From: Burkholderia mayonis
Lineage (GTDB): Bacteria > Pseudomonadota > Gammaproteobacteria > Burkholderiales > Burkholderiaceae
Reading direction: 5' to 3'
Length of the DNA stretch: 64,000 nucleotides
Assembly: GCF_001523745.2 (NCBI RefSeq)
Contig: NZ_CP013386.1
Span: 1,736,001 to 1,800,000, forward strand
This document shows positions 1 through 64,000 of the stretch, piece after piece (position 1 is the stretch's first letter; every line of letters begins with the position of its first letter). The notes under the pieces are model-generated. The model was given only the letters and a program-made list of their open reading frames with translations. It was not told the DNA's origin and did no database searches. The position numbers were made by a program, and so were the translations under genes.

Positions 1-1353
1 CGCATCGTGCGCCGCTATCCGTCGATCCTGCGGCAGATCGGCATCGCGAAGACCGAACCCGGCGACGAGAACAATCAGGACATCTCGTCGCTCGTCGGCA
101 AGGTCGATATCCGCAAGCTCGAGCAATACGCGCAGGACGACGCCGATGCGTACAGCTATTCCGGCGGCCTGTGCCTCGCGAACCAGGGCCTCCTGGAATT
201 CGTCGAAATGTTCAAGGCGCCGATCAAGGTGCTGCACCCGCTCTTGACCGCGACGCAAGAAGGCAACTTCAAGGGCACCGAAGGATTCGGCGCGATCCCG
301 TTCGACGGCATCATCCTCGCGCACTCGAACGAGTCCGAATGGAAGGCGTTTCGCAACAACCGGAACAACGAGGCGCTGCTCGACCGGATCTTCGTCGTCA
401 AGGTGCCGTACTGCCTGCGCGTTTCGGAAGAGATCAAGATCTACGAGAAGCTGATCCGCAACTCGTCGCTCGCCGAGGCTGTGTGCGCGCCCGGCACGCT
501 GAAGATGATGGCGCAGTTCTCGGTGCTCACGCGCCTGCACGAGCCGGAGAATTCAAGCCTTTTCTCGAAGATGCAGGTGTACGACGGCGAGAATCTGAAG
601 GACACCGATCCGAAGGCGAAGTCGTATCAGGAGTATCGCGACTACGCGGGCGTCGACGAAGGGATGACGGGCGTGTCGACGCGCTTCGCGTTCAAGATCA
701 TGTCGCGCGTGTTCAACTTCGATTCGACCGAAGTCGCGGCGAACCCGGTGCACCTGATGTACGTGCTCGAACAGCAGATCGAGCGCGAGCAGTTCCCGCC
801 GGAAACCGAGCAGAAGTATCTGTCGTACGTGAAGGACCTGCTCGCGTCGCGCTATGCGGAGTTCATCGGCAAGGAGATCCAGACCGCGTACCTCGAGTCG
901 TATTCGGAATACGGTCAGAACATCTTCGATCGCTACGTCACGTATGCGGACTTCTGGATCCAGGATCAGGAATTCCGCGATCACGACACGGGCGAGAGCT
1001 TCGACCGCGCCGCGCTCAATGCCGAGCTCGAGAAGATCGAGAAGCCGGCGGGCATCAGCAATCCGAAGGATTTCCGCAACGAGATCGTGAACTTCGTGTT
1101 GCGCGCGCGGGCCGCGAACGGCGGCAAGAATCCGGCGTGGGTCAGCTACGAAAAGCTGCGCGTCGTGATCGAAAAGAAGATGTTCTCGAACACGGAGGAA
1201 TTGTTGCCGGTCATTTCGTTCAACGCGAAGGGCTCGGCGGAGGAACAGCGCAAACACGAAGATTTTGTCAACCGGATGGTCGCGAAGGGCTATACGCCGA
1301 AGCAGGTGCGGCTCCTGTGCGACTGGTATCTGCGCGTGCGCAAGTCGTCATGA
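1..1353 (+). CDS. prkA: PrkA family serine protein kinase (5' partial)
   Basis: The open frame enters from the left edge and ends at TGA 1351-1353, so about 450 C-terminal residues are present of a family that is usually near 640. What is visible is the later part of the AAA-like domain (FKGTEGFGAIPFDGIILAHS, then NNEALLDRIFVVKVPYCLRV) and the C-terminal PrkA kinase domain (around YAGVDEGMTGVSTRFAFKIM). PrkA is a stress- and stationary-phase-associated Ser/Thr kinase or ATPase. The order prkA-yeaH-spoVR, with the next start about 125 bases on, is a well-known conserved operon in proteobacteria. The start codon lies outside the window, so internal GTG or ATG codons near position 7 are not the real start. 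Confidence 0.95.
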   Translation, partial: RIVRRYPSILRQIGIAKTEPGDENNQDISSLVGKVDIRKLEQYAQDDADAYSYSGGLCLANQGLLEFVEMFKAPIKVLHPLLTATQEGNFKGTEGFGAIPFDGIILAHSNESEWKAFRNNRNNEALLDRIFVVKVPYCLRVSEEIKIYEKLIRNSSLAEAVCAPGTLKMMAQFSVLTRLHEPENSSLFSKMQVYDGENLKDTDPKAKSYQEYRDYAGVDEGMTGVSTRFAFKIMSRVFNFDSTEVAANPVHLMYVLEQQIEREQFPPETEQKYLSYVKDLLASRYAEFIGKEIQTAYLESYSEYGQNIFDRYVTYADFWIQDQEFRDHDTGESFDRAALNAELEKIEKPAGISNPKDFRNEIVNFVLRARAANGGKNPAWVSYEKLRVVIEKKMFSNTEELLPVISFNAKGSAEEQRKHEDFVNRMVAKGYTPKQVRLLCDWYLRVRKSS

Positions 1354-1478
1354 CGCGCGCAACGCGACGCCCGCGCGGCCGCGCGCGGGCACCTTGAGAG
1401 ACGCCGCCCGCATCGCGGCAGCCCCGCGTGTGCGCGGCGTGCGTCCCGGCGTATCGACATTCGAGCGGGAGACAGGGC

Positions 1479-2744
1479 GTGCTTCATCAAATCATCGACC
1501 GCAGACTGGCCGGCAAGAACAAGAGCATTGCAAACCGTGAGCGCTTCCTGCGCCGCGTCAAGAACTACATTCGTCGCGCGGTGTCCGACGCGGTGCGCGA
1601 TCGCAGCATCAAGGACATCCAGAGCACGCAGAGCATCACGATTCCCCGCAAGGACATCGCGGAGCCGACGTTCCGGCACGGGCCGGGCGGGCGGCGCGAG
1701 ATCGTGCATCCGGGCAACGCCGACTACGTGCGCGGCGACAAGATCCCGCGTCCGCCGGGCGGCGCCGGAGGCGGCGGCAGCCAGGCGAGCAACGAAGGCG
1801 AAGGTCAGGACGACTTCGTGTTCGAGCTGTCGCGCGAGGAATTCATGCAGTACTTCTTCGACGATCTCGAACTGCCGCGCCTCGTCAAGACCCATCTGCT
1901 GACCGTGCCGAGCTGGAAGAACGTTCGCGCGGGCTGGGCGGCCGAGGGCACGCCGAACAACATCGACGTCGTGCGTTCGCTGCGAAGCGCGCTCGGCCGG
2001 CGCATCGCGCTCGGCTCGCCGCTCGTCAACGAACTGCACGAGCTCGAGGAAAAGCTTGCCGCGCTGAAGGAGGAGCCGGGCGATCATCGCGTCGAGATCG
2101 CGCAGCTCGAGGATGCGATCCATCACCTGAAGGGGCGCATCTGGCGCATTCCGTTCATCGATCCGTTCGACCTGCGCTACGTGAACCGCGTGAAGATGCC
2201 CCAGCCGTCGAGCCAGGCGGTGATGTTCTGCCTGATGGACGTGTCGGGCTCGATGGACGAGCAGCGCAAGGATCTTGCGAAACGCTTCTTCATCCTGCTG
2301 TACCTGTTCCTGAAGCGCAACTACGAGCGGATCGAAGTCGTGTTCATCCGCCATCACACGCGCGCGGAGGAGGTCGACGAGGACACGTTCTTCCATTCGA
2401 CCGAAAGCGGCGGCACGGTCGTGTCGAGCGCGCTCGAGCTGATGCGCAAGGTGATGGACGAGCGCTATTCGCCGACCGAGTGGAACATCTACGGCGCGCA
2501 GGCGTCGGACGGCGACAACTGGACGGACGATTCGCCGAAGTGCCGCAAGATCCTCGACGAGGACATCCTCTCGAAGGTGCGTTACTTCGCATACATCCAG
2601 GTGACGCCCGAAGAGCAGAACCTGTGGCTCGAGTACGCGCAACTGGCGTTGTCGCAACCGCATCTCGCGATGAAAAAAGTGGAGTCGGCGGCTGACATTT
2701 ATCCAGTGTTTCGCGAACTCTTTGAAAAGCACGTGGAAACCTGA
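1479..2744 (+). CDS. yeaH: YeaH / UPF0229 (DUF444) family protein
   Basis: This is the 421-residue middle gene of the prkA-yeaH-spoVR operon. I chose GTG 1479 as start because a purine-rich GAGCGGGAGACAGGG stretch sits just before it and the protein then begins VLHQIIDRRL, the usual family start (E. coli YeaH is close to this length). The frame is open further upstream without a better ribosome site. The N-terminal half is basic and contains a glycine-rich linker near residues 90-105. The C-terminal half has a von Willebrand A-like fold signature, with a MIDAS-type DVSGSMDE motif. The exact molecular role is unknown; it is co-expressed with PrkA in stress responses. Its stop overlaps the next frame by one base (TGATG). 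Confidence 0.9.
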   Translation: MLHQIIDRRLAGKNKSIANRERFLRRVKNYIRRAVSDAVRDRSIKDIQSTQSITIPRKDIAEPTFRHGPGGRREIVHPGNADYVRGDKIPRPPGGAGGGGSQASNEGEGQDDFVFELSREEFMQYFFDDLELPRLVKTHLLTVPSWKNVRAGWAAEGTPNNIDVVRSLRSALGRRIALGSPLVNELHELEEKLAALKEEPGDHRVEIAQLEDAIHHLKGRIWRIPFIDPFDLRYVNRVKMPQPSSQAVMFCLMDVSGSMDEQRKDLAKRFFILLYLFLKRNYERIEVVFIRHHTRAEEVDEDTFFHSTESGGTVVSSALELMRKVMDERYSPTEWNIYGAQASDGDNWTDDSPKCRKILDEDILSKVRYFAYIQVTPEEQNLWLEYAQLALSQPHLAMKKVESAADIYPVFRELFEKHVET

Positions 2745-2905
2745 TGACGACACGCCATCCGCATAACGAAGCGCGCGGCTATGAGCCGCGCCGCAAGAGC
2801 GACGACGCATCGGAACCTGCCGCAAACGAGTGCGGCGCGTCGCCCGACGCGGCGGAGCAGCACCCAGGAGCAGGAGCGCCCGCGAGCGGGCTCAAGGAAG
2901 CGCGT

Positions 2906-4429
2906 ATGAACGTTGCCGACCGCAAACCGCTGCCGTGTCCGTCCGATTGGACCTTCGAGCTGATCGAGGAGTACGACACCCATATCTCGCAGGTCGCGGA
3001 GCAGTACGAGCTCGACATCTATCCGATCCAGCTCGAGCTGATCAGCGCCGAGCAGATGATGGACGCGTACGCGTCGGTCGGCATGCCCGTCAACTACCGT
3101 CACTGGTCGTTCGGCAAGCACTTCCTGTCGACCGAGAAGAGCTACCGTCGCGGGCAGATGGGGCTCGCGTACGAGATCGTCATCAATTCGAACCCCTGCA
3201 TCGCGTATCTGATGGAAGAGAACACGATGACGATGCAGGCGCTCGTCATCGCGCACGCGGCGTACGGGCACAACTCGTTCTTCAAGGGCAACTACCTGTT
3301 CCGCTTGTGGACCGACGCGCATGCGATCATCGACTACCTCGTCTACGCGAAGAACTACGTCGCCGAATGCGAAGAGCGCTACGGGCTCGACCGCGTCGAG
3401 GAACTGCTCGACTCGTGCCATGCGCTGATGAACTACGGCGTCGACCGCTACAAGCGGCCGCAGAAGCCGTCGCTCGCGAAGGAATCGGAGCTGCGGCGCG
3501 AGCGTGAGGCATATCTGCAGTCGCAGGTCAACGAACTGTGGCGCACGTTGCCCGGCAAGAAGCCCGAGCTCGCCGAGGAGCAGGAGGAGCGCTATCCGCC
3601 GGAGCCGCAGGAGAACCTGCTGTACTTCGCGGAGAAGAACGCGCCGTTCCTCGAGCCGTGGGAACGCGAGGTGATCCGGATCGTCCGCAAGATCGGCCAG
3701 TACTTCTATCCGCAGCGGCAGACGCAGGTAATGAACGAAGGCTGGGCGACGTTCTGGCATTACACGCTGCTCAACACGATGTACAACCAGGGCAAGCTCG
3801 CGGACGGCTTCATGATGGAGTTCCTCCATTCGCACAGCAACGTGATCTACCAGCCGCCCGTGACGAAGCCGTACTACAGCGGGATCAATCCATACGCGCT
3901 CGGTTTTTCGATGATGAGCGACATCCGCCGGATCTGCGAGTCGCCGACCGAAGAAGACAGCAAGTGGTTTCCGGAACTCGCCGGCAGCCCGTGGCTGCCG
4001 GCGATGCACTACGCGATGCGCAACTTCAAGGACGAGAGCTTCATCGCGCAGTATCTGTCGCCGCACCTGATCCGCGAGATGCGCTTGTTCTCGGTGCTCG
4101 ACGACGACATGCGCGACGCGCTCGAAGTGTCGGCGATCCACGACGACAGCGGCTACCAGTACGTGCGGCAGGCGTTGTCGCGGCAGTACGACATCCATCA
4201 CCGCGAGCCGAACATCCAGGTGTGGTCCGTCAATACGCGCGGCGACCGCAGTCTCACGCTGCGCCACTTCATGACCGACAACCGCCATCTGTCGAACGAC
4301 AGCGACGAGGTGCTCAAGCACATGGCGCGGCTCTGGCAGTTCGACGTGTTTATCGAAAGCGTCGACGAGACGGGAACGGTCCGCAAGCGCTACGAGTGCC
4401 GCTACGCGGCGCCGGAAATCCGGCTCTGA
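2906..4429 (+). CDS. spoVR: SpoVR family protein
   Basis: SpoVR/YcgB-type protein, last gene of the prkA-yeaH-spoVR operon. The frame is open from ATG 2744, which overlaps the yeaH stop, but ATG 2906 is preferred. It has AAGGAAG nine bases upstream and yields 507 residues starting MNVADRKPLP, close to the roughly 510 residues of E. coli YcgB. The 54 extra residues from 2744 are low-complexity and not family-like. Family hallmarks include HWSFGKHF, EIVINSNPCIAYLMEENTM, the histidine-rich AHAAYGHNSFFKGN, and NEGWATFWHYTLLN. SpoVR is named for a spore-cortex role in Bacillus. In proteobacteria its function is unresolved; co-expression with PrkA suggests a role in stress signalling. Confidence 0.92.
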   Translation: MNVADRKPLPCPSDWTFELIEEYDTHISQVAEQYELDIYPIQLELISAEQMMDAYASVGMPVNYRHWSFGKHFLSTEKSYRRGQMGLAYEIVINSNPCIAYLMEENTMTMQALVIAHAAYGHNSFFKGNYLFRLWTDAHAIIDYLVYAKNYVAECEERYGLDRVEELLDSCHALMNYGVDRYKRPQKPSLAKESELRREREAYLQSQVNELWRTLPGKKPELAEEQEERYPPEPQENLLYFAEKNAPFLEPWEREVIRIVRKIGQYFYPQRQTQVMNEGWATFWHYTLLNTMYNQGKLADGFMMEFLHSHSNVIYQPPVTKPYYSGINPYALGFSMMSDIRRICESPTEEDSKWFPELAGSPWLPAMHYAMRNFKDESFIAQYLSPHLIREMRLFSVLDDDMRDALEVSAIHDDSGYQYVRQALSRQYDIHHREPNIQVWSVNTRGDRSLTLRHFMTDNRHLSNDSDEVLKHMARLWQFDVFIESVDETGTVRKRYECRYAAPEIRL

Positions 4430-4548
4430 CGGCGCGGCGCGCACGCCGCCGCCGCCGCCGTTGACCGACCGCCATTGGCGCCGTTCACGATCCGCCCGCC
4501 GTTGCCGTTTCTGTCGCCGCGGCGCGCGGCCCCCAGTCTTGCACGAAA

Positions 4549-4572
4549 CGCGAGCCATCCGGCTCGCGTTTT
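4549..4572 (+). terminator. Rho-independent terminator after spoVR
   Basis: An 8-bp perfect stem, CGCGAGCC / GGCTCGCG, with a four-base ATCC loop is followed by TTTT. It closes the prkA-yeaH-spoVR operon about 120 bases after the spoVR stop and before the kgtP promoter region. Confidence 0.7.
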
Positions 4573-4650
4573 CGCTGAATGCGCGGGCGACCGGAAATTA
4601 TTTTTTCGACATCCGGGCGATCCCGGGCAGCCAGTTACATTACATTTCGC

Positions 4651-4762
4651 TAGAATCGCGGCCACGCCGAGGTGGAACCGGTATCACCGCGTGCGTCGAA
4701 CAAGAAGGCGGCAGTTCACCACCGCCAGGCCATCCAAGAGAACCTCAAGGAAAAGACCATCC
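4651..4762 (+). promoter_or_regulatory. kgtP promoter (-10 TAGAAT) and structured 5' leader
   Basis: A -10-like TAGAAT lies at 4651-4656 with only a poor -35. The roughly 100-base leader that follows can form two mutually exclusive pairings: GGTGG 4671-4675 with CCACC 4719-4723, or GGCGG 4707-4711 with CCGCC 4722-4726. The second arms overlap, as in switch-like leaders. The leader ends in AAGGAAAAG just before the kgtP ATG. I do not recognise it as a named riboswitch; regulation through this leader is inference from base pairing only. Confidence 0.35.
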
Positions 4763-6067
4763 ATGAATGATCAGACCGCCGTCGCCGCCGTCACGCGGCA
4801 AGACGTCCGGCGCCGCGTACTCGCGATCGTGGGCGCATCGTCGGGCAACCTCGTCGAGTGGTTCGACTTCTACATCTACTCGTTCTGCGCGCTGTACTTC
4901 GCGCCGGCGTTCTTCCCGAGCGGCAACACGACGACGCAACTGCTCAACACGGCTGGCGTGTTCGCGGCGGGCTTCCTGATGCGCCCGATCGGCGGCTGGC
5001 TGTTCGGCCGGATCGCCGACAAGCACGGCCGCCGCGCCGCGATGATGATCTCGGTGCTGATGATGTGCGGCGGCTCGCTCGTGATCGCGGTGCTGCCGAC
5101 CTATGCGCAGATCGGCGCGCTCGCGCCGTTCCTGCTGCTCGTCGCGCGGCTGTTTCAGGGGCTGTCCGTCGGCGGCGAATACGGCACGAGCGCGACCTAC
5201 ATGAGCGAGGTCGCGCTCAAGGGCCGCCGCGGGTTCTTCGCGTCGTTCCAGTACGTGACGCTGATCGGCGGCCAGCTCTGCGCGCTCCTCGTGCTCGTGA
5301 TCTTGCAGCAGACGCTGTCGACCGCCGAACTGAAGGCGTGGGGCTGGCGGATTCCGTTCGTCGTCGGCGCGGCGGCCGCGCTGATCTCGCTGTATCTGCG
5401 GAAGTCGCTCGACGAGACGTCGACGAGCGAATCGCGCAAGGCGAAGGATGCCGGTACGATCCGCGGCGTGTGGCAGCACAAGGGCGCGTTCCTGACGGTG
5501 ATCGGCTTTACCGCCGGCGGCTCGCTGATCTTCTATACGTTCACGACGTACATGCAGAAGTACCTCGTCAACACGGCGGGGATGCACGCGAAGACGGCGA
5601 GCAACGTGATGACGGCGGCGCTCTTCGCCTACATGCTGATGCAGCCGGTGTTCGGCGCGCTGTCGGACAAGATCGGCCGCCGGATGTCGATGATCCTGTT
5701 CGGCACGGGCGCCATGATCGGCACGGTGCCGCTGATGCACGCGCTGGGCGGCGTGACGAGCCCGTATGCGGCGTTCGTCCTCATCGTCGTCGCGCTCGCG
5801 ATCGTCAGCTTCTATACGTCGATCAGCGGTCTCATCAAGGCCGAGATGTTCCCGCCCGAAGTGCGCGCGATGGGCGTCGGCCTGTCATACGCGGTCGCGA
5901 ACGCGATCTTCGGCGGCTCGGCCGAGTACGTCGCGCTGTGGTTCAAGTCGGTCGGCAGCGAGTCGAGTTTCTACTGGTACGTGACCGTGCTGTGCGCGAT
6001 CTCGCTCATCGTGTCGTGGCGGATGCGCGATCCGAGCAAGGAAGGGTATCTGCGCCACGAGCCCTGA
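4763..6067 (+). CDS. kgtP: MFS metabolite:H+ symporter, KgtP-like (2-oxoglutarate/dicarboxylate permease)
   Basis: A 434-residue inner-membrane permease, the length of E. coli KgtP (about 432). ATG 4763 is chosen because AAGGAAAAG precedes it and the protein starts cleanly at [10 protein letters not shown]; the frame is open upstream but without family sequence. Hallmarks of the metabolite:H+ symporter family are [14 protein letters not shown] in helix 1, [14 protein letters not shown] in the helix 2-3 loop, [13 protein letters not shown] in helix 4-5, and the repeat [10 protein letters not shown] in the second half. Twelve membrane segments are expected. Substrate is probably 2-oxoglutarate or a related acid, but related family members carry citrate, proline or shikimate. 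It is a single-gene unit flanked by terminators. Confidence 0.85.
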
Positions 6068-6172
6068 TCGCGGCTCGGCCGCGCGGCGGGGCCGTCCGGT
6101 TCGGCGCTCGCCGCGCGATTCGATTCGAGCGAGAGCGGCGGCGCGTCGGGGAGCCCGTGCGGCGCGCGTGCA

Positions 6173-6207
6173 AACGGCGTTTCGCATCATCGCGAAGCGC
6201 CGTTTTT
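6173..6207 (+). terminator. Rho-independent terminator after kgtP
   Basis: A 13-bp stem, AACGGCGTTTCGC / GCGAAGCGCCGTT with one G-U pair and a six-base loop, is followed by a run of T. It lies about 105 bases after the kgtP stop. Confidence 0.8.
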
Positions 6208-6319
6208 ACATGTGCGCGTCGTTATTGCCGCAGCCGATAAGCGTAGCGGATTTGCTTCGTTGACCCGTGCGCGCGAGCGCCCCTAGATTCGCTGTCTCGA
6301 CGGAATTCATGGGGTCGTC

Positions 6320-6727
6320 ATGACACGCGCATCGTTTTTCGGCCGACGTTCGCTCGCGGCCTTGCTGGCCGCCGCGCTCGCCGCCGCCTCGGTTTTTGCC
6401 ACGCCCGCGGCCCGCGCCGAAGGGCGCATCCGGATCGCCGAGCAATTCGGCATCGTCTATCTGCTGTTGAACGTCGCGCGTGACCAGCACCTGATCGAGC
6501 AGAATCCGGACGGTGCGGTCGACGCGTATCTGCGCGTGAACCACTCGAAGGCGGGTCGCGCGCTGCTGCTGAATATCGTCAAGGATCCGCAGGTGCAGTT
6601 CAAGATCGCGCCGCAGAACACGTTCGCGCTCGCGCAGTTCATGCATCGCGTCGGCGCGATCCGCAACGAGCCGAAGACCTGGCGCGATTATTTCTTCGAC
6701 GATCCCGCGACCGCGCAGGGCAGTTGA
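6320..6727 (+). pseudogene. NitT/TauT-type ABC substrate-binding protein with a large internal deletion
   Basis: The 135-residue frame joins two ends of a binding protein that is normally about 330 residues. Residues 1-33 are a clear signal peptide ending ATPAARA. Residues 34-61 (EGRIRIAEQFGIVYLLLNVA) are the mature N-terminus of aliphatic-sulfonate/nitrate-type binding proteins. From about residue 62 the sequence jumps to the C-terminal end (DAYLRVNHSK, VQFKIAPQNTFALAQFMHRV, WRDYFFDDP). The middle of the protein, roughly 200 residues including most of the ligand cleft, is missing in frame. The two genes that follow are also broken, so this is read as a decayed operon. The product could still be made and exported but should not bind ligand. 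Confidence 0.8.
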
Positions 6728-6989
6728 TGCGTGTATCGTCGCGTTTCGCGCGGCCGGTCGCACTCGGCGCGTTTCGGCACGAGACGTGCGCCGCGCGGCG
6801 ATGCGATTTATGCGACCGGCATCCGGCATCCGGCATCGAAGCAATGTCAATGCGACATCGGCGTGACATCGACGTGACGTCAATGCGGCGCTCGCGATAT
6901 CGATATCGAAAATGCTTCGTTGTGCGCAGCGCCCACGAGCCTTAATCTGAACCCGTAGTTCGTGTGACACCTCCTTGACTGGGATTCTC

Positions 6990-7017
6990 GCCCGCTTTCG
7001 CAGCGGGCATTTTTTTT
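6990..7017 (+). terminator. Terminator-like hairpin between the binding-protein remnant and the ATPase
   Basis: A perfect 7-bp stem, GCCCGCT / AGCGGGC with a TTCGC loop, is followed by A and eight T. It ends the 6320-6727 transcript. The rest of 6728-7051 shows no coding signal. Confidence 0.8.
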
Positions 7018-7051
7018 GATCGTCCCGGCGGGACTCGATGGAGTGCGGCGC

Positions 7052-7878
7052 ATGGCGGCAGAACCGTCAACCCTGTTTGCGAATCCGGCCGATGCGGCGA
7101 GCGGGCGTGCGGCAAGCTGCTCGCCGTCGATCGCGTGACGCTCGAATACCGCAGCCGCGAGCGCGTTGTGCGCGCGATGCAGCAGGTGAGCTTCGACGTC
7201 TACGGCGCGGATCGCTTCGTGCTGCTGGGGCCGTCCGGCTGCGGCAAGTCGACGTTGCTGAAGGCGATCGCGGGCTTCGTCGCGCCCGTCGAGGGCGCGA
7301 TCACGCTCGCGGGCGAACCGGTGCGCGGCCCGGGCGCCGACCGCATCGTCGTGTTCCAGGAGTTCGATCAATTGCCGCCGTGGAAGACGGTGCTCGAGAA
7401 CGTCGCGTTTCCGCTGCGGGCGGCGAAGAAGCTGCCGCGCGCCGAGGCTGCGGCGCGCGCAGGTTCGGCGCTCGACAAGGTGGGCCTGAGCGCGTTCGCC
7501 GATGCGTATCCGCACACGCTGTCGGGCGGGATGAAGCAGCGCGTCGCGATCGGACGCGCGCTCGCGATGGAGCCGCGCGTGCTGCTGATGGACGAGCCGT
7601 TCGCCGCGCTCGACGCGCTCACGCGCCGGCGGATGCAGCACGAGCTGCTGCGGCTGTGGGACGACGCGCGCTTCACGCTGCTGTTCGTCACGCATTCGAT
7701 CGAAGAGGCGCTCGTGATCGGCAACCGGATTCTGCTGCTGTCTCCTCATCCTGGACGCGTGCGCGCGGAGCTCAACAGCCATCATTTCGCCGAAGGCAGC
7801 GTCGGGCGCGCGGATTTTCAGCGGACGGCGGACCGAATCCATCGGCTGTTGTTCGACGAGCATGGAGCGCACGCATGA
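7052..7878 (+). pseudogene. NitT/TauT-type ABC transporter ATPase, frameshifted near the N-terminus
   Basis: The catalytic body is intact from about 7114 onward. It has Walker A GPSGCGKST, the Q-loop in VVFQEFDQLPPW (family-typical), signature LSGGMKQR, Walker B VLLMDEP and the switch His in THSIEE. The natural start appears to be ATG 7052 (MAAEPSTLFANPADAASGRA), but that frame stops at a TGA near 7136. A single missing base near 7110 (GTGCGGCAAG) would rejoin it to GKLLAVDRVTLEY. Without that repair the first usable start is GTG 7135, giving 247 residues that lack only the first strand, so partial function is not excluded. Neighbours on both sides are disrupted. Confidence 0.75.
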
Positions 7879-8839
7879 GCACGAATACGAGCGCGCGGAT
7901 CGCGCCGCCCGTGCGCGACGAGTATGAGATCGCGCTTGCGCCGACTGCGCCGGCTGGCGCCGTTCCGACGGGCGATCCGTCCGCCGTCGGCGAGCGCGAC
8001 ATCGGCTCCGCACCGCTCGCGCGGCCGTCGGCGTTCGCTCGTCTGCGCGACGCGGGATGGCTGCGCAAGATGCTGATCGCGTTCGTGCTGATCGCCGGAT
8101 GGGAATTCGCCGCGCGCGCGATCGACAACGATCTGCTGCTGCCGACCTTCAGCGCGACCGCGCTTGCCTTCGCGCAGGGCATCGCGAACGGCGAGCTGCC
8201 GGCGAAGATCGCGGTGTCGCTGTCGGTGCTGCTGCGCGGCTATGCGCTCGGCGTTGCTTGTGCGTTCGCGCTGACCACGCTGGCGGTGACGACACGCATC
8301 GGCCGCGATCTGCATGACGATGCTGGCCGCGATGTTCAATCCGCTGCCGTCGATCGCGCTGCTGCCGCTCGCGTTGCTGTGGTTCGGCCTCGACACGGGC
8401 AGCCTGCTGTTCGTGCTCGTGCACGCGGTGCCCTGGCCGCTCCCGCTAAACACGTTCGCGGGCTTTCAGGCGGTGCCCGCGACGCTCAGGATGGTCGGCC
8501 GCAATTGCGGGCTGACGGGCTCGCGTCACGTCGTCTCGATCCTGATTCCGGCCGCGCTGCCGTCGATTCTCGCGGGGGGCGTTCGCGTGGCGCACGCTGA
8601 TCGCGGCCGAGCTCGTGTTCGGCGCGAGCGCGGGCGGCGGCGGGCTCGGCTGGTACATCTTCCAGAATCGCAACGCGCTCGATACGGACCGCGTGTTCGC
8701 GGGGCTCGCCGCGGTGATCGTGATCGGACGGATCGTCGAGCACGGCGTGTTCGACGCGCTCGAACGCGTGAGCGTCAAGCGCTGGGGCGCGCAACATAGC
8801 GCGCCGCGCGCATTTGCTTCGCGCATCCGCGCGCAATAG
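7875..8839 (+). pseudogene. NitT/TauT-type ABC transporter permease with two frameshifts
   Basis: Starts at ATG 7875, overlapping the ATPase stop (ATGA), as expected for a co-translated operon. Three consecutive frames are needed to read the whole permease. Frame one covers the N-terminus to VTTRIGRDL near 8312. Frame two runs from about 8314 (MTMLAAMFNPLPSIALLPLALLWFG) to about 8573. Frame three runs from about 8580 (AFAWRTLIAAELVFGASAGG) to the stop at 8839. The second shift lies in a run of six G at 8574-8579, a typical slippage site. The conserved coupling-loop region is therefore split and no full product is expected. Substrate of the ancestral transporter is unknown; sulfonate, nitrate or a pyrimidine precursor are all possible in this family. 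Confidence 0.85.
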
Positions 8840-8840
8840 C

Positions 8841-8871
8841 AAGAAAACTGCTGAGGTCAGCAGCATTTCTT
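8841..8871 (+). terminator. Terminator-like inverted repeat after the decayed permease
   Basis: CTGCTGA / TCAGCAG with flanking AAGAAA and TTTCTT arms. It lies directly after the last remnant and before the amino-acid transporter genes. The T tract is interrupted, so strength is uncertain. Confidence 0.5.
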
Positions 8872-8995
8872 GGTTCGAAAGCGGTGCATGCACTGATACG
8901 GTGACGGACTCGCGGCGCTTCACGCTGCGTCGCTCATCCGGCCGGACGCGTCGCGCGCCGGCTTCACGACAAAACAAGAGATCAAGAGATCGCCA

Positions 8996-9811
8996 ATGAA
9001 ACTCAAGCCTCTCGCTACCTGGCTCATCGGTTTTTCGCTCATCGCCGCGCATGCGGCCGCGCACGCTGACCGCCTCGACGACATCAAGAAAGCGGGCGTG
9101 CTGCGCGTCGCGACGTTCGACAGCAATCCGCCGTTCGGCTTTGTCGATCCGAAGACGAACCGCATCGTCGGCCTCGACGTCGACTACGCGCAGGCGCTCG
9201 CCGACAAGCTCGGCGTCAAGCTGAAGCTGCAGCCGACCAATCCCGCGAACCGCATTCCGTTCCTGACGTCGGGCAAGGTCGACCTCGTGCTCGCGAACTT
9301 CACGATCACCGACGAGCGTGCGAAGCAAGTCGACTTCAGCATTCCGTACTTCGCGTCGGGCCAGCAGTTCCTCGCGAAGAAGGGCGTTCTGAAATCGGCC
9401 GACCAGTTGAACGGCCTGCGCATCGGCGCGGACAAGGGCACGACGAACGAGGTCACGCTGCGCGACAAGTATCCGAAGGCGACGATCGTCGCATACGACG
9501 ACACGCCGTTCGCGTTCGCCGCGCTGCGCGCGGGCAACGTGCAGGCGATCACGCAGGACGGCCCGAAGCTGATCGGCCTGCTCGCGAACGTGCCGGACAA
9601 GCAGAACTACGAGATCCCGGCGTTCACGATCTCGAACGACTACATGGGCGTCGGCGTGCCGAAGGGCGAGGCGCGGCTCGTCGCGTTCGTCGACGACACG
9701 CTGAAGGGCCTCGAAGCGGGCGGCCGCGCGGGCAGGATCTACGACGCGTGGTTCGGGCCGAGCACGAAGACGCCGCTCACGCGGATCTTCAAGATCGGCG
9801 ACAAGCGTTGA
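8996..9811 (+). CDS. Polar amino-acid ABC transporter substrate-binding protein
   Basis: A 271-residue periplasmic protein of the SBP_bac_3 family. Residues 1-24 form a Sec signal peptide (hydrophobic LATWLIGFSLIAAHAAAH, then A-D). The mature protein starts RLDDIKKAGVLRVATFDSNPPFG, the family's typical first strand. It continues with GLDVDYAQALADKLG, DLVLANFTITDERAKQVDFSIPY and GADKGTTNE, which are ligand-cleft segments. AAGAGATC precedes the ATG. It heads a set with two permeases downstream. Glutamate/aspartate or another polar amino acid is the likely ligand, but specificity cannot be read from sequence alone. Confidence 0.9.
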   Translation: MKLKPLATWLIGFSLIAAHAAAHADRLDDIKKAGVLRVATFDSNPPFGFVDPKTNRIVGLDVDYAQALADKLGVKLKLQPTNPANRIPFLTSGKVDLVLANFTITDERAKQVDFSIPYFASGQQFLAKKGVLKSADQLNGLRIGADKGTTNEVTLRDKYPKATIVAYDDTPFAFAALRAGNVQAITQDGPKLIGLLANVPDKQNYEIPAFTISNDYMGVGVPKGEARLVAFVDDTLKGLEAGGRAGRIYDAWFGPSTKTPLTRIFKIGDKR

Positions 9812-9853
9812 ACGAGTGCTGAACGAGCATTGAACAAGCGCTGAATACGCGCG
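9809..9853 (+). repeat. Degenerate 11-12-bp tandem repeat after the binding-protein gene
   Basis: Four imperfect copies of TGAACGAGYGC-like units run from the binding-protein stop codon into the 267-base gap before the first permease. The rest of the gap (to 10078) shows no gene or terminator. Confidence 0.4.
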
Positions 9854-10078
9854 GCGATGCGCGGGCGTCGGGCGCGATCCGCGCTCGGCGGCCACGCGTG
9901 CGAGGTCGGGCGTGCGTACGACGCGCGCATTCGATATCGCGCAGAGGTCGGCACGGGCCGCATGCAGACCGCGTGTGGCCCGCACTCGCACCGGACGTGC
10001 GCCGCATGCGGGCGCGCAGGCCGGCGCAATCCCGAGACGCAAACGCGGCCGCCGCACGGGCGGCCCCAAGCAGACAAG

Positions 10079-10804
10079 ATGGACGCCTGGCTCGCTCCCA
10101 AGTATCTGATGTGGTTATGGCAGGGCTTCCTGCTGACGCTCGGCCTGTCGGTCGCGGCGGCCGTCGCGGCGACGTTCGCGGGCTTCGCGCTGGCGATCGC
10201 GCGTCATGCGAAGCGCGCGTGGCCGAGGCGCGCGGCCGCCGCCTACGTCGTCGCGTTTCGCAACACGCCGCTCGTCGTGCAGCTCCTGTTCTGGTATTTC
10301 GGCGTCGCGTCGCTGCTGCCGGAGCCCGTGATGGCCTGGCTCAACGCGCGCCACGCGATCGCGGTGGGCGGCGTCGAGCTGCATTGGCCGTCGTTCGAAT
10401 TCGTTGCCGGCTGGGTCGGCTTGAGCTGCTACACGAGCGCGTTCGTCGCCGAGGAGTTCCTCGCAGGGCTGCGCGGCGTGCCGGCCGGCCAGTATCACGC
10501 GGCGAGCGCGCTCGGCCTCGCGCCGCTGCAGACGTTCCGCTTCGTCGTGCTGCCGCAGGCGGTGCGGATCGCGTTGCCGCCGCTGTTCGGCCAATACATG
10601 AACCTGATCAAGAACTCGTCGCTGACGATGGCGATCGGCGTCGCCGAGCTGTCGTACGCGTCGCGCCAGGTCGAGACCGAGACCTTCAGGACCTTCGCCG
10701 CGTTCGGCGTGTCGACCGTGCTGTACATCGCGGCGGTCGCGGTCGTCGAGGCGCTCGCGCAGTGGACGGTCCGGCGTCGCGATCGCACGTTCGCGGGGCG
10801 TTGA
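10079..10804 (+). CDS. Amino-acid ABC transporter permease (GltJ/HisM type)
   Basis: A 241-residue inner-membrane protein starting at ATG 10079 (MDAWLAPKYLMWLWQGFLLT). The frame is open upstream but that sequence is arginine-rich shadow. It shows the N-terminal export-like helix with LTLGLSVAA, the family motif AFRNTPLVVQLLFWYFG, and the EAA-type coupling loop GLRGVPAGQYHAASALGL...VVLPQAVRIALPPL, followed by LIKNSSLTMAIG. It pairs with the next gene, two bases after its stop, to form the heterodimeric membrane channel for the upstream binding protein. Confidence 0.9.
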   Translation: MDAWLAPKYLMWLWQGFLLTLGLSVAAAVAATFAGFALAIARHAKRAWPRRAAAAYVVAFRNTPLVVQLLFWYFGVASLLPEPVMAWLNARHAIAVGGVELHWPSFEFVAGWVGLSCYTSAFVAEEFLAGLRGVPAGQYHAASALGLAPLQTFRFVVLPQAVRIALPPLFGQYMNLIKNSSLTMAIGVAELSYASRQVETETFRTFAAFGVSTVLYIAAVAVVEALAQWTVRRRDRTFAGR

Positions 10805-10806
10805 CG

Positions 10807-11550
10807 ATGGATCTGTCGATACTCGCGAACAACCTGCCGTACCTGCTCGTCGGCGCGTTCCCGGACGGCCCGCTCGGCGGCGCCGCGCTGTCGCTCGCGC
10901 TCGCGATCACATCGGCGCTCGCGTCGGCCGCGCTGGGCGTCGCGGGCGGCGTCGCGCTCGCGCTCGCCACGGGCGCGCTGCGCAGCGTGCTCGTCGTCGT
11001 GATCGGTTTTTTCCGTGCGATTCCGGTGCTGATGCTGATCTTCTGGACGTACTTCCTGCTGCCCGTGCTATTGCACGCCGACGTGCCGGGGCTCGCGGCC
11101 GTCGTGTGCGCGCTGTCGCTCATCGGCGGCGCGTATCTCGCGCATTCGGTGCATGCGGGGATTCGCGCGGCGGGCGCGGGGCAGTGGCAGGCGGGCCTGT
11201 CGCTCGGGCTCACGCGCTGGCAGACGGTGCGCTACGCGCTGCTGCCGCAGGCGGTGAAGATCATGACGCCGTCGTTCGTCAACCAGTGGGTGTCGCTCGT
11301 GAAGGACACGTCGCTCGCGTATATCGTCGGCGTGCCGGAGCTGTCGTTCGTCGCGACGCAGGTCAACAATCGGCTGATGGTGTATCCCGCGCAGGTCTTT
11401 CTGTTCGTCGGCGTCATCTATCTGATTCTCTGCACCGCGCTCGACGTCGCGGCGACGTGGCTGCTCGCGCGCGATCGGCGCGGATCGCCGCAAGGCGGCG
11501 AGACGCCGAGCGCGGCGGCCGCGCAGCCGGCGTCGAGCGGGCCGCGATAG
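10807..11550 (+). CDS. Amino-acid ABC transporter permease (GltK/HisQ type)
   Basis: A 247-residue partner permease beginning two bases after the preceding stop. It has the same architecture: an early helix (GGAALSLALAITSALA), FFRAIPVLMLIFWTYF in place of the NTP motif, the coupling loop GIRAAGAGQWQAGLSLGL...ALLPQAVKIMTPSF, and SLVKDTSLAYIVGV. A hydrophilic Ala/Pro/Ser-rich tail of about 25 residues ends the protein. No ATPase gene follows: the next gene is on the opposite strand, so the transporter must use an ATP-binding subunit encoded elsewhere. Confidence 0.9.
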   Translation: MDLSILANNLPYLLVGAFPDGPLGGAALSLALAITSALASAALGVAGGVALALATGALRSVLVVVIGFFRAIPVLMLIFWTYFLLPVLLHADVPGLAAVVCALSLIGGAYLAHSVHAGIRAAGAGQWQAGLSLGLTRWQTVRYALLPQAVKIMTPSFVNQWVSLVKDTSLAYIVGVPELSFVATQVNNRLMVYPAQVFLFVGVIYLILCTALDVAATWLLARDRRGSPQGGETPSAAAAQPASSGPR

Positions 11551-11771
11551 CGCGATAGCGTCGCCCGGCGGAAGGCGTGCGGGCGCGGGACGTGTTCGTG
11601 CCGCGGGCAGCGTCTGCACGGGCGTTTCGGCGCATTGCCGTATCGAGAGCGATGCGCGTGGCGGATCGCACGACGGCGCAAGCATTTGCCGAAGACGACG
11701 CGGCCGCTCGAATCTCGGGCGGAATCGAAGCCTCGCGCGCCGACGCGCGCGGCTCCTGCGCTACCGCATCG

Positions 11772-13157
11772 TCACGACGACGCGTAGTGCGTGTTGAAGA
11801 TCGCGCGCAGCGTCGACGTATCGGTCGCGAACTCGGCCCACAGCGGCGCGTCGACTTGCGCGAAGCCGAGCGGCCGCGCGCCGCTCGACGCGAGCCGGAA
11901 GCGCGCTTCGCTCGCGACGCGACGGAACGCGTCGAGCTGCATCGCCGACAGCGTGTTCTGCGCGTTGGCAAGCGCGACGAGCGGATCGACCGGCTGATCG
12001 TCGACGCGGACCTCGAAATGCAGATGCGGGCCCGTCGCCGCGCCGGTCGAGCCGACCGTGCCGATCCGCTGCCCCTGCGCGACCGTCATCCCGGCTTCGA
12101 GCCCCGGCGCGAACGCCGACAGGTGCGCGTAGTAGGTCGACGTGCGGTCCGGATGATCGATCACGACGTACTTGCCGTAGCCGCCGGGATCGTAGCCGAC
12201 GAACGACACGACGCCTGCCGCCGCCGCGCCGACGCGCGTGCCGGTCGGCGCGGCGAGGTCGACGCCCGTGTGCATTTGCAGGATGTGCGACAGCGGATGG
12301 ATGCGTTCGCCGAAATACGAACTGATTCGCGTGCTGACGACGGGCATCGTGAGCGCGGGCGCGTCGAGCGGCTGGCCGTCGAATGCGTAATACGCGCCGC
12401 CCGCCGCGCCCGGCGGCTTGAACCAGATCGCGCCGAACTTGCGGCCCGCGACGCGCAGCTCGAGCGCGGTCACGCGCGGCTTGCCCGATGCGGCGTCGAA
12501 TGCGATCCGGTAGCGATCGCCCGGCTGCGCGTTCGCGTGCGAATGAACGCGGTCGGAGATCAGGTCGCCGATCTGGATCCGCACTTCGGGCGGGATGTCG
12601 ATCTGATTGAGCGTGTCGGCAAGCGTCTGCTCGATCGCTCCCGAGCGCACGCCGCCGTCGGTCGGCGCGAGCACCGAATCCGCGAGCGAGAACGCGCGGC
12701 CGTCGTAACCGAGCAGTTCGTTGCGATGCTCGGCGAGCGACGCGAAGAGGCCGGGCCGCGCCAGGCCGGGCCGCGTTAGGCCCGGCGTCGAGTCGGCGCC
12801 CGCCGGATCGGTTCGATCGGCGTGTGCCTGCAGCGGATCGGCGTGCGGCGCCTGCTCGGCGATCATGCGCTCGAGTTCGTTTGTGACGAAGCGCTGCGCG
12901 CTCGGAAACGGCGCGTCGGCGAGCACGCGCTGCGGTGTGCGTGCGGCGTTCGCGGTCGACGCATCAGGCGACTTCGACACGGCAGGCAGCGCCGCGAGAC
13001 CGAATGCGATCAGCGCGGCGAGCGTGCTCGCCGCGGGCAGCTTGCGTTTGAACGAGCGGGGGGCGGCGGCCTGGGCCGGCGATCCGGCGGCGGACGCGGG
13101 ATCGCCGGAAGAAACGGAAACGGTATGCGCGAATGGCTTGGCCAACGGTGTCCACAT
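11772..13157 (-). CDS. M23 family metallopeptidase (LytM-like murein endopeptidase)
   Basis: A 461-residue envelope protein. A single hydrophobic segment (AASTLAALIAFGLAALPAVS, residues about 42-61) should anchor or export it. The middle part (about 165-280) resembles the OapA/Csd3-like domain that precedes M23 in DD-endopeptidases. The C-terminal catalytic domain carries the zinc motif HxxxD in HTGVDLAAPTGT, the third ligand in HLHFEV, and GYGKYVVIDH between them. ATG 13157 is preceded by AAGG only a few bases away, so a slightly later start cannot be excluded. A duplicated 15-bp unit at 12748-12777 encodes RPGLARPGL in the linker. Likely role is peptidoglycan cross-link cleavage. Confidence 0.88.
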   Translation of the reverse strand: MWTPLAKPFAHTVSVSSGDPASAAGSPAQAAAPRSFKRKLPAASTLAALIAFGLAALPAVSKSPDASTANAARTPQRVLADAPFPSAQRFVTNELERMIAEQAPHADPLQAHADRTDPAGADSTPGLTRPGLARPGLFASLAEHRNELLGYDGRAFSLADSVLAPTDGGVRSGAIEQTLADTLNQIDIPPEVRIQIGDLISDRVHSHANAQPGDRYRIAFDAASGKPRVTALELRVAGRKFGAIWFKPPGAAGGAYYAFDGQPLDAPALTMPVVSTRISSYFGERIHPLSHILQMHTGVDLAAPTGTRVGAAAAGVVSFVGYDPGGYGKYVVIDHPDRTSTYYAHLSAFAPGLEAGMTVAQGQRIGTVGSTGAATGPHLHFEVRVDDQPVDPLVALANAQNTLSAMQLDAFRRVASEARFRLASSGARPLGFAQVDAPLWAEFATDTSTLRAIFNTHYASS

Positions 13158-13454
13158 CCTTGAAAAAGGCGGTTCGAAACGAAAGAGGGTGGGCGGGCGG
13201 CTGCGGAAAGGCTCGCGCCGAAGCGGGCGGCAGCGCCTGGACGTTCAACGCAGCGGGGCGCGATCACGACCGGACCGCGCCCCGCTGCGCACCGTTCGGC
13301 CCAACGACGCGGACGATGTCCGCTCCGAACGGCGATTCGGCTCTCGAGGTTTCAAACCCATATGATGAATCGACGCCAACTTGAATGACCGCGCGGCGCG
13401 CGCAATTGTTCCGCACGGTTGACGATTTTATGTAGGGGCGGATAGTCGGCGCAC

Positions 13455-14126
13455 TCAGTGCGCAATTGCGCGCGCCGGCGCGCGTGACGTGCAATCTTGG
13501 GCGCGCCGCAGCGCGGGCGACGCGCGCAGCGCATCGACGCCCGCGTCGAGCATCGCCTCGGCATCGCCCCAGCGGTCGCCGCGCAGCCGCGTCGTCCAGA
13601 TCATCGAGCCGAAGATGCCTTCGAGCAGGGACAGGAAATGGACGCCCGCGAGATGCACGTCGAGCGACGCGTCGAGTTCGCCTGTGAGGACCGCGCGGCG
13701 CAGCAGCGCCTTCGTGATCCGCAGCGCCTGCAATTCGTAGAGCGCGCGGCGGCGCAGCAGCGGCGCGTTTTCTTCGCTCTGCTCACATTTCATGTAGAGG
13801 ATCTCGAGCACGCGCTGCATCGAGCCGGGCTCGCCGCATTGATGCAGGTAGTGCGACGCGGCTAGGCGCAGCGTTGCGAGCGCGGGGCGCTCGTCGGACA
13901 GCTCGAATCCCTCGACCGCGCGCGAGAACGCGCGGTCGCACATCGCGACACACACTTCGAGCTTGCCCTTGAAATGTCCGTAGACCGCGCCGCGCGACAT
14001 GCCGGCCGCTTCCGCGATATCGGCCATCGCGGTCTGTCCGACGCCTTTTTCGAGCAGCACGAGCTCGGCGGCGTCGAGGATCCGGTTCTTCGTGTTCAAC
14101 GATTCTTCGCGTGTCTTGCGGGCCAT
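13455..14126 (-). CDS. amrR: TetR-family repressor of the AmrAB-OprA efflux pump
   Basis: A 223-residue TetR-type regulator divergent from amrA. ATG 14126 has GGGAG upstream; the open frame continues to 14180 without a ribosome site. Residues 10-55 form the helix-turn-helix (RILDAAELVLLEKGVGQT, then ADIAEAAGMSRGAVYGHF), very close to AcrR/TtgR-type pump repressors. The remaining helical region is the ligand-binding domain. Position and orientation match amrR, which represses the aminoglycoside/macrolide efflux operon of B. pseudomallei. The palindrome at 14192-14211 between the genes is the obvious operator. No disruption is visible; amrR lesions are a known route to drug resistance in this group. 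Confidence 0.9.
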   Translation of the reverse strand: MARKTREESLNTKNRILDAAELVLLEKGVGQTAMADIAEAAGMSRGAVYGHFKGKLEVCVAMCDRAFSRAVEGFELSDERPALATLRLAASHYLHQCGEPGSMQRVLEILYMKCEQSEENAPLLRRRALYELQALRITKALLRRAVLTGELDASLDVHLAGVHFLSLLEGIFGSMIWTTRLRGDRWGDAEAMLDAGVDALRASPALRRAQDCTSRAPARAIAH

Positions 14127-14191
14127 GTAGGTCGACTCTCCCTTTCTATTGCTTGTCGTTTTCTTGCGACATTCTATCAAGCGACATTATT

Positions 14192-14215
14192 TAATCAGTC
14201 GCGACTGATTATAAT
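14192..14215 (+). promoter_or_regulatory. amrA promoter -10 and AmrR operator candidate
   Basis: TAATCAGTCGCGACTGATTA at 14192-14211 is a perfect 20-bp palindrome. Its last two bases run into a consensus TATAAT at 14210-14215, reading towards amrA. Repressor bound here would sit in the spacer between -35 and -10, as in other TetR-controlled pump operons. The same site lies 66 bases from the amrR start and could give autoregulation. That AmrR is the ligand is inferred from position. Confidence 0.7.
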
Positions 14216-14273
14216 CGATCTCCCTGACCGGCCCCCAAGTTCGTCCCGGGCCGAACGAATCGCGAGGAAAACA

Positions 14274-15473
14274 ATGAAATACGAATGGGCGCGCATGCGC
14301 CGCTTGTGGGCGGCGCTCGCCGTCGCGGCGTTCGTCGCCGTTGGCTGCGGCAAGCGCGACGGCGGCGGCGAGGCGGCCGCGCCGCGCCAGGCGACCGTCG
14401 TCACGGCGAAGAAAGCGTCGGTGCCGCTCTCGGTCGAATTGCCGGGCCGGCTCGACGCCTACCGGCAAGCCGAGGTGCGCGCGCGGGTCGCGGGCATCGT
14501 GACCGCGCGCACGTACGAAGAAGGACAGGAAGTGAAGCGCGGCGCGGTGCTGTTCAAGATCGATCCCGCGCCGTTCAAGGCGGCGCGCGATGCGGCCGCG
14601 GGCGCGCTCGAGAAGGCGCAGGCCGCGCATCTCGCGGCGCTCGACAAGCGGCGCCGCTACGACGAGCTCGTGCGCGACCGGGCGGTCAGCGAGCGCGATC
14701 ACACCGAGGCGCTCGCCGACGAGCGGCAGGCGCGGGCGGCCGTCGCGTCGGCGCGCGCGGAGCTCGCGCGTGCGCAACTGCAGCTCGACTACGCGACCGT
14801 CACCGCGCCGATCGACGGCCGCGCGCGCCGCGCGCTCGTCACCGAAGGCGCGCTCGTCGGCCAGGACCAGGCGACGCCGCTCACGACCGTCGAGCAGCTC
14901 GATCCGATCTACGTGAACTTCTCGCAGCCGGCCGCCGACGTCGAGTCGCTGCGGCGCGCGGTGAAGAGCGGCCGCGCGGCGGGCATCGCGCAGCGGGACG
15001 TCGAGGTGGCGCTCGTGCGCCCGGACGGCAGTACGTATGCGCGCAAGGGCAAGCTGCTGTTCGCGGATCTCGCGGTCGATCCGTCGACCGACACGGTCGC
15101 GATGCGCGCGCTCTTTCCGAATCCGGAGCGCGAGCTGCTGCCGGGCGCGTACGTGCGGATCACGCTCGAGCGCGCGATCGCGCGCGACGCGTTCCTCGTG
15201 CCGCGCGACGCGCTCCTGCGCACCGCCGACAGCACGACCGTCAAGGTCGTCGACAAGGACGGAAAGATTCGCGACGTGACGGTCGAGGCCTCGCAGATGA
15301 AAGGCCGCGACTGGATCGTCACGCGCGGGCTTCACGGCGGCGAGCGCATCGTCGTCGACGACGCCGCGCAATTCGAAGCAGGCGCGACCGTGAAGGCGGT
15401 CGAGCGCGACGCGCCCGCGCAACCGGCCTCCGGGCCGGGCGCGGCCGCCGCGCCCGCGAAGCGCCAAACCTGA
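14274..15473 (+). CDS. amrA: RND efflux periplasmic adaptor lipoprotein
   Basis: A 399-residue membrane-fusion protein linking AmrB to OprA. GCGAGGAAAAC precedes ATG 14274. The N-terminus has an export signal ending in a lipobox (AVGC, Cys at about residue 24), so it should be lipidated and inner-membrane anchored. The lipoyl/barrel-sandwich halves flank a coiled-coil hairpin (about residues 95-175, rich in KAQAAHLAALDKRRR and RAELARAQLQLDYATV). TVTAPIDGRARRALVTEGALV is the classic return strand. It forms an operon with amrB (16 bases on) and oprA. In B. pseudomallei AmrAB-OprA exports aminoglycosides and macrolides. Confidence 0.93.
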   Translation: MKYEWARMRRLWAALAVAAFVAVGCGKRDGGGEAAAPRQATVVTAKKASVPLSVELPGRLDAYRQAEVRARVAGIVTARTYEEGQEVKRGAVLFKIDPAPFKAARDAAAGALEKAQAAHLAALDKRRRYDELVRDRAVSERDHTEALADERQARAAVASARAELARAQLQLDYATVTAPIDGRARRALVTEGALVGQDQATPLTTVEQLDPIYVNFSQPAADVESLRRAVKSGRAAGIAQRDVEVALVRPDGSTYARKGKLLFADLAVDPSTDTVAMRALFPNPERELLPGAYVRITLERAIARDAFLVPRDALLRTADSTTVKVVDKDGKIRDVTVEASQMKGRDWIVTRGLHGGERIVVDDAAQFEAGATVKAVERDAPAQPASGPGAAAAPAKRQT

Positions 15474-15489
15474 CAAGCACAACTCGATC

Positions 15490-18400
15490 ATGGCTCGTTT
15501 CTTCATCGATCGCCCGGTGTTCGCCTGGGTGATCTCGCTATTCATCATGCTGGGCGGCATCTTCGCGATTCGCGCGCTGCCCGTCGCGCAGTATCCGGAC
15601 ATCGCGCCGCCCGTCGTCAGCATCTACGCGACGTATCCGGGCGCGTCCGCGCAGGTCGTCGAGGAATCGGTCACGGCCGTGATCGAGCGCGAGATGAACG
15701 GCGTGCCCGGCCTCCTGTATACGTCGGCGACGAGCAGCGCCGGCCAGGCGTCGCTGTACCTGACGTTCAAGCAGGGCGTGAGCGCCGATCTCGCGGCGGT
15801 CGACGTGCAGAACCGGCTGAAGACCGTCGAGGCGAGGCTGCCCGAACCCGTGCGGCGCGACGGCATTTCGGTCGAAAAGGCGGCCGACAACATCCAGCTC
15901 GTCGTGTCGCTCACGTCGGAAGACGGACGGATGTCGGCCGTGCAGCTCGGCGAATACGCGTCGGCGAACGTCGTGCAGGCGCTGCGGCGCGTCGAAGGCG
16001 TCGGCAAGGTGCAGTTCTGGGGCGCCGAATACGCGATGCGGATCTGGCCGGACCCGGTCAAGATGGCGGCGCTCAATCTGACGGCATCCGACATCGCGAC
16101 GGCCGTGCGCGCGCACAACGCGCGCGTGACGATCGGCGACATTGGCCGCAGCGCGGTGCCGGACAGCGCGCCGATCGCGGCAACCGTGCTCGCCGACGCG
16201 CCGCTGTCGACGCCCGACGCGTTCGGCGCGATCGCGCTGCGCGCGCGCGCCGACGGCTCGACGCTCTATCTGCGCGACGTCGCGAAAATCGAGTTCGGCG
16301 GCAACGACTACAACTATCCGTCGTTCGTGAACGGCAAGACGGCGACCGGCATGGGCATCAAGCTCGCGGCGGGATCGAACGCGGTCGCGACCGAAAAGCG
16401 CGTGCGCGCGACGATGGACGCGCTGTCGAAGTTCTTCCCGGCGGGCGTCACGTACCAGATTCCGTACGAGACGTCGTCGTTCGTGCGCGTGTCGATGAGC
16501 AAGGTCGTGACGACGCTCGTCGAGGCGGGCGTGCTCGTGTTCGCGGTGATGTTCCTCTTCATGCAGAACTTCCGCGCGACGCTGATCCCGACGCTCGTCG
16601 TGCCCGTCGCGCTGCTCGGCACGTTCGGCGCGATGCTCGCCGCGGGCTTCTCGATCAACGTGCTGACGATGTTCGGGATGGTGCTCGCGATCGGCATCCT
16701 CGTCGACGATGCGATCGTCGTCGTCGAGAACGTCGAGCGGCTGATGGTCGAGGAGAAACTGCCGCCGTACGAGGCGACCGTGAAGGCGATGAAGCAGATC
16801 AGCGGCGCGATCGTCGGGATCACCGTCGTGCTGACGTCGGTGTTCGTGCCGATGGCGTTCTTCGGCGGCGCGGTCGGCAACATCTACCGGCAGTTCGCGC
16901 TCGCGCTCGCGGTGTCGATCGGCTTCTCGGCGTTCCTCGCACTGTCGCTCACGCCCGCGCTGTGCGCGACGCTGCTGAAACCCGTCGCCGACGACCATCA
17001 CGAGAAGGGCGGCTTCTTCGGCTGGTTCAACCGCTTCGTCGCGCGCGCGACGAACCGCTACGCAGCGCGCGTTGGCCAGGTGCTGAAGCGTCCGCTGCGC
17101 TGGCTCGTCGTGTACGGCGCGCTGACGGCGGGCGCCGTGCTGCTGCTCATGAAGCTGCCGACCGCGTTCCTGCCGGACGAGGACCAGGGCAACTTCATGG
17201 TGATGGTGATCCGCCCGCAGGGCACGCCGCTCGCGGAGACGATGCAGAGCGTGCGGCGCGTCGAGGAATACGTGCGCAACAAGGAGCCGAGCGCGTACAC
17301 GTTCGCGCTCGGCGGCTTCAACCTGTACGGCGAAGGGCCGAACGGCGGGATGATCTTCGTCACGCTGAAGGACTGGAAGGAGCGCAAGCGCGCGCACGAC
17401 CAGGTGCAGGCGATCGTCGCACGGATCAACGAACGCTTCGCGGGCACGCCGAACACGACGGTGTTCGCGATGAATTCGCCCGCCTTGCCCGATCTCGGCT
17501 CGACGGGCGGCTTCGATTTCCGTCTGCAGGATCGCGGCGGGCTCGGCTACGCGGCGCTCGTCGCCGCGCGCGAGAGGCTGCTCGCCGAAGGGCACGCGAA
17601 CGCCGTGCTGACCGATCTGATGTTCGCCGGCACGCAGGACGCGCCGCAGCTCAAGCTCGACATCGATCGCGCGAAGGCGTCGGCGCTCGGCGTGTCGATG
17701 GACGAGATCAACGCGACGCTCGCGGTGATGTTCGGCTCCGAATACATCGGCGACTTCATGCACGGCGCGCAGGTGCGCCGCGTGATCGTGCAGGCGGACG
17801 GGCGGCACCGGCTCGATCCCGACGACGTGACGAAGCTGCGCGTGCGCAATTCGAAGGGCGAGATGGTGCCGCTGTCCGCGTTCGCGACGCTGCGCTGGAC
17901 GATGGGCCCGCCGCAGTTGACGCGCTACAACGGCTTCCCGTCGTTCACGATCAACGGCTCGGCCGCGGCGGGACACAGCAGCGGCGAGGCGATGGCGGCG
18001 ATCGAGCGGATCGCGTCGACGCTGCCGGCGGGCGTCGGCTATGCGTGGTCCGGGCAGTCGTACGAAGAACGGCTGTCGGGCGCGCAGGCGCCGATGCTGT
18101 TTGCGCTGTCGGTGCTCGTCGTGTTTCTCGCGCTCGCGGCGCTGTACGAGAGCTGGTCGATTCCGTTCGCGGTGATGCTCGTCGTACCGCTTGGCGTGAT
18201 CGGCGCGGTGGCGGGCGTCACGCTGCGCGGGATGCCCAACGATATTTACTTCAAGGTGGGACTGATCGCGACGATCGGGTTGTCGGCGAAGAACGCGATC
18301 CTGATCGTCGAGGTCGCGAAGGATCTGGTTGCGCAACGGATGTCGCTTGCCGACGCGGCGCTCGAAGCCGCACGGCTGCGGCTGCGGCCGATCGTGATGA

Positions 18401-18621
18401 CGTCGCTCGCGTTCGGCGTCGGCGTGCTGCCGCTCGCGTTCGCGACGGGCGCCGCGTCCGGCGCGCAGGTCGCGATCGGCACGGGCGTGCTCGGCGGCGT
18501 GATCAGCGCGACGCTGTTCGCGATCTTCCTCGTCCCGCTCTTTTTCGTGTGCGTCGGCCGCGTGTTCGACGTCGGCTCGCGCCGGCGCGGCAGCGCGCAC
18601 GCGGCACTGGAGACCAAGTGA
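15490..18621 (+). CDS. amrB: RND multidrug efflux transporter
   Basis: A 1043-residue inner-membrane proton-driven pump, the size recalled for AmrB. The start MARFFIDRPVFAWVISLFIMLGG is the standard HAE1-family first helix. Two large periplasmic loops separate helices 1-2 and 7-8. The helix 4 proton-relay motif appears as VLAIGILVDDAIVVVENVER (adjacent Asp residues). FLPDEDQGNFMV begins the second half and GLSAKNAILIVE holds the conserved helix 10 Lys. No frameshift or truncation is seen. The stop overlaps the oprA start by one base (TGATG). Confidence 0.95.
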   Translation: MARFFIDRPVFAWVISLFIMLGGIFAIRALPVAQYPDIAPPVVSIYATYPGASAQVVEESVTAVIEREMNGVPGLLYTSATSSAGQASLYLTFKQGVSADLAAVDVQNRLKTVEARLPEPVRRDGISVEKAADNIQLVVSLTSEDGRMSAVQLGEYASANVVQALRRVEGVGKVQFWGAEYAMRIWPDPVKMAALNLTASDIATAVRAHNARVTIGDIGRSAVPDSAPIAATVLADAPLSTPDAFGAIALRARADGSTLYLRDVAKIEFGGNDYNYPSFVNGKTATGMGIKLAAGSNAVATEKRVRATMDALSKFFPAGVTYQIPYETSSFVRVSMSKVVTTLVEAGVLVFAVMFLFMQNFRATLIPTLVVPVALLGTFGAMLAAGFSINVLTMFGMVLAIGILVDDAIVVVENVERLMVEEKLPPYEATVKAMKQISGAIVGITVVLTSVFVPMAFFGGAVGNIYRQFALALAVSIGFSAFLALSLTPALCATLLKPVADDHHEKGGFFGWFNRFVARATNRYAARVGQVLKRPLRWLVVYGALTAGAVLLLMKLPTAFLPDEDQGNFMVMVIRPQGTPLAETMQSVRRVEEYVRNKEPSAYTFALGGFNLYGEGPNGGMIFVTLKDWKERKRAHDQVQAIVARINERFAGTPNTTVFAMNSPALPDLGSTGGFDFRLQDRGGLGYAALVAARERLLAEGHANAVLTDLMFAGTQDAPQLKLDIDRAKASALGVSMDEINATLAVMFGSEYIGDFMHGAQVRRVIVQADGRHRLDPDDVTKLRVRNSKGEMVPLSAFATLRWTMGPPQLTRYNGFPSFTINGSAAAGHSSGEAMAAIERIASTLPAGVGYAWSGQSYEERLSGAQAPMLFALSVLVVFLALAALYESWSIPFAVMLVVPLGVIGAVAGVTLRGMPNDIYFKVGLIATIGLSAKNAILIVEVAKDLVAQRMSLADAALEAARLRLRPIVMTSLAFGVGVLPLAFATGAASGAQVAIGTGVLGGVISATLFAIFLVPLFFVCVGRVFDVGSRRRGSAHAALETK

Positions 18622-20225
18622 TGATGAAATGTCTGCCCTTGCAGGGCAAGCGATGCCGCCTGCGACAGCCGGATGCGCGGCGGGCGTGGCCGATCGCGCT
18701 CGCGGCGGCGCTCGTCGCGGGCTGCACGCTCGCGCCGCGCTACGAACGGCCGGCGGCGCCCGTGCCCGCGCGCTACGCGCCCTCGGCGGCGGGCGCGTCG
18801 CGGGGCGTACACGCGACGGCAACGGCCGCCGCGGCATCGGATGCCGCAGCGGCCGACCGTGGCGAGCGCGATATGCGTGATACGCGCGAGGCCGGCGACG
18901 CGCACGAAGCGGCCGACATGCACGACACGCACGACATGCACGACATGCGCCTCGACGACTGGCGCGCGTACTTCACCGATCCGTCGCTGCGCGCGCTGAT
19001 CGACGCGGCGCTCGTGAACAACCGCGATCTGCGGATCGCGACGCTGCGCATTCAGGAAGCACGCGGCCTCTATGGCGTCGCGCGCGCGGACCGGCTGCCG
19101 TCGATCGACGGCAATCTCGGCTACGAGCGCACGCGCCAGTACGACCCGGTGCTGCGCGAGAGCGCGACGAGCACGCTGTATCGCGCAGGCGTCGGCGTGA
19201 GCGCGTTCGAGATCGATCTGTTCGGCCGCGTGAAGAGCCTGTCCGACGCGGCGCTCGCCGAGTACTTCGCGACGGCCGAAGGGCAGCGCGCGGCGCGCAT
19301 CAGCCTGATTGCCGAAGTCGCGTCCGCGTACGTGACCGAACGCGCGCTCGTCGATCAGCTGAAGCTCGCCGGGCGCACGCTCGCCGCACGCGACGCGACG
19401 TATGCGCTGACGCAGCGCCGCTATGCGGCCGGCACCGGCACGGCGATCGAGCTGCGCACGGCCGAGATGCTCGTCGCGTCGGCGCGCGCGTCGAAGGCGG
19501 CGCTCGAGCGCGAGCACACGCAGGCGACGAGTGCGCTGAAACTGCTCGCGGGCGACTTCGGGACGACACTGCGCGCCGATGCGCCCGCGCTCGACGAGCT
19601 CGCGGTCGCGGCGGTGTCGCCGGGGCTGTCGTCGGATCTGCTCGAGCAGCGGCCGGACATCCGGCAGGCCGAGCAGCGGCTCGTCGCGGCGAATGCGAAC
19701 ATCGGCGCCGCGCGCGCCGCGTTCTTTCCGCGCATCGCGCTCACGACGGAGATCGGTTCGGTCAGCGACGCGTTCGCGGGACTCTTCTCGGGCGGCGCGA
19801 GCGTGTGGACGTTCGCGCCGCGGCTCACGCTGCCGATCTTCGCGGGCGGGCGCAATCGCGCGAACCTCGACGTCGCCGACGCGCGCAGGCACATCGCGGT
19901 CGCTGAATACGAGAAAACGATCCAGATCGCGTTCCGCGAAGTCGCCGACGCGCTCGCGGCCCGCGATCAGATCGACGCGCAACTCGATGCGCAGCAGGCG
20001 GTGTACGGCGCGGACGCCGAGCGGCTGAGGCTCGCGGAGCGGCGCTACGGCAGCGGCGTCGCGAGCTATCTGGAACTGCTCGATGCGCAGCGCAGCACGT
20101 TCGAGTCCGGGCAGGAACTGATTCGCTTGAAGCAGTTGCGGCTCACGAACGCGATCACACTGTATCGCGCGCTCGGCGGAGGATGGTCGCGCGCCGCGTG
20201 CGGCGGCGGCGACGCCTGCGCGTGA
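18621..20225 (+). CDS. oprA: RND efflux outer-membrane channel lipoprotein with a His/Asp-rich insert
   Basis: A 534-residue TolC-like factor of the NodT/OprM type. A signal with lipobox LVAGC (Cys about 35) is followed by the family's P-x-Y/ARY segment. Two repeats of the OEP domain follow, with motifs NNRDLRIATLRIQEARGLYG, RPDIRQAEQRLVAANANIG and ERRYGSGVASYLELLDAQRS. ATG 18621 overlaps the amrB stop; ATG 18624 is equally possible. The oddity is at residues about 55-112: an Ala/Asp/His-rich insert that ends in a DMHDTHDMHDM repeat (18915-18950), just before the usual LDDWRAYF start of the mature domain. I know of no such histidine repeat as a family feature. Confidence 0.92.
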   Translation: MMKCLPLQGKRCRLRQPDARRAWPIALAAALVAGCTLAPRYERPAAPVPARYAPSAAGASRGVHATATAAAASDAAAADRGERDMRDTREAGDAHEAADMHDTHDMHDMRLDDWRAYFTDPSLRALIDAALVNNRDLRIATLRIQEARGLYGVARADRLPSIDGNLGYERTRQYDPVLRESATSTLYRAGVGVSAFEIDLFGRVKSLSDAALAEYFATAEGQRAARISLIAEVASAYVTERALVDQLKLAGRTLAARDATYALTQRRYAAGTGTAIELRTAEMLVASARASKAALEREHTQATSALKLLAGDFGTTLRADAPALDELAVAAVSPGLSSDLLEQRPDIRQAEQRLVAANANIGAARAAFFPRIALTTEIGSVSDAFAGLFSGGASVWTFAPRLTLPIFAGGRNRANLDVADARRHIAVAEYEKTIQIAFREVADALAARDQIDAQLDAQQAVYGADAERLRLAERRYGSGVASYLELLDAQRSTFESGQELIRLKQLRLTNAITLYRALGGGWSRAACGGGDACA

Positions 20226-20348
20226 GCGCGAGCGGGCCGCGCACGCCTGCTCGCTTCGATACGCATTTTGCCGGGGCCGGCAGGGCGGCGCGCGCGTCGT
20301 CGTCCACGCGCAATGCAGGATCGGCCGGAAGAGCGGATTCGATTTGGC

Positions 20349-20386
20349 GATTCGCCGATTCGCCGATTCGCCGATTCGCCGATTCG
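20349..20386 (+). repeat. 8-bp tandem repeat GATTCGCC, four copies plus six bases
   Basis: Perfect head-to-tail copies at 20349, 20357, 20365 and 20373, then GATTCG. An imperfect copy, GATTTGGC, precedes them. It lies in non-coding DNA 124 bases after oprA and is a likely variable-number repeat. Confidence 0.85.
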
Positions 20387-20981
20387 ATGTGTGATGCGCC
20401 GATGCGCAATGGACGCGAGCGCGTCGCGTTCACCGAACCGGCCGTGAAGCGTTGCCCCAACGAGGAGCGCATCGCTCGTCCGCACCACGGTTCCGTTGCG
20501 TCGGTTTCCGTTGAGCCGATGACGATTCCCGAGGGACGACACCCGTCGTCCAGCGGCCTCGATCTTTCCATATTGCCCGCAGGACCCGCGCTCGCGAGCC
20601 GCCGCGGGTTCCGCTGCGCAAATCAATAAATCGCTCGACCTCGCGACACGCACACGTTCGCGTTCACCCGTTCCATCTCCGCCGCCCGGCATCGACGTAA
20701 AGCGCCCGGCGCGTTTTCGTGGCGATCGATCCGGCCACATCGCTGCCATGCCGAACTCGGCGACGGCGCTCGAATGCTCGCAAGCCTGTCGCTCGGCGCC
20801 GTCGAGCGCGATCGTGCCGGCAGGCCGCCATCTCGCCGACAAGCGCGGCGATCGAATCGATTCGACGACCGCCGCCGCGCCGACCAATCACATTCGCCGA
20901 CCATCGAGGCTGCTCGGTTCGAGCGGGGGGCGAGGGCGGTACCCGACCGAATCCGCCGGCCTTATTGCCCGATGTCCATTT

Positions 20982-21433
20982 GCAAACGTTTCCCCCATGC
21001 TCGTTTTCAATTGGCAAACGATTGCGCGCGCATGAAATCGGAAACTTACTTATCTCATAAATATGAATTTGCATTTCAATTGCCAAATAAATTCAAATTC
21101 ATGTGTATTCGCGTGATTGCGATAAATGGAAATATATGAAATGAGCGATTACGCGGGAACGCAAACGATTGCGCCATAAATTCCCGATGCAATCGATATC
21201 TCAAAATCAACCGAAAGAGATATTCAATGTTGCAATTTAACAACCGTTATGGAAATGTCGGGAAAACGTTGATTTTTCGATGCCTCGCGGCGATGTCGCA
21301 GGCCGCTTGCGGCAACAAGTGAAGTAGATCGATGTGACGAATTTATATCAATAAAAACAATGAATTGAATTCAATCCGGCACATGTGCCCAGCGCCGCAA
21401 AAGGGCGAAAAATCGTTCGGCAGGCAAACGTTT
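20982..21433 (+). promoter_or_regulatory. Four GCAAACGWTT motifs resembling LacI/GalR-family operators
   Basis: GCAAACGTTT at 20982-20991, GCAAACGATTGC at 21014-21025 and again at 21161-21172, and GCAAACGTTT at 21424-21433. The 12-base form is a near-palindrome and resembles PurR-type boxes (ACGCAAACG...). All four lie in the AT-rich DNA upstream of the fimbrial operon. Binding by a LacI-family regulator is inference from resemblance. Confidence 0.4.
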
Positions 21434-21620
21434 AGCAAGCAGTTGGAAAATTTAATGTAATGCAATTGTTTGACATTGTTTTACAAAATGCTTTCTGATT
21501 CATCTTGATAATGCGATTCGTCGCGACGAGCCAAGGCCAGCGCATTGCGATGCATTTCCACGCATTGCGAATACGTCCGACAAATCGTCAAACCCTCATT
21601 GTCACGTTACGGAATTAGCC

Positions 21621-22133
21621 ATGAAAAAAGCACTCCTGTCCGCCGCCGCCTGCGCCGCGCTGTCCACGTCGGCGTTCGCCGCCGGCACCGGCACCATCAA
21701 CTTCACGGGCGAGATCGTCGCGGGCGCATGCGGCATCGACGCGGGTTCGGTGGATCAGACCGTGCGTCTCGGCTTCGTCCCTGCGAACACGTTCAAGGCA
21801 GCCGGCGACAAGTCGACCCCGCAGAACTTCGACATCAAGCTGGTCGATTGCGACACGAGCGTCGCGCAGAACGCGTACTTCACGTTCACGGGCACGTCGA
21901 ACGCAACGCAGCCGAAGCTGATCGCGACGGTCGGCTCGGCGAAGAACGTCGGCATCCGCCTGCAATCGGCGTCGGGCGAATACCTCGACAACGGCGCGGA
22001 GCAGAAGGGCCCGGTCGTGCTGAGCAACGGCACGAGCGTCGCGCGCTTCGCCGCGATGTACGAATCGACCGCCGCAGGCGTCACGCCGGGCACGGCCGAC
22101 GGCGTCGCGAACTTCACGGTCCGCTACCAGTAA
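21621..22133 (+). CDS. Type 1-like fimbrial major subunit (pilin)
   Basis: A 170-residue secreted pilin. Residues 1-20 are a signal peptide (MKKALLSAAACAALSTSAFA). The mature protein opens GTGTINFTGEIVAGACGI, the usual strand-exchange N-terminus and first cysteine. The second cysteine is in KLVDCDTS, so the conserved disulfide is present. It ends with the C-terminal motif GVANFTVRYQ, with penultimate Tyr, that chaperones recognise. It is first in a chaperone-usher operon and the likely shaft subunit. Confidence 0.92.
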   Translation: MKKALLSAAACAALSTSAFAAGTGTINFTGEIVAGACGIDAGSVDQTVRLGFVPANTFKAAGDKSTPQNFDIKLVDCDTSVAQNAYFTFTGTSNATQPKLIATVGSAKNVGIRLQSASGEYLDNGAEQKGPVVLSNGTSVARFAAMYESTAAGVTPGTADGVANFTVRYQ

Positions 22134-22166
22134 GCCGGCGCGGCTCGCCGAGCCGCATCGCGAGGG

Positions 22167-22183
22167 AAGGGCGCGCGCCCTTT
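22167..22183 (+). terminator. Intercistronic hairpin between pilin and usher genes
   Basis: AAGGGCG / CGCCCTTT folds into a tight hairpin followed by CTTC. It lies 34 bases after the pilin stop and may terminate part of the transcripts, giving more pilin than usher, which is common in fimbrial operons. The T tract is weak. Confidence 0.45.
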
Positions 22184-22248
22184 CTTCGCGCGATGCCTTT
22201 CGCTGTCCCGTTTTTTCCGCGATCCCTATCCCGTTTCAGTCAGTCGGC

Positions 22249-24717
22249 GTGCGAATCAGACCTTCCTTCTTCTGCGTGTCCATGCTGGTCGCCGGCAGCC
22301 ATGCCCAGGCGACGGAGTTCAATTCGTCGTTCCTGAGCATCGACGGCGCGAACGACGTCGACCTGTCGCAGTTCTCGCAGGCGGACTTCACGCTGCCGGG
22401 CACGTATCTGCTCGACGTGCAGGTCAATGACGTGTTCTACGGCCTCCAGCAGGTCGAATTCGTCGCGCAGCACGAAGGGGACGGCGCGCGCGCATGCATC
22501 ACGCCCGAACTCGTTGCGCAGTTCGGCCTGAAGCAGTCGCTCGTCAATGACATGCCGCGCTTCATGGGCGGCCGCTGCGCGGATCTCGCCGCGATCGAAG
22601 GCGTGACGATCCGCTATCAGAAGGGCGAAGGGCGCCTGAAGATCACGATTCCGCAAGCCGCGCTCGAATTCACCGACGCGTCGTACCTGCCGCCCGAGCG
22701 CTGGAGCGAAGGCGTCGACGGCGCAATGCTCGACTATCGCTTGCTCGCGAACGCGAATCACGCGTTCGGCGGCGGCGCGCAGCAGAACAACTCGGTGCAG
22801 GCGTACGGCACAATCGGCGCGAACTGGGGCGCGTGGCGCTTTCGCGGCGACTATCAGGCGCAGACGAACGCGGGCGGCTCCGTCTACGCGGATCGCACGT
22901 TCCGCTTCAATCAGCTCTATGCGTACCGCGCGCTGCCGTCGCTGCAGTCGACGCTGTCGTTCGGCGAGATCTACGTCGATTCGGACATCTTCAGCACGTT
23001 CTCGATGTCGGGCGTCGCGATGAAGAGCGACGACCGGATGCTGCCGCCGTCGATGCGCGGCTACGCGCCGCTCGTCGCGGGCGTCGCGCGCACGAACGCG
23101 GTCGTCAAGGTGATGCAGGCCGGCCGCGTGCTGTACATGACGAAGGTGTCGCCCGGCGCGTTCGCGCTGTCGAATCTCAATACGAGCGTGCAGGGCACGC
23201 TCGACGTCGTCGTCGAGGAAGAGGACGGCTCCGTCCAGCGCTTCCAGGTCGCGACCGCATCGGTGCCGTTTCTCGCGCGCGAAGGCCAGTTGCGCTACAA
23301 GACCGCGATCGGCAAGCCGCGCACGTTCGGCGGCGCGGGCATCACGCCGTGGTTCGGCTTTGCCGAGGCTGCGTACGGGCTGCCGTTCGACGTGACCGTG
23401 TACGGCGGTCTCATCGCGGCGTCCGGCTATACGTCGGTCGCGTTCGGCATCGGCCGCGACTTCGGCCGCTTCGGCGCGCTGTCGGCGGACATCACGCACG
23501 CGCGCGCGACGCTCTGGTGGAACGGCCAGACGAAGCAGGGCAACTCGTATCGCATCAACTATTCGAAGCACTTCGACGCGCTCGACGCCGACGTGCGCTT
23601 CTTCGGCTATCGCTTCTCGGAGCGCGACTACACGAATTTCCAGCAGTTCTCGGGCGACCCGACCGCGTCCGGCCTCGCGAACGGCAAGCAGCGTTATTCG
23701 GCGATGCTGTCCAAGCGCTTCGGCGATACGTCGACCTATTTCTCGTACGACCAGACGACCTACTGGTCGCGTCCGTCCGATCAGCGGATCGGCGTGACGC
23801 TCACGCGCGCGTTCTCGCTCGGCGGGCTGAAGAGCGTGAACATGAGCTTCTCCGCGTTCCGCACGCAAGGCGCGGGCGGCGGCGGCAACCAGGTGTCGCT
23901 AACGGCGACGCTGCCGCTCGGCGAGCGCCAGACGCTCACGTCGAGCGTGTCGACGGGCCAGGGCGGCACGAGCGTGAACGCGGGCTACATCTACGACGGC
24001 ATGAACGGCCGCACTTATCAGGTGTACGGCGGCGCGACCGACGGCCGTGCGTCCGCGAACGCGAGCTTCCGCCAGCGCACGCCGTCTTACCAGTTGACCG
24101 CGCAGGCGTCGACGGTCGCGAACGCGTACGCGTCGGCGTCGCTCGAAGTCGACGGCTCGTTCGTCGCGACGCGCTACGGCGTGACCGCGCACGCGAACGG
24201 CAACGCGGGCGACACGCGTCTGCTCGTATCGACCGACGGCGTGCCCGGCGTGCCGCTCGCCGGCTCGTATGCACGCACCGATTCGCGCGGCTACGCGGTG
24301 ATCGACGGCGTATCGCCGTACAACGTGTACGACGCGACCGTGAGCGTCGACAAGCTCGGCCTCGACACCGAAGTGACGAACCCGATCCAGCGCACCGTGC
24401 TGACGGACGGCGCGATTGGCTACATCAAGTTCAACGCGGCGCGCGGGCGCAACGTGTTCGTCACGCTGACGGGCGACGACGGCGCGCCGGTGCCGTTCGG
24501 CGCGTCGGTGCAGGACGCCGAGACCGGCAAGGAGCTCGGCATCGTCGGCGAGGCAGGGGCCGCGTACCTGACGCAGGTGCAGCCGCGCGCGAAGCTCGTC
24601 GTGCGCGCCGGCGCGAAGACGATCTGCACGCCCGCCGCGCTTCCCGACACGTTGCAGCTCGACGGCACGCCCGCGCCCGTCGGCTGCGAATCCGCGACGC
24701 AGCACGCGTCGCGCTGA
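22249..24717 (+). CDS. Fimbrial outer-membrane usher (FimD/PapC family)
   Basis: An 822-residue usher, normal for the family. The start is GTG 22249, giving a short signal peptide (hydrophobic FFCVSMLVAGS, cleavage after HAQA) before TEFNSSFLSIDGANDVDLSQF, the classic usher N-terminal domain. No strong ribosome site is seen, so the start is the least sure part. The barrel region contains PSLQSTLSFGEIYVDSDIFS and MLPPSMRGYAPLVAGVARTN. The C-terminal domain has the strand GRNVFVTLTGDDGAPVPFGA. It assembles subunits delivered by the chaperone encoded next. Confidence 0.92.
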   Translation: MRIRPSFFCVSMLVAGSHAQATEFNSSFLSIDGANDVDLSQFSQADFTLPGTYLLDVQVNDVFYGLQQVEFVAQHEGDGARACITPELVAQFGLKQSLVNDMPRFMGGRCADLAAIEGVTIRYQKGEGRLKITIPQAALEFTDASYLPPERWSEGVDGAMLDYRLLANANHAFGGGAQQNNSVQAYGTIGANWGAWRFRGDYQAQTNAGGSVYADRTFRFNQLYAYRALPSLQSTLSFGEIYVDSDIFSTFSMSGVAMKSDDRMLPPSMRGYAPLVAGVARTNAVVKVMQAGRVLYMTKVSPGAFALSNLNTSVQGTLDVVVEEEDGSVQRFQVATASVPFLAREGQLRYKTAIGKPRTFGGAGITPWFGFAEAAYGLPFDVTVYGGLIAASGYTSVAFGIGRDFGRFGALSADITHARATLWWNGQTKQGNSYRINYSKHFDALDADVRFFGYRFSERDYTNFQQFSGDPTASGLANGKQRYSAMLSKRFGDTSTYFSYDQTTYWSRPSDQRIGVTLTRAFSLGGLKSVNMSFSAFRTQGAGGGGNQVSLTATLPLGERQTLTSSVSTGQGGTSVNAGYIYDGMNGRTYQVYGGATDGRASANASFRQRTPSYQLTAQASTVANAYASASLEVDGSFVATRYGVTAHANGNAGDTRLLVSTDGVPGVPLAGSYARTDSRGYAVIDGVSPYNVYDATVSVDKLGLDTEVTNPIQRTVLTDGAIGYIKFNAARGRNVFVTLTGDDGAPVPFGASVQDAETGKELGIVGEAGAAYLTQVQPRAKLVVRAGAKTICTPAALPDTLQLDGTPAPVGCESATQHASR

Positions 24718-24739
24718 CCGACCTGACCGACTCGACACG

Positions 24740-25489
24740 ATGATGAACATGACCACACGATGCCTTTCCGCTTCGAACGCACGGCGCATGGCCGCCGCGC
24801 TCCTCGCCGCGCTCGCGGGCGCCGCGCACGCGGCGATCGTGCCGGACCGCACCCGCGTGATCCTCAACGAAGGCGAGCAGGCCGCGATCGTGACGATCTC
24901 GAACAAGAGCGATGCGTATCCGTATCTCGTGCAGTCGTGGCTCGAAGACGAGCACGGCAACAAGATCACGACGCCGCTGATGGTCGTGCCGCCGCTGCAG
25001 CGCGTCGAGCCGAGCGAGCGCAACGTGCTGCGGATCGCGCGGATGCCGGGCGCCGCGCTGCCGGCCGATCGCGAATCGGTGTTCTATCTGAACATCCGCG
25101 AGGTGCCGCCGAAGACCGGCACGCCGAACGCGCTGCAGATCGCGCTGCACACGCAGATGAAACTGTTCTACCGGCCGGCGGGCGTCCAGCCCGCGCGCGA
25201 TGAGGACCCGACGCTGCCGATGACGTTGCGCGTCGATCCGGCCGCGCACCAGCTCGTATTCGACAACCCGACGCCGTATCACATCACGGTCGTTGCGCTC
25301 GCGGCGGGCGCGAACAAGACGCCGCAGCCGCTCGATCCGGTGATGGTGAATCCGAAGGGCGCGGCGAGCGTGCCGTTCTCGGCGTCGGCGGGCGGCGGCC
25401 TCCACGTCACGCACGTCGACGACTACGGCGGCCAGGTGACGGTCGAGTACGCGTGCGACGGCAATGCGTGCCGGAGCGTGAAGCGATGA
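24740..25489 (+). CDS. Periplasmic fimbrial chaperone (PapD family)
   Basis: A 249-residue periplasmic chaperone; signal peptide ends at AAHAA. The first domain shows DRTRVILNEGEQAAIVTISN, YLVQSWLED and the subunit-binding edge strand VFYLNIREVPPK. The second domain has QLVFDNPTPYHITVVAL and a late Cys pair (EYACDGNACRS). Two adjacent ATG codons (24740, 24743) are possible starts. Its stop overlaps the start of the next gene (ATGA), so translation is probably coupled. Confidence 0.92.
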   Translation: MMNMTTRCLSASNARRMAAALLAALAGAAHAAIVPDRTRVILNEGEQAAIVTISNKSDAYPYLVQSWLEDEHGNKITTPLMVVPPLQRVEPSERNVLRIARMPGAALPADRESVFYLNIREVPPKTGTPNALQIALHTQMKLFYRPAGVQPARDEDPTLPMTLRVDPAAHQLVFDNPTPYHITVVALAAGANKTPQPLDPVMVNPKGAASVPFSASAGGGLHVTHVDDYGGQVTVEYACDGNACRSVKR

Positions 25490-26511
25490 GCGCGTTCACT
25501 CGCTTCTTGCCGCGACGCATGCCCGGCTGGCTCGCGTGGGCCTGCGCGGCGCTCCTCGTCGCATTCGCTCAGCCCGCGTGGGCGGTGCGCTGCCTGACGA
25601 ACAGCGGCCAGACGTCGCTCACCGAGCCGATCGGCAACGTCGCGTCGTATCCGACCGACGCGCCCGACGGCTACGTGATCTGGATTTCGTCGCCGCGCAC
25701 GACGGACGGCTATTGCTACAAGGATCTCGGCGGCGCGGGCAATCTGAGCATCGTCGACAACATCTACTTCTACGCGAATCCGGACGGCAAGAATCCGGCC
25801 GCGTGGGGGCTCGAGATCGGCATCCGCTATCAGGGCGTCGACCACTTCGGCGCGGGCAGCCGTCCCGGCACCGGCGTGCCGACGGGCTTCGCCGTGCCGC
25901 CGTGCTCGCAGGCGGACTTCAACGCGAAGCGGTGCCCGAAGATTCCGATCAGCATCACGTACCAGGTGGTCGTGCGCAAGAAGGGCGCGTGGGTGCAGCC
26001 GCCGAGCGACGTGTACACGGTGTTCCAGTTCGACGGCGAGAAAGGCCTGAACAACACGAACCCGAGCTTCCAGTACCGGCTGAGCGGCCTGCAGAACCTG
26101 AAGCCGACGCCGTGCATGGTCGACGTGACGGTGACGCCCGAGCCGGGGATCGTGAAGTTCGGGCAGATCCAGGCGTCCGGCAACGGCTTTTCTCCTGCTG
26201 CGCCGCGCAAGCAGTTCAGCCTCGCGCTGACGAAGAAATGCAGCATACCGGTGCGCGTCGATGGCTACTTCGAGACCTCGCAGATCGTGCGCAACGGCCT
26301 GCTCGTGCCGCAGAGCGACAGCAATTTCGGGATCGGCATCGAGGACAAGAACGGCAATGCGATTCCGTTCAACCAGCAGTTCGTGCTCACGCAGATGCCG
26401 GGGAACGTGTCGTATCAGAACGTCGTGCTCGATGCGGTGCTGAAGTCGTTCGGCGCACCGAAGATCGGGCCGTTTACCGGGACGGCGACGATTCGGCTGT
26501 TCATCTACTGA
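25486..26511 (+). CDS. Fimbrial tip adhesin / minor subunit
   Basis: A 341-residue secreted protein starting at ATG 25486, four bases before the chaperone stop. The signal peptide ends AQPAWA. The N-terminal part (about 28-195) is a Cys-containing domain without family-wide motifs, likely the receptor-binding lectin domain. The C-terminal half (about 205-341) is a pilin domain: PTPCMVDVTVTPEPGIVKFG...FSLALTKKCSIPVRVDGYFE, ending TATIRLFIY with the terminal Tyr motif. Two-domain layout, length and last place in the operon fit a FimH-like tip adhesin. The ligand is unknown. Confidence 0.85.
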   Translation: MSAFTRFLPRRMPGWLAWACAALLVAFAQPAWAVRCLTNSGQTSLTEPIGNVASYPTDAPDGYVIWISSPRTTDGYCYKDLGGAGNLSIVDNIYFYANPDGKNPAAWGLEIGIRYQGVDHFGAGSRPGTGVPTGFAVPPCSQADFNAKRCPKIPISITYQVVVRKKGAWVQPPSDVYTVFQFDGEKGLNNTNPSFQYRLSGLQNLKPTPCMVDVTVTPEPGIVKFGQIQASGNGFSPAAPRKQFSLALTKKCSIPVRVDGYFETSQIVRNGLLVPQSDSNFGIGIEDKNGNAIPFNQQFVLTQMPGNVSYQNVVLDAVLKSFGAPKIGPFTGTATIRLFIY

Positions 26512-26574
26512 TCGCGCTCGACCGGCTTGCGCTTGGCGATTCGGCGGCGGCCGCCGCGCACGGATGCCCGGGCG

Positions 26575-28329
26575 TCATGCGTTCGACACCGCAGGCTCGG
26601 GCTGGCGGCGCCAGAAGGTCCTGTATTCGTCGCAGGTATCGATGAGGCGCCGATGCGGACCTGCCGCGACGAGCCGCCCGGCGGACAGGAACAGCACCTG
26701 GTCGGCCGCCTCGACGTTCGCGATCCGATGGGTGATCAGCACGAGCGTCGTGCGCCTGCAAAGACGCTCGCGAAGCATCGCGATGCCGAGCGCGTCGCTT
26801 TGCGGATCGAGGCCCGACGTCGTTTCGTCGAGGACGATTGCGGGGACGTCGACGCCCATCAACCTGACGAGCTCGACCTTCTGCACCTGGCCGCCCGATA
26901 GGCGAGCGCCGCCTTCGCCGACATCGCCGTCGAGGTCGATGCGCCGCCCGTCCTTGTGGAACGCGAGGCGTTCGAGCAGTCGCGTCGCGTCGTCGTCGGT
27001 GAGCGTCGACGGGTAATAGCGGACGTTTTCCCGCAGCGGTCGGTTGAAGAGCGCGACGTCCTGCGGAACGTAGAGCGCGAAGCCGCTGCGCGCAGTGTCG
27101 TCGACGCCGTACAGGTCGACGTCGTCGTATGCGACGACGCCGTCGTCGGGCGGCAGCAGCCCGGCGACGATCTTCGCGAGCGTGGATTTGCCCGAGCCGT
27201 TGTGTCCGACGATCGCCGTGTAGCTGCCCGCCGGCAGGTCGAACGACATCGGTTCGATCGCGAAGCGATCCGCCCGGCGAAACGCTAGCCGGCGGACCGC
27301 GACGTGCGCGGCCGAGCCGCCCGGCTGCAGGCGGACAGCGTCGGCTGTGGCCGCCCGGGGGGCGATCTCGAGCGCTTCGCGCACGTTCGCGAGCGCCGCG
27401 CCAGCCTGGCGGAGCACGAATCCGTACGCGCCGAGCGGCAGCGCGAACTGCAGCACGTAGGTCTGCAGCAGCATGAAATCGCCGAGCGTGATCCGGCCGG
27501 CCGCGATGTCGCGCACGCACAGCACGAACATCGCCGCCATGCCGAACGCGATGATGCCGTACTGATAGACGGCCGCGCGCGTGAGCAGCCACGACCGCCG
27601 CCAGCCGACATCGAGCCGCGCGCCGGCTCTCGCCGCGACGTAGTCGATCTCCCGCTGCACCGCGCCGTTGTAGACGACGCGCGGTGCATTCGCGAGCACG
27701 TCGCCGAGCGCGGTCGACAGCGCGCCCGCGGCCTCGCTCGTCGCGGCCGCGCTCTTCTCGTATTGCTCGGCCGACAAGTGGGAGAACAGGAAATAGGCGG
27801 CCAGCACCGCGAACAGGATCGCGGCGTAGCGTAGCGGCACCAGCAGCGAAATCAGCACGAGCGCGACGGCGAGCTGGATCACGACGGGCGTGATCTTCCA
27901 CAGCACGCCTTCGATGATCACCTGAAGACTGTACGGCAAGCGTTCGAGGAGACCCTGCACATAGCCGCTGTCGGACGATGCGCGGCCGGCGAGCGCCGGG
28001 AGCTGCGCGTGCAGCGCGCGGCGCAGCAGCGCGTTCGACACGGCGTTGACGATCCGGCCGGTATACGCGAGCAGGATGATCGACGAGATCGCGGACGCGG
28101 ACCACAGCGCGGCGAACAGCACGATGTCGACGGACGCCTTCACGGCGTCGAAATGCGCGTGCGACATCTCGTCGACCGCGAGCTTCAACGTGACCGGGCC
28201 GAGCAGCATGAAAGTCGATGTCAGCGCCTCGATCAGCACGCCGGCGGCGATCAGCTTTCTCGCATTCGTTTCCTTGTCGAACATCAGGCGGACGACGTCC
28301 GCCAACGAGCGTAGCGCGGCAAGCTTCAT
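26575..28329 (-). CDS. capD: Capistruin ABC transporter (export/immunity)
   Basis: A 584-residue half-transporter with the permease first and the ATPase second. The permease (residues about 1-320) has six membrane segments, beginning IAAGVLIEALTSTFMLLGPV. The ATPase shows Walker A GHNGSGKST, signature LSGGQVQK, Walker B IVLDETTSGLDP and the switch His in ITHRIAN. I take ATG 28329 (MKLAALRSLAD). An in-frame TTG at 28476, overlapping capC, would add 49 residues of low-complexity sequence. It ends 63 bases from the convergent fimbrial operon. In lasso clusters this protein exports the mature peptide and gives self-immunity. Confidence 0.9.
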   Translation of the reverse strand: MKLAALRSLADVVRLMFDKETNARKLIAAGVLIEALTSTFMLLGPVTLKLAVDEMSHAHFDAVKASVDIVLFAALWSASAISSIILLAYTGRIVNAVSNALLRRALHAQLPALAGRASSDSGYVQGLLERLPYSLQVIIEGVLWKITPVVIQLAVALVLISLLVPLRYAAILFAVLAAYFLFSHLSAEQYEKSAAATSEAAGALSTALGDVLANAPRVVYNGAVQREIDYVAARAGARLDVGWRRSWLLTRAAVYQYGIIAFGMAAMFVLCVRDIAAGRITLGDFMLLQTYVLQFALPLGAYGFVLRQAGAALANVREALEIAPRAATADAVRLQPGGSAAHVAVRRLAFRRADRFAIEPMSFDLPAGSYTAIVGHNGSGKSTLAKIVAGLLPPDDGVVAYDDVDLYGVDDTARSGFALYVPQDVALFNRPLRENVRYYPSTLTDDDATRLLERLAFHKDGRRIDLDGDVGEGGARLSGGQVQKVELVRLMGVDVPAIVLDETTSGLDPQSDALGIAMLRERLCRRTTLVLITHRIANVEAADQVLFLSAGRLVAAGPHRRLIDTCDEYRTFWRRQPEPAVSNA

Positions 28330-28462
28330 GTCGATTCGCAATCGTGCCGGAAAACCGGCGTTCGGGACGGGAGAAACGGCGTTTCGGCGCGCGGCGGCGC
28401 GATCCGCCGCCGGAACGGATGCAATGGCGGGAGCGTCACGCGGGGCGCGGCGAAACGCTTCG

Positions 28463-30205
28463 TCAGCATGCCACAACGCGCCGGTTCGCGACGAAATTCT
28501 GCCAGGATGCGCAAAAAACCTCCACGCACCCGACGAGCGCGAGGCTGATCGCGGCCGCGTTCTGACCGACGCGCACTGCCTTCAGCGCGTGCTCGAGTTC
28601 GGTTTCGTCGATCTTGCCGCTTCGCATCAGCACGCCGTCGCGGAGCAGTTCGCGAAATGCGTCGTAATGCGACACGATCCCTTTCACGAAGCCGATGCCG
28701 AACGATCCCTTGGTCCTTCGCCACAGCACGTCGACGGGAGTGTGCGCCGATGCGATCTCGCGCAGCACGATCCGGTCGTTCCGGTGATCGAAGCTGTCGT
28801 AGCTCCGAAGGCCGAAGGTCGCCTCGACGACCGGTTGCGCGAGATAGGGATTGAGCCGGCTCGTATACGCGGCGTCGGTGACGGGCGTCATGATCGACAC
28901 GAACCGGTCGAGCACCGAGATCGACTCGTCGGACGGGGTGTCCGCGCGGAGATCCCGCGGCGTGCGGGTGCGCGCCTGCCCGGCCGCCCCGCGCGACGCG
29001 AACAGCTTCGACATCGTCTGCTGCGACACCGAAGCGTCCTGCCCGAACAGCCGTCTTCTCAGCGCGATCTTCGCCGCCATCAGCAGAATGCGCGGGATCG
29101 AGTCGTTGTGAAGCATCGCGAGCTTCTCCGCCGTGCGAAGGGCGAACGACCATCCTTTGCCGTGAAGCGCGTCGAGCACCGCGTTCGCGTCCGGCACCGC
29201 CTTGAACAGCAGATCGCCGCCCTGGCCTTCGAGCAGCACCGACGACGGGCCGATCGCGCCCGATACCGCCTTGTCGATGCCGAGAAACAGCATGTCCTGG
29301 CTCAGGCTGGCGGGCGGCGTCCGCACGATCCGTTCGGAGAACGGCAAATGACGATCGATGTCGATGCAGATGAGTTCCGCGCCGATCGAATCGGCCACGC
29401 GCGCCGCCATGTCGCGCTCGTAGAAGTCGGGCGACGACGTGGAGAACAGGTGGACGGCGGCGAGCGGCGCATCTGCGCCGAGCGCCTTGCGCAGGAAGAT
29501 CGCGCCCGCGGACGAGTCGACGCCGCCCGACAGCGCGGCGCATACGTTCGGATGGCTGCGCGCAATGCTCGAATAGACGTCGTCGAGCGCCGCCGCGCAC
29601 GACGCGCGGACGTCGCCAACGGCGCCCGTGCGCGGAAGCCACGCGCGCTCGATCGTGCATCGCCCGTCGGTGTCGACGATGAGCGCGCATCCGGGCGGCA
29701 CGGCGCGGACCGACGCGAAAGGCGTTTCGTCAAGCGGGCCGAACTGCGTGCACGCGAATTCGATCAGGTAGTCCAGGTTCCAGTCGATCGGCGCGCCGTC
29801 GAGCAGGTTCGCCGCCTGCGGATCGACGTCGACGCGACCGTTCCCGGCCGCCCGGTAATAGAGCCGGACCGAATGCAGCGGGTCGGGCAGGAACAGCCGG
29901 CGACCGGTCGCCGCTTCGTCGAGCACGAGGATGTAGGCGCCCCAGACGCCGCGCGTGACGACGTCGCGCGCGTCGGTCAGCGTGCGGGCGCGCGCGAGCG
30001 CGCGATCGAGGCTCGAGTGCGCGTCGCGGAGGTACGCGCGGCCGCCGACTTCGAGCAACGTCGCGCCGATCGGCCGATCGGGTCCGCTGTTGCAGGACAG
30101 CAGACCGCGATATCCGACCGCGTCCGTCCACGCGCGCCGTTCAAGCCGCCAGCCCGACCGGGGCGGCGCGTTCGTCAGGTCGAGGCGTTCGATAGATTTC
30201 GCCAT
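28463..30205 (-). CDS. capC: Capistruin lasso cyclase (asparagine-synthetase-like)
   Basis: A 580-residue AsnB homologue that activates the core Asp side chain with ATP and closes the macrolactam with Gly1. The N-terminal part is the relic glutaminase-like domain and lacks the catalytic N-terminal Cys (starts MAKSIERLDL). The synthetase half carries the PP-loop SGGVDSSAGAIF (about residues 220-231) and downstream RLNPYLAQPVVEA. ATG 30205 has an AAGAGC ribosome site. Its first 65 bases overlap the end of capB in another frame, suggesting translational coupling. Confidence 0.93.
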   Translation of the reverse strand: MAKSIERLDLTNAPPRSGWRLERRAWTDAVGYRGLLSCNSGPDRPIGATLLEVGGRAYLRDAHSSLDRALARARTLTDARDVVTRGVWGAYILVLDEAATGRRLFLPDPLHSVRLYYRAAGNGRVDVDPQAANLLDGAPIDWNLDYLIEFACTQFGPLDETPFASVRAVPPGCALIVDTDGRCTIERAWLPRTGAVGDVRASCAAALDDVYSSIARSHPNVCAALSGGVDSSAGAIFLRKALGADAPLAAVHLFSTSSPDFYERDMAARVADSIGAELICIDIDRHLPFSERIVRTPPASLSQDMLFLGIDKAVSGAIGPSSVLLEGQGGDLLFKAVPDANAVLDALHGKGWSFALRTAEKLAMLHNDSIPRILLMAAKIALRRRLFGQDASVSQQTMSKLFASRGAAGQARTRTPRDLRADTPSDESISVLDRFVSIMTPVTDAAYTSRLNPYLAQPVVEATFGLRSYDSFDHRNDRIVLREIASAHTPVDVLWRRTKGSFGIGFVKGIVSHYDAFRELLRDGVLMRSGKIDETELEHALKAVRVGQNAAAISLALVGCVEVFCASWQNFVANRRVVAC

Positions 30206-30860
30206 AGCTCTTTTTCAGGTCCGGTTCGTCGCCGCACACGCGCCCGTCGACTTCGACCCAAGCATGGGCGATGAACGGCATCGGCCTCACGCCGATCACG
30301 AGTTGAGCGGGCACGCTCTCCCGCCTCAGATGCGTGGCGAGCGCGAGCGACATTTGCAGGCATGTGATGCGAAAGGGCGACCAGATCGACGCGCGCAGAT
30401 AGCGCTCGACCGTTTGCGACGAGCCGTCGCCGTCCGTGGACGCGGCGTTCGCGGGACGGGCGTCGAGCCGATCGAGTGCGGAAAGTGCGTGAAAACCGCG
30501 CATCTTGAGCGACGCCGCGCTGCGCACGATGCGCCAGAACGGCAGCCATTCGAAACGGGAAGTGCTCCGCTCGCCGAGCACCCGGCTTGCCCATATGCCC
30601 GACTCGAATGCGTCGAAGCGCCACGCGCGGTAATCGGCGATGCGGCTTCGGGCGGGCTCCGGCGATTCGGCGACGATGATCCGGTCGTCAATCAACGGCT
30701 TCAATGCGCGCGATGTATCGACCGGCTTGAAATCCAGATAATGGTCGGCAAAAGCACTCGCGCATGCTTCGTCATAAAGAAAATATCGTGACCGCCGCAT
30801 ATCGAGCGCGACGATCGCCTGGTCGAATACCGCGATATGGCAATGGCGGGCTAGCATCAT
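30141..30860 (-). CDS. capB: Capistruin leader peptidase with fused recognition domain
   Basis: A 239-residue B protein in the single-chain form typical of proteobacterial lasso clusters. The N-terminal 80 or so residues are the leader-recognition (RRE-like) part. The C-terminal part is transglutaminase-like, with catalytic Cys167 (FRITCLQM), His199 (FIAHAW) and a nearby Asp. It cleaves the CapA leader after the Thr-His pair and works with CapC. Two adjacent ATG codons (30860, 30857) follow GGAAAACC, the start signal that is partly buried in the hairpin at 30871-30895. Confidence 0.93.
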   Translation of the reverse strand: MMLARHCHIAVFDQAIVALDMRRSRYFLYDEACASAFADHYLDFKPVDTSRALKPLIDDRIIVAESPEPARSRIADYRAWRFDAFESGIWASRVLGERSTSRFEWLPFWRIVRSAASLKMRGFHALSALDRLDARPANAASTDGDGSSQTVERYLRASIWSPFRITCLQMSLALATHLRRESVPAQLVIGVRPMPFIAHAWVEVDGRVCGDEPDLKKSYGEIYRTPRPDERAAPVGLAA

Positions 30861-30870
30861 GGTCGGTTTT

Positions 30871-30895
30871 CCGATGGGGCGAAATGCCCCATCGG
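30871..30895 (-). promoter_or_regulatory. Perfect hairpin between capA and capB
   Basis: CCGATGGGGC / GCCCCATCGG is a 10-bp perfect stem with a five-base loop, beginning 17 bases after the capA stop. No T tract follows. On the transcript strand its 3' arm ends in GG, which continues into the GGAAAACC preceding the capB ATG, so folding would mask the capB ribosome site. It could also protect a capA-only transcript from exonucleases. Either way precursor should exceed enzymes. Confidence 0.75.
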
Positions 30896-30911
30896 CTTTA
30901 CGAGACGCTAA

Positions 30912-31055
30912 TTAATTGAATCCGAAGCGCGAAATGACGCGGGCGTCCGGGGTTTGGAAGCCCGGCGTGCCGTGCGTCGAGGAAACCGCATCCAGGCTGA
31001 CGCCGTTGGAGCCTTGGATCGTGATGTGGAGAAGCTTCGCCAAAAGTCGAACCAT
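30912..31055 (-). CDS. capA: Capistruin lasso-peptide precursor
   Basis: A 47-codon gene with a strong AGGAGA five bases before ATG 31055. The product is a 28-residue leader starting MVRLLAKLLHITIQ and ending DAVSSTH, then the 19-residue core GTPGFQTPDARVISRFGFN. This is the capistruin core: Gly1 joins Asp9 to make a 9-membered ring and the tail threads through it. The penultimate leader residue is the Thr required by lasso peptidases. The leader differs from the B. thailandensis precursor as I remember it at about four positions (HITIQ here against RSTIH). Capistruin inhibits RNA polymerase of related bacteria. Confidence 0.96.
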   Translation of the reverse strand: MVRLLAKLLHITIQGSNGVSLDAVSSTHGTPGFQTPDARVISRFGFN

Positions 31056-31122
31056 TTTAATCTCCTAAAAAATATCGATTTAGCCGACCGCCTTTCATGA
31101 TAGTAAGGCGCCCGGCGTTAGG

Positions 31123-31151
31123 TTTATAGCATCACTTCGCAAGAAATTCAA
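31123..31151 (-). promoter_or_regulatory. capA promoter candidate
   Basis: On the minus strand TTGAAT (31151-31146), a 17-base spacer, then TATAAA (31128-31123). This would start transcription about 60 bases upstream of the capA ATG. Spacing and both boxes fit a sigma-70 promoter. Confidence 0.55.
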
Positions 31152-31629
31152 TCGGAATATTCTTTTCTCCATGGAAGCAGTTTTATATCTTCGAATTCGA
31201 TAATTTATCTCGAATGGACGATTTATCTTTGTTGAAAAATTGAAATCCGGATTTGTCGGCTTAATTCCGGAATTTGGAAACAAAATAAAACTCGCATTGC
31301 TTATCGGCGATCGTGCTCTCGCGATGACGGAGATCGGAGCGCCCGGCATCGTCAGGTCATCCCGCCGAACGGCCGAGCCGGCGATGCGTTGCCGCGCCGC
31401 AGGATGCGCGCAAGACCTGCTGCTTCGCACCAAATTTGACGCCTACGGCCTCCGCATTCATCCGAATTCAAAAAAATACCAGTCTGGTGTCTGATTTTTA
31501 GTGGCCGGCCGCATGTCCGGCGACTATCGTTCGCACTACACGAGACGAACGGCGGACAGCGTCGACCGATGCGTCCGCCGCATCGGACGAGCGGCGCGCG
31601 CGCCGTGGTCTGGAGAATAGGAGGAGCGA
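31152..31629 (+). other. AT-rich gap between the capistruin cluster and the AraC gene
   Basis: About 480 bases of lowered GC with no convincing gene. A 112-codon frame on the minus strand (31095-31433) lacks a ribosome site and family sequence. The right end supplies the AraC gene's ribosome site (AGGAGGAGC at 31619-31627). The drop in GC beside the lasso cluster is consistent with acquired DNA. Confidence 0.5.
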
Positions 31630-32619
31630 GTGCAGCCCGATCTCGAAGTCGTCGACGTACGCCGCGGCGAGTCGTTCAAGGCGTGGTCGCATGGCTACCC
31701 GTACCGCACCGTGCGGTGGCACTTTCATCCGGAATTCGAAGTGCATCTGATCGTCGAGACGACGGGCCAGATGTTCGTCGGCGACTACGTCGGCGGATTC
31801 GGGCCCGGCAATCTCGTGCTGATGGGGCCGAACCTGCCGCACAACTGGGTCAGCGACGTGCCGGAAGGCAGGACGATCGCCGAGCGCAATCTCGTCGTGC
31901 AGTTCGACCAGGCGTTCGTCGCGCGCTGCGCGGACAGCTTCATCGAGTGGCGGCACGTCGAAGGACTCCTCGCCGACGCGCGGCGCGGCGTGCAGTTCGG
32001 CGCGCGCACGAGCGATGCGGTCAAGCCGCTCTTCGCCGAGCTGATCCACGCGCGCGGGCTGCGGCGCATCGTGCTGTTCCTGTCGATGCTGCAGATCCTC
32101 GTCGACGCGACCGACCGCGAACTGCTCGCGAGTCCCGCGTATCAGGCCGATCCGTCGAGCTTCGCGTCGACCCGCATCAATCACGTGCTCGCGTACATCG
32201 GCAAGAACCTCGCGAACGAATTGCGCGAGACGGATCTCGCGCGGCTCGCCGGACAGAGCGTGAGCGCGTTCTCGCATTACTTCCGGCGGCACACGGGCTT
32301 GCCGTTCGTCCAGTACGTGAACCGGATGCGCATCAATCTGGCCTGCCAGTTGCTGATGGACGGCGACGCGAGCGTCACCGACATCTGCTTCAAGAGCGGC
32401 TTCAACAACCTGTCGAACTTCAATCGCCAGTTCCTCGCGGTGAAAGGAATGTCGCCGTCGCGCTTTCGCCGCTATCAGGCGCTGAACGACGCGAGCCGCG
32501 ACGCGTCGGAGGCGGCCGCGAAGCGCGGCGCGGGCATCGCCGGCGCGCCGGCGATCGTGCCCGCCGCGCAGGCGCGCGGCGCTACCCGTCCGATCCCCGA
32601 AGTCCTGCTGTCCGGCTGA
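31630..32619 (+). CDS. AraC-family transcriptional regulator of the sugar/polyol operon
   Basis: A 329-residue regulator starting at GTG 31630 behind AGGAGGAGCGA. The N-terminal cupin-like sensor (about 20-110) shows WHFHPEFEVHLI and MGPNLPHNWVSD. The C-terminal double helix-turn-helix (about 178-280) shows LARLAGQSVSAFSHYFRRHTG and VTDICFKSGFNNLSNFNRQF. A Pro/Ala-rich tail follows. It is on the same strand and immediately upstream of the ABC importer, so it very likely activates that operon in response to the imported sugar or polyol. Confidence 0.88.
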   Translation: MQPDLEVVDVRRGESFKAWSHGYPYRTVRWHFHPEFEVHLIVETTGQMFVGDYVGGFGPGNLVLMGPNLPHNWVSDVPEGRTIAERNLVVQFDQAFVARCADSFIEWRHVEGLLADARRGVQFGARTSDAVKPLFAELIHARGLRRIVLFLSMLQILVDATDRELLASPAYQADPSSFASTRINHVLAYIGKNLANELRETDLARLAGQSVSAFSHYFRRHTGLPFVQYVNRMRINLACQLLMDGDASVTDICFKSGFNNLSNFNRQFLAVKGMSPSRFRRYQALNDASRDASEAAAKRGAGIAGAPAIVPAAQARGATRPIPEVLLSG

Positions 32620-32719
32620 GCCGGACCGCGTTCCCGAGCAACCCAGCAGTCACGCGTATTCCGGCGCGCCGCTTCCGCGGCGCGCGGGGCGCGCGCATAC
32701 CTAGAAAACGGAGACAACC

Positions 32720-33667
32720 ATGATGCTTACCGCTTCCTCGACGCCGGTTTCCGGCAACCCGGCCGCGCGCGCGCTGCGCGCCGCGGCGTTCGCGCTCGCG
32801 CTCGGCGGCGCATGCGTCGCGCACGCGGCGCCGCTCAAGATCGGCATGACGTTCCAGGAGCTCAACAACCCGTACTTCGTGACGATGCAAAAGGCGCTCA
32901 ACGAAGCGGCCGCGTCGATCGGCGCGCAGGTGATCGTGACCGACGCGCATCACGACGTCAGCAAGCAGGTGAGCGACGTCGAGGACATGCTGCAGAAGAA
33001 GATCGACATCCTGCTCGTGAACCCGACCGATTCGACGGGCATCCAGTCGGCCGTCGTGTCGGCGAAGAAGGCGGGCGCGGTCGTCGTCGCGGTCGACGCG
33101 AACGCGAACGGCCCGGTCGATTCGTTCGTCGGCTCGAAGAATTTCGATGCGGGCGCGATGTCGTGCGAGTACCTCGCGAAGGCGATCGGAGGCGGCGGCG
33201 AAGTCGCGATCCTCGACGGCATTCCGGTCGTGCCGATCCTCGAGCGCGTGCGTGGCTGCCGCGCGGCGCTCGCGAAATTCCCGAACGTGAAGATCGTCGA
33301 CGTGCAGAACGGCAAGCAGGAACGCGCGAGCGCGCTCGCCGTGACCGAGAACATGATTCAGGCGCATCCGAAGCTGAAGGGCGTCTTCAGCGTCAACGAC
33401 GGCGGCTCGATGGGCGCGCTGTCCGCGATCGAGGCGTCGGGCAAGGACATCAAGCTGACGAGCGTCGACGGCGCGCCCGAGGCGATCGCCGCGATCCAGA
33501 AGCCGAACTCGAAGTTCGTCGAAACGTCCGCGCAGTTCCCGCGCGACCAGATCCGCCTCGCGATCGGCATCGGGCTCGCGAAGAAGTGGGGCGCCAATGT
33601 GCCGAAGGCGATTCCGGTCGACGTGAAGCTGATCGACAAGGACAACGCGAAGACCTTCAGCTGGTGA
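32720..33667 (+). CDS. Sugar/polyol ABC transporter substrate-binding protein (ribose type)
   Basis: A 315-residue periplasmic protein of the peripla_BP_4 family. The signal peptide ends GGACVAHAA. The mature start [20 protein letters not shown] is the hallmark first strand of ribose-type binding proteins. [17 protein letters not shown], the hinge [18 protein letters not shown] and [18 protein letters not shown] follow. GGAGACAACC precedes the ATG. It supplies the importer encoded by the next two genes; dehydrogenase, kinase and SDR genes downstream point to a polyol or pentitol-like substrate. Confidence 0.9.
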
Positions 33668-33755
33668 GCGGACGACATGCGCGAGGCGCGTGCGCCGCAC
33701 CGCGCCGGGGAGCACGCGGCGGCGGGCGGCGCGCATGAGCGCGAGCGAGGAAGCG

Positions 33756-35262
<1,507 letters not shown>

Positions 35263-35276
<14 letters not shown>

Positions 35277-36300
35277 CCAGACGACGCCGTCGTCGTCTCC
35301 TCCCCCCGCGCCCGCCGCGCAGTTTGCGAGCCCGGACGCGCCGCCGCCCGCCGGCGCGCGCGTGCGGCAGGCATTCGGCGCGCTCAGGCGCTCGACGACG
35401 TTCTATCCGCTGATCGGGCTCGTCGTCGTGTGCATCGCGATGGTGTTCGCGAGCGACAGCTTCCTGAGCGCCGCGAACCTCGAGAACGTGCTGCGGCAGG
35501 TGTCGATCAACGCGATCATCGGCGTCGGGATGACCTGCGTGATCCTGACGGGCGGCATCGACCTGTCGGTCGGCTCGGTGATGGCGCTGTCCGGCACGCT
35601 GACGGCGGGGCTGCTCGTCGCCGGCATCAACGGCGCGGCGGCGCTCGCCGCGGGCGTCGGCGTCGGGGTCGCGCTCGGTGCGGCGAACGGCTTTTTCGTC
35701 GCGTTCGCCGGGATGCCGCCCATCATCGTCACGCTCGCGACGATGGGCATCGCGCGCGGCGTCGCGCTCATCTACACGGGCGGCTATCCGATCGACGGGC
35801 TGCCCGACTGGGTCCGCTTCTTCGGCAGCGGCAAGGTGCTCGGCGTGCAGATGCCCGTGCTGACGATGCTCGTCGTCTACGCGCTCGCGTGGCTGATGCT
35901 CGAACGCATGCCGTTCGGCCGCTATGTGTACGCGATCGGCGGCAACGAGCACGCGACGCGGCTGTCCGGCGTGCGCGTCGCGCGCGTGAAGCTCGTCGTC
36001 TACACGTTCGCCGGGCTCACGTCCGCGCTCGCCGCGGTCGTGCTGACCGGGCGCCTGATGAGCGGGCAGCCGAACGCGGGCGTCGGCTTCGAGCTCGACG
36101 CGATCGCGGCCGTCGTGATGGGCGGCACGTCGATCGCGGGCGGCCGCGGCGCGATCGTCGGCACGCTGATCGGCGCGCTCTTGCTCGGCGTGCTGAATAA
36201 CGGCCTCAACATGATCGGCGTGAATCCGTACGTGCAGAACGTGATCAAGGGCGGAATCATCCTGCTCGCGATCTACATCGGCCGCGAGCGTCGCAAGTGA
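35263..36300 (+). CDS. Sugar/polyol ABC transporter permease (RbsC type)
   Basis: A 345-residue inner-membrane permease of the BPD_transp_2 family, from ATG 35263 (MNMRNQTTP). The first 40 residues are Pro/Ala-rich and cytoplasmic. Then come typical segments: [68 protein letters not shown] (the coupling loop) and [20 protein letters not shown]. It starts inside the end of the ATPase gene, so translation is coupled. Confidence 0.92.
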
Positions 36301-36493
36301 CGCACGCGGCGGCGACGCGCGCAACGCACGTGATGCCCGTGATGCGCCGCGTCGCGGCGAGCGGCAGCAGTTGCTGTTTGCGCGGCGGAAGCGGCGGACG
36401 CGGCGCACGCGCGTCGCGCGCGAGCGCCGCCTGTTCGCCGGCCGCTTCATCCGGCATCCCATTTCATCGAACCCAGTCAGGCAAACCGAAACC

Positions 36494-37585
36494 ATGACGA
36501 ATCGAGACAACGATACGCAGCAGATGACGGCGATCGTCTGCCACGCCCCCGAGGACTATCGCGTCGAGCGCGTGACGAAGCCGCGCGCGGCCGCACGCGA
36601 GCTCGTGATCCGCATCGGCGCGTGCGGGATCTGCGCGAGCGACTGCAAGTGCCATTCCGGCGCGAAGATGTTCTGGGGCGGCCCGAGCCCGTGGGTCAAG
36701 GCGCCCGTGATTCCCGGCCACGAGTTCTTCGGCTACGTCGAGGAACTGGGCGAAGGCGCGGCCGAGCACTTCGGCGTCTCGCCCGGCGACCGCGTGATCG
36801 CCGAGCAGATCGTGCCGTGCGGCAAGTGCCGCTACTGCAAGTCGGGCCAGTACTGGATGTGCGAGGTCCACAACATCTTCGGCTTCCAGCGCGAGGTCGC
36901 CGACGGCGGGATGGCCGAATACATGCGGATTCCGCCGACCGCGATCGTCCATAAGATCCCGCTCGGCATCTCGCTCGAGGACGCGGCGATCATCGAGCCG
37001 CTCGCCTGCGCGATCCATACGGTCAACCGCGGCGACATCCAGCTCGACGACGTCGTCGTGATCGCGGGCGCGGGGCCGCTCGGCCTCATGATGACGCAGG
37101 TCGCGAAGCTGAAGACGCCGAAGCGGCTCGTCGTGATCGATCTCGTCGAAGCGCGGCTCGCGCTCGCGCGCGAATACGGCGCGGACGTGACGATTGATCC
37201 GACGCGCGACGATGCGCTCGCGATCGTCCGCGATCTGACGGGCGGCTACGGCTGCGACGTCTACATCGAGACGACCGGCGTGCCGGCGGGCGTCACGCAA
37301 GGGATGGACCTGATCCGCAAGCTCGGCCGCTTCGTCGAGTTCTCGGTGTTCGGCAAGGACACGACGGTCGACTGGTCGATCATCGGCGATCGCAAGGAGC
37401 TCGACGTGCGCGGCGCGCATCTCGGCCCGTATTGCTATCCTGTCGCGATCGATCTGCTCGCGCGCGGGCGCGTCACGTCGAAGGGAATCGTCACGCACGG
37501 CTTCTCGCTCGACGAATGGGACGACGCGATCCGGGTCGCGAATTCGCTCGACTCGATCAAGGTGCTGATGAAGCCGCGCCGCTGA
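36494..37585 (+). CDS. Zinc-dependent polyol dehydrogenase (erythritol/threitol-dehydrogenase-like)
   Basis: A 363-residue medium-chain dehydrogenase from ATG 36494; the frame upstream is arginine-rich shadow. Catalytic zinc ligands are in GACGICASDCKCH and PGHEFFG. The structural zinc site is CGKCRYCKSGQYWMC (C-x2-C-x2-C-x7-C). The Rossmann motif is AGAGPLGLMM, followed by VIDLVEARLALAREYGAD, whose Asp favours NAD over NADP. The KMFWGGPSPWVKAP segment resembles proteins annotated as erythritol/L-threitol dehydrogenases. It should oxidise the imported polyol to a keto-sugar for the kinase and SDR that follow. The exact substrate is inferred from context. Confidence 0.82.
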   Translation: MTNRDNDTQQMTAIVCHAPEDYRVERVTKPRAAARELVIRIGACGICASDCKCHSGAKMFWGGPSPWVKAPVIPGHEFFGYVEELGEGAAEHFGVSPGDRVIAEQIVPCGKCRYCKSGQYWMCEVHNIFGFQREVADGGMAEYMRIPPTAIVHKIPLGISLEDAAIIEPLACAIHTVNRGDIQLDDVVVIAGAGPLGLMMTQVAKLKTPKRLVVIDLVEARLALAREYGADVTIDPTRDDALAIVRDLTGGYGCDVYIETTGVPAGVTQGMDLIRKLGRFVEFSVFGKDTTVDWSIIGDRKELDVRGAHLGPYCYPVAIDLLARGRVTSKGIVTHGFSLDEWDDAIRVANSLDSIKVLMKPRR

Positions 37586-37617
37586 CCGCGCGCCGCTAAC
37601 CGAATCGCGGAGGCGAC

Positions 37618-39168
37618 ATGGAATGCGTGATTGGTGTCGACATCGGCACCCAGAGCACGAAGGCGATCGTCGTCGGCGTGAACGGCGCGATCATCGCGCA
37701 GCACGCGGCGGCATACCGGCCGGATACGCCGAAGCCGTTATGGGCCGAGCAGTGGCCGGCCGTGTGGTTCAACGCAGTGTGCGAGTGCATCGCGCGTTGC
37801 GTCGCCGATGCGCGCGCGGCGGGCGTCGACGCCGCGTCGATCGAGGCGCTTTGCGTGAGCAGCCTGTACGGCGGCTCGGGCATTCCCGTCGATCGCGAGA
37901 TGCGGCCGCTCCATCCGTGCCTCATCTGGATGGACCGGCGCGCGACCGACGAAGTCGACTGGGTGCGCGCGAACGTCGACGTCGAGCGACTGTCCGCGAT
38001 CACGGGCAATGGCGTCGACAGCTACTACGGCTATACGAAGATGCTGTGGCTGCGCGGCAAGCGGCCCGACGTGTGGGCGAACATCCGCTATTTCGTGCCG
38101 CCGAACGCATACGTCGCGTATCTGCTGACGGGCGAGCTCGCGGTCGACCACAGCGCCGCAGGCAACATCGGCGGCGTGTACGACCTGGATCGACGCGACT
38201 GGTCCGACGAAGCGCTCGACATGCTCGGCATCCCGGCGACGATGATGCCGGAGCGGCTCGTCGATTCCGACGCGGCAGTGGGCGGGCTCCTCGCGCAATG
38301 GGCGGACGCGCTTGGCCTGCCGGCCGGCACGCCCGTCATCGCGGGCGGCGTCGATGCGGCGGTCGCGACGTTCGCGGCGGGCGCGACGCGGCGCGGCCAG
38401 CATGTCGCGATGATCGGCACGAGCATGTGCTGGGGCTACATCGCGGAGACGACCGATGCGCGGCACGGGCTCGTCAGCATGCCGCACGTGTTCGACGGCC
38501 GGCGCGATCTGTACGTGTTCGGCGGCGCGATCACGGCGGGCGCGTCGGTGTCGTGGTTTCGCGAGCAGTTCTGCCATGCGGAGGTCGAAGCCGCGCGCGC
38601 GACGCCCAACGGCGACGCGCATCGCCTGCTGGAGGCGGCCGCCGCGCAAGTGCCGGCGGGCAGCGACGGCGTGATGTTCCTGCCGTATCTGATGGGCGAG
38701 CGCAGCCCGGTGTGGGACGCGAAGGCGAGCGGCGCGTTCGTCGGCCTGTCGCTCTATCACACGCGCGCGCATCTGTATCGCGCGGTGCTCGAAGGCGTCA
38801 CTTACGCACTGCGGCACAACATCGCGGCGAGCGCGGCGGGCACGGGCGCGCTCGCGCTCGACGACCGGCTCGTCGTGGTCGGCGGCGCCGCGCATTCGGA
38901 CCTGTGGATGCAGAGCGTCGCCGACATCACCGGCTACCCCGTATGGACGATCGCCGAGGACGTCGAAGCCGCGATGGGCGCGGCGCTCCTCGCGGCGGTC
39001 GGCGCGGGGCTCGTGTCGCGCGACGCCGCGCGGCGAGGCTGGGTCACGCTCGCCGAGCGCGCGCGTCCCGATGCGCGGCGCGCGGCGCTCCACGACGCGC
39101 GCTTTTCGCTCTACGCCGGGCTTTATCCGGCGCTCCAACCCTTCATGCACGGACTGCAGACATCATGA
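37618..39168 (+). CDS. FGGY-family carbohydrate kinase
   Basis: A 516-residue sugar kinase with a GGAGG ribosome site before ATG 37618. Two actin-like ATPase lobes are visible. The N-terminal lobe starts ECVIGVDIGTQSTKAIVVG, with the catalytic region VSSLYGGSGIPVDREMRPLHPC. The C-terminal lobe has GGVDAAVATFAAGA, MIGTSMCWGYI and GGAAHSDLWMQSVADITGYPV. It resembles xylulokinase-type enzymes and probably phosphorylates the ketose made by the adjacent dehydrogenase. The stop overlaps the SDR start by four bases (ATGA). Confidence 0.88.
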   Translation: MECVIGVDIGTQSTKAIVVGVNGAIIAQHAAAYRPDTPKPLWAEQWPAVWFNAVCECIARCVADARAAGVDAASIEALCVSSLYGGSGIPVDREMRPLHPCLIWMDRRATDEVDWVRANVDVERLSAITGNGVDSYYGYTKMLWLRGKRPDVWANIRYFVPPNAYVAYLLTGELAVDHSAAGNIGGVYDLDRRDWSDEALDMLGIPATMMPERLVDSDAAVGGLLAQWADALGLPAGTPVIAGGVDAAVATFAAGATRRGQHVAMIGTSMCWGYIAETTDARHGLVSMPHVFDGRRDLYVFGGAITAGASVSWFREQFCHAEVEAARATPNGDAHRLLEAAAAQVPAGSDGVMFLPYLMGERSPVWDAKASGAFVGLSLYHTRAHLYRAVLEGVTYALRHNIAASAAGTGALALDDRLVVVGGAAHSDLWMQSVADITGYPVWTIAEDVEAAMGAALLAAVGAGLVSRDAARRGWVTLAERARPDARRAALHDARFSLYAGLYPALQPFMHGLQTS

Positions 39169-39911
39169 GCGTCGCATTCGATTTCAACGGCCGATCGATT
39201 CTCGTGACGGGCGCATCGAGCGGGATCGGCCGCGCGGCGGCCGTCGCGCTGCGCGGCTGCGGCGCGCGCGTCGTCGCCGCCGCGCGCAACGTGTGCGAGC
39301 TCGAGCGGCTTTCGCACGAGACGGGCTGCGAGCCGCTCGCGCTCGACGTCGGCGACGAAGCGTCGGTGAGCGCGGCGCTCGGCGGCGAGCGGATGCGCGA
39401 CGCGTTCGACGGGCTCGTCAACTGCGCGGGCGTGACGCGCCTCGCCGCAGCGATCGACACGAAGGGCGACGACTTCGATCGCGTGATGGCCGTCAACGCG
39501 CGCGGCGCGATGCTGGTCGCGCGGCACGTCGCACGCGCGATGATCGACGCGGGGCGCGGCGGCAGCATCGTCAACGTGTCGAGTCAGGCGGCGCTCGTCG
39601 CGCTGCCATCGCATCTGAGCTATTGCGCGTCGAAGGCGGCGCTCGATGCGATGACGCGCGTGCTGTGCGTCGAGCTCGGACCGCACGGGATTCGCGTGAA
39701 CAGTGTCAATCCGACCGTCACGCTGACGCCGATGGCCGAGCACGCGTGGCGCGATCCCGAGCTGAGCCGGCCGATGCTCGCGGCGATTCCGCTCGGACGC
39801 TTCGCGAGCGTCGCGGACGTCGTCGCGCCGATCCTGTTCCTGCTGAGCGATGCGGCGGCGATGGTGAGCGGGGTGGCGTTGCCCGTCGACGGGGGGTATA
39901 CGGCGCGTTAG
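39165..39911 (+). CDS. Short-chain dehydrogenase/reductase (L-xylulose-reductase-like)
   Basis: A 248-residue classical SDR, last gene of the polyol operon. It has the cofactor motif TGASSGIG (residues about 16-23), the NCAG motif, catalytic Ser in NVSSQAALV and the YxxxK pair in YCASKAAL. The C-terminus GVALPVDGGYTAR is typical. The arrangement FNGRSILVTGASSGIGRA and the compact length resemble dicarbonyl/L-xylulose reductases. It probably interconverts a second polyol/ketose pair in the same pathway, but could accept other ketones. Confidence 0.88.
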   Translation: MSVAFDFNGRSILVTGASSGIGRAAAVALRGCGARVVAAARNVCELERLSHETGCEPLALDVGDEASVSAALGGERMRDAFDGLVNCAGVTRLAAAIDTKGDDFDRVMAVNARGAMLVARHVARAMIDAGRGGSIVNVSSQAALVALPSHLSYCASKAALDAMTRVLCVELGPHGIRVNSVNPTVTLTPMAEHAWRDPELSRPMLAAIPLGRFASVADVVAPILFLLSDAAAMVSGVALPVDGGYTAR

Positions 39912-40292
39912 CGCGGCGCGCGGACGGCGTGCTGTACGGCGGGCATTGCGCAACATGCGGGCGCGTATCGAGCGGTGAGTCATGCGCCGCGCGCGGTGCG
40001 CGCACCGCGCGGCAGGCGAAGCCTGGCGAGAGCAGGCGGACTTGCCGGGGCGGCGGCGTGCGTCGTCAGGCTGGCCGTCGTGTCCGTTCTTTCGCGGCCG
40101 GCAGACATGCTCAGGTCGTCGGTATCGACCGGTCCGCACACGCGGGAAAGGCCGGTTTCGACGCGACGGCGGCGCGTGTCCAAATTCGAACGGCGGGGCT
40201 CCCGTGCCGTCGGAGACGCGGAATCGGCGCATATCGCCGTTTGTGCTTCGCGCATCGCCCGCCGCCGCCGCGCCGAATGCGCTTCGCGCCGG
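39912..40292 (+). other. Convergent gap after the polyol operon, with one strong hairpin
   Basis: No gene is seen. A GC-only stem-loop at about 39986-40013 (GCCGCGC ... GCGCGGC, with inner GGTGC / GCACC) lacks a T tract but may serve as an mRNA end for the converging transcripts. Confidence 0.45.
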
Positions 40293-40946
40293 TCAACGCA
40301 ACCGCGCGACGACGCTCGCGAGCGCGGCCTCCGGCACCGTCAAAGGCGGCGGTCCGAGCGTCACGTCCGGCGCGGCGATCGCCATCGACGTCTGCGCGAA
40401 CGCAACGATGTCGAAGCCCAGCGCATACGCGCCGTCGGCCGCCTGCGCGAGCAACGCGCGGTAGCCGGCCGCATCGCCCGCGTGAAAGCGCGCCCACGCA
40501 CCCGGGACGATCCGCACCTCCACCCGCGCGCCCACGGCGCGCGCTTCCTCTTCGAATAACTGGCGAGTCGGTCGCTCGGTGCTCGGCGCCGCGCACAGCA
40601 CGGCGACGCGCCGTCCGACCTGCGCGCACGCGCGGGCGAGCGCCGCGTCCGCGCGCACGATCGGCTTCGCATGCGCGGCGAGCGCGTCGACGCTCGGTCC
40701 GAGCGTCGAGCAATTGAGCAGCGCCGCATCGGCATCGCGCGCGAGCGCGACGAGCGCCGCCCGGGTTTGCTCGGCAATCGGAGCGGGCAGGCCGGAACCG
40801 GTCGCGGCCGCGCGCTCCGCGGCGGCGAGCAGCCCGGGCCGCACGCGATGCGTGAGCGATCCGGGCGCGAGACCGAGCGCGGCGGCCGCGCACTCGAAGC
40901 GCGGCACGTTGCTGTCGGCGGTATGCAGGCAGGCGATGAGCGGCAT
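40293..40946 (-). CDS. Asp/Glu racemase-family protein
   Basis: A 217-residue protein of the aspartate/glutamate/hydantoin racemase superfamily, from ATG 40946 (MPLIACLHTADSN). The frame runs 15 codons further upstream without family sequence. The first catalytic Cys region is ALLNCSTLGPSVDAL. The second half has RVAVLCAAPSTERPT. The usual second catalytic Cys position (near GFDIVAFAQTSM) holds Ala/Gln instead, so the enzyme may not be a classic two-Cys racemase. It is convergent with the polyol operon and divergent from the siderophore locus; substrate unknown. Confidence 0.72.
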   Translation of the reverse strand: MPLIACLHTADSNVPRFECAAAALGLAPGSLTHRVRPGLLAAAERAAATGSGLPAPIAEQTRAALVALARDADAALLNCSTLGPSVDALAAHAKPIVRADAALARACAQVGRRVAVLCAAPSTERPTRQLFEEEARAVGARVEVRIVPGAWARFHAGDAAGYRALLAQAADGAYALGFDIVAFAQTSMAIAAPDVTLGPPPLTVPEAALASVVARLR

Positions 40947-41082
40947 CGAAAAGAGGCGCGACGAGCGCCGCGGATGGGGCGGAGGCTCCATCGTAGCGTC
41001 ATCGTTTCATTTTCGGCAACGATTGACCGGCGACATTCCGAAAAACGACAAACCCCGCGAGATTATCAGGTTATAAATAAAT

Positions 41083-41101
41083 AATATTGAGAACGATTCG
41101 C
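41083..41101 (+). promoter_or_regulatory. Fur box candidate upstream of mbaS
   Basis: AATATTGAGAACGATTCGC lies 45 bases before the mbaS start, inside an AT-rich promoter stretch (41066-41090). The TGAGAACGATT core matches Fur sites loosely. Fur control of the sigma-factor gene is established for the homologous ornibactin system. Confidence 0.55.
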
Positions 41102-41145
41102 GTTTGCGTTAGATTGCCGTCATTGGGAAAACATCTGGAGAATCC

Positions 41146-41793
41146 ATGGCGGAAATGCTCGCTCGGCCGGCGCCGGCAAAACCGTTACCGATCCTCGATT
41201 CGAACGCCGCGCGCTCGCCGGACCTGCGAGCGGCGTCCGATCCCGCGCACGGCGCGCTCGTCGAGGTGCTCGTCGCGAACCGGCCGATGCTCGTGAAGCT
41301 CGCGCGCGGCTTCGTTGGCTGCGTGAGCCGGGCCGAGGACGTCGTGCACGACGTGCTCGTCAAGCTCGTCGATTTCCCGAACCAGGATGCAATCCGGCAG
41401 CCCGTCGCGTACGTGACGCGGATGGTGCGCAACGCGTCGATCGACGCATGCCGCCGCCAGACGCTCGAGAACACCTATCACGCGGACGAGGACGACGGCC
41501 TCGACGTGCCGTCGCCGGAACTGTCGCCCGAGGCGGCGCTCGTCGTGCGCGACACGCTGCGCCACGTCTACGACGCGCTCGCGCAGCTGCCGGCGCGCAG
41601 CCGCGCCGCGTTCGAGATGGTGCGGCTGCGCGAGGAGACGCTGCAGAGCGCGGCGCGCGCGCTGAACGTGTCGCAGACGCTCGTGCATTTCATGGTCCGC
41701 GACGCCGAGCGGCACTGCGTCGCGTGCGTCGACGCAGCCGCGCGCGGGCTCGCGTGCCCGGTGTTCTGCGGCGGCCGCGCGCGCAACCGGTAA
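41146..41793 (+). CDS. mbaS: Extracytoplasmic-function sigma factor for malleobactin genes
   Basis: A 215-residue iron-starvation sigma factor, close to OrbS. GGAGA precedes the ATG. Region 2 runs from about residue 38 (VLVANRPMLVKLARGFVG, then AEDVVHDVLVKLVDFP and PVAYVTRMVRNASIDACRR). Region 4 spans about 140-190 (LPARSRAAFEMVRLREETLQSAARALNVSQTLVHFMVRDAERHC). A Cys-rich tail (HCVACVDAAARGLACPVFC) is a feature of OrbS and is thought to act in iron sensing. No anti-sigma gene is adjacent, in keeping with control by Fur and the tail. The stop codon itself is the first part of the next promoter. Confidence 0.93.
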   Translation: MAEMLARPAPAKPLPILDSNAARSPDLRAASDPAHGALVEVLVANRPMLVKLARGFVGCVSRAEDVVHDVLVKLVDFPNQDAIRQPVAYVTRMVRNASIDACRRQTLENTYHADEDDGLDVPSPELSPEAALVVRDTLRHVYDALAQLPARSRAAFEMVRLREETLQSAARALNVSQTLVHFMVRDAERHCVACVDAAARGLACPVFCGGRARNR

Positions 41794-41816
41794 AAAAATG
41801 CGCGCGCGATTCGTCT
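41791..41816 (+). promoter_or_regulatory. MbaS-dependent promoter 1 (MbtH-importer operon)
   Basis: TAAAAA at 41791-41796 overlaps the mbaS stop codon. CGTC(T) is at 41812-41816, 21 bases from T to C. OrbS-type promoters have TAAAAA and CGTC boxes. The same geometry recurs at two other places in this locus. Confidence 0.75.
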
Positions 41817-41880
41817 ATCGAGTAGACGCGGCGTGCGCCGTGCGCCGCCTTCCCAACTTTTCTAGCGAGCTTCTTCGATC

Positions 41881-42129
41881 ATGACGCAAGCCCAGCAACC
41901 CTCGAACCCGCCGGCCGCCGCCGCCGACGACGACGTCGTCTACACGGTCGTCGTCAACGACGAAGCGCAGTACTCGATCTGGCCGACGTTCCGCGCGGTG
42001 CCGGCCGGCTGGCGCGAAACCGGCGTGCGCGGCGCGAAGGCCGACTGCCTCGCGCACATCGAAACCGTATGGACCGACATGCGTCCCGCGAGCCTGCGCC
42101 GTCATCTGGACGCGGCGAACGCGTCGTAA
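41881..42129 (+). CDS. orbH: MbtH-like NRPS accessory protein
   Basis: An 82-residue MbtH-family protein that binds and activates NRPS adenylation domains. The first 20 residues are a Pro/Ala-rich extension. The family signature is complete: [35 protein letters not shown] with the invariant Trp residues. First gene of the MbaS-driven operon; its partner is the NRPS mbaI at the right end. The symbol is that of the ornibactin homologue. Confidence 0.93.
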
Positions 42130-42169
42130 TCCGGCGCGTATCGCGTCCGTATCGCAAGAGGATTCCCGG

Positions 42170-43198
42170 ATGACTCAGCTCTCGATGCCGGCCGTTGCGG
42201 CCCGCCCGACGCTCGACGACCTGCGCGTCGAGCCTGGTTTGCCGACCGTCGTGTCGCCGCGCGAGGGCGCGGACATCGCGCTCGACGCGGCCACGCCGCT
42301 GTTGCGCGAGATCGCCGACGACGTCGTCGAGCGCGCGGGCGGCGTGCTTTTCACCGGCTTTCACGTCGCGTCGATCGAGACGTTCCAGCGCTTCGCGGCT
42401 GATTTCGGCGATCCGCTGATCGGCTACGAGTTCGCATCGACGCCGCGCAGCCAGGTCGAGGGCGCGGTCTACACGTCGACCGAATACCCGCCGCATCGCT
42501 CGATCCCGCTGCACAACGAGCAGTCGTACACGCGCGAGTGGCCGCTGCGGATCTGGTTCCACTGCGCGCTCGCCGCGCGCACGGGCGGCGCGACGCCGAT
42601 CGCCGACAGCCGCGCGATCCATCGCGCGCTCGATCCGGCGCTCGTCGCGCGCTTCGCCGAGCGCGAGCTGCTGTATGTGCGCAACTTCGGGCAGGGACTC
42701 GATTTGCCGTGGCGGCAGGCGTTCGGCACCGACGATCCGCGCGAAGTCGAGCGGATCTGCGCGACGCGCGGGATCGACTGCGAATGGCGCGAAAGCGACG
42801 ACGAACCGCTGCTGCGCACGCGCGAACGCTGCCAGGCGGTCGCACGCCATCCGCGCACGGGCGAACCCGTGTGGTTCAACCAGGCGCATCTCTTTCACCT
42901 GTCGGCGCTCGACGAGGACATGCAGGAAGCGCTCGTCGACGCGGTCGGCATCGAGAACGTGCCGCGCAACGTCTATTACGGCGACGGCGCGCCGCTCGAA
43001 GCCGACGCGCTCGCGGAGATCCGCGGCGTGCTCGACCGGCAGCGAATCGTGTTCCCGTGGCGAACGGGCGACGTGCTGATGCTCGACAACATGCTGACCG
43101 CGCACGCGCGCGATCCGTTCGAAGGGGCGCGCAAGGTGGTGGTCGCGATGGCGCAGAGCCACCGTGAAAAAGAAGAAGGAAGGGCAGTTAGCGGATGA
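42170..43198 (+). CDS. orbG: TauD-family Fe(II)/2-oxoglutarate hydroxylase (Asp beta-hydroxylation)
   Basis: A 342-residue non-haem iron oxygenase with AGAGGA before ATG 42170. The facial triad is His115-x-Glu117 (PLHNEQSY) and distal His312 (MLTAHARDPF). The 2-oxoglutarate-binding Arg is in FEGARKVVVAM. The HNEQSY form with Glu resembles the SyrP-type aspartate hydroxylases. In ornibactin and malleobactin the second residue is beta-hydroxy-D-Asp, and the homologous enzyme is credited with that step. The NRPS here has an Asp-coding second module, which fits. Confidence 0.88.
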   Translation: MTQLSMPAVAARPTLDDLRVEPGLPTVVSPREGADIALDAATPLLREIADDVVERAGGVLFTGFHVASIETFQRFAADFGDPLIGYEFASTPRSQVEGAVYTSTEYPPHRSIPLHNEQSYTREWPLRIWFHCALAARTGGATPIADSRAIHRALDPALVARFAERELLYVRNFGQGLDLPWRQAFGTDDPREVERICATRGIDCEWRESDDEPLLRTRERCQAVARHPRTGEPVWFNQAHLFHLSALDEDMQEALVDAVGIENVPRNVYYGDGAPLEADALAEIRGVLDRQRIVFPWRTGDVLMLDNMLTAHARDPFEGARKVVVAMAQSHREKEEGRAVSG

Positions 43199-43205
43199 AG
43201 AAACG

Positions 43206-44114
43206 ATGAAGAACGAAACGGTGGCGGCGCTCGCGGCGCGCGCGTTGAGCGTCGGCTACCGGGATCATCGGGTGCTCGACGGCCTCGATCTGACGATCGC
43301 GGCGGGGCGGGTGACCGCGCTGTGCGGTCCGAACGGCTGCGGCAAGAGCACGCTGTTGCGCACGCTCGCCGGGCTGCAGCCCGCGCTGTCGGGCGCCGTC
43401 GAAATCGACGGCGTGCCGCTCGGTTCGTACCGGCGGCGCGCGCTCGCGCGCACGCTGACGATGCTCGCGCAGTTCAACCAGATTCCCTCGGGGCTCACGG
43501 TGCGCGAGCTCGTCGCATACGGCCGCTACGCGCACGGCGGCTGGCTGCGCGGGCTGTCGCGCGCCGATCGCGACGCGATCGACGAAGCGCTTGCGACGAC
43601 GGGCCTCGCCGACGACGCGGCGCGCGACGTCGCGGCGCTGTCGGGCGGCGAGCGGCAGCGCGCGTGGATCGCGATGGCGCTCGCGCAGCAGGCGCCCATC
43701 GTGCTGCTCGACGAGCCGACCACGTATCTCGACATCCATCACCAGCTCGACATCCTGCGCGAACTGCGGCGGCTCAACCGCGAGCGCGGCCTGACGATCG
43801 TCTGGGTGCTGCACGACCTCAACCAGGCGGCCGCGTACAGCGACGAAATCGTACTGATGCGCGCGGGCCGGATCGTCGCGCAGGGCACACCCGACGCAAT
43901 GCTCGAACCGCACCCTCTGCTGGCGACGTTCGGCGTCGCGATGCTGAAGACCGCGCATCCGCTCACCGGCGCGCCGATGTGCGTGCCCGCGTATGAGGGC
44001 GTGCTCGATGCCGAATCGACGGCGGGCGGCGCCGAAGGCGACGTGAGCGGCGAAGCCGACGAGTCCGCCGTGCGTCGCGCGGGCGCTGGCGCGCAGCGGA
44101 ATCTCGCCGCATGA
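43206..44114 (+). CDS. orbC: Ferric-siderophore ABC transporter ATPase (FepC/FhuC type)
   Basis: A 302-residue cytoplasmic ATPase from ATG 43206 (MKNETVAALAARALSVGYRD). A GTG at 43164 within the hydroxylase gene is in frame but Lys/Glu-rich and less likely. Motifs are Walker A GPNGCGKST, GLTVRELVAYGRYAH (a siderophore-ATPase hallmark), signature LSGGERQR, Walker B VLLDEPTTYLD and switch His LHDLNQA. An acidic tail of about 40 residues follows. It ends with a four-base ATGA overlap into the permease gene. Confidence 0.92.
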   Translation: MKNETVAALAARALSVGYRDHRVLDGLDLTIAAGRVTALCGPNGCGKSTLLRTLAGLQPALSGAVEIDGVPLGSYRRRALARTLTMLAQFNQIPSGLTVRELVAYGRYAHGGWLRGLSRADRDAIDEALATTGLADDAARDVAALSGGERQRAWIAMALAQQAPIVLLDEPTTYLDIHHQLDILRELRRLNRERGLTIVWVLHDLNQAAAYSDEIVLMRAGRIVAQGTPDAMLEPHPLLATFGVAMLKTAHPLTGAPMCVPAYEGVLDAESTAGGAEGDVSGEADESAVRRAGAGAQRNLAA

Positions 44115-46222
44115 CGACGCTCGCCGTCCGCAAGCGCCTGCGTCGCGGCGCACTCGTATCGGGAGTGTCGCGCGCGGTTGCGACGAGCCGTGTCGGCACG
44201 ATCGCCGGTGCGCTCGTCGCGCTGATCGTCGTCGTCGCCGCGATGCGGCTCGCGCCCGAATTGCGCACGTGGCTCGCCGCGCCGGCGGGCAGCGACGCCG
44301 CCCAGCTCGCGCACATCATGCTGTTCGATCTCGCCGCGCCGCGCGTCGCCGCGGCGCTCGTCGCGGGCGGCTGCCTTGCGGTCGCGGGCGCGCTGTTTCA
44401 GGCGCTCACGCGCAATCCGCTCGCCGCGCCCGATCTGCTCGGCATCACGGGCGGCGCGCAACTCGGCCTGATCGCCGCGATGCTCGTGCCGGCGTTCGCC
44501 GGCCATGCGTCGGTGCCGCTCCTGTTCGTCTGCGGGCTCGTCGCCGCCGGCTGCGTGTCGGCTGCAGCGGGCGGCTGGCGCGCGACGCCGTTGCGGCTGA
44601 TTCTCGCGGGCAGCGTCTGCATGCTGCTGTTCTCGGCGATCACGACGCTCTTGCTCGCGTTCTTCGAAGAGACGGTCGTCGGCGCGTCGTTGTGGGCGAG
44701 CGGCAGCCTCTATCAACCGGGCGCGGCCGGGCTGCGCGACGCGCTCCTTTGGCTCGTCGCGCCGGTCGTCGCGCTGCCGCTCGTGATCCGGCCGCTCGAT
44801 CCGCTCGCGCTCGGCGACGATGCGGCGGCGGCGGCCGGCGTGCGCGTCGACGCGGCGCGGCTTGCCGCGACGCTCGCCGCGGTGGGCTTCGCGAGCGTCG
44901 CGGTCAGCATCGCGGGGCCGCTGTCGTACGTCGGACTGATCGCGCCGAACCTGATGCGGCAGGTGCGCGGCGCGAAAGCGTCGAAGCTCGGCGCGCTCGT
45001 GCCGCTCGCCGCGCTGGCGGGCGGCGCGCTCGTGCTCGTCACCGACAGCGCGGTGCTCGCGCTCGGACTCGATGCGACGCTGTCGACGGGCGTCGCGATC
45101 GCGTTCGTCGGCACGCCGCTGATGCTCGCGATGATCCGTCGGGGCGCCGCGTGGTCCGGCGCGGCGCAGCAGGCGACGCATGCGCAGGCGAGCACGCGCG
45201 TCGGCGCTCGCGTCGTCCGGGCGCTCGCCGTGCTGCCGTGGCCGGCAGTCGCGTCGCTGCTGTTCTTGATGGGGGGCGCGGTGCTCGTGATCGGCGCATC
45301 GTTCGGCCCGGCGTGGCTCGGCCCCGGACGCTGGCTCGCCGCGCTCGCGCAGCGCGACGACCTCGCGCGGATGGTGCTCGACCTGCGCGTGCCGCGGCTG
45401 CTGTGCGCGCTGCTGGCGGGCGCGCTGCTCGGCGCCGCCGGCGTGCTGATGCAGAGCATCGTACGCAATCCGCTCGCCGGGCCTGAAGTGCTCGGCGTCA
45501 CGCAAGGCGCGGGATTCGCGACGCTTGCGACGCTCGTCGCATGGCCGCTCGCCGCGCACGGGACGCTCGTCGCCGCATCGCTCGCGGGCGGCGGCGCGAC
45601 GCTCGCGCTGACGCTCCTGCTCAATCGCCGGCATCGCTACGCGCCGCTCGCCGTCGCGCTGACGGGCATCGTGATCGGCACGCTGTGGACGACGCTCGCG
45701 CAATGGCTGATCACGCAGGAGAGCGTGCAGCCCGCGCGCTTCGTCGTCTGGCTCGTCGGCGGCACGTATGGGCGCAGTTGGGGCGAGCTCGTCGCGCTGC
45801 TGCCGTGGTGCGCGCTCGCGCTGCCGACGCTCGCGCTGCTCGCGAAGCCGCTCGATCTGCTCGCGCTCGGCGACGATCAGGCGGCCGCGCTCGGCCTGCC
45901 GATCGCGGCGCTGCGCCCGCTCGTGCTGACGATCGCGACGCTCGCCGCGTGCGCGGCGGTCGCGGCGGTCGGTCCGGTCGGCTTCATCGGGCTGATGGCG
46001 CCGCATCTCGCGGCGATGCTCGGCGCGCGCACGCATGCGACGCGCCTCTGGGTCGCCGCCGCGTGCGGCGCGCTCGTGCTCGCCGCCGCCGACGTCGCCG
46101 CGCGTACGCTGCTCGCGCCGCGCGAGATTCCGGCGGGCGTGCTGACCGCGCTGATCGGCGCGCCGTACCTGCTCGCGCTCTTGATTGCCGAAGCGCGACG
46201 CGAGCGGCGGGGCGGGCGGTGA
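44111..46222 (+). CDS. orbD: Fused ferric-siderophore ABC permease (FhuB-like)
   Basis: A 703-residue protein made of two FecCD permease domains in tandem. The first half (about 45-350) holds RVAAALVAGGCLAVAGALFQALTRNPLAAPDLLGITGGA and ISIAGPLSYVGLIAPNLMRQ. The second (about 385-695) repeats RLLCALLAGALLGAAGVLMQSIVRNPLAGPEVLGVTQGA and VGPVGFIGLMAPHLAAML. The FhuB-like fusion replaces separate permeases and suits hydroxamate siderophores. About 18-20 membrane helices are expected. Confidence 0.92.
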   Translation: MTTLAVRKRLRRGALVSGVSRAVATSRVGTIAGALVALIVVVAAMRLAPELRTWLAAPAGSDAAQLAHIMLFDLAAPRVAAALVAGGCLAVAGALFQALTRNPLAAPDLLGITGGAQLGLIAAMLVPAFAGHASVPLLFVCGLVAAGCVSAAAGGWRATPLRLILAGSVCMLLFSAITTLLLAFFEETVVGASLWASGSLYQPGAAGLRDALLWLVAPVVALPLVIRPLDPLALGDDAAAAAGVRVDAARLAATLAAVGFASVAVSIAGPLSYVGLIAPNLMRQVRGAKASKLGALVPLAALAGGALVLVTDSAVLALGLDATLSTGVAIAFVGTPLMLAMIRRGAAWSGAAQQATHAQASTRVGARVVRALAVLPWPAVASLLFLMGGAVLVIGASFGPAWLGPGRWLAALAQRDDLARMVLDLRVPRLLCALLAGALLGAAGVLMQSIVRNPLAGPEVLGVTQGAGFATLATLVAWPLAAHGTLVAASLAGGGATLALTLLLNRRHRYAPLAVALTGIVIGTLWTTLAQWLITQESVQPARFVVWLVGGTYGRSWGELVALLPWCALALPTLALLAKPLDLLALGDDQAAALGLPIAALRPLVLTIATLAACAAVAAVGPVGFIGLMAPHLAAMLGARTHATRLWVAAACGALVLAAADVAARTLLAPREIPAGVLTALIGAPYLLALLIAEARRERRGGR

Positions 46223-47025
46223 CGGCGTGCGTTCGCGCGACGCGCTTTTCGACGCTCGCGCCGGCATCGATCGCGCATTACCTCGAGCACGTGTGGCTCG
46301 GCGCGCCCGATGCGCACGACGAGCCTGCGTTCGCCGTCGATGGCGGCGAGCCGCCGGACGTGATCCCGGCCGCGGCGCTCGCGAGCCGGCGCGATGCGCT
46401 CGTCGGCGCGATGGTCGCGCTGTACGGCGGCGATGCCGGAGCGCACACGCGCGCGCTGCTGTCGCAATGGAGCAAGTATTACTTCAACCTGGCCGCGTCG
46501 GCGGGCTTCGCCGCCGCGCTGCTGCTCGGCCGGCCGCTCGACATGACGCCGTCGCGGATGCGCGTCGCGCTGCGCGCCGGGATGCCGATCGCGCTGATCT
46601 TCGAGCCCGATGCGCTGCGGCCCGCGCAATCCGAGCCCGCACCGCGTTACGCGGCGCTCGTCGATCATCTGCGCGCGACGATCGATTCGCTCGCCGCGCT
46701 CGCGAAGCTGTCGCCGCGCGTGCTGTGGGCCAACGCGGGCAATCTGCTCGACTATCTGTTCGAGCAATGCGCGCACATGCCGCGCGCGGCGGCCGACGCC
46801 GCATGGCTGTTCGGTCCCGTCGACGCGCACGGCGACGCGAATCCGCTGCGGCTGCCGGTGCGCCGCGTGAAGCCGTGCTCGGCACGGCTGCCTGATCCGT
46901 TCCGCGCGCGCCGCGTGTGCTGCCTGCGCAATGAAATTCCTGGGGAAGACCAACTGTGTGGAAGCTGTCCGCTGTTGTTGACGATGTGCGACGACGAGCT
47001 CGCGAAGCAGGACGCCGCGCATTGA
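46219..47025 (+). CDS. orbF: FhuF-like ferric-siderophore reductase
   Basis: A 268-residue 2Fe-2S protein that releases iron from the imported siderophore. GTG 46219 overlaps the permease stop by four bases and gives [22 protein letters not shown]; no other start fits. [23 protein letters not shown] is typical of the family. The C-terminal cluster-binding motif reads [17 protein letters not shown], that is C-C-x11-C-x2-C, one residue longer than the x10 of E. coli FhuF as I recall it. The stop overlaps the next start (TGATG). Confidence 0.88.
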
Positions 47026-48245
47026 TGGCGCGCGTGTCGCGCCGTCCGCGATTCATGTCGATGCCGGTCGATGCCAGCGTCGCGGCGATGGCGAGAGCAA
47101 TCTCTCGCTTGTGGTTCGCGAGGTTCCTGCGGCTGCCGATCGAGACGGTCGGGATGCTGCCGACGCGAACGGCGCACTTTGCGCGATGGCTGCGGCTGTC
47201 GGTCGGCGCATGCGCGACGCGGCCGGCGCACGCGCGGGGCCTCGCGTGGCGCGCACGGTCGTCGGCCGCCATAGCCGCGTTCGTCGCCGGCATCGCGTGC
47301 ACGGCGCAACCGGCGCGCGCAAGCGAGCCGCCCGCCGCCTGCCGTGCGCTCGCCGACGATCCGACCGTGTCCCAATTCAGCCGCACGCTGCCCGCGCGAC
47401 CGGTGCGGATCGTCGTGCTCGAATTCATGTTCGCCGAAGATCTCGCCGCGCTCGGCATCACGCCGGCCGGCATGACCGATCCCGCGTACTACCCGGTCTG
47501 GATCGGCTATGACGACGCGCGGCTCGCGGGCGTGCCGGACGTCGGCACGCGGCAGGAGCCGAGCCTCGAGGCGATCGCGGCCGCGAAACCGGATCTGATT
47601 CTGGGTGTCGGGCTGCGACATGCGCCGATCTTCGATGCGCTGTCGCGGATCGCGCCGACGGTGCTGTTCAAGTACAGCCCGAACTACGTGCAGGACGGGC
47701 GGCAGGTCACGCAGTTCGACTGGGCGCGGGCGATCCTGCGCACGATCGGCTGTCTGACGGGGCGCGAGCAACAGGCGCGTGCGGTTGACGCGCGGGTCGA
47801 CGCGGGACTCGCGCGCGACGCGCGGCGGATCGCGGCGGCGGGGCGCTCGGGCGAGCGCGTCGCGTGGCTGCAGGAGCTGGGGTTGCCGGATCGCTACTGG
47901 GCGTTTACGGGCAACAGCGCGTCGGCGGGCATCGCGCGCGCGCTCGGCCTCGAACCGTGGCCGGGCGAGCCGACGCGCGAAGGCACGGCGTATGTGACGT
48001 CGGAGGATCTGCTGAAGCAGCCTGACGTGGCGGTGCTGTTCGTCAGCGCGACGGAGCCGGGCGTGCCGCTCGACGCGAAGCTCGATTCGAAGATCTGGCG
48101 GTTCGTGCCGGCGCGGCGAGCCGGGCGGGTCGCGCTCGTCGAGCGGAATATCTGGGGATTCGGCGGGCCGATGTCCGCGCTGAGGCTGGCTGACGAGATG
48201 ACCGAGCGGTTGCTGGCGCTGCCGGAGCCGGGCTTGCGCCGATAG
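47025..48245 (+). CDS. orbB: Periplasmic ferric-siderophore binding protein (FhuD-like)
   Basis: Up to 406 residues from ATG 47025. The Sec signal lies unusually deep ([21 protein letters not shown], about residues 69-89), so the true start is probably one of the internal ATGs (47055, 47088 or 47154). The mature domain has [43 protein letters not shown] and [11 protein letters not shown], then the long bridging helix region [20 protein letters not shown], all typical of type III binding proteins. It feeds the adjacent importer. Confidence 0.88.
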
Positions 48246-48388
48246 CCTCGGAAGCGCCGGCGGTCGCGGCCAATCATCCCTTCGTCCCGGCCGAGCTCAT
48301 CGGGTTCGACATCCACCGCATACCGAAACGAGTCGGCAGCGCGATAGGCCGGGCGGAACTGGCCGCCGCGACGATCGAGATTGAACGC

Positions 48389-50806
48389 CTACTCCTCCGA
48401 ACAGGCCCCCGCGCATGGCGCGATGTGCCCTTGGCGCAGCAGCTCGCTGGCTCGAGCGGCCCCCACCGCCTCGCTGAAACGGAAGCCTTGCGCGTTCGTC
48501 GCCCGATTCGTTGCAGCCAGCAATGCGCGCTGCTGCTCGGTTTCCACACCCTGGGCGATGACCCCGATCCCGATATCGCGCGCCAAGGTGACGATGGCGC
48601 GGATCGTCGCCGCACTTTCGGGATCGATGGTGGACCGCCGGACCAGGGATTGCGCGATCTTGAGATGGTTCACGCGATATGCGTTGACGTAGTCGAATGA
48701 CGCGAACTCGCTGCCAAAATCGTCGATGGCGATCTTCGCGCCGAGTTCATGTAGCCGCGCGAGCACGTCGGACTGCGCCCACGCGAGCCTGGCGAGCGTC
48801 GTCTCGGTCACGTCGAACTCCAGATCGGAGGGTGCGAGACGCCACTTCGCGGCGGTTTCAGCGACATCGCGCACGAACGCCCGAGCGCTCTTGAGCTCGA
48901 ACAGGGACAGATTGATCGCGATCATCAGCGGGGCCACCCCCTCGTCGCGCCATGCGCTCATTTGGCGGCACGCCTGGTCCAGCACCCAGTGTCCGAGCGC
49001 CGCCATGGTGCCGTTCCGCTCGGCGATCGGAATGAAAACACCGGGGGAAACGAGGCCCCGCGCCGGATGATGCCAGCGAACCAAGCCTTCCATTCCCAAA
49101 ATATTTCCGGAGGACAACTCGATCTCGGGCTGGTACTGAAGCTCCAACTCGCCGCGATCAAGCGCTCCCCTCAAGTCTTCGGCGAGTGCGACACGTTCGA
49201 GCACCGCCCGATCGAGCCCGTCGGAATGAAAGCGATGCCGGCCGCCGCCCATGTGCCGCGCGCGGAGGAGCGCTAATTCGGCCTGCGCCAGCATGGCCTC
49301 CGCCCCCTCGTCGCCCTGGACGTATGGACGAACGCCAATGCTCGCCGTGATACGCACATCGTTGCCGTCGAGCCGGTAGGGAGATGCCAGCGCCGTCTGA
49401 AGTTTCGCCGCCAGCACCCCGGCGTTCGCCGGCTCGTCCATCTCGCCTTGCAGCACGGCAAACGTGTCGCCGCCCAGCCGGGCAACCAGGTCGCTCGCGC
49501 GCATGCAGTTCCCGAGACGCTCTGCCGCCTCTCGGAGCAGCAGGTCGCCGATCGGGTAGCCCAGTCTGTCGTTGACCTGCTGGAAGCGGTCGAGATCGAC
49601 GAGGAAGATCGCAAACGCCGTGCCGCCATGCTGGGCTGCGGCAAAAGCCTGCCACAGCCGCGCGACGAAGCTGGCCCGATTCGCCAAACCCGTGAGCGCG
49701 TCGGTGCGAGCGAGCTGCGCGATCTTTTCCTCCGCTGCCTTGCGCTCGGTGATGTCGATGATGATCCCTTCGACCTCGATCAGCCGTCCACTCTCGTCGC
49801 GGACCGGCACGTAGCGATTCTCGACACAACGGCAAGCGCCGTCGCCGGTGCGCAGGCGGATCTCGATCGAAACGCCATCGACGTCCTTTTCCATGATGCG
49901 CGCGAGCGCCGCGTCGATCTTGGCCTGATCGTCCGGATCGACGAGCTCGTGGGCCCACGCCGGCGAGGCCAGCAACGCAGCGCGGTCGTGGCCGAATCGG
50001 GTGATGTCATGCGATATGTAGACGAGCGGAAACGAAGGCTCGCCACGCAGACGGTAAAGGATGACCGGACTGTTCCGGACGAAGATGTCGGCTTCGGCAA
50101 GCGCTTTGGCTCTTTCCTCGACAGCCTCTTCCAGGCCGCTCGTCTTGAAGGCCGCTTCCTGGGTCGTCTGCCACTTCGTGGTCAGCACGCACGCCGCCTG
50201 GCGGATCTCGATGTTGTCCAACGGCTTCTTGAGGATGAGCACGCGGTGGTCTGCGCCGAGGCGCCTCGTCAACGTCCCTCGCGGGTAATCGGACTGCGAG
50301 CTGCACAGCGCGAATTGCAACTGCGGGTCCACTTGCCAGAGTCGTTCGATGGTCCGAAGGCTGTCCCGGCCGGGCCGCATATGCATGTCGATAAAGGCCA
50401 TCGCATAGGGTTTGTTTTTCGCCAGCGCGCGCACGACCCGTTCGAGCGCTTCCTGGCCCTGATACGCGGAATCGACCTGAAACGCTTCGCGAGCGGCTGG
50501 AGCCTCGCCGGAAAAGGGCGGCTGGGTGGTGGCCCGCACGGTTGCTTTGCCCACGAGAATCTTGCGGAAATCCTGGTGAGTCGCATCATCGCCGTCGATC
50601 ACCAGCACGCGGCGATTGACCGTCGCGATCTGTTCGTTCGCGCGATGCCTTTCAGCGGCCCCGTGGTGGTTCCTGGACAAATGCCACGCGCCGGCCGAGG
50701 CAGTCGCCGCGCGTCTGGCGGGCCGTGTCCCCCTCGGCGGCCAGTGCGGTTCGGCGGAAGGCCCGGATCCGCCCTGTTCGTGATGAAGCCTCGATTGAAA
50801 GCGCAT
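48389..50806 (-). CDS. REC-PAS-GGDEF-EAL protein with degenerate catalytic motifs
   Basis: An 805-residue cyclic-di-GMP-type protein from ATG 50806, preceded by GGGGAG. Residues 65-205 are a receiver domain with phosphoacceptor Asp140 (AFIDMHM) and the late Lys in LKKP. Residues 240-360 are PAS/PAC. Residues 365-530 are a diguanylate-cyclase fold, but the signature is GGDTF (445-449) instead of GGDEF, so cyclase activity is unlikely. Residues 545-795 are an EAL domain with EGL for EAL at 573-575, DDFGSE intact at 695-700, and AQGVET for AEGVET at 751-756. It may be a weak phosphodiesterase or a c-di-GMP sensor. It sits opposite to and inside the siderophore locus. Confidence 0.9.
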   Translation of the reverse strand: MRFQSRLHHEQGGSGPSAEPHWPPRGTRPARRAATASAGAWHLSRNHHGAAERHRANEQIATVNRRVLVIDGDDATHQDFRKILVGKATVRATTQPPFSGEAPAAREAFQVDSAYQGQEALERVVRALAKNKPYAMAFIDMHMRPGRDSLRTIERLWQVDPQLQFALCSSQSDYPRGTLTRRLGADHRVLILKKPLDNIEIRQAACVLTTKWQTTQEAAFKTSGLEEAVEERAKALAEADIFVRNSPVILYRLRGEPSFPLVYISHDITRFGHDRAALLASPAWAHELVDPDDQAKIDAALARIMEKDVDGVSIEIRLRTGDGACRCVENRYVPVRDESGRLIEVEGIIIDITERKAAEEKIAQLARTDALTGLANRASFVARLWQAFAAAQHGGTAFAIFLVDLDRFQQVNDRLGYPIGDLLLREAAERLGNCMRASDLVARLGGDTFAVLQGEMDEPANAGVLAAKLQTALASPYRLDGNDVRITASIGVRPYVQGDEGAEAMLAQAELALLRARHMGGGRHRFHSDGLDRAVLERVALAEDLRGALDRGELELQYQPEIELSSGNILGMEGLVRWHHPARGLVSPGVFIPIAERNGTMAALGHWVLDQACRQMSAWRDEGVAPLMIAINLSLFELKSARAFVRDVAETAAKWRLAPSDLEFDVTETTLARLAWAQSDVLARLHELGAKIAIDDFGSEFASFDYVNAYRVNHLKIAQSLVRRSTIDPESAATIRAIVTLARDIGIGVIAQGVETEQQRALLAATNRATNAQGFRFSEAVGAARASELLRQGHIAPCAGACSEE

Positions 50807-51584
50807 GCCAGGTTCTCCCCGCAAGCCTGATCCCGCTATCGGTTGGCGCTGCTACGAACCGACCCTTGGGCGCGTCGCCGGAAAAAAACGGGCGCCGAAC
50901 ACATGAAGGGGGCGCATCGATCTCGCCCATCGTGATCGCAGCCGTACCGAACCAACCGGCTGCACGAGGTCGCTCGCAGACTTCGCGGCGACGGATCAGG
51001 CCGCAGACATTCGATTGCTCTGTACGGGTTGGACGTTTTCAGGTTGCTCCGCGCTGGCGGCGACTTGGGGTTCAAGGTGTCGACGTCGGCTTGCCGGGTC
51101 GCCTCATGCGTCGAGTTGCGCATGCGTCGTGGTCAGGTTGCGACCATAGATCGGGCCAATCTCGTCAGACGATAAAAGTATAGTCGCGCATATCCCTCTG
51201 ACAAACTTCGGTCGTCGAGAACGGTTCTCGCGCCCGGCGGCGAATTGAGGATCCGACGTGGTGTAGTCAGGTTGTGGGGCGATCGCGTGGACGATCGGCG
51301 CTTGACGGTCCGCAGCCGGGGCACGATCGACGCTCGAATGTCCACGATCCGGCCCCGGGTTCCGGGTTCCGGGTTCTGGGTTCTGGGTTCTGGGTTCTGG
51401 GTTCTGGGTTCTGGGTTCCGGACTTCGGCCGACATCCGCACGACGCGATCACTCCGCGGCCGCCCCGTTTCAGCCACTCGGATTCGCGCAGTCATCCTGA
51501 CTGTTTGCGCGGTGACATGGGCCACGCAGTTGACCGTGCCGTTATCCGACGGAGCGTTCCGGGGGAAGCTATGAGGTTCCGGCC
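50807..51584 (+). other. Accessory intergenic DNA upstream of the GGDEF-EAL gene
   Basis: About 780 bases without a convincing gene. It holds the minus-strand promoter region of the GGDEF-EAL gene and the 7-bp repeat listed separately. Composition is mixed and codon-like periodicity is weak. Confidence 0.5.
51354..51421 (+). repeat. 7-bp tandem repeat TCYGGGT, eight full copies
   Basis: TCCGGGT at 51361 and 51368, then TCTGGGT six times (51375-51416), with partial units at both ends. Such repeats change copy number easily and are used as VNTR typing loci in this group. It is in non-coding DNA between the GGDEF-EAL gene and the oxidoreductase remnant. Confidence 0.9.
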
Positions 51585-52028
51585 ATGCAGGGACAAGCCC
51601 GCGACGGCCGCACGCTTGCGCGCGAAGCGTACTTCCTTGAATGCGCGCGCGATATCGTGGCGGTTGCGCGCATGCCCTTGATGGTCACGGGCGGCATTCG
51701 CCGCCGCGCGGTGGCCGAGGCGGTGATCGACAGCGGCATCGCGATGGTTGGCATCGCAATGGCGCTATCGATCGATCCGAACCTGCCGCGCGACTGGCAG
51801 GACGGCAAGGACAACGCGCCGACGCTGCGTCCGATTGCCTGGAAGAACAAGGCGCTGGGCTCGCTGGCCAATATGGCGGTCCTCAAGTTTCAGCTCAAGC
51901 GGCTCAGCGAGGGACGTGCGGTCGATCCGGACGTCTCGCCGCTCAAGGCCCTGGTGTTTCAGCAACTCGCCGCCGCATGCCAGACACGGCGTTACCGCCG
52001 ATGGGTGGTCCGCAGAACGCCCCGTTAA
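51585..52028 (+). pseudogene. C-terminal fragment of an NADH:flavin oxidoreductase (old yellow enzyme family)
   Basis: The frame encodes only the last part of a TIM-barrel flavin oxidoreductase, about 140 residues of a family usually near 370-420. REAYFLECARDIVAVARMPLMVTGGIRRR is the phosphate-binding strand, and DSGIAMVGIAMALSIDPNLPRDW the next. The FMN- and substrate-binding N-terminal two-thirds are absent upstream. The break point is close to 51600, where sequence becomes unrelated. It is best read as the remnant of a gene cut by an insertion or deletion. Confidence 0.75.
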
Positions 52029-52377
52029 CGTCATGGGCGTCGTGCCGTTTTCGGTGGTCAAGCGGCTGCGGCGTCAGCAGAACGATGGTATTTGAATCCG
52101 CTCCGCGACTACCCAGGCGACGCCGGACCCAAACAGCATGCGTCGCTATCTCGGCGCCAGGCGGCAGATTGCGAGAGCGCTGCGGGCTGACGTCGGTCGG
52201 GCGCAATTCCGCGTCTCGCCTTGATTGTCGGGAAGACGCATGCCCGCGAGATCGCGAAGAGAAAGCCCTCGAGCGGCAATGCGTGCGCGCGCTCCCGCTC
52301 GAACGAGCGACACGTCCGCGCGGACGCGACCGCGGGGCCGTCCATGACCGCCCCGCGCACGACGATTCCGTTCCGAA
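52029..52377 (+). other. Gap between the oxidoreductase remnant and the exporter gene
   Basis: About 350 bases with no gene, repeat or clear terminator that I can support. Short minus-strand frames here lack ribosome sites. Confidence 0.5.
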
Positions 52378-54123
52378 TCAGCCCGCCGTCCCATTCGCCA
52401 ACACTGCCCGCTCGGCCCCGTAGGTCTCGCTGACGATCTTCCCGTTATCGAGCTTGAGCACCCGATCCGCGATCGGGAAGTACCGGTCGTCGTGGCTGAT
52501 CACGATCGCCGTCTTGCCGCGCGCGCGCAGCTCCGGCAGCAGTTGCTCGTAGAACACCGCCTTGAACGCCGGGTCCTGATCCGCCGCCCACTCGTCGAAC
52601 AGATACAGCGGCCGATCCTCGAGATACGCGACGACGAGCGCAAGCCGCTTGCGCTGCCCCGTCGACAGCGCGCGCGTCGAGAACGCGCCGTCGACGACCT
52701 GCACCTTGTGATCGAGCGAGAGCTTCGCGACGAGCGCGTTCGCGCGCGCGTCGGCCTGCGCGCGCGCCGCGTCGCTCGGATCGACGATGCCGAGCAGCGC
52801 GTCGAACAGATGGAAGTCGTTGAACACCGCCGAAAAGCGCTCGCGGTACGCGGCGCGCTCGGCGAGGCCGATCGGCTTGCCGTCGAGCTCGATCGCGCCG
52901 CTCTCGGGCTCGTAGAGGCCCGTCAGCACCTTCGCGAGCGTCGTCTTGCCGCTGCCGTTGCCGCCGACGATGAACACGAGCTCGCCCGGCTTCAGCGTCA
53001 GGTCGATCGGGCCGACGCGGAACATCCGCTCGTCGCGCTCGTGGAAGTACGAATGCGTGACGCCGCGCAGCGCGAGCGTGTCGAACGGCACGTGCGATGC
53101 GCGCTCGTCGGGCGGCGGCGCCGTGCGCAGCGCGCCGAACTGCGCCATCAGCTTCTCGATCCGCTCGAGCGACACGCGCGCCGCGTTCAGCGTCGGCACG
53201 TTGTTCAGGAGGCCGTCGAGCGGCAGCAGCATGAACAGGAACACGACCACGTAGCCGGATGCGGCGGGGCCGTTGCCGCGCACGCCGAGCGCGGGCCAGA
53301 ACGCCGCGACGCCGAGGAACACGTAGAACAGGAACACGATCCAGCCGACGCCGATCGCGTACGCGCTGAACGCGCGGCGGCGATGGTCGCGCACTTCGGC
53401 GATCGCGGCGCCCAACTGGCCGTCGACGAACTGGCGCGAGCGCGCCTGATGCAGCTTCAGCTCCTTCGCGCCCGAAAAAAGCGCGCCGAGGTAGCCGAAC
53501 AGCTTGTCCTGCGAGCGACCGGCGTCCTCGAGCCAGGCGATCGCGCGCTTGTCGCCCGCGTGGTAGCCGAGCGAGCCGACGAGGATCGCCGCGACCGCGA
53601 GCAGGCACACGGGCCATGACAGCCACGCGAGATAGCCCAGGCAGCCGAACACGATCGAGCCGTGCATCACGAGGTTCGGCAGCGCGAAGAACAGCATCGA
53701 CACGTTGGTCGCGTCGTCGGTCAGCACCGACTGGACGGGCGCCGCGCCGATCCGTTCGACGTCCTGCAGCTCGGCCGCCGCGACGCGCCGCGCGACGTGC
53801 TCGCGCAGTTGCGCCATCGTGTCCTGCGACAGGCGGGCGAACAGCACGCCGGTGACGATCCGGGTCACGAGCGCGATCACCGCGCACAGCCCGAAGCGCC
53901 ACGCGAGCGTGGCGTCGGCCGCCCCAGGCTGCGACAGCGCCCGGCTCAACGTCGCGACGAGCAGCACGCTCGACGCCCCGTTCAGCACGCATGCGGCGAG
54001 CGCGATCGCGAACGCGCCGCGTGAGCGCTTCAGGAGCGCGAGGATCAGGCGCCGCGCGTACTTCGCGGCGGGTCCGGAATCGGTCGGGGGCGGGGCGTCG
54101 AGGCGCCCGGTGGCAGCGGTCAT
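52378..54123 (-). CDS. orbE: Cyclic-peptide-type ABC exporter (siderophore/precursor export)
   Basis: A 581-residue half-transporter of the SyrD/PvdE cyclic-peptide exporter family, from ATG 54123 (MTAATGRLDA). The frame runs on upstream through low-complexity sequence. Six membrane helices (about 30-320) precede the ATPase: Walker A GGNGSGKTT, signature LSTGQRKR with Thr in place of the first Gly, typical of this family, LYLFDEWAADQDP and ISHDDRYF. Divergent orientation from the NRPS matches the ornibactin layout. It should move the siderophore or its acylated precursor across the inner membrane. Confidence 0.9.
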   Translation of the reverse strand: MTAATGRLDAPPPTDSGPAAKYARRLILALLKRSRGAFAIALAACVLNGASSVLLVATLSRALSQPGAADATLAWRFGLCAVIALVTRIVTGVLFARLSQDTMAQLREHVARRVAAAELQDVERIGAAPVQSVLTDDATNVSMLFFALPNLVMHGSIVFGCLGYLAWLSWPVCLLAVAAILVGSLGYHAGDKRAIAWLEDAGRSQDKLFGYLGALFSGAKELKLHQARSRQFVDGQLGAAIAEVRDHRRRAFSAYAIGVGWIVFLFYVFLGVAAFWPALGVRGNGPAASGYVVVFLFMLLPLDGLLNNVPTLNAARVSLERIEKLMAQFGALRTAPPPDERASHVPFDTLALRGVTHSYFHERDERMFRVGPIDLTLKPGELVFIVGGNGSGKTTLAKVLTGLYEPESGAIELDGKPIGLAERAAYRERFSAVFNDFHLFDALLGIVDPSDAARAQADARANALVAKLSLDHKVQVVDGAFSTRALSTGQRKRLALVVAYLEDRPLYLFDEWAADQDPAFKAVFYEQLLPELRARGKTAIVISHDDRYFPIADRVLKLDNGKIVSETYGAERAVLANGTAG

Positions 54124-54211
54124 CGGCAGGTTACGAGTCGAATGAAGATCGGGACGGCGCTTCGACGCGGCGAAGCGGACGGCGAGGCGCGTGCGCGCCC
54201 TCTGCCTGCTA

Positions 54212-54236
54212 GACGAACGGGCGGGCGGAATCTTTA
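54212..54236 (-). promoter_or_regulatory. MbaS-dependent promoter 2 (exporter gene)
   Basis: On the minus strand TAAAGA (54236-54231) and CGTC (54215-54212), again 21 bases from T to C and followed by T. One base of the -35 box differs from the other two promoters. It lies 89 bases upstream of the exporter ATG. Confidence 0.65.
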
Positions 54237-54344
54237 CCCGCGGCGTTCGCTTTGGCAGGCGTCGATGGCGTCCGGGCGCGCCTGCCCAGCCGTCACGGCG
54301 CGCGCCGGCCACACGCCCGCCGCCGCGCCGGGTAAACAGCGCGG

Positions 54345-54370
54345 TAAAAAATTTCACGCGTGATTCGTCT
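54345..54370 (+). promoter_or_regulatory. MbaS-dependent promoter 3 (NRPS mbaI)
   Basis: TAAAAA at 54345-54350 and CGTC(T) at 54366-54370, 21 bases T to C, within TGATTCGTCTC. Promoter 1 has CGATTCGTCTA at the same place. It lies 86 bases upstream of the mbaI ATG. Confidence 0.75.
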
Positions 54371-54408
54371 CACTGTTGAAGCGGCCCTTTCCTTTCGCGG
54401 CCGGCGAC

Positions 54409-54459
54409 ATGAACGAATCGGCCCAAGCGGCCGGATCCAACGGACTTCACGCCCTATGA
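54409..54459 (+). other. 16-codon upstream ORF overlapping the mbaI start
   Basis: ATG 54409 to TGA 54459 encodes MNESAQAAGSNGLHAL and overlaps the mbaI start codon as ATGA. There is no good ribosome site before either start. It could couple translation into mbaI or be chance. Confidence 0.35.
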
Positions 54460-57400
54460 CGAGCTTTCCGATTGCGCTGCATCAACGAATCCACGCGCTC
54501 GCGCGGCGCGATCCCGACGCGCCCGCGCTTGCGTCGTTCACGCCCGACACCGTGCGCCTGTCGCGCGGCGAACTCGACGACCGCGCGGCGCGCCTCGCCG
54601 CGCAACTGCGCGCAGTGGGCGTGACGGCGGAAGTGCGGGTCGGCGTGTGCGTCGCACGCTCGTGCGACCTGTTCGTCGCGCTCCTCGCGGTGATGAAGGC
54701 GGGCGGCGTGTTCGTCGCGCTCGATCCGCGCCATCCGGCCGCGCGGCTCGACTGGGTCGCGCAGGACGCGGGGCTCGCGCACGGGATCGTCGACGCGTCG
54801 GCCGACGCCGCGATGCGCGCGCGCTTCGCGCAGTGCCTCGACGTCGCGAGCGTCGCGCAGCCGGACCCGGCCGCGCCGCGCGTGCACGGCGACGACGCGG
54901 GCGATGCGGTGCATCCGCGCGCGGCCGCCTACATGATCTATACGTCCGGCTCGACGGGCACGCCGAAGGCGGTCGTCGTCGAGCACGGTCCGCTCGCCGC
55001 GCACGGCGACGCGCTCGCGGAATCGCTGCCGATCGGGCCCGACGATCGCGTGCTGCATTTCGCGTCGGTGAATTTCGACGTCGCGATCGAGGCGTGGCTC
55101 GTGCCGCTCGCGGTCGGCGGCAGCGTCGTCGTCAGCGATCCGCCGCCGTTCCCGCCCGACGCCGCGCACGCGCTGATCGCGCGCGAGCGCGTGACGAACA
55201 CGACGCTGCCGCCCGCGTACCTGCGCGAGTTCGCGGCGGTGTGCGCGCGCGAAGGCGTGCCGCCGTCGCTGCGCGTGCTGCTGTTCGGCGGCGAGGCGAT
55301 GTCGCAGGACGCGTTCGACGAGATCCGCCGCGTGTTTCCTTCGATCCGCCTCGTCAACGGCTACGGGCCGACCGAGACCGTGATCTCGCCGATGCTCTGG
55401 CCGGTCGATCCGGGCACGACGCCCGCGCTCGACGACGGCAACGGCTACGCGTCGCTGCCGATCGGCTGGCCGATCGGCTGGCGCGTCGCGCGCGTCGAGC
55501 GGGCGGACGGATCGATCGCGCACGGTGACGCAGGCGAACTGCTGCTCGGCGGCGCGTGTCTCGCGCGCGGCTATCACGGCCGCCCGGCGCTGACCGCCGA
55601 GCGCTTCGCGCCGGACCCGACGGGCGAGCCCGGCGCGCGGATCTACCGGACGGGGGACCTCGCGCGCGAGCGCGCCGACGGCTCGTTCGACTATCTGGGC
55701 CGGATCGACGATCAGGTCCAGGTGCGCGGCGTGCGCGTCGAGCCGGGCGAGATCGCCGCGTGCCTGCTCACGCATCCCGGCGTGCGCGACGCGGGCGTGC
55801 TCGCCGAGACGGCGGGCGGGCGCACGCAGTTGATCGCGTGCGTCGCGCTCGCCGCGCCGCGAACCGAGACGCTCGCCGGCCATCCTGCGTTCGAACGACA
55901 GCCGGATGACGATGCGCTGCGCGCCCACGTCGCCGCGCATCTGCCGGCCGCATGGCTGCCGCATCGGTTCGTGCGTTTCGACAAGCTGCCTTACACGCTG
56001 AACGGCAAGCTCGACCGCGCCGCGCTGCGCAACGCGGTCGCGGCGCAGCCCGTCGAGGCCGCCGCCGATTTCGACGCGCCGCGCACCGACACGGAGCGCC
56101 GCGTCGCCGCGCTGTGGCAGCGCCTGCTGAACGATCGGGCGCCGATCGGCCGCGTCGACCGCTTCTTCGTGCGCGGCGGCGATTCGCTCGCGGCCATGCA
56201 GTTGCAGGCCGCGATCCGGCTCGAATGGCGCGTCGATCTGCGGCTCGATGCGATTTTCGACGACGCGCCGCTTGCCGAGCTCGCCGCGCGGATCGACGGC
56301 GCGCAGCCGGAAGCGGATCGGCCGGTCGTGGCCGCCGCGCCGACGGCGCGCGCCGATGCGGACAACGCGGCCGGCGCCGTTGAGCGTCCCGCGTCGTTCG
56401 CGCAGCAGCGCTTCTGGGTGCTCGCGCGCACGCAGGATGCGGGCGCTGCCTATCACGTGTCGTTCCATTGGGACGTCGACGGCGGGCTCGACCTCGACAC
56501 GCTGCAGCGCGCGCTCGATGCGCTGATCGCGCGTCACGAGGCGTGGCGCACGACGCTCGTCGAGAACGACGACGGAATCGTCGTGCAGCGGATCCATGCG
56601 ACACTGCCGGTGCGGATCGCGGCCGTCGATCTGCGCGGCGAGTTCGATTCGTCGCGCGCCGCGCGCCTGGCCGAATTGACCGAGCGCCACGCGGGCGCGC
56701 CGTTCGATCTGTCCGACGGCCCGCTCGTGCGCGCGCTGCTCGTGACGCTCGCCGACGGCGCGCAGCGCTTCCTGTTGACGACGCACCACGCGGTCAGCGA
56801 CGGCTGGAGCTCGCGCTGCGCGTTCGACGAGCTGACGACCGCGTACGCGGCGTTCGCCGAAGGCCGCGAGCCCGTGCTGCCGGCGCTGCCGATCCAGTAC
56901 GCCGATTACGCGCAATGGCAGCGCGACGCGCTCGATGCGAGCGAAACCGCGCGCCAGCTCGCCTACTGGCGCGCCGCGCTCGCCGACGCGCCCGCGCCGC
57001 TCGCGCTGCCGCTCGACCGGCCGCGCGCGACCGAGCGCGACTATCGCGGCGGCCGGCTCGCGCGGCGTCTTTCGTCCGCCGTGTCTCGGGCGGTGCGCGA
57101 TGCCGCGCGCCGGCTGCACGCGTCGCCGTTCACCGTGCTGCTCGCCGCGTTCGACGCGTGGCTGTTTCGCCTGACGGGCGAGCGCGACCTCGCCGTCGCC
57201 GCGCCGATCGCGCAGCGCGCGCGTCCGGAGACCGCGCCGCTCGTCGGCCTGTTCCTCAACACGCTCGCGCTGCGCGCGCACGTGTCGCCCGCGCAGTCGT
57301 TCGAATTGCTCGTCGCCTCGGTGCGCGACGCCGCGTTCGGCGCGTTCGCGCATCAGGACGTGCCGTTCGACAAGGTGGTCGACGCGGTGAAGCCGCCCGT

Positions 57401-60400
57401 GCGCCGCGGCGACGAGTGGCTGCGCGTCAAGTTCGCCCAGCAGTTCGATCTCGAATTGTCCGCGTCGCTGCCGGGCGCGTCGGTGCGGATGGCGCCGGGG
57501 CTCGATCCGGCCGCGCGCTTCGATTTCGCGCTCGATTTCACCGACGACCCGCGCGGCATCGAATTCGTCGCCGCATATGTGCTCGACGGGCTCGACGAAG
57601 CGACCGCGCAAGCGTGGCTCGACAGCTTCGCGGCGCTCGTCGAAGACGCGGTGCGCCATCCGCATCGCGCGATCGCCGAGCTGGCGGTCGCGGAGGGCGG
57701 CGCGCCGCGCGCGCTGCTCGCCGGCCGGCCGCTCGCGACCGAGTCTGACGTCCTCGCGCTGTTCGCGCGCGAAGCGGCCGAGCATCCGCACCGGATCGCG
57801 CTCGCGGACGCGGACGCGCAGCTCACGTTCGCCGAGCTCGACGACGCGTCGAACCGCGTCGCGCTCGCGCTGCGCCGTGGCGGCGTGCGCGCGGAGACGC
57901 CCGTCGCGATCTGCATCGAGCGCTCGGTGCGCTTCGCGCTCGCGTTCGTCGGCGTGCTGAAGTCGGGCGCGGTCGCGGTGCCGCTCGATCCGGCGTCGCC
58001 GCGCGAGCGGATCGCGACCGCGCTCGCCGCGTGCGGCGCGCGCCGGATGCTCGTGGCGGGCGATCTCGGCGCGCTCGGCGATTTCGACGGCGTCGCCGTG
58101 CAGGACGTCGATGCGTGCGCGCACGACGCGTCGCTCGCGAACGCCGCTGCGCCGCGCGTGCCGCCGTTGCCCGAACAGGCCGCGTATCTGATCTTCACGT
58201 CCGGCTCGACGGGGGCGCCGAAGGGCGTCGTCGTCTCGCATCGGGCGCTCGCCGACTACGTCTCCGGGATGCTCGGCGAGCTCGCGTTCGCACCGGACGC
58301 ATCGATGGCGATGGTGTCGACGGTCGCGGCCGACCTCGGGCATACGACGCTGTTCGGCGCGCTGTGCTCGGGCCGCACGCTGCATCTGTTGCCCGCGCAC
58401 GCGGCCTTCGATCCGGACGGCTTCGCGCACGAGATGGCGACGCGCGACGTCGGCGTGCTGAAGATCGTGCCGAGCCACCTGCACGCGCTGCTCGACGCGC
58501 AGCGCGCGGCCGACGCGCTGCCCGCGCACGCGCTGGTGACGGGCGGCGAGGCGCTGCCGTGGGCGCTCGTCGAGCGGATCGCCGCGCTCAAGCCCGGCTG
58601 CCGCGTGATCAATCACTACGGGCCGACCGAAGCGACCGTCGGCGCGCTCGTCTGCGACACGTCCGCGCCCGCTCAGGCAAACCTGCGCGCGGCGGCGGCC
58701 GGCGCAGGCGGCGTGCCGCTCGGCCGGCCGCTGCCGAACGCGCACGCGTGCGTGCTCGACGCGCAAGGCGCGAGCGTGCCCGTCGGCGCGATCGGCGAGC
58801 TGTATCTCGGCGGCCCCGGCGTCGCGCGCGGCTATCTGGGCCGCGCGGGCGCGACCGCCGAGCGCTTCGTCCCGCATCCGCACGAAGCGGGCGCGCGCGT
58901 CTACCGGACGGGCGACCGCGTGCGGCTGCGCGCGGACGGCCGGTTGGACTTCCTCGGGCGTCTCGACGATCAGGTGAAGATCCGCGGCTATCGTGTCGAG
59001 CCGGGCGAGGTGAGCGCCGCGCTGCGCGCGCTGTCCGGCGTCGCGCAAGCCGAGACGCTCGCGGTCGAGCAGGACGCCCGGCTGCGCCTCGTCGCGTTCG
59101 CGACGCCCGAAGCCGGCGCGTGTCTTTCGGGCGATGCGCTGCGCGACGCGCTCGCCGCGCGCCTGCCCGATTACATGGTGCCCGCCGCGCTCGTCGTGCT
59201 CGACGCGCTGCCCGTGACCGCGAACGGCAAGATCGACCGCGCGGCGCTGCGCGCGCTCGCGGCGACGCCCGCGAACGCGCCGGCCGCCGACGAGGACGCG
59301 CCGCAAGGCCCGATCGAAGAGACGCTCGCGACCGTCTGGCGCGACGTGCTGAAAGCGCCGCGCGTCGGCCGCCACGACAACTTCTTCGAGCTCGGCGGCG
59401 ATTCGATCCTCGTGCTGCAGGTGATCGCGCGCTCGCGCAAGCGCGGCGTCAAGTTCACGCCGAAGCAATTGTTCGACGGCCCGACGATCGCCGAACTCGC
59501 GCGCGTCGCGGTTGCGATCGAAGCCGTCGCGCCGAAGGACGGCGCGGCGGCCAACGCGAGCGCCGCTGCCGCGCAGCCGTCGTCCGCCGCGCGATCGGAC
59601 GAAACGCGGCTCACGCCCGCGCAGCTTCGGTTCTTCGACCTCGACATCCCGCGCCGCGGCCACTGGAACCAGTCGATCGAGCTCGACGTCGCCGGCGTGT
59701 TCGACTTCGACGCGTTCGCGCGCGCGTTCGACGCGTGGCTGACGCATCATCCCGTGTTCCGCCAGCGTTTCGCGCCGACGGGCGCGAACGGCGCGTGGCG
59801 GCTCGCCGACGCGCCGCGCGCATTCGACGCGCTGCCGCTCGCGGCCGCCGCCGCGCGCGACGAAGCAGACGCGCTCGCACAGTTCGACGCGCTGCAAAGC
59901 ACGCTCGACGTGACGCGCGGCCCGCTCGCGTGCGCGTTCGCGGCGGCGCTGCCGAATGGGACAGCGGCGGGCGCGACGAAGCTGTATCTGGCGATCCATC
60001 ACGTGATCGTCGACGGCGTGTCGTGGCGCGTGCTGCTCGACGATCTCGATTCCGCGTACCGCGCCGCGTGCGAGCGCCGCGCGGTGCGGCTCGGGCCGAC
60101 GGGCGCGAGCGCGCCCGAATGGGCGGCCCGGCTCGCACGCGCGGCCCGCGATCCGGCCGGGCCGTTCGCCGCCGAGCTGCCGTACTGGGCGACGCTCGCC
60201 GCGCCGCACGACGACCTGCGGCTCGACCATCCGGACGCCCCGGCGACCAACGCCGACGCCGACGTCGTGATCCAGACGCTCGATGCGGCGCTCACGCGCG
60301 ACGTGCTGACCGACGCGAACGCCGCGTACCGGACCCACGCGGTCGAACTGCTGATCGCGGCGCTCGTCGCCGCGCTCGGCCGTCATGCGGGCGCGGCGTC

Positions 60401-63400
60401 GTGCCGGATCGAGCTCGAAGGGCACGGCCGCGAGGCGCTGTTCGACGACATCGACGCGAGCCGCACGCTCGGCTGGCTGACGAGCCACTATCCGGTCGCG
60501 TTCGCGGTCGAGGCGACGCCCGCCGCGACGCTCGCCGGCGTGAAGGACGCGCTGCGCGCGGTGCCGAACAAGGGGCTCGGCTTCGGCGTGCTGCGCCATT
60601 ACGGCGACGACGCGACGCGCGCCGCGCTCGCCGCGGTCACGCGTCCGCGCGTGACCTTCAACTACCTCGGCCAGTTCGACGCGCCGCGCGACGCCGCGCT
60701 CGTGCCGCGCTTCGGCGGCGCGGGCCGCGAGCGCGACCCGGCGGGTCCGATCGGCAACGCGCTCGCGATCCACGCGTACGTCGACGCGAACGACGGCCGC
60801 GCGCTGAAAGTGCACTGGGTGTACGGCGCGACGCAGTTCGACCGCGCGACGATCGACGCGCTCGCCGCGCAATTCGACGCCGCGCTGCGCGCGCTCGCGG
60901 CGGCATGCGCGACGCGCATCGCCGAGCGCGGCGCGGGCGCCACGCCGGGCGACTATCCGCTCGCGCGCGCAGCCGGACTCACGCAGGCGGCGCTCGATCG
61001 GTTGCCGTTCGATGCGCGCGCGATCGACGACATCTATCCGCTGTCGCCGATGCAGCAGGGCATCCTGTTCCATTCGCTGTTCGCGCCGGAGCGGGCGACG
61101 TACGTGAACCAGCTCGTCGCGACGCTCGTCGATCCGGACGTCGAGCGGCTGCGCGCCGCGTTCGATGCAGCCGTCCCGCGCCACGACATCCTGCGCACCG
61201 GCTTCGCCGCGCACGAAGCGGCGCCGATGCAGGTCGTCCATCGTCATGCGCGGATGCCGGTCGAGACCATCGACTGGCGCGGCGCGCATCCGGACGCTGC
61301 GCACCTCGAAGCGGCGCTCGATGCGTGGCTCGCCGACGACCGCGCGCGCGGCTTCGATCTCGCGACGCCGCCGCTGATGCGCGTGACGCTGATCCGGACG
61401 GGCGAGACCGCATGGCGTCTCGTCTGGACCCGCCATCACTTGCTGCTCGACGGCTGGAGCACTGCGCGCCTCTTCGCGGACGTGCTGCGCGACTACATCG
61501 AGCCGCCGCGCGCGAATCCGTTCGCCGCGCCGGCGCGCACGCGCTATCGCGATTTCATCGCATGGCTCGCGCGGCGCGACGCCGACGCCGACCGCGCGTT
61601 CTGGCTCGATCGGCTCGCGCGGCTCGACGAGCCGACGCACGTCGCCGAACGCGAGCGCGGCGCGAACGACGCGTCCGGCAACGGCGCAGCCGCGCACGAG
61701 ACGGCCGGCCGCGCGAACTGGCGCGCCGCGCTGTCCGCCGCCGACACCGCGCGCATTGCCAACGTCGCGCGCCGGCTCAAGGTGACCGTCAACACGATCG
61801 TGCAGGGCGCATGGGCGCTCGCGCTGCAGCGCACGACGCACCATGCGGCTGTCGCGTTCGGCGCGACGGTCGCCGGGCGCCCGGACGCGCTGCCCGACGT
61901 CGACACGGTGCTCGGCCTCTTCATCAACACGCTGCCGGTGATCACCGCACCCGAGCCCCGCCTCGCCGCGCGCGACTGGCTCGCGAGCCTGCAACGCGAC
62001 AACGCGGCGGCGCTCGAGCACGCGCACACGCCGCTCTACGAGATCCAGCAATGGGCGGGCGCGGGCGGCGCGCTCTTCGACACGCTCGTCGTGTTCGAAA
62101 ACTATCCGGTTGACGAAGCGTGGCAGGGGCGCGATCCGCGCGCGCTGCAAAAGCGCGACCTGCGCAACATCGAGGCGACCGATTTCGCGGTGACGCTCGT
62201 GATCGAAGCGGGCGAGACGCTGTCGATCGACTACGGCTACGATCCCGCGCGGATCGGACAGGCGCGCGTCGAAGCGCTGCACCGCGCGTTCGCCGCGTGC
62301 ATCGACGGTCTGAGCGCGAATCCGGATGCGCCGCTCGGCGCGATCTCGTGCGCCGGTACAGACGATCTCGCGTTGATCGCACGCTGCAACGCGACCGGTG
62401 CGAGCTGGCCCGACGCGCAGCGCGCGCCGCTTTTCGCGCAATTCGAGGCGGCCGCGCGCGCGCGGCCCGACGCGATCGCGCTCGAATTCGCCGACCCAAG
62501 CGGCAACGGCGCGATCGAGCGGATGCGCTACGCCGAGCTCGACGACAAGGCCGGCCGCGTCGCGGCGGCGCTCGCCGCGTCCGGCGTGCGGCCCGACTCG
62601 GTCGTCGCGCTGTGCGTCGAGCGCTCGTTCGACATGGTCGTCGCGCTCGTCGGCGCGATGAAGGCGGGCGCTGCGTATCTGCCCGTCGATCCGGACTATC
62701 CGGCCGAGCGGATCGCGTATCTGCTCGGCGACGCGAAGCCGCCCGTCGTGATCACGCAAGCGCATCTGCGTGCGCACGTCGACGCGGCGCTCGCGGGCGC
62801 CGACGCGGTCGTCGTCACTGTCGACGAGTTGATCGAGCGCGCGCCGGCGGCGCTCCCCGCCGCGACGGCCGACACCGCTGCCGCCGCTGCCGTGGCACCC
62901 GACCAGCTCGCGTACCTGATCTACACGTCGGGCTCGACCGGCAAGCCGAAGGGCGCGGGCAACACGCACGGCGCGCTCGCGAACCGGATCGCGTGGATGC
63001 AGCACGCGTATCGCCTGACGCCCGACGATGTCGTGCTGCACAAGACGCCGTTCGGCTTCGACGTGTCCGTGTGGGAGTTCGTGTGGCCGCTTTCCGTCGG
63101 CGCGAAGCTCGCGATCGCGGCGCCCGGCGACCATCGCGATCCGGCGCGGCTCGTCGCCGCGATCGAAGCGCATCGCGTGACGACGCTGCATTTCGTGCCG
63201 TCGATGCTTGCCGCGTTCGTCGCGCATCTGGACGATTTCGGCGCCGCCGCGCGCTGCGCGAGCGTGAAAACGATCGTCGCGAGCGGCGAGGCGCTCGCGC
63301 CCGAGCTCGTTGCGCGCGTCGCCGCGCTGCTGCCGCACGCGACGCTCCACAACCTGTACGGGCCGACCGAAGCGGCGATCGACGTGTCGCACTGGACCTG

Positions 63401-64000
63401 CACGGCCGGCGACGCGGCCGGCGCCGCCGTGCCGATCGGCCATCCGATCGCGAACGTGCAACTGCACGTGCTCGACGCGGCGCTGCATCCGGTGCCGGCC
63501 GGCGCGACGGGCGAGCTGTACCTGGGCGGCGCGGGGCTCGCGCGCGGCTACGTCGGCCGCGCGGCGCTGACGGCCGAGCGCTTCGTGCCCGACCCGTTCG
63601 CGGCGGGCGCGCGGCTCTACCGGACGGGCGACCTCGCGCGACGGCGCGCGGACGGTGCGCTCGACTATCTCGGCCGGATCGACACGCAGGTGAAGCTGCG
63701 CGGCCAGCGGATCGAGCTGGGCGAGATCGAGGCGCTGCTGCGCGCGGCCGAAGGCGTCCATGACGCCGTCGTGATCGTGCGCGACGAGCGGCTCGTCGGC
63801 TACGTCGCCTGCACGGCGGCCGCCGAGTTCGACGGCGCCGCGCAGATCGAACGGCTGCGCGCGCAACTGCCCGCATACATGGTGCCCGCGCAGCTCGTCG
63901 CGCTCGACGCGCTGCCCGTCACGCCGAACGGCAAGTGCGATCGCCGCGCACTGCCCGCGCCCGTGTTCGACGAGCGGGTCATCGACACGCCGCGCACCGA
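54456..64000 (+). CDS. mbaI: Malleobactin non-ribosomal peptide synthetase, first subunit (3' partial)
   Basis: The frame from ATG 54456 stays open to the right edge (3181 codons seen). Domains are: A1 (TSGSTG about residue 160), T1 (GGDSL, Ser577), C1 (HHAVSDG, His777), A2 (TSGSTG about 1248), T2 (GGDSI, Ser1650), E (HHVIVDGVSWR, His1848; FNYLGQF), C2 (HHLLLDG, about 2327) and A3 (TSGSTG about 2824; ends NGKCDRRAL). Pocket residues read by alignment to GrsA are DLTKVGHVGK for A2 (Asp-like) and DVWHVSLIDK for A3 (Ser-like). A1 reads DVETLGGISK, compatible with a modified ornithine. No starter C domain precedes A1. This matches Orn-D-(OH)Asp-Ser of malleobactin/ornibactin. Confidence 0.93.
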   Translation, partial: MTSFPIALHQRIHALARRDPDAPALASFTPDTVRLSRGELDDRAARLAAQLRAVGVTAEVRVGVCVARSCDLFVALLAVMKAGGVFVALDPRHPAARLDWVAQDAGLAHGIVDASADAAMRARFAQCLDVASVAQPDPAAPRVHGDDAGDAVHPRAAAYMIYTSGSTGTPKAVVVEHGPLAAHGDALAESLPIGPDDRVLHFASVNFDVAIEAWLVPLAVGGSVVVSDPPPFPPDAAHALIARERVTNTTLPPAYLREFAAVCAREGVPPSLRVLLFGGEAMSQDAFDEIRRVFPSIRLVNGYGPTETVISPMLWPVDPGTTPALDDGNGYASLPIGWPIGWRVARVERADGSIAHGDAGELLLGGACLARGYHGRPALTAERFAPDPTGEPGARIYRTGDLARERADGSFDYLGRIDDQVQVRGVRVEPGEIAACLLTHPGVRDAGVLAETAGGRTQLIACVALAAPRTETLAGHPAFERQPDDDALRAHVAAHLPAAWLPHRFVRFDKLPYTLNGKLDRAALRNAVAAQPVEAAADFDAPRTDTERRVAALWQRLLNDRAPIGRVDRFFVRGGDSLAAMQLQAAIRLEWRVDLRLDAIFDDAPLAELAARIDGAQPEADRPVVAAAPTARADADNAAGAVERPASFAQQRFWVLARTQDAGAAYHVSFHWDVDGGLDLDTLQRALDALIARHEAWRTTLVENDDGIVVQRIHATLPVRIAAVDLRGEFDSSRAARLAELTERHAGAPFDLSDGPLVRALLVTLADGAQRFLLTTHHAVSDGWSSRCAFDELTTAYAAFAEGREPVLPALPIQYADYAQWQRDALDASETARQLAYWRAALADAPAPLALPLDRPRATERDYRGGRLARRLSSAVSRAVRDAARRLHASPFTVLLAAFDAWLFRLTGERDLAVAAPIAQRARPETAPLVGLFLNTLALRAHVSPAQSFELLVASVRDAAFGAFAHQDVPFDKVVDAVKPPVRRGDEWLRVKFAQQFDLELSASLPGASVRMAPGLDPAARFDFALDFTDDPRGIEFVAAYVLDGLDEATAQAWLDSFAALVEDAVRHPHRAIAELAVAEGGAPRALLAGRPLATESDVLALFAREAAEHPHRIALADADAQLTFAELDDASNRVALALRRGGVRAETPVAICIERSVRFALAFVGVLKSGAVAVPLDPASPRERIATALAACGARRMLVAGDLGALGDFDGVAVQDVDACAHDASLANAAAPRVPPLPEQAAYLIFTSGSTGAPKGVVVSHRALADYVSGMLGELAFAPDASMAMVSTVAADLGHTTLFGALCSGRTLHLLPAHAAFDPDGFAHEMATRDVGVLKIVPSHLHALLDAQRAADALPAHALVTGGEALPWALVERIAALKPGCRVINHYGPTEATVGALVCDTSAPAQANLRAAAAGAGGVPLGRPLPNAHACVLDAQGASVPVGAIGELYLGGPGVARGYLGRAGATAERFVPHPHEAGARVYRTGDRVRLRADGRLDFLGRLDDQVKIRGYRVEPGEVSAALRALSGVAQAETLAVEQDARLRLVAFATPEAGACLSGDALRDALAARLPDYMVPAALVVLDALPVTANGKIDRAALRALAATPANAPAADEDAPQGPIEETLATVWRDVLKAPRVGRHDNFFELGGDSILVLQVIARSRKRGVKFTPKQLFDGPTIAELARVAVAIEAVAPKDGAAANASAAAAQPSSAARSDETRLTPAQLRFFDLDIPRRGHWNQSIELDVAGVFDFDAFARAFDAWLTHHPVFRQRFAPTGANGAWRLADAPRAFDALPLAAAAARDEADALAQFDALQSTLDVTRGPLACAFAAALPNGTAAGATKLYLAIHHVIVDGVSWRVLLDDLDSAYRAACERRAVRLGPTGASAPEWAARLARAARDPAGPFAAELPYWATLAAPHDDLRLDHPDAPATNADADVVIQTLDAALTRDVLTDANAAYRTHAVELLIAALVAALGRHAGAASCRIELEGHGREALFDDIDASRTLGWLTSHYPVAFAVEATPAATLAGVKDALRAVPNKGLGFGVLRHYGDDATRAALAAVTRPRVTFNYLGQFDAPRDAALVPRFGGAGRERDPAGPIGNALAIHAYVDANDGRALKVHWVYGATQFDRATIDALAAQFDAALRALAAACATRIAERGAGATPGDYPLARAAGLTQAALDRLPFDARAIDDIYPLSPMQQGILFHSLFAPERATYVNQLVATLVDPDVERLRAAFDAAVPRHDILRTGFAAHEAAPMQVVHRHARMPVETIDWRGAHPDAAHLEAALDAWLADDRARGFDLATPPLMRVTLIRTGETAWRLVWTRHHLLLDGWSTARLFADVLRDYIEPPRANPFAAPARTRYRDFIAWLARRDADADRAFWLDRLARLDEPTHVAERERGANDASGNGAAAHETAGRANWRAALSAADTARIANVARRLKVTVNTIVQGAWALALQRTTHHAAVAFGATVAGRPDALPDVDTVLGLFINTLPVITAPEPRLAARDWLASLQRDNAAALEHAHTPLYEIQQWAGAGGALFDTLVVFENYPVDEAWQGRDPRALQKRDLRNIEATDFAVTLVIEAGETLSIDYGYDPARIGQARVEALHRAFAACIDGLSANPDAPLGAISCAGTDDLALIARCNATGASWPDAQRAPLFAQFEAAARARPDAIALEFADPSGNGAIERMRYAELDDKAGRVAAALAASGVRPDSVVALCVERSFDMVVALVGAMKAGAAYLPVDPDYPAERIAYLLGDAKPPVVITQAHLRAHVDAALAGADAVVVTVDELIERAPAALPAATADTAAAAAVAPDQLAYLIYTSGSTGKPKGAGNTHGALANRIAWMQHAYRLTPDDVVLHKTPFGFDVSVWEFVWPLSVGAKLAIAAPGDHRDPARLVAAIEAHRVTTLHFVPSMLAAFVAHLDDFGAAARCASVKTIVASGEALAPELVARVAALLPHATLHNLYGPTEAAIDVSHWTCTAGDAAGAAVPIGHPIANVQLHVLDAALHPVPAGATGELYLGGAGLARGYVGRAALTAERFVPDPFAAGARLYRTGDLARRRADGALDYLGRIDTQVKLRGQRIELGEIEALLRAAEGVHDAVVIVRDERLVGYVACTAAAEFDGAAQIERLRAQLPAYMVPAQLVALDALPVTPNGKCDRRALPAPVFDERVIDTPRT

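What the first reader, a model, noticed from the sequence alone, without database searches (positions are those of the whole stretch)
30912..31055. Capistruin precursor with identical core but a variant leader
The small gene, too short for routine ORF calling, encodes the capistruin core GTPGFQTPDARVISRFGFN. The leader region around residues 10-14 reads HITIQ, where I recall RSTIH in B. thailandensis. Conserved leader ends (MVRLLAKLL and NGVSLDAVSSTH) flank the variable patch, suggesting which leader residues CapB and CapC do not need.
Basis: partly seen in the sequence, partly recalled or inferred. Interest (0 to 1): 0.75.

Follow-up and report, generated by a model that had tools for sequence, protein, structure and literature searches.

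The report
Capistruin precursor with drifting leader
A bacterium related to Burkholderia thailandensis carries the known genes for the antibiotic peptide capistruin, and the small differences in the discarded front part of its precursor look like ordinary drift in a stretch that also varies among its relatives.

Summary
On the minus strand at 30912-31055 lies a 47-codon capA whose 19-residue core is identical to published capistruin, followed by capB, capC and capD. The leader patch reads HITIQ. The RSTIH comparison with B. thailandensis E264 is recalled; no call returned the E264 record, but an exact RSTIH allele exists in a related genome. Among six alleles only H10 is private to this window: I11 and Q14 recur in others. 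The window genome lacks one published B. thailandensis probe site, so this is probably another species' allele. Across 9 CapA lineages the last 11 leader residues (GVSLDAVSSTH, except -4) are mostly constrained; everything upstream, including the supposedly conserved MVRLLAKLL end, drifts, and leaders run from 24 to 28 residues. That agrees with published microcin J25 work, in which most of the leader is dispensable. It does not show that CapB and CapC ignore the patch, since each leader has its own CapB (15-23% different from the window's). By-products: an A10N core variant, capistruin-like precursors in another genus and in Ensifer, and a conserved capA-capB hairpin. Ordinary overall: a natural allele of a known lasso peptide gene.

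The parts
30912..31055 (-). capA, capistruin precursor gene, 47 codons plus stop
   Evidence: relatives
30972..31055 (-). leader, residues 1-28 (positions -28 to -1), ending in Ser-Thr-His
   Evidence: Thr at -2 as in most lasso leaders (PMC11420955 and PMC10368454, passages)
31014..31028 (-). variable patch HITIQ, residues 10-14 (positions -19 to -15)
30915..30971 (-). core GTPGFQTPDARVISRFGFN; Gly1-Asp9 ring expected
30871..30895 (-). capA-capB intergenic hairpin, 10 pairs, 5-nt loop, no U tract
   Evidence: fold z -4.6; 3 of 10 pairs with changes on both sides over 5 sequences
31062..31066 (-). Shine-Dalgarno AGGAG of capA
   Evidence: read; present in 4 of 4 genomes aligned
31123..31151 (-). 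promoter-like TTGAAT-17-TATAAA upstream of capA, read by eye
   Evidence: both hexamers identical in 4 of 4 genomes; against: the consensus scan found no promoter
30141..30860 (-). capB, leader peptidase
   Evidence: NF033537 and PF13471 above cut-off; Cys167, His199, Asp211 invariant in 17 of 17
28463..30205 (-). capC, asparagine-synthetase-like cyclase; start overlaps the end of capB
   Evidence: PF00733 above cut-off; NCBIfam cyclase models only below cut-off
26575..28329 (-). capD, ABC exporter; start inferred from the G176 relative (open frame to 28476)
   Evidence: PF00005 above cut-off, PF00664 below its cut-off

Best explanation
This is a normal capistruin gene cluster (capABCD) of a pseudomallei-group Burkholderia that is probably not B. 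thailandensis. The precursor is translated from a good ribosome site; CapB binds about the last 11 leader residues and cuts after His(-1), CapC ties Gly1 to Asp9 around the tail, giving mature capistruin of the known sequence, and CapD exports it. The HITIQ patch lies upstream of the recognised segment, in a tether that tolerates replacement and shortening, so the product should be the same as from RSTIH leaders. Shown here: gene, core identity, cluster, conservation pattern, a shared chromosomal place in related genomes. Inferred: expression, CapB binding to -11 to -1, processing, identical product, species.
For: Core identical to capistruin. capB, capC, capD families in order. Shared chromosomal place in four genomes with gain or loss of neighbours. 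Residues 10-14 in 6 alleles: HITIQ, RSTIQ, RSTIH, RITAQ, RSTIH, RSTIH. Over 14 homologues S-3, T-2, H-1 are invariant; L-8 and V-5 in 13 of 14, the exception P0004 having a one-residue deletion. Leaders of 28 aa in 5, 27 aa in 6 and 24 aa in 3 of 14. In McjA only -12 to -10 line the RRE strand in an AF2 model, -37 to -13 show no obvious interaction, truncation of up to 28 N-terminal residues still gave detectable product, and Thr-2 sits in a pocket (PMC11420955: first two of five text parts and passages).
Against: No expression or mass data. The original capistruin leader and core studies (Knappe 2008, 2009; Pan 2012) were seen only as references; I did not look them up by id, so which capA leader residues were already mutated is unknown to me. 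The -11/-12 boundary used was chosen after seeing the alignment, and -4 inside the conserved segment is variable. The CapB structure job did not finish, and no model hit supports an N-terminal RRE in CapB. The species marker test had no known B. thailandensis genome as a positive control.
Confidence: 0.88

Rival explanations
1. The patch is not free: it co-evolves with its own CapB (or CapC), so HITIQ is matched to this genome's enzymes and would be processed poorly by E264 enzymes.
For: Window CapB is 77-85% identical to those of G042, G017 and G035 and evolves faster than flanking genes: dN 0.078 and 0.108 against G035 and G017, where two flanking genes have 0.022-0.033 (G042 lacks these flanks).
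Against: The CapB stretch that by analogy with McjB holds leader-binding strands (VALDxxRSRYFLYD) is the same in 7 of 7 close CapBs apart from the two x positions; the patch falls outside the contact region modelled for McjA (PMC11420955).
Confidence: 0.1
2. HITIQ is simply the reference form of the species sequenced, and the E264 RSTIH recollection is wrong or irrelevant. This is compatible with the main reading.
For: No call returned the E264 precursor; the window genome has no site for the B. thailandensis 70 kDa probe within 3 mismatches, so its own reference may well be HITIQ.
Against: RSTIH exists as a real allele in G017 and two database proteins, so the recollection is plausible.
Confidence: 0.3
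3. Codons 10-17 are shaped at the RNA level (for example early-codon structure) and not by the protein.
For: The three codons of the patch that code one residue in all four genomes (12, 15, 16) show no silent change, though three codons are too few to judge.
Against: The other codons change by one to three bases (CGT/CAC, TCG/ATC), so no fixed RNA sequence is kept. No RNA structure was sought there.
Confidence: 0.05

Closest known systems
Capistruin cluster capABCD of B. thailandensis E264 (BTH_I2437a, I2438-I2440; PMC6963729 passages)
   Same: Identical 19-residue core; same gene set; 47-residue precursor.
   Different: Leader patch HITIQ where E264 is recalled to have RSTIH; this genome appears not to be B. 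thailandensis by one marker.
   Same: 87-94% identical precursors; shared chromosomal place for the three genomes (not examined for P0003).
   Different: RSTIQ, RSTIH, RITAQ, RSTIH patches; G035 has Asn at core position 10.
Microcin J25 (mcjABCD)
   Same: Four-gene layout, Thr at -2, leader N-terminus largely dispensable (PMC11420955).
   Different: Leader 37 residues, core 21 residues with a Gly1-Glu8 ring.
Distant capistruin-like precursors (G176, P0023-P0029)
   Same: Leader end L-[DN]-[AI]-V-x-S-T-H and core start G-x-PGFQ-x-x-D in 8 of 8.

Membership tests
Lasso peptide, capistruin type | Core with Gly1 and Asp at ring position 9 | tested here: met
   GTPGFQTPD...; identical to capistruin
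Lasso peptide, capistruin type | Thr at leader position -2 | tested here: met
   (14 of 14)
Lasso peptide, capistruin type | B protein with transglutaminase-like Cys-His-Asp peptidase | tested here: met
   NF033537, PF13471; C167, H199, D211 invariant in 17 of 17; triad assigned by analogy
Lasso peptide, capistruin type | RRE domain in the N-terminus of the B protein | tested here: inconclusive
   no Pfam or NCBIfam hit to residues 1-100; structure job unfinished
Lasso peptide, capistruin type | Asparagine-synthetase-like cyclase C | tested here: met
   PF00733 62.8 bits, cut-off 21; NCBIfam lasso cyclase models below cut-off
Lasso peptide, capistruin type | ABC exporter D | tested here: met
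   PF00005 82.7 bits, cut-off 25; PF00664 22.7 bits is below its cut-off of 28
Lasso peptide, capistruin type | Threaded, dehydrated product | not testable with these tools
   needs mass spectrometry or NMR

The most novel reading that the evidence does not exclude
Capistruin belongs to a wider natural family of lasso peptides, reaching another Burkholderiaceae genus and Ensifer, in which a nearly fixed 11-residue leader address is joined to a freely evolving, length-variable tether, and the core keeps its ring while tail and plug residues change; it is a ready series for finding the minimal CapB address and new antibacterial cores.
Probability: 0.5. Interest if true: 0.4.

Novelty: new member of a known kind. 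Interest (0 to 1): 0.2.

Why it matters
By itself little: the mature antibiotic should be unchanged capistruin. The wider comparison gives a natural map of the leader, the last 11 residues nearly fixed and the rest loose, which predicts the minimal substrate for CapB, a fused B protein of the kind whose precursor recognition a 2019 review (PMC6784204, passages) says had not been investigated in detail. It also points to capistruin-like cores that I did not find in the held papers.

Tried and rejected
Significance of the patch from close alleles alone: 8 variable columns among 5 distinct 47-aa alleles (P0004 dropped for its deletion), 5 of them in columns 10-17; hypergeometric 0.0019 for the whole precursor and 0.011 in the leader, but the stretch was chosen after seeing it; scan-corrected 0.036 and 0.115. 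I therefore rely on the wider family.

Plasmid or phage origin: no capA on plasmids, only distant B proteins (52 records, best places all under 60% identity); no phage match to 20000-44000 by megablast; none in viral contigs for CapB. Rejected.

Weak profile hits: in the family scan 58 of 398 genomes match at E <= 0.1, but only 5 (G000, G042, G017, G035, G176) are stronger than 0.002; the other 53 I treated as chance and dropped. With CapB, 20 of 398 match at E <= 1e-10; 5 have 53-100% identity, the other 15 have 26-46%. In the genus of G176 only G176 itself of 11 has the precursor.

Rfam: no family at gathering score in 30000-31700. Solved structures: none for CapA, no credible one for CapB. 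CapB fold: job accepted, not finished.

Full report
Observation. The minus strand at 30912-31055 encodes a 47-residue protein, MVRLLAKLLHITIQGSNGVSLDAVSSTH followed by GTPGFQTPDARVISRFGFN. The last 19 residues are the published capistruin sequence (PMC6963729, passages; PMC12427821, passages). The precursor length of 47 residues also matches. Downstream on the same strand lie capB (30141-30860), capC (28463-30205) and capD (26575 to about 28329), recognised by Pfam models and, for capB, an NCBIfam model above cut-off. There is one copy in the genome, on a 3.84 Mb replicon of a 6.59 Mb two-contig assembly.

Relatives. A protein search found three close relatives: P0002 (91%), P0003 (87%, named B. 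pseudomallei) and P0004 (87%). Among 65 genus genomes 4 carry the gene, the window's own included. G017 may be B. humptydooensis, from size and replicon number only (PMC5311406 Table 3, passages); this is inference.

The variant residues. Residues 10-14 read HITIQ here, RSTIQ in G042, RSTIH in G017, RITAQ in G035 (identical to P0002), RSTIH in P0003 and RSTIH in P0004. So I11 is shared with G035 and Q14 with G042 and G035; only H10 is private to the window among these six alleles. P0002 and P0003 stand for clusters of 6 and 7 sequences whose other members I did not see.

Species. A published B. thailandensis-specific probe (70 kDa gene; PMC5063335, passages) has no site in G000 within 3 mismatches; 1 of 65 genomes (G038) has one with 2 mismatches. 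One oligonucleotide is a weak test, and no genome known to be B. thailandensis was among the 65 as a positive control. Window CapB is 83% identical to the B. pseudomallei CapB P0009 and 86% to that of B. oklahomensis, P0006 (alignment identities; the search gives 82 and 86). The window is therefore probably from another member of the pseudomallei group, and its leader is that species' allele.

Is the patch really loose? In the four genomes with DNA, codons 10-17 changed only by replacement in all six pairwise comparisons, and codons 18-28 only silently in five, the sixth pair (G017 and G035) being identical there. Nei-Gojobori estimates for codons 10-17 give dN 0.22-0.30 against dS 0.20-0.32 with the window, and dN of 0 for codons 18-28 in all three comparisons. 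The samples are 8 and 11 codons, and the dS in the patch comes only from steps within codons that also change the residue, so it is rough. With close alleles alone the clustering inside the leader is not significant after correcting for choice of the stretch (p 0.115).

The wider family decides it better. A profile search in the family found a distant capA in another genus (G176, E 6e-14), MLRLFRMFFGLTAGISLNAVTSTH + GRPGFQTPDGRVVSRTGLK, next to a 53% identical CapB. A database search with the enlarged alignment added seven more, P0023-P0029. Anchored at the cut site, 14 homologues have S-3, T-2 and H-1 in all; V-5 and L-8 in 13; A-6 in 12. Positions -12, -14, -15, -16, -18 and -19 each hold six to eight different residues. 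Leaders are 28 residues in 5, 27 in 6 and 24 in 3 of the 14. With one pseudomallei-group row and eight distant rows the mean entropy is 0.66 bits at -1 to -11 and 2.04 at -12 to -23; shuffled position labels reach this in about 1 in 10,000 (20,000 shuffles), though the boundary was set after seeing the alignment. Position -4 is a variable exception inside the conserved segment, with six residue types.

The N-terminal end MVRLLAKLL is well conserved only among near relatives; elsewhere it drifts, keeping a hydrophobic and basic flavour.

How it works. In microcin J25 an AF2 model with mutant tests places McjA -12 to -10 along the RRE strand of McjB, shows no obvious interaction for -37 to -13, and puts Thr-2 in a pocket; truncating up to 28 N-terminal residues still gave detectable product (PMC11420955, first two of five text parts and passages). 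A review describes an I/V/LxxxA motif in proteobacterial leaders (PMC6784204, passages), which CapA meets as V-10..A-6. By analogy the CapA address is about -11 to -1 and the HITIQ patch at -19 to -15 is tether. CapB's Cys167, His199 and Asp211, the presumed triad, are invariant in 17 of 17 aligned proteins. The RRE of CapB was not detected by models, and the structure job did not finish.

Limits of the inference. Each natural leader is paired with its own CapB (77-85% identical to the window's), so tolerance by a single enzyme is not shown. Cross-processing is needed.

Inheritance. The cluster sits in a corresponding chromosomal place in the four genomes: an RND efflux and outer-membrane block (window 13.7-20.2 kb; matched in G042 and G017; the G035 stretch fetched reaches only to window 21.9 kb, so it was not seen there), a fimbrial usher block present in the window and G035 but not at that place in G017 and G042, then cap, then an araC and sugar ABC operon not found beside cap in G042, where the window's 41 kb region follows. 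This fits vertical descent with neighbour turnover. No phage or plasmid link was found.

RNA hairpin. Between capA and capB there is a 10-pair hairpin (30871-30895; fold z -4.6). The fold is less striking in two relatives (z -1.7 in G042, with 13 of 200 shuffles folding as well, and -2.1 in G176, with 6). In four genomes 95% of cells pair and 2 pairs change on both sides, which 60 of 500 shuffles reach, so that alone is weak. With G176 added, 96% pair and 3 pairs change on both sides (6 of 500 shuffles); sliding the partners drops pairing to 32-50%, though a slide of +1 still shows 2 pairs with changes on both sides. It lacks a U tract, and the terminator scan found none. It may hold CapB translation or message below CapA; replacing this intergenic region by a Shine-Dalgarno sequence, together with an inducible promoter, raised capistruin yield in E. 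coli (PMC7549694, passages). This is inferred, and hairpin removal is already a known step for another lasso cluster (astexin-1).

Verdict. A real, correctly spotted natural allele of the capistruin precursor; mature product expected unchanged; interpretation half right and in line with what is known of microcin J25 leaders. Interest is low; the distant homologues are the better lead. In two searches of the held library for core strings the A10N core and other cores with PGFQTPD were not found; the only two papers with that string print it as capistruin; most subscription papers are not held.

Noticed in passing
L004:1501-1641 (G035), protein P0002: Natural capistruin core variant with Asn at position 10 (GTPGFQTPDNRVISRFGFN) and leader RITAQ; not found as a string in held papers.
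   Followed up: partly
L009:1498-1626 (-), L035: Capistruin-like precursor in another Burkholderiaceae genus with a 24-residue leader and core GRPGFQTPDGRVVSRTGLK; its capC lies in two frames in the draft.
   Followed up: partly
P0023-P0029: Seven further distant capistruin-like precursors, one named Ensifer sp. ENS06 and six without an organism name, with varied core tails.
   Followed up: partly
window 30871-30895: Conserved capA-capB hairpin with changes on both sides of 3 of 10 pairs over five sequences.
   Followed up: yes
window 22249-26511: Chaperone-usher fimbria-like block beside the cap cluster in the window and G035, not at that place in G017 and G042 (named by eye).
   Followed up: no
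P0004: Database capA allele lacking one Ser just before STH, the only length change in the otherwise fixed address segment among the 14; may be an assembly error.
   Followed up: no
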